A DNA stretch of 22,139 bases from a virus, in IMG/VR virus record IMGVR_UViG_3300007512_000225, positions 1 through 22,139 of that record; one strand, written 5' to 3'. The position numbers were made by a program, and so were the translations under genes. The first letter of the stretch is position 1, and each line of letters begins with the position of its first letter. Positions 1 through 22,139 of this stretch are shown piece by piece. The notes beneath the pieces were generated by a model, which worked only from the letters and a program-made list of their open reading frames with translations, was not told where the DNA came from and did not search any database.

Positions 1-122
1 TCACAAATAATACCTTATTTGTTGGTTCGACAAAAGAATTGCAAGATATGGTAAAACAAAATGTTAAACAAATAGAACACAACATGATTGATGCAGAGGT
101 AGTTGATGGCAAACAAGAGTAA
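1..122 (+). CDS. 16: Terminase small subunit gp16, C-terminal end (partial)
   Basis: An open frame enters from the left edge (first full codon at base 3) and stops with TAA at 120-122, giving 39 residues. The segment LFVGSTKELQDMV followed by an acidic tail resembles the C-terminal region I recall for T4-like small terminases, where the small subunit forms a ring that recognises DNA and regulates the packaging motor. The strongest support is position: the frame sits directly before the large terminase gene and overlaps it by 17 bases, as expected for a 16-17 pair that is translationally coupled. Only the tail is present, so the DNA-binding and oligomerisation parts cannot be judged. Identity rests on synteny plus a short motif. 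Confidence 0.6.
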   Translation, partial: TNNTLFVGSTKELQDMVKQNVKQIEHNMIDAEVVDGKQE

Positions 123-1767
123 TCTTTATCTTGGTAACCACAATTTAAAGGCTTCAAATGTTCCTCAAGAATTCACTAAAAAACAGGTTGAGGAATATTT
201 AAAATGTGCGGCCGACCCATTATACTTCATTAAAAGATATGTAAAAATTATTACTCTTGATGAAGGGCTTCAAAAATTTGAACCGTGGGATTTCCAAGAA
301 GACTTATTATCAAAAGTTCATGATAATAGATTTGTAATTTGCAAGTTTCCCCGACAAACAGGCAAATCTACAACGGTTGTTGCATACATTTTACATTATA
401 TCTTATTTAATCCCGAAGTGAATGTTGCTATTCTTGCTAATAAACTTGCAACTGCACGGGAACTTTTAACCCGACTCAAACTTGCATATGAACATCTACC
501 CAAATGGTTGCAACAGGGCATTGAAGAATGGAATAAAACTAATATCGAATTAGAAAATCATTCCAAGGTTATTGCTGCTGCGACTTCATCTAGTGCAGTT
601 CGTGGTGGTTCGTTCAATATGATTTTCCTTGACGAATTTGCATATGTTCCGCCAGGTGTTGCTGAAGAATTCTTCAGTTCGGTTTATCCTACAATTTCAT
701 CTGGTAAAGACACCAAAGTTCTAATCGTATCAACACCTAAAGGACTTAATATGTTCTATAAGATGTGGATTGATGCAGAAGAAGGACGAAGTGAATATAT
801 TCCGATAGAAGTTCATTGGAATCAAGTTCCCGGCCGGGACGAAAAGTGGAAGAAACAAACTATTGCCAATACAAGCGAAGAACAATTCCGATGTGAATTT
901 GAATGTGACTTCATTGGTAGTACTCAAACACTTATTGACCCCAAAAAACTCAAGTGTCTAACATGGAAGACACCAATTGAAAAAACAGATGATGGTCTTA
1001 AAATATACGAAAAGTCCAAAGAAGACCACCAATATGTAATGTGCGTTGATGTTTCAAGAGGACAAGAAATTGATTATCATGCAATAGTTGTTGTTGATAT
1101 CACCGAAACTCCATATAGAGTGGTGTGTACCTTCAAAAATAATAAAATGTCTCCTATGGTTTTGCCTAATGCTGTCTTTATGGTAGGAAACAAATACAAT
1201 ACAGCACATGCACTTATTGAAATTAATGATATTGGAGCTCAAGTTGCAGATATCTTACATCACGACCTAGAATATGATAATATTCTTGTTACATCTGTTC
1301 GTGGAAGAAAAGGTCAAACTCTTGACGGCGGATTTGGCTCTGCACAAAGTCAATTGGGCGTCAGAACCACAAAAGCAGTCAAGAGACTGGGATGTTCTAT
1401 CATAAAATCTATGGTAGAAGAAAACAAAATAATTATTGAAGATTTTGATACAATCGAAGAAATGGTTTCCTTTGTAGCAAAAGCCAATTCATATGAGGCA
1501 GAAAAAGGACATCATGACGATTTAATGATGACATTGGTTCTTTTTGGGTGGTTAACAACCCAATCATACTTTAAAGATTTAACTAACTTTGATTTAAGAA
1601 AGAATCTATTCCAAGAGAAAATACAAAAATTAGAAGATGAGTTAACTCCATTCGGGTTTATAGATGATGGCATTAATATGGAAAATGGGCCGACCATAGA
1701 TATTGATGGAGATGCATGGTATGGTATCAGCAAAGATGATGATCGTGACCATGACTTTAAATGGTAA
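106..1767 (+). CDS. 17: Terminase large subunit gp17 (packaging ATPase/nuclease)
   Basis: This is the motor that translocates DNA into the prohead and cuts the concatemer. The protein has 553 residues (T4 gp17 has 610). An N-terminal ATPase domain carries Walker A RQTGKS at residues 83-88, Walker B MIFLDE at 172-177, and the coupling-type motif VSTPKG around 208-213. The C-terminal RNase H-fold nuclease shows the acidic residues D315 (in CVDVSRG), E372 (in LIEINDIG) and D471/D472 (in GHHDDLMMT), matching the catalytic triad pattern of the family. I chose ATG 106 rather than the TTG three bases earlier because a GAGGT ribosome site (96-100) is well spaced to it. The gene overlaps the end of gp16 and is followed by a 72-base gap with a late promoter. 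The acidic C-terminal tail (DKDDDRDHD-like) is ordinary for phage packaging proteins. Confidence 0.97.
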   Translation: MANKSNLYLGNHNLKASNVPQEFTKKQVEEYLKCAADPLYFIKRYVKIITLDEGLQKFEPWDFQEDLLSKVHDNRFVICKFPRQTGKSTTVVAYILHYILFNPEVNVAILANKLATARELLTRLKLAYEHLPKWLQQGIEEWNKTNIELENHSKVIAAATSSSAVRGGSFNMIFLDEFAYVPPGVAEEFFSSVYPTISSGKDTKVLIVSTPKGLNMFYKMWIDAEEGRSEYIPIEVHWNQVPGRDEKWKKQTIANTSEEQFRCEFECDFIGSTQTLIDPKKLKCLTWKTPIEKTDDGLKIYEKSKEDHQYVMCVDVSRGQEIDYHAIVVVDITETPYRVVCTFKNNKMSPMVLPNAVFMVGNKYNTAHALIEINDIGAQVADILHHDLEYDNILVTSVRGRKGQTLDGGFGSAQSQLGVRTTKAVKRLGCSIIKSMVEENKIIIEDFDTIEEMVSFVAKANSYEAEKGHHDDLMMTLVLFGWLTTQSYFKDLTNFDLRKNLFQEKIQKLEDELTPFGFIDDGINMENGPTIDIDGDAWYGISKDDDRDHDFKW

Positions 1768-1786
1768 ATGTCGAATTGTTGCAAAT

Positions 1787-1794
1787 TATAAATA
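1787..1794 (+). promoter_or_regulatory. T4-type late promoter (TATAAATA) for gp18
   Basis: Exact TATAAATA, the consensus late promoter box recognised by the gp55 late sigma factor in T4-like phages. It sits in the 72-base gap between gp17 and gp18. Initiation would be expected near 1800, giving a leader of about 40 bases that contains the strong ribosome site AAGGAGAG at 1827-1834. gp55 and its clamp coactivator gp45 are encoded in this same window, so the recognition machinery is present. Confidence 0.85.
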
Positions 1795-1839
1795 TCTCTG
1801 AACACCCGCTCAGACGAGTTAACTTTAAGGAGAGATAAT

Positions 1840-3780
1840 ATGGGATTCCAAGTCAGCCCAGGCGTAAATGTAAAAGAAATTGACCTGACCACCATAATCC
1901 CAGCAGTGGCCACTACAAGTGGCGGTATTGCTGGTGCATTCCAATGGGGGCCAGCCAAACAACGAATACTTGTGGATAGTGAAGCAAATCTCCGTGATCT
2001 CTTTGGTGATCCAAATGATGACACATACGAATATTTCTTCACCGCTGCAAATTTCCTTGCCTATGGAAATAATCTACAAGTAGTCCGTGTATGTGGTGCA
2101 GCAGCAAAGAATGCTGGTGATGCCGCAGGACTATTAATCAACAACGATGAACACTACGATAGTATCAGTAACTTTACTTCGAACAATTGGGTTGCTAAAT
2201 ATCCCGGCGTTCTAGGAAACAGTCTAAAGGTTTCAACCTGTGACAGTTCTGCTGCATTCTCAAGTTCACTTTCGGGTGTTCAAGGTTTATGTGCAGCTGC
2301 ATCAGTCGGTGCAACATCACTCCACCTTGGGTTGGGTTCGACCGGCTCGCTGTCGGTTGGAGATGCTCTAGTAATTGTTGATGCTACAACAGGCGAACAT
2401 GATGCCGTAAAAGTTACTGCTCTTTCGTCTGCTGCACATGGAGCGACCGCAACTATCACTCCTGCACTAACAAAAGCACTAACTGCTGGCGCAACTGTAA
2501 CTCGCAAGTGGGGATTCTACAATAATGTAGACTCTGCTCCCGGCACATCCGATTGGTCAACAAAGAACAACAATGCAACTTCACTCGATGAACTTCATGT
2601 AGTTGTCTATGATGCAGATGGTAAGTGGTCTGGTACAGAAGGAACCGTTCTTGAAGCGTGGCCATTTATGTCTAAGGCATCAAATGCACGAACAGACCAA
2701 GGTGGAGTCAACTACTACAAAGAAAAACTTAACAAGGCTTCTAAGTACATCTACTGGGGTGGACATGTTGGTAGTACCAACACCGCATGGGGTTCTGCTC
2801 TGACAGGTGGAAGTGTGTTCGGAACGAATGACACAGCAGACTATTCAGCACTTGCTGGTGGTGTGGATGACAACGGCGCAGCTGCAATTAACAATGATAT
2901 TCTTGATGTTGACCAAGGTTACGACCTATTCAAAGATGCAGAAACAGTCGATGTTTCACTTCTACTCGGTGGGCCTGGTAATGCCGCAAATGGTCAATTC
3001 TTAATTGACGAAGTTTGCGACAAGAGAAAAGATTGCGTTGCATTCCTTTCACCACAGTCATCAGATGTTGTTGATGTTCTGAACACTACCACACAAAAAG
3101 ATAATGTTATCACATATCGAAACACGACACTGAACAGAAGTTCTTCGTATGCTGTTCTTGATAGTGGTTACAAATATCAATTCGACCGTTACAACGATGT
3201 TTTCCGCAATGTTCCCCTTAATGGTGATGTTGCAGGACTTTGTGTAAGGACTGATGAAGTTGCTGACCCTTGGTTCTCCCCTGCTGGATTCAACAGAGGA
3301 CAAATCAAGAGAATCACACGACTTTCATTCAATCCAAGAAAAGCACATCGTGATGCACTTTATAAAGAAGGAGTCAACCCAGTTGTTTCCTTCCCCGGCC
3401 AAGGTGTTGTACTCTTCGGTGATAAAACACTTCAGGTAAAACCAAGTGCATTCGACCGAATTAATGTTCGTAGATTGTTCATTGTTCTTGAGAAGGCAAT
3501 CGCAACTGCTGCTAAATTCCAACTCTTTGAACTTAATGATTCATTCACTCGAGCACAATTCCGAAATATGGTTGAACCCTTCCTCCGTGATATTCAAGGA
3601 CGAAGAGGTATCACCGACTTCAAAGTTGTGTGTGACGAATCAAACAACACTGGAGAGGTTATAGATAGAAATGAGTTTGTTGCAGACATTTATGTGAAAC
3701 CTGCTCGTTCAATTAACTTCATTCAACTTAACTTCATTGCAACCCGTACTGGCGTGGACTTCTCAGAGTTAACAGGCTAA
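1840..3780 (+). CDS. 18: Contractile tail sheath protein gp18
   Basis: This is the subunit of the contractile tail sheath. It has 646 residues (T4 gp18 has 659). The N-terminus MGFQVSPGVNVKEIDLTT is the typical opening of myovirus sheath proteins. The C-terminal third (RLSFNPRKAHRDAL..., VVLFGDKTLQ, FDRINVRRLFIVLEKAI, and a final segment ending in FSELTG) is the conserved sheath core that packs on the tube. Residues about 142-232 form an alanine-, glycine- and threonine-rich segment that looks like a surface insertion domain; its DNA is visibly richer in G+C than the flanks. The start at ATG 1840 is fixed by AAGGAGAG at 1827-1834. A late promoter lies just upstream. gp19 follows after 17 bases with its own ribosome site, as expected for an abundant structural pair. 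Confidence 0.96.
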   Translation: MGFQVSPGVNVKEIDLTTIIPAVATTSGGIAGAFQWGPAKQRILVDSEANLRDLFGDPNDDTYEYFFTAANFLAYGNNLQVVRVCGAAAKNAGDAAGLLINNDEHYDSISNFTSNNWVAKYPGVLGNSLKVSTCDSSAAFSSSLSGVQGLCAAASVGATSLHLGLGSTGSLSVGDALVIVDATTGEHDAVKVTALSSAAHGATATITPALTKALTAGATVTRKWGFYNNVDSAPGTSDWSTKNNNATSLDELHVVVYDADGKWSGTEGTVLEAWPFMSKASNARTDQGGVNYYKEKLNKASKYIYWGGHVGSTNTAWGSALTGGSVFGTNDTADYSALAGGVDDNGAAAINNDILDVDQGYDLFKDAETVDVSLLLGGPGNAANGQFLIDEVCDKRKDCVAFLSPQSSDVVDVLNTTTQKDNVITYRNTTLNRSSSYAVLDSGYKYQFDRYNDVFRNVPLNGDVAGLCVRTDEVADPWFSPAGFNRGQIKRITRLSFNPRKAHRDALYKEGVNPVVSFPGQGVVLFGDKTLQVKPSAFDRINVRRLFIVLEKAIATAAKFQLFELNDSFTRAQFRNMVEPFLRDIQGRRGITDFKVVCDESNNTGEVIDRNEFVADIYVKPARSINFIQLNFIATRTGVDFSELTG

Positions 3781-3797
3781 ATTAAAGGAGAGAAATT

Positions 3798-4337
3798 ATG
3801 CGTATTGATGAATTTAAAGGAAGACTCCGTGGTGGAGGCGCTCGTGCTAACCTCTTCCGCTGTAATGTATTCTTTCCTGCCGTAGTTAACCAACAGGGAG
3901 ATGCTGCCGAGGAGATTCAATTCTTAGCACGGTCGGCATCTTTGCCAGGTTCGACTATTGAAGTGGGAGAAATTCCTTTCCGTGGAAGAACATTAAAAAT
4001 TCCCGGCAACAGAACTTTTGAAGCATGGACTTTAACTGTCTATAATGACACGGATTTTAATATTCGTAATACATTTGAAAACTGGTCGGATGCAATCAAC
4101 ACACATGTTGGTAATGTTCAACGAGTTCCCGGCAACAATGTCTTCTCAGACCTCTTCCAAAGAGCGTCAGTTGACCAGTTGGATGGACAAGGAAATGTAA
4201 TCAAAAGTTATACTTTCGAAAATGTTTGGCCTTCATCGGTCGGTTCAATTGAATTAAGTTATGACGCTACAGCAGAAATTGAACAATTTGAAGTGACATT
4301 AGAGTATTCCCATTGGGAGTCTGATACGACTAACTGA
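3798..4337 (+). CDS. 19: Tail tube protein gp19
   Basis: This is the subunit of the inner tail tube through which DNA passes. It has 179 residues, slightly longer than T4 gp19 (163). It has the tube-protein pattern: an N-terminal section with NLFRCNVFFP, then LARSASLPGSTIEVGEIPF with GRTLKIPGNRTFEAWTLTVY, then a central helix (FENWSDAINTH), and a C-terminal beta section ending with EVTLEYSHWES. These are hallmarks of the gp19-type tube fold. The start ATG 3798 follows AAAGGAGAG. No promoter or terminator separates it from gp18, so both are probably read on the gp18 late transcript. A second, more divergent tube-fold protein occurs at 10153-10809. Confidence 0.93.
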   Translation: MRIDEFKGRLRGGGARANLFRCNVFFPAVVNQQGDAAEEIQFLARSASLPGSTIEVGEIPFRGRTLKIPGNRTFEAWTLTVYNDTDFNIRNTFENWSDAINTHVGNVQRVPGNNVFSDLFQRASVDQLDGQGNVIKSYTFENVWPSSVGSIELSYDATAEIEQFEVTLEYSHWESDTTN

Positions 4338-4350
4338 CGGATTCCCCGTC
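4336..4350 (+). other. Short hairpin after gp19 stop
   Basis: GACGG (4336-4340) and CCGTC (4346-4350) form a 5-bp stem with a 5-base loop that begins inside the gp19 stop codon. The following bases TTGTAAAATC are a poor T-tract, so this is at most a weak terminator or a pause/RNA-processing site between the very abundant tube mRNA and the low-copy portal gene. Confidence 0.3.
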
Positions 4351-4374
4351 TTGTAAAATCAAGGATATTATATT

Positions 4375-5904
4375 ATGGCAATTAACTTTTTCGGTTTTTC
4401 TGTAAGTAGAAATAAAACACAACCAGAAGCCCCAACTGCTCCTATTAAATCGTTTGCTCCACCAGAAGCAGATGATGGTGCGGCTCTTATTGAAGCCGGC
4501 GGTCTTTATGGTCAATATGTTGACCTAGACGGAACGATTAAAAACGATATTGATATGATTATCAAATATCGTTCGATGATTTTACATCACGAAGTCGATG
4601 CTGCAGTTGCCGATATTGTTAACGAAGCCGTAATTACAACCGAATCAAAACCACCTGTTCAACTAGTTTTAGACGATGTTGAACTTTCTGATAATATCAA
4701 AGAGACTATGACAGAAGAGTTTGATAAAATTCTTCACCTTTTAGATTTTAATCGGAGAGGTGATGAGATTTTCCGAAAATGGTATATTGATAGTCGGCTA
4801 TATTATCACACTATTATCGATGAAAAACATCCAAAAAAAGGTATTCAAGAACTTCGTCCTATCGACCCAACTAAAATTCGAAAAGTTAAAGAGATTAAAA
4901 AAGATAAAATGTCTCTTAAAGGGCCAGGTGGTGCCTCAGGTGAAACATCGCTTATAACAGGACATTCTGAATATTACATTTTTAATGATAAAGGTAATCC
5001 ATATGAAGGGTTTGGAACAAATCTTAAGATTTATCCCGACAGTATCATATACACCCACTCAGGACTTTATGACTATCCGAATAAAAGAATTGTTGGATAC
5101 CTACACAAAGCAATCAAACCACTTAATCAATTAAGAATGATTGAAGATTCTGTTGTTATCTACAGAATTGCTCGTGCTCCCGAAAGACGAATATTCTATA
5201 TCGATGTTGGTTCACTTCCAAAGATGAAGGCAGAACAATATCTTCGTGATATTATGAATCGTTATCGTAATAAACTGGTGTATAATGCAAACACTGGTGA
5301 AATTGCAGATGATGCTAATCACATGTCCATGCTTGAAGATTTCTGGTTACCACGAAGAGAAGGTGGTAAAGGTACAGAAATTTCTACACTTGATGGTGGT
5401 CAAAACCTTGGTGAAATGGAAGATGTTGAATACTTCCAAAAGAAACTTTATAGAGCATTAGATGTTCCATCCACAAGATTAGAAGCAGATAACGGATTCA
5501 ATATGGGCCGTGCTTCTGAAATTAGTCGTGATGAACTTAAATTTTCTAAGTTTATTGATAGACTGAGAAATAGATTTTCACTACTCTTCATTGAAACTTT
5601 ACGATCACAACTTCTTTTAAAGGGTGTAATGAAGGAAGAAGATTTTACTGCTATCCGACAAGACATTCAATTTAAATATTTAAAAGACTCTTATTTTGCA
5701 GAATCCAAAGAAACTGAAATTTTAAGAGATCGTTTTGACATTTTAGAAACCGCATCTGAATACATAGGTAAGTACTATTCATTGGAATTTGTTCGTAAAA
5801 ATCTTCTCCGACAAACTGACGAAGAAGTTAAAGAAATGGACAGGCAAATTGCTCGTGAGCGTGAAGAAGGAATGTATAACGACGCCGCATCGGAGATGTA
5901 TTAA
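4375..5904 (+). CDS. 20: Portal vertex protein gp20
   Basis: This is the dodecameric portal that nucleates prohead assembly and docks the packaging motor and tail. It has 509 residues (T4 gp20 has 524). Recognisable family blocks include the LYGQYVDLDG region near residue 45, the segment around residue 71-90 (HHEVDAAVADIVNEAV), the invariant-looking RIFYIDVGSLPK at 272-283, and NGFNMGRASEISRDELKF near 380, all in the order seen in T4-like portals. The N-terminal 35 residues are proline-rich and variable. ATG 4375 is preceded by AAGGAT. The stop overlaps the next ATG (TAATG), so the downstream core gene is coupled to it. No separate late promoter is visible, which fits the low copy number needed. 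Confidence 0.97.
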   Translation: MAINFFGFSVSRNKTQPEAPTAPIKSFAPPEADDGAALIEAGGLYGQYVDLDGTIKNDIDMIIKYRSMILHHEVDAAVADIVNEAVITTESKPPVQLVLDDVELSDNIKETMTEEFDKILHLLDFNRRGDEIFRKWYIDSRLYYHTIIDEKHPKKGIQELRPIDPTKIRKVKEIKKDKMSLKGPGGASGETSLITGHSEYYIFNDKGNPYEGFGTNLKIYPDSIIYTHSGLYDYPNKRIVGYLHKAIKPLNQLRMIEDSVVIYRIARAPERRIFYIDVGSLPKMKAEQYLRDIMNRYRNKLVYNANTGEIADDANHMSMLEDFWLPRREGGKGTEISTLDGGQNLGEMEDVEYFQKKLYRALDVPSTRLEADNGFNMGRASEISRDELKFSKFIDRLRNRFSLLFIETLRSQLLLKGVMKEEDFTAIRQDIQFKYLKDSYFAESKETEILRDRFDILETASEYIGKYYSLEFVRKNLLRQTDEEVKEMDRQIAREREEGMYNDAASEMY

Positions 5905-6377
5905 TGACTATTCACTCATCTAACATGGTTGATTCACTGGAATCTGGAGATATCACTCGGTTTAAACAAGACTTTGAGCAGAGAATCTGTGAATTAATTG
6001 TTGACAAAGTAGAAGAAAAGAAATCTTCTATTATGCAAAGTGTTCACGAACAAGAGGAAGAAGCAGAGGCAGGCCCTCAAATTGACGGTGGAGCAGATGA
6101 TTCTCTCCTTGCTGACCCCGCAATGTCAAAAGAATATTTTCTTAAAACAATTGAACATGAAGGACATGAAATTACATTAAAGAAATTGGGATTAGGCCCA
6201 ACAAAACCTATTGTAGTTCATGTTGATGGAAAAAGGTGGGAACTATTCCCTGGCCCCAAAGTTGCTGAAAAACAAGCAAAACAATATGTTTCTACTCTGA
6301 AGGAAAAAGAACCCGTGAAAAAAGATGAAGAAAAATCGTCCGAAGACGAGAAAAATATAAATAAGGATGAAACCTAA
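5904..6377 (+). CDS. Acidic prohead-core candidate (gp67/68 position)
   Basis: A 157-residue protein whose ATG shares its A with the gp20 stop. It is rich in Glu, Lys and Asp: an N-terminal helical part, an EQEEEAEAG acidic patch near residue 50, a more folded-looking middle with KKLGLGPTKPIVVHVDGKRWELFPGPK, and a highly charged C-terminal tail. In T4 the two genes between portal and protease are 67 and 68, small charged prohead-core proteins processed by gp21. This gene has the same place and character. I cannot align it residue by residue with T4 gp67 or gp68, so the name is left open. A late promoter for the next gene is embedded in its last codons. Confidence 0.6.
   Translation: MTIHSSNMVDSLESGDITRFKQDFEQRICELIVDKVEEKKSSIMQSVHEQEEEAEAGPQIDGGADDSLLADPAMSKEYFLKTIEHEGHEITLKKLGLGPTKPIVVHVDGKRWELFPGPKVAEKQAKQYVSTLKEKEPVKKDEEKSSEDEKNINKDET
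6356..6363 (+). promoter_or_regulatory. T4-type late promoter (TATAAATA) inside the end of the upstream gene
   Basis: Exact TATAAATA lies in the last codons of the preceding core gene. Initiation near 6370 would give a transcript that starts just before the ribosome site AAAAGGGA (6376-6383) of the next core gene. This placement is one reason to prefer the ATG at 6391 over the one at 6367. Confidence 0.7.
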
Positions 6378-6390
6378 AAGGGAACTACAC

Positions 6391-6696
6391 ATGTTTAAAC
6401 AAAAAGCAATCATTAATGCCGTCAGTCTTGATGAACTCTCTGAAGCCCGTGAGATGATCAACCAATGTCTTCTTGAAAAAGTTGATGTAAGAATCAATGA
6501 CCTGAAAGAAAGTTTCCGTCTTTTAGAAAAGAAGGACGAAGAAGTAGAAGAAGAAACCGAATATCAAAAGTTCTTTAAAAAGGCTTTAGATAAGTTTGGT
6601 GTTTCATCTCCTGATGAATTCGAAGACGAAGAAAAGAAGAAAGAATTCTTCAATTATGTCGATAAAGAATGGAAAGGCGATAACGAAGAAGACTGA
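6391..6696 (+). CDS. Prohead-core candidate (gp68-like position)
   Basis: A 101-residue charged helical protein. The N-terminal half (AVSLDELSEAREMINQ...) looks alpha-helical. The C-terminal half has EYQKFFKKALDKFGVSSP and KKKEFFNYVDKEWKG, a pattern I associate with the small core protein before the protease in marine T4-like phages. An upstream in-frame ATG at 6367 would add eight residues and overlap the previous gene. I prefer 6391 because AAAAGGGA is ideally spaced to it and the late transcript should start near 6370. The TGA stop overlaps the gp21 ATG by one base, which ties its translation to the protease. The probable role is in the scaffold core; the exact T4 counterpart is uncertain. 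Confidence 0.6.
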   Translation: MFKQKAIINAVSLDELSEAREMINQCLLEKVDVRINDLKESFRLLEKKDEEVEEETEYQKFFKKALDKFGVSSPDEFEDEEKKKEFFNYVDKEWKGDNEED

Positions 6697-7346
6697 TGAA
6701 ACTTATAACCGAAACAATTGAAAATGTTCAACTCATCTGTGAAGATTCTAACGGAAAGAAAGAATACTTCATCGAGGGTGTTTTTATGCAGGCCGAAAAG
6801 AAGAACAAAAATGGTCGTGTATATCCAAAAGACACATTAATGAAAGAAGTTGGTCGGTATGTTAAAGAATATGTGGATAAAAATAGAGCAATGGGTGAAC
6901 TTGGTCATCCCGAAGGCCCAACGGTAAATTTAGAACGAGTATCTCACCTTATTAAAGAACTTCGTGTTGAAGGAACTGATGTCCTTGGTAAAGCAAAAAT
7001 CATGGACACACCATATGGAAAAATCGTCAAGAATTTAATTGACGAAGGTACTAATTTAGGTGTTTCATCCCGTGGAATGGGATCACTAAAAAATAAGAAT
7101 GGAATTAATGAAGTCCAAAAAGATTTCATGCTTGCGGCTGTAGATATCGTTTCTGACCCGTCTGCTCCTGACGCTTTTGTAGAAGGTGTTATGGAGGGAC
7201 GAGAATGGATTTGGGAAAATGGTATCATTAAAGCAGTTGAAATTGAAGAATATAAAAGGTCTATTGAATCGGCATCTGCCCGAGAACTACAAGAAGCGAA
7301 GATAAATGCTTTTGAGAATTTCTTAAATAGACTTCGAAATATTTGA
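6696..7346 (+). CDS. 21: Prohead core protease gp21
   Basis: This is the serine-type protease that matures the T4-like prohead by cleaving the scaffold, core proteins and capsid N-terminus. It has 216 residues (T4 gp21 has 212). Visible family features are GRVYPKDTL near residue 40, MGELGHPEG with H71 as probable catalytic His, and LGVSSRGMGS with S124 (or S125) as probable nucleophile, followed by DIVSDPSAPDAFVEG. These blocks have the order and spacing of the herpesvirus-assemblin-like phage prohead proteases. The ATG overlaps the stop of the preceding core gene by one base. Probable cleavage targets encoded next door are gp22 and gp23 (for example after LHE at residue 60 of gp23). Confidence 0.95.
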   Translation: MKLITETIENVQLICEDSNGKKEYFIEGVFMQAEKKNKNGRVYPKDTLMKEVGRYVKEYVDKNRAMGELGHPEGPTVNLERVSHLIKELRVEGTDVLGKAKIMDTPYGKIVKNLIDEGTNLGVSSRGMGSLKNKNGINEVQKDFMLAAVDIVSDPSAPDAFVEGVMEGREWIWENGIIKAVEIEEYKRSIESASARELQEAKINAFENFLNRLRNI

Positions 7347-7349
7347 AAT

Positions 7350-7357
7350 TATAAATA
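7350..7357 (+). promoter_or_regulatory. T4-type late promoter (TATAAATA) for gp22
   Basis: Exact TATAAATA begins four bases after the gp21 stop, in the 45-base gap before gp22. Initiation would be around 7363, just ahead of the ribosome site AAGGAG at 7378-7383. It gives the scaffold, and by read-through the capsid gene, a strong late transcript. Confidence 0.85.
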
Positions 7358-7391
7358 AGTACTAGATAGGACACTAAAAGGAGCTCAATCG

Positions 7392-8546
7392 ATGGCCAAT
7401 ACAAACGATCCAATCCAAACCGCAAAAGACATCCTTGAGCGGGTTAAGACAAAAAATGTCGAGGAAAGTAAAACTATGACTAAAGAAATGGAAAAAGTGC
7501 GTGAAATGATGACCGCTCGGGAAGCCGAGGAGTCTGATATTAAAGAAACTCTTGAAAAGATGGCAAAGATGACCGAAGAGGAAATCAAAGAACTTCTTAA
7601 GAAAGAATCTGGCCTCGCAAACGAAGCAAAAATTGATGAAATTGATGTTCATAGTGGACAACCCAAAAACGAGGACGAACTCGAAGAGGCTGAAACTATT
7701 ATCGATGTTGACGATGCTGAAGTGCCCGGCGCCAAAGCAACCGAACCTCCAAAAGGCAAGAAGAAAATGAAAGAACCTAAGATGTCTGCATCTGATGCTT
7801 CAGGAAAAATTGATACTCCCAAGATGAAGGAGCATGTTGATGCTATCTTCGGTGGTGAAGAACTTTCTGAAGAGTTTAGAACCAAGGCAACTACTATCTT
7901 TGAAGCAGCCGTTTCAGAACGAGTCAACGCAATCAATGAAGAATTACATACAGAGTACGCAGAGAAGCTCGATGAGGCCATCGAAACTACCAAAGAAGAG
8001 CTCTCTAAGAAACTCGATGATTATCTCGGTTATGTCGTAGAAGAGTGGATGAAAGAAAATGAACTCGCTCTCGAACTTGGCATTAAGAGTGAACTCGCAG
8101 AAAGTTTCCTTACTGGACTTCATGGACTCTTTGAGTCTCATTATATCAGCGTTCCTGATGAGAAGACTGATCTTCTCGAAGAACTCGTTGGTAAAGTTTC
8201 AGAATTAGAAGGACATTTAAACGATTCCCTAGAAAAGAATGTGGAACTCCGAAAAGGATTGATTGAAGCACGATGTGTTGAAATCTTTGCTGAAGTTTCA
8301 AAGGGACTTGTTGATACAGAAATTGAAAAGTTCAATGCCCTCTCCGAAGGTATTGAATTTGAAACAGAGGAACAGTATAAAGAGAAGTTAACGGTTCTCC
8401 GTGAAAGTTACTTCAGTGATGCTGTTTCTGTTGTTACGGAAGATTCAGAAGTAGAAGAAAATACTGCTGTATCTGCTACACCTTCGGGGAATAGTGTGAT
8501 GGACAGGTATGCAACTGCCATCTCAGATCAAATCAAGAAACTCTAA
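7392..8546 (+). CDS. 22: Prohead scaffolding core protein gp22
   Basis: This is the main internal scaffold of the prohead. It has 384 residues, clearly longer than T4 gp22 (269), and consists almost wholly of charged, helix-forming sequence rich in Glu and Lys, with long coiled-coil-like stretches (residues about 10-80 and 160-350). A proline/lysine-rich linker (EPPKGKKKMKEPKMSASDAS) falls near residues 118-137. A tail with SATPSGNSVMDRYATAIS is typical of the C-terminus of scaffold proteins next to gp23. ATG 7392 follows AAGGAG. The gene lies between the protease and its other main substrate gp23. Assignment rests on composition, position and tail; scaffold sequences diverge fast, so the extra length is not alarming. 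Confidence 0.88.
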   Translation: MANTNDPIQTAKDILERVKTKNVEESKTMTKEMEKVREMMTAREAEESDIKETLEKMAKMTEEEIKELLKKESGLANEAKIDEIDVHSGQPKNEDELEEAETIIDVDDAEVPGAKATEPPKGKKKMKEPKMSASDASGKIDTPKMKEHVDAIFGGEELSEEFRTKATTIFEAAVSERVNAINEELHTEYAEKLDEAIETTKEELSKKLDDYLGYVVEEWMKENELALELGIKSELAESFLTGLHGLFESHYISVPDEKTDLLEELVGKVSELEGHLNDSLEKNVELRKGLIEARCVEIFAEVSKGLVDTEIEKFNALSEGIEFETEEQYKEKLTVLRESYFSDAVSVVTEDSEVEENTAVSATPSGNSVMDRYATAISDQIKKL

Positions 8547-8548
8547 TT

Positions 8549-8556
8549 TATACATA
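8549..8556 (+). promoter_or_regulatory. Possible variant late promoter (TATACATA) for gp23
   Basis: TATACATA differs from the late consensus at one position and lies in the 35-base gap before the major capsid gene, 13 bases upstream of the AAGGAG ribosome site at 8569-8574. Position favours a promoter and the mismatch argues for weaker activity. gp23 may depend mainly on the gp22 late promoter. Confidence 0.4.
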
Positions 8557-8581
8557 GATTAGATTAAAAAGGAGTCTATTA

Positions 8582-10057
8582 ATGGACAATGTACAAGCAT
8601 TATCAGAAGCTGTCAAAAATAAGTGGCAGCCGATTCTTGAACACCCCGAATTACCGGCGATCAAGGATACTTATCGTAAGAATGTAACTGCCATTCTTCT
8701 TGAAAACGAAGAGCGTGCTCTTCGTGAAGAAGCTGGCGAATCTCTTCAACCCCTTCACGAAACAACTGTAACATCAGGTGACCTCGGTGGACAACTCGCT
8801 GCAGTATCAAGTTCAGCAGACAATAGCACCCGTAAGGGTTTTGACCCTGTTCTCATCTCGCTCGTTCGCCGAGCAATGCCCAATCTTATGGCATACGATG
8901 TTTGCGGTGTCCAACCAATGACAGGCCCTACTGGTCTTATCTTTGCTCTCAAGAGTAACTACTCAGTCGCTGGTGGCGGCACTTCTGACAACGAAGCAAT
9001 GTTCAACGAAGCTCGTATCGGATATGCAGGTCAAGCCGCAACTTCAAGTTCCGCAGGTGTAACTGCTTCTAACGCAGACATCTTCGGTTCCGCTGTTGAC
9101 TCAATCTTCCATGCAGATGGTTCTGATATGAGTGCGGATGCTGTTGGTACACGAATGACCACTGCTACTGCTGAAACTCTTGGTTCTGCAACTACGCAAT
9201 TCCAAGAAATGACATTCTCAATCGAGAAGACAGCCGTTACTGCGAAGAGTCGTGCCCTCAAAGCTGAGTACACTACTGAACTCGCACAAGACCTCAAGGC
9301 TGTTCATGGACTTGACGCTGAGACTGAACTTGCTAATATTCTTAGCACTGAAATTCTCGCTGAAATCAACCGTGAAGTCGTTCGTACCATCTATGCTGGT
9401 GCAAAACTCGGTGCTCAACACAGTGACCTTGCTTCGATGCTTGTTGCTGCTGGTTCCGCAACTGGTATCGGTGGTTCATCTGGTGGTAATGGTGGTATCT
9501 ACGATGTGGATGCTGACTCTGACGGCCGTTGGAGTGCAGAACGCTTCCGTGGTTTGGTCTTCCAAATCGAGCGTGAAGCAAACCAGATTGCTAAAGACAC
9601 TCGCCGTGGTAAGGGTAACTTCGTCATCTGTTCCGCAGATGTCGCTTCTGCTCTTTCGATGAGTGGTGTTCTTGACTTCTCGCCTAGTTTCGACCCAGGC
9701 ATGAATGTCGATGACACTGGCAACACTATGGTCGGTACTCTTGGTAACATGAAGGTCTATGTTGACCCATATGCTACCTCAGTGAACTTCTGTTGTGTCG
9801 GTTATAAGGGAAGTTCCCCTTACGATGCTGGTATGTTCTACTGCCCGTATGTTCCGTTGCAAATGGTTCGTGCCGTTGGTGAGAACACCTTCCAGCCGAA
9901 AATCGGATTCAAGACTCGTTACGGTCTGGTAAATAACCCATTCGTGGTTACTGCCGCTGGTGCGATTACTTCCGACCCACAGGCTTCAGCTGCTGCTCGT
10001 ATCAACCAATACTACAGAGTATTCAAAATCAATAACCTTCATGGTACTGATTCCTGA
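8582..10057 (+). CDS. 23: Major capsid protein gp23
   Basis: This is the HK97-fold hexamer subunit of the T4-like head. It has 491 residues (T4 has 521). The diagnostic block LVRRAMPNLMAYDVCGVQPM (residues about 94-113), followed by TGLIFALKSNY, matches T4 gp23 closely. The N-terminal 60 residues, beginning with a KWQPILEHPELP segment like T4, form the propeptide; the gp21 site is probably after LHE at residue 60, since T4 is cut after residue 65. A glycine-rich loop lies near residue 300. ATG 8582 has AAGGAG at 8569-8574. The coding sequence uses more C-ending codons than neighbouring genes, as expected for the most highly translated gene. A strong terminator follows 26 bases after the stop. 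Confidence 0.98.
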   Translation: MDNVQALSEAVKNKWQPILEHPELPAIKDTYRKNVTAILLENEERALREEAGESLQPLHETTVTSGDLGGQLAAVSSSADNSTRKGFDPVLISLVRRAMPNLMAYDVCGVQPMTGPTGLIFALKSNYSVAGGGTSDNEAMFNEARIGYAGQAATSSSAGVTASNADIFGSAVDSIFHADGSDMSADAVGTRMTTATAETLGSATTQFQEMTFSIEKTAVTAKSRALKAEYTTELAQDLKAVHGLDAETELANILSTEILAEINREVVRTIYAGAKLGAQHSDLASMLVAAGSATGIGGSSGGNGGIYDVDADSDGRWSAERFRGLVFQIEREANQIAKDTRRGKGNFVICSADVASALSMSGVLDFSPSFDPGMNVDDTGNTMVGTLGNMKVYVDPYATSVNFCCVGYKGSSPYDAGMFYCPYVPLQMVRAVGENTFQPKIGFKTRYGLVNNPFVVTAAGAITSDPQASAAARINQYYRVFKINNLHGTDS

Positions 10058-10082
10058 TTCCAGTAGTTAATTAAACCTTAAC

Positions 10083-10117
10083 AAACAGGGGTTCCTTCGG
10101 GAACCCCTGTTTTATTT
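10083..10117 (+). terminator. Intrinsic terminator after gp23
   Basis: A perfect 13-bp stem (10083-10095 with 10100-10112) is closed by a TTCG tetraloop and followed by a TTTTATTT tract. The stem core is CAGGGGTTCC paired with GGAACCCCTG. This is the only convincing rho-independent terminator in the window. It closes the capsid transcription unit. Confidence 0.95.
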
Positions 10118-10152
10118 GGGACATACATACTAATGAACATGGAGATATCACT

Positions 10153-10809
10153 ATGGTACAAACAGTAACCCAAGGTGGAACTGGTGAAAATCAGGGAAAT
10201 GTTATTACAGATACCGCTACAGGTGTAACATATTCTGGAGCAATTGAATATAATATTTCTGGTCAAGGTGGACTCGAACTCAATGCCCAGTCTCGTCAAC
10301 CAAAAACAACAAATCAACTTCTTCCTACATCTTATAAATTTGTTCTAGGGAGAGCCCCTCATTTAACCTTTTTCTGTCAATCATTAAGTCTTCCCACAAT
10401 ATCAATTGATTCTATCACACAAGATTCCCCATTTAGTGATATTCATATGCCTGGCGGCAAAGCATCATTTGAAAACTTGACATTAAATTTTGTTGTAGAT
10501 GAAAAGATGGCAAACTGGTTGGAAATATATCATTGGATGACATCTATAACTCCTACCGACCAACTATCGGTTAGAAACGAAAGTAAGAAAACAGGTATGG
10601 TACGAACGGCCGATAGATTTTCTGATTTGTCTGTTGTAGTGACAACAAATCAATCAAACGGACAGATTGTTATCGATTTTAAAAATGCATTCCCCATAAG
10701 TCTGGGTGAAATAGAATTTAGTAGTGTTGATACTACATCAGACCCCGTTACATCCAATGTTTCGTTTCAGTACGATACATATTCTGTAACAACTCTTTCA
10801 GGATATTGA
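10153..10809 (+). CDS. Tail-tube-fold protein, gp3 position (tail completion candidate)
   Basis: A 218-residue protein. After a Gly/Thr-rich N-terminus of about 55 residues comes LLPTSYKFVLGRAPHLTFF, CQSLSLPTISIDSI, a PGGKASFENLTLNFVVDE block and WLEIYHWM, then a C-terminal beta section. This is the layout of the gp19/gp54-type tube fold: strand, SLPTIS loop, strand pair, helix. Related marine phages carry gene 3 (tail completion, sheath stabiliser) between 23 and uvsY, so gp3 or a tube-initiator-like protein is the likely role. I cannot separate the two. The start ATG 10153 follows GGAGAT at 10141. The gene sits between the gp23 terminator and the uvsY promoter, so it needs its own promoter; none of the exact late type is seen in the 35 bases available. 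Confidence 0.6.
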   Translation: MVQTVTQGGTGENQGNVITDTATGVTYSGAIEYNISGQGGLELNAQSRQPKTTNQLLPTSYKFVLGRAPHLTFFCQSLSLPTISIDSITQDSPFSDIHMPGGKASFENLTLNFVVDEKMANWLEIYHWMTSITPTDQLSVRNESKKTGMVRTADRFSDLSVVVTTNQSNGQIVIDFKNAFPISLGEIEFSSVDTTSDPVTSNVSFQYDTYSVTTLSGY

Positions 10810-10837
10810 TTGACATTCCACTTTTTTGTGGTATAAT
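10810..10837 (+). promoter_or_regulatory. Sigma70-type early promoter for uvsY
   Basis: TTGACA (10810-10815), a 16-base spacer, then TATAAT (10832-10837), with a TGG just before it (extended -10). Both hexamers are perfect consensus. The -35 begins directly after the stop codon of the upstream gene. Counting from the -10, transcription would start at about 10844, which is the A of the uvsY ATG. A short dyad, CCAC (10818-10821) and GTGG (10828-10831), lies in the spacer. The spacer end TTTTTTGTGG resembles two other promoters in this window. Confidence 0.9.
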
Positions 10838-10843
10838 TTGTTT

Positions 10844-11278
10844 ATGGATTTAAAAGAAATAATGAATCAGGCTGAACGGGACTTGCAAGTAGACCCAACC
10901 GAACTGGATATTGCATCGTTAAATATCCCACAATTACATAATAAGTACCTCAATTACCTACGCAATGAAACTATGGTATACAAACGCCTTAGGGCGGACT
11001 ACAAGCGCTTATACAGGGTCAAATGGGAGTACTACACCGGCAAGTTAGACGAAGAAACCCTGAAAGAATTGGGCTGGGAACCGTTTCAATTACACATCCT
11101 CAAACAAGATATAGACAAATATTTAGATTCGGATGATGATTTAATTACTTCTAGTTCTAAAATGGACTATTGTGAAGAGAAGATTAAACATCTCGAAGAA
11201 ATTCTTAAAAATATTAACAATCTCCAATGGAATATCAAAAATGCAATTGAATGGAAAAAGTTTGTGAGTGGCCAATGA
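10844..11278 (+). CDS. uvsY: UvsY recombination mediator
   Basis: UvsY loads the UvsX recombinase on single-stranded DNA coated with gp32. It has 144 residues (T4 has 137). The N-terminus MDLKEIMNQAERDLQVDPTE lines up without gaps with the start of T4 UvsY, so ATG 10844 is the conserved start; an upstream TTG is inside the promoter. The middle is lysine/tyrosine-rich and helical (RLYRVKWEYYTGK), and the C-terminal helix ends with AIEWKKF, as in the family. No ribosome site precedes the ATG and the promoter predicts transcription starting at the ATG itself, so the mRNA may be leaderless. The stop overlaps the next gene by four bases (ATGA). Confidence 0.9.
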   Translation: MDLKEIMNQAERDLQVDPTELDIASLNIPQLHNKYLNYLRNETMVYKRLRADYKRLYRVKWEYYTGKLDEETLKELGWEPFQLHILKQDIDKYLDSDDDLITSSSKMDYCEEKIKHLEEILKNINNLQWNIKNAIEWKKFVSGQ

Positions 11279-11787
11279 GTGAATCTTTCGATCCTATGGA
11301 TAGGGTATATCTCACCGAAGCATACAAATATGCAAGAGATAAAAGTCAAGACCCCGTAACGCAAGTTGGTTGTGTATTAGTTTCACCCGCAGAGGGTGTG
11401 GTTACATATGCAACAAATACCTTTACACATGGTATTAATCCAACAAAATCTATGTTTGAACGACCCGAAAAGTATGAGTACTTTGAACATGCAGAAAGAA
11501 ATGCTATTTATAGATGTGCATTAAAGGGGTTTTCAACTTCTGGGTTAATCATGTATTGTCCTTGGTGGTGTTGCGCTGAATGTGCTAGGGGAATTGTTCA
11601 AAGCGGTATTTCTAAATTTGTAGGCCATCATTTAATGTACGAACTTGCCACAAATAGATGGAAAGAAAGTATCGATAGAGGCCTAGAATTAATGAATGCT
11701 GCTGGAATTGATGTAGTAAATTGGGATGGTCGAATTGAGAGAAAAGACATTAAAGTTCTTTTTGACGGAGAATCCATCATTCCATAG
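11275..11787 (+). CDS. dCMP deaminase-like zinc deaminase
   Basis: The family makes dUMP from dCMP for dTTP synthesis. The 170-residue protein has the deaminase signature: HAERNAI with zinc ligand H72 and proton-shuttle E74, then MYCPWWCCAEC with zinc ligands C100 and C103, then GIVQSGI. The usual proline of PCxxC is replaced by Cys (C99), but the zinc Cys pair is intact, so the enzyme should be active. ATG 11275 overlaps the uvsY stop as ATGA; an ATG at 11251 would give a longer overlap and is less likely. The gene lies between uvsY and uvsW. In T4 the deaminase gene cd is elsewhere. Substrate could be dCMP or a modified deoxycytidylate; the family call is firm, the exact substrate is inferred. 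Confidence 0.85.
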   Translation: MSESFDPMDRVYLTEAYKYARDKSQDPVTQVGCVLVSPAEGVVTYATNTFTHGINPTKSMFERPEKYEYFEHAERNAIYRCALKGFSTSGLIMYCPWWCCAECARGIVQSGISKFVGHHLMYELATNRWKESIDRGLELMNAAGIDVVNWDGRIERKDIKVLFDGESIIP

Positions 11788-11795
11788 CATAAATA
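11788..11795 (+). promoter_or_regulatory. Possible variant late promoter (CATAAATA) for uvsW
   Basis: CATAAATA, one base off the late consensus, directly follows the deaminase stop and precedes the uvsW ATG at 11804. In T4, uvsW is a late gene, which makes a late promoter here plausible. Initiation would be within a few bases of the ATG, so the transcript would have almost no leader. Confidence 0.4.
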
Positions 11796-11803
11796 CTAAT
11801 GGA

Positions 11804-13303
11804 ATGAATGATTTGGTAATACAACCCGTTGATTCAGTCAACATAAGAGTTAACTGTGAACGAGGGCTTGCAAAAGAGCTTTCGGATTTCTTCACATTTA
11901 AAGTTCCTGGCCATGAATATATGCCCGCATTTAGAAATAAGATGTGGGACGGCCAGATTAAACTCTATAATGTACACAGTCAAAGAATATACGCAGGACT
12001 TCTGGACTATGTTGTTAAGTTTGCTAAAGACAGAAACTACTCTTGCGAAGTAGACCCAGACCTACAACTAAATGATAGACAAAACGACTTCGGTGAATTT
12101 ATTGATTCACTTGATATCCGTATATCTGATAAACCAGTTTCACCACATAAACACCAATCTATGGCTTTTGAGTATGCAGTAAACAGCGAAAGATGTTTAT
12201 TACTTTCACCCACTGGATCAGGAAAGTCTTTAATAATTTACATGTTGATGAGATATTACCTTGAACATATTGAATCGAACAAAAAGGTATTGATAGTCGT
12301 ACCAACAACATCACTTGTAACCCAAATGTATAATGACTTTGCAGATTATAGTTCCCAATCAGATTGGGATGTAGAGAAAAACTGTCACAAAGTATTTGCT
12401 GGCAGAGAGAAACTTATTAAAAAGAAAAGGGTGGTTATCTCAACATGGCAAAGTATTTACAAATTACCAAAAACTTATTTCAACGAATTTTCAATGGTTG
12501 TCGGGGACGAATGCCATCTGTTCAAAGCCAAATCTTTGACAAACATTATGTCCAAACTAGAAGAGTGCCCGTACCGATTCGGCACAACAGGAACACTGGA
12601 CGGAACTCAAACCCACAAACTCGTAATCGAAGGTCTATTCGGGCCGATATTTAAAGTAACAACTACTAAAAAATTAATTGAAAAAGACCTTCTTAGTGAC
12701 TTTTCTATAGATTGTATCCTGTTAAAATATCCAGAATACATACGCAACGAAATTAAAAGGTCTACATATCAAGGGGAGATAGATTATCTTCTTTCAAATA
12801 CTAAGAGAAATGATTTTATTTGTAATCTCTGTAATAAGTTAAAGGGGAATACATTAGTATTATTTCAGTTTGTTTCAAAACACGGTAAACCATTATGTAA
12901 AACAATGGAACACAAGTGTAAAAATCGAAATATATTTTTCGTGTACGGAGGGACTGATATTGAAGTTAGAGAAAAGATTCGTCAAATTACAGAGAAAGAA
13001 TCTAACGCAATTATAATTGCTTCATACGGAACTTTTAGTACAGGAATTTCGATAAAAAGACTACACAATATCGTGTTTTCTTCACCATCAAAAAGTAGGA
13101 TTAGAGTCTTACAAAGTATAGGAAGGCAACTAAGAAAGTCAGAACACAAAGATAAAGCAAAACTATATGATATCGCAGATGATCTTCATTGGAAAAAATG
13201 GAATAATCATACATTGCGACACGCATATGAACGACTTAAGATATACAAATCTGAAAAATTTGAATACCGTGTAGTACCAATAAATCTTTATTCGGAAGGA
13301 TAA
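11804..13303 (+). CDS. uvsW: UvsW RNA-DNA and DNA helicase
   Basis: UvsW is a superfamily 2 helicase that unwinds R-loops at origins, reverses forks and moves branches, switching T4 replication from origin-dependent to recombination-dependent. From ATG 11804 it has 499 residues (T4 has 503). The N-terminus aligns well with T4 UvsW through RVNCERG, DFFTFKVPG and MWDGQIKLY. Walker A SPTGSGKS is at 135-142, motif II DECH at 235-238, then GTTGTLDG (motif III), ASYGTFSTGISIKRLHN (motif V) and QSIGRQLRK (motif VI). The frame is open further upstream to ATG 11726, but that would overlap the deaminase by 62 bases and add residues not found in T4. No good ribosome site precedes 11804. Confidence 0.94.
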   Translation: MNDLVIQPVDSVNIRVNCERGLAKELSDFFTFKVPGHEYMPAFRNKMWDGQIKLYNVHSQRIYAGLLDYVVKFAKDRNYSCEVDPDLQLNDRQNDFGEFIDSLDIRISDKPVSPHKHQSMAFEYAVNSERCLLLSPTGSGKSLIIYMLMRYYLEHIESNKKVLIVVPTTSLVTQMYNDFADYSSQSDWDVEKNCHKVFAGREKLIKKKRVVISTWQSIYKLPKTYFNEFSMVVGDECHLFKAKSLTNIMSKLEECPYRFGTTGTLDGTQTHKLVIEGLFGPIFKVTTTKKLIEKDLLSDFSIDCILLKYPEYIRNEIKRSTYQGEIDYLLSNTKRNDFICNLCNKLKGNTLVLFQFVSKHGKPLCKTMEHKCKNRNIFFVYGGTDIEVREKIRQITEKESNAIIIASYGTFSTGISIKRLHNIVFSSPSKSRIRVLQSIGRQLRKSEHKDKAKLYDIADDLHWKKWNNHTLRHAYERLKIYKSEKFEYRVVPINLYSEG

Positions 13304-13306
13304 GAC

Positions 13307-13939
13307 ATGAAAAAGGGCCCAGTAATATTTCGACTATTATCAGGAGAAAGCGTAATCGGAAATCTAGTTTCCGAAAACGATAAAGAATATACTGTAAATA
13401 GACCATATTCAATTAATGCATTTATGATGGGTGAAAACCCCATGAATTCAAAGGAATTTATATTCCTTCGAGATTGGTTGAAATTTTCAATAGATTTATC
13501 TACAACTATAGAAAAGAACCGTGTTTTACACACCAGTACTGCCGATCCAAAAATTACAGAAATGTATGAACGCAGAATGAATCATGACGATGCTCCCGGC
13601 CTTTTCAAAGAAAATGAAATCTCAAAAATGGTTGAAGATGCCATGAATAACTTCTCAGAAGCAGATTTATCAGAACTTTTAGAAGATATAAAAAATCAAG
13701 AGGGAGACATAATGGATGAAGCTTCAATCATGGAAAAATTGAATAAATTACAATTGCCAATTACTGAAGATTTTTTAAATGATTTAATGACATTGATTGA
13801 TGCACACACCGATGAAACACAAACAATCACTCAAGATGATTGGGACTTTGATGACGATTGCCCAGAAAAATTTGATGACCCCGATGAATTCGGAAATCAT
13901 TATGGACATTGGCCAATCGACCCCAAAGATTATCTCTAG
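13307..13939 (+). CDS. Hypothetical protein with Sm-like N-terminus
   Basis: A 210-residue protein starting three bases after the uvsW stop. The N-terminal part PVIFRLLSGESVIGNLVSEN followed by EYTVNRPYSI has the beta-strand rhythm of an LSm/Sm-like barrel (a strand, SGE turn, V-I-G-x-V strand, then a V-x-x-P strand). Related marine phages carry small proteins with this opening. The middle is acidic and helical (residues about 105-170). The C-terminal 35 residues (DDWDFDDDCPEKF..., GNHYGHWPID) are very acidic with a distinctive aromatic-rich tail. An RNA-binding role is possible but is inferred only from fold-like pattern. It is probably co-transcribed with uvsW. The gene could also be a scaffold or inhibitor; function is unknown. 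Confidence 0.75.
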   Translation: MKKGPVIFRLLSGESVIGNLVSENDKEYTVNRPYSINAFMMGENPMNSKEFIFLRDWLKFSIDLSTTIEKNRVLHTSTADPKITEMYERRMNHDDAPGLFKENEISKMVEDAMNNFSEADLSELLEDIKNQEGDIMDEASIMEKLNKLQLPITEDFLNDLMTLIDAHTDETQTITQDDWDFDDDCPEKFDDPDEFGNHYGHWPIDPKDYL

Positions 13940-14036
13940 CCTTAAGGCTGGCAACCTATTTAAATCTACAAACGGCTACAATGAGATAATACCATTGGCA
14001 AGCCACAAAGCAAGAACAAAATTCAAAATTAAATAA
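13902..14036 (+). CDS. Small overlapping ORF, doubtful
   Basis: A 44-codon frame (ATG 13902, stop 14034-14036) begins inside the end of the Sm-like gene in the +1 frame and fills most of the following gap. The segment LKAGNLFKSTNGYNEII reads like real protein and vaguely resembles the first strands of Hint-type domains, but no conserved Cys or downstream His block is present. There is no ribosome site. It could be a decayed fragment, a frameshift extension of the upstream protein, or chance. Confidence 0.2.
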   Translation: MDIGQSTPKIISSLKAGNLFKSTNGYNEIIPLASHKARTKFKIK

Positions 14037-14042
14037 AAAAAC

Positions 14043-14070
14043 TTGACATAGTACATTTTTGGTGTATACT
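14043..14070 (+). promoter_or_regulatory. Sigma70-type early promoter for gp55
   Basis: TTGACA (14043-14048), 16-base spacer, TATACT (14065-14070). The spacer end ATTTTTGGTG resembles the uvsY and clamp-operon promoters. Start of transcription is expected near 14077, giving a leader of about 26 bases with a strong ribosome site. It drives the late sigma factor and, through coupled genes, 47, 46, the lysine-rich gene and RNase H. Confidence 0.88.
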
Positions 14071-14074
14071 ATGT
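14046..14074 (+). repeat. Inverted repeat across the gp55 promoter
   Basis: ACATAGTA (14046-14053) and TACTATGT (14067-14074) are perfect 8-bp inverted arms separated by 13 bases. The left arm overlaps the -35 and the right arm covers the -10. Lying upstream of the expected start, it cannot act as an RNA hairpin of this transcript and is better placed to be an operator for a dimeric DNA-binding protein. Confidence 0.6.
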
Positions 14075-14095
14075 GATATGGAAGGAGGTTCTAGA

Positions 14096-14110
14096 ATGAA
14101 TCATGGCTAA
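14096..14110 (+). promoter_or_regulatory. Four-codon leader frame (MNHG) overlapping the gp55 start
   Basis: ATG 14096 starts the frame M-N-H-G and stops with TAA at 14108-14110. It is seven bases from the AAGGAGG site, the ideal distance, whereas the gp55 ATG at 14103 is fourteen bases away. The gp55 start lies inside this minigene, and an in-frame TGA at 14097-14099 rules out a longer gp55. Initiation on the minigene could compete with, or feed by reinitiation, gp55 translation. Confidence 0.45.
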
Positions 14111-14657
14111 AAAGAAAGTAAATCATTATATTGATAATAAAGAATTTTATGCGGCAATGAAACAATGGAAAGAACAAGTAAAAAATGCTGAGGCACAAGG
14201 GGAAGATAAACCTCCTGTTACCGAATATATTGGAAAATGTTTTGTTGACATTGCAACAAATTTGGCTTGGCGACCAAACTTTATAAATTATCCCTATCGA
14301 GAAGAAATGATAGGGGATGGAATCGAAAACTGTTTAATGTATTGCAGTAATTTCGACCCTGATAAATCTAAAAATCCATTTTCATATTTTACTCAAATAA
14401 TTTATTATGCATTCCTGCGTAGAATTCAAAAAGAAAAGAAACAAAATTACATCAAATACAAAATGATGGAAATAACCGATATTGACGGTTCAATTAAAGA
14501 AAATTTAAAGGTCAGAACAAATAGCGATAATCCAATTGCAGACATGATGAGATTGTCTCCAACAGATATTGAAAAGTTCGAACCAAAGAAAAAGAAAACT
14601 AAAAAAAAGCAAGGAAGCCTAGACGAGTTTTTAGATAATGAAGATAGCACTGATTAA
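14103..14657 (+). CDS. 55: Late sigma factor gp55
   Basis: gp55 directs host RNA polymerase to TATAAATA late promoters, with the sliding clamp gp45 as activator. It has 184 residues (T4 has 185). The order of blocks matches T4: NHYIDNKEFYAAMKQWK at the N-terminus, then YREEMIGDGIENCLMYCSNFD, NPFSYFTQIIYYAFLRRIQKEKKQ (sigma region 2-like), and a basic stretch KKKKTKKK before the C-terminus. The tail QGSLDEFL (170-177) corresponds to the T4 SLDFLYE clamp-binding tail and also fits the Q-x-x-L-x-x-F-L pattern of clamp-binding peptides. The start is fixed by an in-frame stop just upstream. Its last 20 bases overlap the start of gp47. Confidence 0.93.
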   Translation: MAKKKVNHYIDNKEFYAAMKQWKEQVKNAEAQGEDKPPVTEYIGKCFVDIATNLAWRPNFINYPYREEMIGDGIENCLMYCSNFDPDKSKNPFSYFTQIIYYAFLRRIQKEKKQNYIKYKMMEITDIDGSIKENLKVRTNSDNPIADMMRLSPTDIEKFEPKKKKTKKKQGSLDEFLDNEDSTD

Positions 14658-15702
14658 TGACACGCACTTTGGGGCTCGAGCGGACTCCCAAATATTTGCA
14701 GATTACTTCTTTCAGTTTTTTGAAGAAACCTTCTTTCCCTACATCCAAGAGAATAAAATAGACGCTATTTTTCACTTGGGCGATTTGATGGACAGAAGGA
14801 AATTTGTAAATTTCAATACACTTAATAATACCAGAAAAAGATTTCTAGAACCGTTAGAAGATATCGGTATAGAAACTCATATTATTCTTGGTAATCACGA
14901 TACCTATTACAAAAATACTAACGAACTAAATTCTGTTCGTGAATTGTTAGGTAACCGTTACAAAAACTTTAATATCATCGAAACACCACAAGAACTGTGG
15001 TTAGATAAAGAAGGTTTTGTTATGGTTCCGTGGATAAATAAATCAAACAAAGACAAGTGTTTAAAGTTATTGGACTCTACGGCATGTCCTATTGCTGTGG
15101 GTCATTTTGAATTAAATGGTTATGAAATTGTGCCCGGCATTAGACATGATGGTGGGATGGATGATAAACCGTTAAAACGATTTGAACAAGTTTGGTCTGG
15201 ACACTTTCATCAAAAGAGCAATAAAGATAACATTTATTATTTGGGAGCCCAGTATCAAATTACTTTTACGGATTTAAATGTCCGAAAGGGATTTCATGTT
15301 TTTGATACAGAAACTAGAACTCTTGAATTTATTGAAAACCCATTACGGATGTTTCATGCTATCGATTATGATGATAGTGAATCAGAAAAAATCGAAGATT
15401 GGATTAAGTCCGGCGATTTCAAAAAATATAAAAATGGGCAAGTTAAAGTTTTTGTAAGATATAAAAGAAGTCCTTATTTGTTTGACAGGTTCTTAGATAA
15501 ACTGTATAATGCACAAGTAGGCAATCTCACAATTATTGAAGACATAATTCAACAAGAAATTGATGATGAGGATGTTATTGACATGTCCAAGGATACACTG
15601 ACACTTATTCTGAATGAGATTGATACAATGGAAGAAATTGAAAACACAGGAAAGTTGAAGAAGATAATTAAAGACCTGTACACGGAGAGTCTTTCACAGT
15701 GA
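14638..15702 (+). CDS. 47: Recombination endonuclease subunit gp47 (Mre11/SbcD type)
   Basis: gp47 is the nuclease half of the gp46/gp47 complex that resects DNA ends for recombination and degrades host DNA. It has 354 residues (T4 has 339). The metallophosphoesterase motifs are complete: D8 and H10 in NDTHFG, D49 in HLGDLMD, N86-H87-D88 in GNHDTYY, H156 in VGHFELNG, and H189/H191 in WSGHFHQKS. ATG 14638 lies within the last codons of gp55 and the N-terminus MKIALINDTHFG begins at the first beta strand, as it should. The C-terminal capping region is charged. The stop overlaps the GTG start of gp46. Confidence 0.96.
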   Translation: MKIALINDTHFGARADSQIFADYFFQFFEETFFPYIQENKIDAIFHLGDLMDRRKFVNFNTLNNTRKRFLEPLEDIGIETHIILGNHDTYYKNTNELNSVRELLGNRYKNFNIIETPQELWLDKEGFVMVPWINKSNKDKCLKLLDSTACPIAVGHFELNGYEIVPGIRHDGGMDDKPLKRFEQVWSGHFHQKSNKDNIYYLGAQYQITFTDLNVRKGFHVFDTETRTLEFIENPLRMFHAIDYDDSESEKIEDWIKSGDFKKYKNGQVKVFVRYKRSPYLFDRFLDKLYNAQVGNLTIIEDIIQQEIDDEDVIDMSKDTLTLILNEIDTMEEIENTGKLKKIIKDLYTESLSQ

Positions 15703-17420
15703 TAAATTTTAAGAAAGTTCGTTTCCGAAACTTTGGTTCATTCGGAAACGCTGTTACAGAAATACAATTAGACCGACATTCTATGACTCTTGTATCAGGG
15801 AATAACGGTCATGGAAAATCTTTTGCATTATTAGATTCTATCACCTTTGGGTTATTTGGAAAACCATTTCGAAAAATTAATATTCCGCAATTGGTTAACA
15901 GTATAAACAAGAAAAACTTGTGGGTGGAAGTAGAGTTTGAAATTGGTGATGATTCATATAAAATTATCAGAGGTATAAAACCCAAGAAATTTGAAATTTA
16001 TCGAAACGGGGAATTATTCGACCAAAATGCCAAGACAAAAGATTATCAGCGAATGTTGGAAGACCAAATTCTAAAAATGAATTATAAGTCTTTTACACAA
16101 GTTGTGATTTTAGGTAGTTCGTCCTTTGTTCCTTTTATGCAATTAAGTACATCAGACCGGCGTGGAGTTATTGAAGATATTCTGGATATCAATATCTTTT
16201 CTGATATGAATACGATTCTTAAAACCCACATATCAACTTGTCGAGAAGAACACAGAGAGATTATATTTAACATCGAAGTTCTAAAAGAAAAAATCGAAAT
16301 ACTAGAATCTCATATCGAAAATGTATCTAAGAAATCAGAACAAAGTTCCGCAGAAAACGAAAAAGAAATATTAGAAACCAAGAAGAAAATTAAAAACCAT
16401 CAAACCAAAATCGAAGACTTGAGATTAACATCAGACCACAAACGAAAAGAAATAAAATCGTATGGTGATTTACAATCAAAGATTCGAAGGGTTGAAGTTC
16501 TAAAGAAACAACTAGGATCAAATAAAAGAAAAGCCGAAGAGGGCATTTTATTCTTTGAAATGAATGAAGTTTGTCCCACCTGTACACAAGATATTGATGA
16601 ATCAAATACCAATGTAATTAAAACTGTTGAACGGAAGAAAGATAAGTTGGTTGAAATTGAAAATGCAATGGAAGAACTTGCTGTTCATTACGAAGAAATA
16701 CAAGAACATTCCATTACAGTAGACAACAAACTTTCTGAAATTACTGCATTGGAAGATGACATTTCTTCTAAGAATGGGTGGGTTAGTGCAGCCGTTGGGT
16801 ATATGGAAAAATTAGTAGAACAAACTGAACTGATTAAAAAAGACCAAGACCAAATCAAAAGTGAAACTGAAAAACTCACAACCTACAAACAAAATATGAA
16901 TATACAACAGGAAGAAAAGAAAGAACGAATTGAAGATTTGTATTATTATGATATTGCCACTTCGTTGTTAAAGGATGGCGGTATCAAATCAAAAATCATT
17001 AAACACTATCTTCCTATGATGAATAAACTCATCAACAAATATTTGGCTTCAATGGACTTCTTTGCTCAATTTACATTAGACGAAGAATTCAATGAAACCA
17101 TCAAGAGCAGACACCGTGACGATTTTAGTTACATGTCATTTAGCGAAGGAGAAAAAATGAGAATTGATTTATCACTTCTTTTGTCATGGCGAGAAATTGC
17201 TAGATTAAAGAATAGTGCAAATACAAATCTTTTAATTCTTGATGAAGTATTTGATTCGTCGCTCGATGCTTTTGGTACAGAAGAATTTTTAAAATTGATA
17301 CATTCTTTAAGTCAAAGATGTAATATATTCGTAATCAGCCACAAATCAGATCAATTGGCTGATAAATTTCCAAACCAAATGACCTTTGAAAAACAAAATA
17401 ATTTCAGCAAAATGTTATGA
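15699..17420 (+). CDS. 46: Recombination endonuclease subunit gp46 (Rad50/SbcC type)
   Basis: gp46 is the ABC-type ATPase partner of gp47. It has 573 residues (T4 has 560). Walker A GNNGHGKS is at 34-41. Long coiled coils run from about 180 to 290 and 300 to 420, with the zinc hook CPTC (C292, C295) between them. The ABC signature SEGEK starts at residue 482, and Walker B LLILDEVFD with D515/E516 follows. The start is GTG at 15699, overlapping the gp47 stop as GTGA, with GGAGAG a few bases upstream. The 4-base overlap should give matched amounts of the two subunits. All parts needed for a working Mre11-Rad50-type complex are present. Confidence 0.96.
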   Translation: MINFKKVRFRNFGSFGNAVTEIQLDRHSMTLVSGNNGHGKSFALLDSITFGLFGKPFRKINIPQLVNSINKKNLWVEVEFEIGDDSYKIIRGIKPKKFEIYRNGELFDQNAKTKDYQRMLEDQILKMNYKSFTQVVILGSSSFVPFMQLSTSDRRGVIEDILDINIFSDMNTILKTHISTCREEHREIIFNIEVLKEKIEILESHIENVSKKSEQSSAENEKEILETKKKIKNHQTKIEDLRLTSDHKRKEIKSYGDLQSKIRRVEVLKKQLGSNKRKAEEGILFFEMNEVCPTCTQDIDESNTNVIKTVERKKDKLVEIENAMEELAVHYEEIQEHSITVDNKLSEITALEDDISSKNGWVSAAVGYMEKLVEQTELIKKDQDQIKSETEKLTTYKQNMNIQQEEKKERIEDLYYYDIATSLLKDGGIKSKIIKHYLPMMNKLINKYLASMDFFAQFTLDEEFNETIKSRHRDDFSYMSFSEGEKMRIDLSLLLSWREIARLKNSANTNLLILDEVFDSSLDAFGTEEFLKLIHSLSQRCNIFVISHKSDQLADKFPNQMTFEKQNNFSKML

Positions 17421-17821
17421 AAAACAAAACCAAGAAAAAGACCAAAAAGAAAGTTCAATCAAAAAAGGTTGAACGAGAGTGGACGAGTGGAGTTTCTCCT
17501 AAGACATCATTATCTTACGAGAAGTATATGAAAGCCGGTCTGGAAATTATCTCTTCGAAATTTTCAATTCGTACATATAAACTAGCACCCAAAGAAGACT
17601 ATCCATTTTTTGAACGGGGGAAAGACCTTCGGGTACGAGTTTTCTTTAATGGAAAATATGTTGAAGGAAGTGAATTTCTAATAGAACTGGCTTTTTGGAT
17701 GCAATCGAATGGCAACAAAGAAGACCGCAATTGGATGCGAAGCCACGCAGACCAAAAACTAAAATGTTTTCATGATGCTGTTCAACGAGGCAAGAAAAAA
17801 CTAAAGAAGAAAAAGAAATGA
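17417..17821 (+). CDS. Lysine-rich hypothetical protein
   Basis: A 134-residue protein I do not recognise. The first 18 residues and the last 10 are nearly all lysine, flanking a neutral core that looks folded (YEKYMKAGLEIISSKFSIRTY, then RVRVFFNGKYVEGSEFLIELAFWM, then helix-like WMRSHADQKLKCFHDAVQ). Basic tails at both ends suggest nucleic-acid binding. It is joined to gp46 upstream and RNase H downstream by ATGA overlaps, so it is made together with end-resection and primer-removal enzymes. The lysine codons are mostly AAA/AAG runs, so slippage in sequencing is possible, but the frame remains open and abuts both neighbours perfectly. Confidence 0.75.
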   Translation: MKNKTKKKTKKKVQSKKVEREWTSGVSPKTSLSYEKYMKAGLEIISSKFSIRTYKLAPKEDYPFFERGKDLRVRVFFNGKYVEGSEFLIELAFWMQSNGNKEDRNWMRSHADQKLKCFHDAVQRGKKKLKKKKK

Positions 17822-18651
17822 TTATTATTGATAACAACCAAATTATTTTAGCAGCTATTTTTACAACCATTCGTAATGGAGAAGTTGATGAAGATATTCT
17901 TAGGCATTTAGTATTGAACACATATCGAATGTATCGAAATAAATTCAAGAATAAGTATGGCGAACTTGTAATTGCAAACGACTCTCCGCATTGTTGGCGA
18001 AGAGATATATTCCCACACTATAAAGCTAGTCGCAGGAAAGACCAAAAAGAATCTAAGTTTGACTGGAATGTAATTTATAAATGTTTGAATACGATTCGTG
18101 AAGAAGTAGAAGAAATATTTCCATTCAAAAACATCACAGTGGACAGAGCAGAAGCAGATGACATTATTGGTATCCTTGCAAAACAATATCATCTGCAAGA
18201 AAATATTGTTATCGTTTCAAACGACAAAGATTTTCAACAATTACAGCGATATCCTAATGTTAAACAATACAGTCCGTTGAAGAAATCGTTTTTGGTTTGT
18301 AGTGACCCCGAACGATTTCTTGTAGACCATATCATAAAGGGTGATGCATCAGATGGTATACCCAACATCCTTTCAGATGATGATGTGTTCGTGACAGAAG
18401 GAAAACGACAAACGGGATGTGGAAATAAAAAGGCAGAAATGATTCGAGAAGAATTACATAAGTGGACAGAAAATAGAAACTATGATAGAAATAATAGGAT
18501 GATTAATCTTAATATGATTCCCTCCTACATAGAAGAAGAAGTACTCTCTCAGTTCAATAAAACTACCGAAACTGATGGAAGTAAAATCCTTTCTTACTTT
18601 ATTGAAAAACGATTGCGGAACCTTATGGAAAACATTCAGGAGTTTGTTTGA
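17818..18651 (+). CDS. rnh: T4-type RNase H (5' to 3' FEN-1-family nuclease)
   Basis: This nuclease removes RNA primers and adjacent DNA from lagging-strand fragments. It has 277 residues (T4 Rnh has 305). Matches to T4 Rnh run through the whole protein: D5 at the end of the first strand, a helix with LRHLVLNTYR, WRRDIFPHYKASRRK, AEADDIIG with E112, D114 and D115, IVSNDKDFQQLQRYPNVKQYSP with D136 and D138, then IKGDASDGIPN with D176 and D179. These are the metal-binding acids of the family. The N-terminus is about 14 residues shorter than T4. The start overlaps the lysine-rich gene by ATGA. In T4 rnh lies elsewhere (dda/33/59/32 region), so its place between 46 and 45 is a different arrangement. 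Confidence 0.93.
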   Translation: MIIIDNNQIILAAIFTTIRNGEVDEDILRHLVLNTYRMYRNKFKNKYGELVIANDSPHCWRRDIFPHYKASRRKDQKESKFDWNVIYKCLNTIREEVEEIFPFKNITVDRAEADDIIGILAKQYHLQENIVIVSNDKDFQQLQRYPNVKQYSPLKKSFLVCSDPERFLVDHIIKGDASDGIPNILSDDDVFVTEGKRQTGCGNKKAEMIREELHKWTENRNYDRNNRMINLNMIPSYIEEEVLSQFNKTTETDGSKILSYFIEKRLRNLMENIQEFV

Positions 18652-18657
18652 TGCCCA

Positions 18658-18699
18658 CACAAATACAAAATAATACACTTGACATCTTGTGTATTTGTG
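18658..18699 (+). repeat. Nested inverted repeats over the clamp-operon promoter
   Basis: Outer arms CACAAATAC (18658-18666) and GTATTTGTG (18691-18699) are a perfect 9-bp inverted repeat. Inner arms AATACAC (18672-18678) and GTGTATT (18689-18695) are a perfect 7-bp inverted repeat that flanks the -35 box. The right arms overlap, so the two pairings are mutually exclusive. They cover the promoter spacer and -35, which suits an operator; as RNA from upstream transcription they could also form alternative hairpins. Confidence 0.6.
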
Positions 18700-18706
18700 G
18701 TAAAAT
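18679..18706 (+). promoter_or_regulatory. Sigma70-type early promoter for the clamp/clamp-loader operon
   Basis: TTGACA (18679-18684), 16-base spacer, TAAAAT (18701-18706), with TGG just before the -10. It shares spacer length and the TTTGTGG end with the uvsY promoter. Transcription is expected to start near 18713, where there is a GTG in frame with the next gene. It should drive the small unknown gene, 45, 44, the GroES-like gene, the DruA-like gene and 62. Confidence 0.85.
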
Positions 18707-18724
18707 ACATGCGTGATATTTGAG

Positions 18725-18943
18725 ATGAGTAAGAAAAACAAAAAAGAAACACACAACGAGTACGAAGATTATTATGATATTAGTTCGGCTCGTAGTCAAA
18801 AGAAAAGTAAGTCCCGAAGAAAGCGGAAGGACACTAAACATATACTTCGAGATTTTAAGGACTATGGAAACAACTTGCGTAGTTCCAAAGACCTCGATGA
18901 TATAAACGATTGGTATGGAGACACCTTAGATAAGGATTGGTGA
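18725..18943 (+). CDS. Small charged protein in the rpbA position
   Basis: A 72-residue protein (from ATG 18725; a GTG at 18713 would add four residues and coincides with the expected transcription start). The first half is strongly basic (KKSKSRRKRKDTKH), then comes RDFKDYGNNLR, and the last 20 residues are acidic with Trp (DDINDWYGDTLDKDW). I do not recognise it. T4 has rpbA, an RNA-polymerase-binding protein, directly before gene 45, and marine T4-like phages have a small basic protein there, so a polymerase- or DNA-binding role is a reasonable guess from position only. It directly abuts gp45 (TGA then ATG). Confidence 0.7.
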   Translation: MSKKNKKETHNEYEDYYDISSARSQKKSKSRRKRKDTKHILRDFKDYGNNLRSSKDLDDINDWYGDTLDKDW

Positions 18944-19636
18944 ATGACTACAACTATGAATACAGTGAAATTGAGTCGAAATACATTCGACATTCTCAAA
19001 AACTTTGCAACAATTAATACGAACCTTCTGGTCGAAACAGGAAATACAATCAAGACATTATCTCCCATGAAAAATATCATGGCAGAAGCAACTGTGTCTG
19101 AAGATTTTGATATTCCGTTTGGCGTTTGGGATTTGAACAAGTTCCTTGGAACTATTTCATTATTTAATAATCCCGAATTGATGTTTGAAGAAAAGTATGT
19201 GACCATCAGTGAAAGCGGTGGTGCATCTGTTCGATATCATTATTCTGACCCATCGCTTTTGTTGTCAGCAACAAAAGAACTTAATATGCCGGAACCTGTT
19301 GTTTCTTTTGAATTAACTCAAAAACAATTCAATGAAATCCAAAAGGCGGCTGCAGTTCTTCAGGTTCCTGATATCTGTGTCCGAAATGACGGCGAGGTTT
19401 TACAACTTGTTGCTCTGGATAAGGCTGACCGTGGCAGTAATAGTTACTCTATTGATTTGGGCGAACTTGGAACAAGTGAGGATTTCGAATTTTACTTCAA
19501 GGTAGAAAATCTTAAAATCCTTCCCGGCGATTATGATGTAAGTATCACAGAAAAGATTGTATCACAATTTAATCACAAATCAATCGATTTGAAGTATTAT
19601 ATTGCTATGGAATCTGATTCTCACTACGGAGAATAA
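18944..19636 (+). CDS. 45: Sliding clamp gp45
   Basis: gp45 is the trimeric ring that tethers the DNA polymerase and also activates late transcription through gp55. It has 230 residues (T4 has 228). VKLSRNTFDILKNFATINTNLL matches the T4 N-terminus. FGVWDLNKFLGTISLFNNPEL corresponds to the first-domain core, and LPGDYDVSI and KYYIAMESDS near the end match the T4 C-terminus. The first ATG (18944) abuts the previous stop; a second ATG at 18956 (MNTVKLS) would be closer to the T4 length at the N-terminus and cannot be excluded. gp44 begins one base after its stop, so clamp and loader are co-translated. The partner peptide QGSLDEFL in gp55 is encoded upstream. Confidence 0.94.
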   Translation: MTTTMNTVKLSRNTFDILKNFATINTNLLVETGNTIKTLSPMKNIMAEATVSEDFDIPFGVWDLNKFLGTISLFNNPELMFEEKYVTISESGGASVRYHYSDPSLLLSATKELNMPEPVVSFELTQKQFNEIQKAAAVLQVPDICVRNDGEVLQLVALDKADRGSNSYSIDLGELGTSEDFEFYFKVENLKILPGDYDVSITEKIVSQFNHKSIDLKYYIAMESDSHYGE

Positions 19637-19637
19637 T

Positions 19638-20582
19638 ATGAAAACTATTGAAAACACTTTGTGGGTCGAAAAATATCGTCCTCAAAGAGTCAAAGATTGC
19701 ATTCTATCTTATTCTATTAAAGAAACATTTCAAGAAATTATTAATTCAGGAGAGATGCAAAATCTTCTCTTGTCGGGCGGTGCAGGATGTGGAAAGACAA
19801 CAGTGGCTCGAGCACTGTGTCATGAACTTGAGTTAGATTATATTCTAATTAACTGTTCCGAGGATGGTAATATTGATACCCTTCGAACAAAGATTCGAAA
19901 CTTTGCAAGTACGGTTTCAATTGCTGGTGGACAAAAAGTAGTCATCCTTGATGAATTTGATTATTCAAATGCACAGTCAACCCAACCCGCACTTCGTGGA
20001 TTTATTGAAGAGTTCTCATCGAACTGTCGATTTATTCTAACATGCAATTTTAAAAATAGAATCATCGAACCTTTACATTCACGATGTACAACTGTAGAAT
20101 TTCGTATTCCCGGCAAAGAGAAAAAGGTTCTTGCAGAACAGGTTTTTGATAGATGTAAGTTAATTTTAGAAACTGAAAATATCGAATACAACGACAAGGT
20201 TCTTGCAGAATTAATCATGAAACACTTTCCCGATTTTCGTAGGGTTCTTAATGAACTTCAACGATATTCTGTTTCAGGAAAAATCGATGTTGGTATTCTT
20301 TCTTCCACAGGCGACCTTCGTATTGATTCTTTAATGGATAATATGAAGACAAAAAACTTTAATGAAGTTCGTAAGTGGGTTGTTGATAATATCGACAATG
20401 ACCAAACAAAAATCTTTCGAACCATATATGATGGATTATACGACCACCTTGAATCAAAAACCATTCCGATGGCCATCTTGATTCTCGGAGATTATCAGTA
20501 TAAGGCTGCATTTGTTGCCGACCCTGAGATTAATATTACTGCATGTTTAGTTCAATTAATGATGGAGTGTGAATTCAAATGA
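19638..20582 (+). CDS. 44: Clamp loader large subunit gp44
   Basis: gp44 is the AAA+ ATPase of the gp44/62 clamp loader. It has 314 residues (T4 has 319). TLWVEKYRPQRVKDC is the standard N-terminus of the RFC/gp44 family. Walker A GGAGCGKT is at 47-54, Walker B/DExx VVILDEFD with D105/E106, the sensor 1 region LTCNF near 134-138, and the arginine-finger SRC motif at 148-150. The correct start is ATG 19638; an upstream in-frame codon inside gp45 would add 12 residues not seen in the family. Its stop overlaps the GroES-like gene by ATGA, whereas in T4 the gene 62 start lies at this place. Confidence 0.95.
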   Translation: MKTIENTLWVEKYRPQRVKDCILSYSIKETFQEIINSGEMQNLLLSGGAGCGKTTVARALCHELELDYILINCSEDGNIDTLRTKIRNFASTVSIAGGQKVVILDEFDYSNAQSTQPALRGFIEEFSSNCRFILTCNFKNRIIEPLHSRCTTVEFRIPGKEKKVLAEQVFDRCKLILETENIEYNDKVLAELIMKHFPDFRRVLNELQRYSVSGKIDVGILSSTGDLRIDSLMDNMKTKNFNEVRKWVVDNIDNDQTKIFRTIYDGLYDHLESKTIPMAILILGDYQYKAAFVADPEINITACLVQLMMECEFK

Positions 20583-20872
20583 AATTTATTCCGTATGCCG
20601 GCAAAGTTGCCATCAAGGAAGATGAATTTCGAACTCACGAAGGATTGATTATATATCAACAAAAGAGAGGCCCGAAATATACCACAGGTGTTGTAGCGGC
20701 CATTGGCCCACCACCCATAAATAGCAAAGGTATAGAAATGCCCGAACCGCCGTTTACAGTAGGCGATAGAGTAATAATCAAGCAAGCAGTGTGGTGGTCT
20801 GTGGAGGATTATATGATTGTTGATATCGAAAAAATAGTTGCTGTTATAGGTAAAGATGTTAAATTCGGATGA
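20579..20872 (+). CDS. GroES/gp31-like co-chaperonin
   Basis: A 97-residue protein with the full layout of the 10-kDa co-chaperonin fold and the usual length (E. coli GroES 97, T4 gp31 111). AGKVAIKEDE near the start corresponds to the first strand pair. Residues about 15-35, with EGLIIYQQ, match the mobile loop whose hydrophobic tripeptide (here LII) contacts the large chaperonin. TTGVVAAIGPP follows as the G-x-V-x-A-x-G strand, then VGDRVIIK at 61-68, and YMIVDIEKIVAVIG as the closing strands. T4 gp31 replaces GroES so that GroEL can fold gp23, which is encoded in this window. It is coupled by ATGA at both ends. The symbol is left empty because the fold is clear but orthology to gene 31 is not proved. 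Confidence 0.82.
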   Translation: MKFIPYAGKVAIKEDEFRTHEGLIIYQQKRGPKYTTGVVAAIGPPPINSKGIEMPEPPFTVGDRVIIKQAVWWSVEDYMIVDIEKIVAVIGKDVKFG

Positions 20873-21975
20873 TTCTTGAAGGAAAAGATTTAGATTATGT
20901 TGTTAATCGACTGAATGGATATTACGGCAGTTTTGACCGAATCGATACTTACTTTCGTGAGAGAAAGAAGCAAAGACTCGACAAATTACCGATGAGTCTA
21001 TTTTCAATCGATGATGATTTGTTTTCAGATTTTTCTATGTCTCCCGAAGATATGAATTTTGAATTGGTTGACCTACCATATAATCAATGGGATAATTATC
21101 TTGAACACATTTCATCTCACTCCAACGATATCAATCCAGGCAAAAGTCTACCGATTGCTGTTAGAGAATCCAACACAGGAAAGTATGTTGGATTTATTCG
21201 ATTGGGTTCTCCGACAATCAATTCCAAACCAAGAAATGTTTTGTTTGGAGAAGTTCCTCCACTCGATAAAGTAAATAAACATATTATCATGGGATTTGTT
21301 ATTGTGCCAACGCAACCATTTGGTTTCAATTATCTTGGTGGTAAACTTCTGTCTTTGATTTGTTGTAGTCACGAAGTTCGAAAGAAGATGAATGAAAAGT
21401 GGAACAGTGATATTTGTATGTTTGAAACTACATCTCTTTACGGTAGTATTAAACCATCGAGTCAGTATGATGGGTTGAAACCATTTATTCGTTATCGTGG
21501 AAATACGGAAAGTAAATTTTTACTTACAATGTCAGACGAGATTTACAAAGAACTGAATAAGTTCTTTACCGAAAAGAATGACGGGCCCCTAATTCATAAA
21601 GAAGCATCGAGTAGAAAACTTAAAACACAAACTAAGATGATATCCATCGTTAAGGCAAGTTTGAAGGAATCAGGAAGAACAGATGACTACGATGAGTTCG
21701 TTGGATTTCTAAAACATGCCCAAGGACTGACAACAAAGAAGAGAGCATATACTACCGATTATGGTTTTGCTAATGCCGTAGATTATATTCTTGGTAAGGA
21801 TGATAAATTAATCAAGAAAGAGAATTACGACCGATATTCTTTTGATAATTTGATTGGGTGGTGGAAGAATAAAGCAACCAATCGATACAATAATTTAATT
21901 GCAGATGGCAGATTGCGTACCGAAATGGAAATTTGGGATGCAAATAAGATGGATGAGATTGATATTATCCGATGA
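20869..21975 (+). CDS. DruA-like (DUF4338-like) protein
   Basis: A 368-residue protein. Residues about 100-225 have the pattern I associate with the DUF4338/DruA family: YVGFIRLGSP (106-115), a charged loop, IIMGFVIVPTQPFG (139-152), a helix GGKLLSLICCS, CMFETTSLYGS (183-193), then YRGNTESKF near 209-217. In DruA this reads as G-f-i-x-l-s-S-P, a long strand ending in P, a helix, LETF, then G-T. The first 90 residues are charged and helical. The C-terminal 130 are basic and contain KRAYTTDYGFANAVDYILG. DruA is the core protein of Druantia anti-phage systems, but relatives occur in mobile elements and phages. Here it lies between clamp-loader genes with ATGA overlaps on both sides. Function is unknown; the family call is by pattern only. 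Confidence 0.5.
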   Translation: MILEGKDLDYVVNRLNGYYGSFDRIDTYFRERKKQRLDKLPMSLFSIDDDLFSDFSMSPEDMNFELVDLPYNQWDNYLEHISSHSNDINPGKSLPIAVRESNTGKYVGFIRLGSPTINSKPRNVLFGEVPPLDKVNKHIIMGFVIVPTQPFGFNYLGGKLLSLICCSHEVRKKMNEKWNSDICMFETTSLYGSIKPSSQYDGLKPFIRYRGNTESKFLLTMSDEIYKELNKFFTEKNDGPLIHKEASSRKLKTQTKMISIVKASLKESGRTDDYDEFVGFLKHAQGLTTKKRAYTTDYGFANAVDYILGKDDKLIKKENYDRYSFDNLIGWWKNKATNRYNNLIADGRLRTEMEIWDANKMDEIDIIR

Positions 21976-22139
21976 AACTTGGCGATTTTCTTAATTCGAT
22001 TAATTCTACCAAGAAGAACGCTTTGGACAACTGTCCAGAAGCAGAACGATTATATACACCCTTTGTAATAAATCGATGTTTGTCTTATTTCCCAGACACC
22101 ATTATGCAATCAAATGAAATGAATATGTCCAGTCACTTG
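21972..22139 (+). CDS. 62: Clamp loader small subunit gp62, N-terminal part (partial)
   Basis: The frame opens at ATG 21972, overlapping the previous stop as ATGA, and runs off the right edge after 56 codons. KLGDFLNSINSTKK is followed by YTPFVINRCLSYFPD and then a QSNEMN segment. T4 gp62 has a comparable block (FMVENALSQFPE ... AMNL), and in marine relatives the wording is still closer. gp62 is the subunit that, with four gp44 copies, opens the clamp. The place after 44 agrees, except for two genes in between. Only the start is seen, so confidence rests on this block and synteny. Confidence 0.82.
   Translation, partial: MKLGDFLNSINSTKKNALDNCPEAERLYTPFVINRCLSYFPDTIMQSNEMNMSSHL

What the first reader, a model, noticed from the sequence alone, without database searches (positions are those of the whole stretch)
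10810..18706. Three matching early promoters with TTGACA, 16-base spacer and a shared spacer end
Seen: promoters at 10810-10837, 14043-14070 and 18679-18706 all have perfect TTGACA, exactly 16 bases of spacer, a T-rich TTT(G)TGG or similar end, and TATAAT, TATACT or TAAAAT. They precede uvsY, gp55 and the clamp operon. Inference: they form one early class, distinct from T4 early promoters (GTTTAC type -35), using an unmodified housekeeping sigma factor with a phage-specific spacer signature.
Basis: partly seen in the sequence, partly recalled or inferred. Interest (0 to 1): 0.55.

Follow-up and report, generated by a model that had tools for sequence, protein, structure and literature searches.

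The report
Phage promoters fused to start codons
Three strong bacterial-type promoters in this uncultured T4-like phage are real but of a familiar kind; the surprise is that one of them sits so close to its gene that the messenger RNA should begin at the start codon itself, an arrangement that recurs in many related phages.

Summary
All three sites are as described: TTGACA, 16-base spacer, TATAAT/TATACT/TAAAAT, ahead of uvsY, gp55 and a small ORF before the clamp gene; chance gives 0.16 such matches per window. They are best read as ordinary host sigma-70 promoters. The 'spacer signature' is largely the known extended -10 (TGn), present in two of three sites and in 20 of 34 and 13 of 41 orthologous promoters. 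T4 early promoters use the same sigma factor and elements, so a phage-specific class is not supported.

Of 47 non-redundant uvsY loci, 16 have a promoter 6-8 bases before ATG (shuffles: mean 0.35, maximum 3); for gp55, 11 of 57. Other orthologues carry the promoter further upstream, mostly with a Shine-Dalgarno sequence. The two states interchange at least 10 and 5 times on rough trees. T4 shows no case. IMG/VR scans hint at a wider phage habit. No start site has been mapped.

The parts
10810..10837 (+). Site 1: promoter TTGACA-N16-TATAAT with TGn; the TGA stop of the upstream ORF (10153-10809) ends at the base before it
10844..11278 (+). uvsY; ATG 6 bases after the -10, so at the expected transcription start: predicted leaderless
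   Evidence: PHROG 231, aligned from residue 1; spacing; orthologues
14043..14070 (+). Site 2: promoter TTGACA-N16-TATACT, no TGn, ahead of gp55
14083..14088 (+). Shine-Dalgarno sequence AGGAGG in the predicted gp55 leader
   Evidence: read directly
14103..14657 (+). gp55, late sigma factor
   Evidence: PHROG 234
18679..18706 (+). Site 3: promoter TTGACA-N16-TAAAAT with TGn, ahead of a small ORF and the clamp gene
18713..18943 (+). Small ORF; GTG 18713 lies at the expected transcription start, but homologues in L006 and L007 point to the in-frame ATG 18725
18944..19636 (+). gp45 sliding clamp
   Evidence: PHROG 223
11777..11807 (+). Hairpin downstream of site 1 that holds a late-promoter core (CATAAATA 11788-11795) in its loop and the uvsW ATG (11804) in its stem

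Best explanation
The three sites are promoters for the host's housekeeping sigma factor, placed ahead of the recombination, late-sigma and clamp operons. Host RNA polymerase reads TTGACA and the -10 (helped at sites 1 and 3 by TGn) and starts about 7 bases after the -10. At site 1 that base is the A of the uvsY ATG, so the uvsY mRNA has no leader and must be translated by leaderless initiation on its 5'-terminal AUG. Site 2 gives a leadered mRNA with a Shine-Dalgarno sequence; site 3 gives a 12-base leader or, less likely, a leaderless GUG mRNA. Among relatives the orthologous promoter alternates between fusion to the start codon and a position further upstream, mostly with an SD. Shown: sequences, spacing, recurrence in orthologues, statistics. 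Inferred: promoter activity, start site, early timing, leaderless translation.
For: Offset = bases between the -10 and the start codon. 250 distinct sites with at least 11 of 12 matches in 170 loci plus the window: an ATG opening 50 or more codons stands at offset 6 in 33, at 7 in 12, at 8 in 4, and at 10 or fewer for any other single offset up to 60. Start-defined test: uvsY 16 of 47 and gp55 11 of 57 at offset 6-8, shuffles mean 0.35 and 0.37, maximum 3 each. uvsY has no locus at offsets 10-15: 17 at 6-9, 17 at 16 or more, 13 without promoter. SD-like motif: 13 of 17 uvsY and 24 of 27 gp55 loci with offset 16 or more. All 12 leaderless-type gp55 starts are ATG, against 30 of 45 of the rest, as leaderless initiation in E. 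coli prefers AUG (passage of PMC9031893). UvsY aligns from this methionine. T4 control: 0 at offsets 6-8, 24 at 16-45.
Against: No transcription start is mapped and the host is unknown. Only one of the three sites is a clear case. gp55 has one locus each at offsets 2 and 12. 13 of 47 uvsY and 16 of 57 gp55 loci show no promoter. Of six cultured relatives, none has a promoter at offset 5-9 before uvsY or gp55. The start-codon choice in my script favours ATG. SD absence in leaderless-type loci is forced by geometry. Rows are related, so shuffles overstate independence. In HTVC008M (2 against 6 at 13 control offsets) and P-SSM4 (2 against 4) the signal is near background.
Confidence: 0.8

Rival explanations
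1. One reading: one phage-specific early class marked by a spacer motif and different in kind from T4 early promoters.
For: The three sites share TTGACA, 16 bases and a T-rich spacer end; 16 is the commonest spacer in orthologues, 22 of 34 and 25 of 41.
Against: TGn is missing from site 2 and many orthologues; the -35 varies; 17-base spacers are common. T4 early promoters have -35, TGn and -10 too.
Confidence: 0.1
2. Promoter and start codon are adjacent only because intergenic space is short in a compact genome; uvsY is really translated from read-through transcripts of the upstream gene and the promoter adds little.
For: At site 1 the intergenic stretch is no longer than the promoter; most genes in these contigs lie head to tail on one strand.
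Against: Compactness predicts spread offsets, but they cluster at 6-8 and are empty at 10-15 for uvsY; the -10 leaves no room for an SD, so read-through mRNA would lack one; the spacing recurs with different intervening bases.
Confidence: 0.12
3. The dyads that overlap sites 2 and 3 are operators of a phage repressor, so these are regulated rather than constitutive early promoters.
For: Perfect 8- and 7-bp stems at sites 2 and 3 (shuffle p 0.012 and 0.038).
Against: Site 1 p 0.75; orthologous promoters show no excess (uvsY 4.26 against 4.13, gp55 4.61 against 4.50). The dyads differ in sequence.
Confidence: 0.05

Closest known systems
Bacteriophage T4 early promoters
   Same: Read by host sigma-70 polymerase; -35, TGn and -10 elements (passages of PMC2988021)
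   Different: T4 shows no promoter fused to a start codon in the same scan (0 at offsets 6-8, 24 at 16-45); UP elements were not tested here
Early promoters of marine cyanomyoviruses (S-PM2, Syn9)
   Same: Sigma-70-like motifs before homologues of T4 early genes, no motA or asiA, late NATAAATA (passages of PMC2984593)
   Different: The passages seen do not speak of leaderless mRNAs; P-SSM4 uvsY lacks an abutting promoter
Leaderless phage mRNAs: lambda cI, Thermus phage phiYS40
   Same: mRNA begins at or next to the start codon (cI passage in PMC9031893; phiYS40 middle and late mRNAs, passage in PMC3594737)
   Different: Here replication and late-sigma genes of T4-like phages with full -35/-10 promoters, and orthologues that switch between leaderless and led; start sites not mapped
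-10 box adjacent to the ORF in Deinococcus-Thermus
   Same: -10 next to the start codon, giving leaderless mRNA (PMC12340547, abstract and outline only)
   Different: Bacterial genes there; here phage genes, with a -35
T4 early-off/late-on hairpins (e, soc, 49, I-TevI)
   Same: Start codon in a stem with a late promoter inside, as seen here at uvsW downstream of site 1 (passages of PMC3014915)
   Different: uvsW is not named in that paper's main text, and T4 uvsW has no such core in the 24 bases before ATG

Membership tests
Host sigma-70 promoter | -35 TTGACA, spacer 15-18, -10 TATAAT at more than chance rate | tested here: met
   12, 11 and 11 of 12 matches; 4 strict matches against 0.16; orthologues 34 of 47 and 41 of 57
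Host sigma-70 promoter | Transcribed by the host holoenzyme alone | not testable with these tools
   needs in vitro transcription
T4 middle promoter (MotA box plus -10) | MotA box centred at -30 and MotA/AsiA genes | tested here: not met
   TTGACA stands in the -35 region instead of (a/t)(a/t)TGCTT(t/c)a; MotA, AsiA 0 of 8 fragmentary contigs, T4 control positive
Phage-specific early class with spacer signature | Shared spacer motif beyond TGn at all sites | tested here: not met
   site 2 differs; TGn itself in 20 of 34 and 13 of 41
Leaderless gene | Start codon at the expected +1, 6-8 bases after the -10 | tested here: met
   site 1 offset 6; 16 of 47 uvsY loci
Leaderless gene | Mapped 5' end at the start codon and translation without a leader | not testable with these tools
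   needs 5'-end mapping and reporter assays
Leaderless gene (site 3) | Conserved start codon at +1 | tested here: inconclusive
   GTG at offset 6, but L006 and L007 homologues start at the later ATG
T4 early-off/late-on hairpin (uvsW) | Late-promoter core within a hairpin that takes in the start codon | tested here: met
   window fold -10.9 kcal/mol, z -3.77, ATG in stem; perfect stem of 5 bp or more in 32 of 48 relatives with a core. Effect on expression not testable

The most novel reading that the evidence does not exclude
Fusing a strong host promoter to the start codon is a widespread, selected way for environmental phages to express genes. For the plain pattern, 72 of 120 sampled offset-6 sites open a new frame of at least 50 codons against 27 of 117 at offset 11; the offset-6 proteins of both samples fall into 95 clusters (141 proteins). 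Leaderless initiation would let early phage genes bypass the initiation signals of host mRNAs, and loss or regain of a short SD leader would be an easy evolutionary switch.
Probability: 0.5. Interest if true: 0.7.

Novelty: new variant of a known kind. Interest (0 to 1): 0.5.

Why it matters
Leaderless phage genes are known as single cases and in a Thermus phage, whereas T4-like phages are thought of as Shine-Dalgarno users. If uvsY, gp55 and other genes of marine relatives are leaderless in part of the clade and SD-led in the rest, orthologous genes offer a natural experiment on why phages keep or drop leaders. It also bears on annotation, since start codons without an SD are easily mis-called. 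Cultured marine phages with weaker candidate cases exist (HTVC008M, Melnitz-2), so the idea can be tested.

Tried and rejected
Operator dyads: present at sites 2 and 3 but not in orthologues; rejected as a shared feature. Site at 15482: inside gp47, treated as coding. G001 site at 2802 of the reversed contig: a palindrome followed by T's, read as a terminator. GTG 18713 as a second leaderless case: weakened by homologues. bS21 as a link to leaderless translation: 0 of 8 contigs, present in HTVC008M and Melnitz-2; no link. Host: nearest annotated relatives are all under 60% protein identity; left open. My 'led' class means any promoter outside offsets 5-9, including gp55 loci at offsets 2 and 12; some promoters at 24-45 may be chance. 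The 56 candidates include some inside longer open frames, which I did not count as evidence. Ten literature searches: no title, abstract start or passage that I saw described leaderless genes in marine T4-like phages. Most listed papers were not opened and most subscription journals are not held, so this does not show absence. Start-site mapping in phage Syn9 is recalled; no search listed it.
Full report
OBSERVATION. For TTGACA, 15-18 bases, TAWAMT, the window has 4 matches against 0.16 expected; none of 100 shuffles reaches 4. The extra match at 15482 has a 17-base spacer and lies in the frame of gp47; similar stretches occur in gp47 of relatives. A looser promoter scan finds no clear excess (70 against 62.4, sd 9.3).

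CONTEXT. The window is a virus record of 22,139 bases from IMG/VR. Its genes are those of a T4-like phage: UvsY, a helicase that I take for UvsW, gp55, gp47, gp46, gp45 and gp44. All annotated phages found are below 60% protein identity. A 102,578-base contig (G001) holds the same region with 4 differences in 22,139 bases. In G001 the strict motif occurs 7 times, all on one strand. The other two lie at 1806 and 73278 of the reversed contig: the first has an ORF start 50 bases on, the second was labelled inside a called frame by my simple gene caller and is followed by an ATG behind AAAAAGG. The class is therefore sparse.

WHAT KIND OF PROMOTER. I aligned relatives at the start codon of uvsY and gp55, which avoids choosing loci by their promoter. 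After removal of loci above 90% protein identity, 34 of 47 uvsY and 41 of 57 gp55 loci have a sigma-70 promoter by my score within 48 bases (shuffle means 6.0 and 6.7, maxima 14 and 13). Spacer 16 is commonest (22 of 34; 25 of 41). The -35 is TTGACT in 16 and TTGACA in 11 of 34 uvsY loci. TGn is present in 20 of 34 and 13 of 41. This is a host sigma-70 promoter with an optional extended -10. T4 early promoters are of the same kind (PMC2988021, passages). MotA and AsiA were not found in 8 of 8 relatives, which are fragments, nor in HTVC008M, Melnitz-2 and P-SSM4; T4 was positive. For cyanophages the same absence, and sigma-70-like early motifs, are in print (PMC2984593, passages).

At site 1 the sequence runs: TGA stop of the upstream ORF, TTGACA, 16 bases, TATAAT, TTGTTT, ATG of uvsY. 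Sigma-70 polymerase starts about 7 bases after the -10 (established knowledge, recalled), which is the A of ATG. 'Offset' means the bases between the -10 and the start codon. Over the 170 loci then held and the window, 250 distinct sites have at least 11 of 12 matches; an ATG opening at least 50 codons stands at offset 6 in 33, at 7 in 12, at 8 in 4, and at any other single offset up to 60 in 10 or fewer. In the start-defined test 16 of 47 uvsY loci have offset 6-8 (300 shuffles: mean 0.35, maximum 3) and 11 of 57 gp55 loci (mean 0.37, maximum 3). For uvsY, 17 loci have offset 6-9, none 10-15, 17 have 16 or more and 13 no promoter; gp55 has one locus each at 2 and 12. Of the loci with offset 16 or more, 13 of 17 (uvsY) and 24 of 27 (gp55) have an SD-like motif; of the leaderless type 0 of 17 and 0 of 12, which the -10 in that place forces. 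All 12 leaderless-type gp55 starts are ATG, against 30 of 45 of the rest, although my start choice favours ATG. The bases between -10 and ATG vary while the spacing holds.

THE START CODON. UvsY loci align from this methionine, and in orthologues with a leader (L086, L087, L113 among them) the SD is placed for the same codon. PHROG 231 aligns from residue 1.

SWITCHING. On quick maximum-likelihood trees, leaderless and other promoter positions need at least 10 changes for uvsY (17 and 17 loci) and 5 for gp55 (12 and 29). Branch support was not used, so these are rough. One phage can mix both: L143 and L150 have a led uvsY and a leaderless-type gp55. Other families with repeated leaderless-type starts are a family homologous to the window ORF 17417-17821 (7 members; L012 46% identical over 90 residues), a family of about 370 aa (6; two members tested, PHROG 11903) and one of 155 aa (4; one tested, PHROG 624, 'DNA binding protein').

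CONTROLS. With one fixed script, T4 has 0 candidates at offsets 6-8, 2 at 13 control offsets and 24 at 16-45. The eight relatives together have 17, 11 and 49; one of them, G016, has none at 6-8. HTVC008M has 2, 6 and 10; Melnitz-2 6, 7 and 23; P-SSM4 2, 4 and 15. None of six cultured relatives has a promoter at offset 5-9 before uvsY.

BEYOND THIS GROUP. For the plain pattern both scans hit the limit, but 72 of 120 offset-6 sites open a new frame of at least 50 codons against 27 of 117 at offset 11. The 141 offset-6 proteins of both samples fall into 95 clusters.

SITES 2 AND 3. Site 2 gives a leader with SD AGGAGG. An ATG 7 bases after the -10 opens a 10-codon frame (14078-14110) that overlaps the gp55 start; the nearest relative, L006, lacks this ATG. 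At site 3 GTG lies at offset 6 in frame, but homologues in L006 and L007 begin at the ATG that in the window lies at 18725, and GUG is a poor leaderless start in E. coli (PMC9031893, passage).

DOWNSTREAM OF SITE 1. The uvsW start (ATG 11804) is enclosed in a hairpin with a late-promoter core in its loop (-10.9 kcal/mol, z -3.77). Of 63 non-redundant uvsW starts, 48 have a TA[AC]ATA core within 24 bases of the start; 32 of these have a perfect stem of at least 5 bp nearby, not always the same helix, and 0 of the 15 others. Arms flanking the core pair over 5 bp or more in 22 of 48, against 11% on average when arms are exchanged between sequences (maximum 21% in 200 permutations). This is the anatomy of T4 genes e, soc, 49 and I-TevI, where early read-through RNA is poorly translated and late RNA, begun inside the hairpin, is translated (PMC3014915, passages).

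LIMITS. No RNA data; host unknown; apart from the named isolates all relatives are metagenomic records; rows are related; thresholds were mine; shuffles keep dinucleotides only approximately. Papers were seen as passages, outlines or listings, as stated; none was read whole.

Noticed in passing
11777-11807: Hairpin with a late-promoter core in its loop and the uvsW ATG in its stem, with changing stem sequences in relatives: a likely early-off/late-on switch like that of T4 gene e. Expression not tested.
   Followed up: partly
14078-14110: A 10-codon frame whose ATG would lie at the mRNA 5' end overlaps the gp55 start; L070, L135 and L149 also have an ATG 5 bases after the -10 before gp55, L006 does not.
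   Followed up: partly
15482-15510: Perfect TTGACA-N17-TATAAT inside gp47; similar stretches in gp47 of L006, G009, G014, probably set by the protein.
   Followed up: partly
L105, L108, L112, L113, L114, L118, L132, L137, L140 (minus strand): A recurring TTGACA-N16-TATAAT promoter on the opposite strand near uvsW, followed by a shared TTCTCTGTGCC-like stretch; perhaps a small RNA or a divergent gene.
   Followed up: no
HTVC008M record 76441-76476; Melnitz-2 record 8383, 25978, 66590: Candidate leaderless genes in cultured phages, with weaker promoters; the first is annotated as endonuclease V.
   Followed up: partly
G001 reversed, about 2802: Long palindrome TTGACACCCC...GGGGTGTCAA followed by T's, likely a terminator that mimics a promoter.
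   Followed up: no
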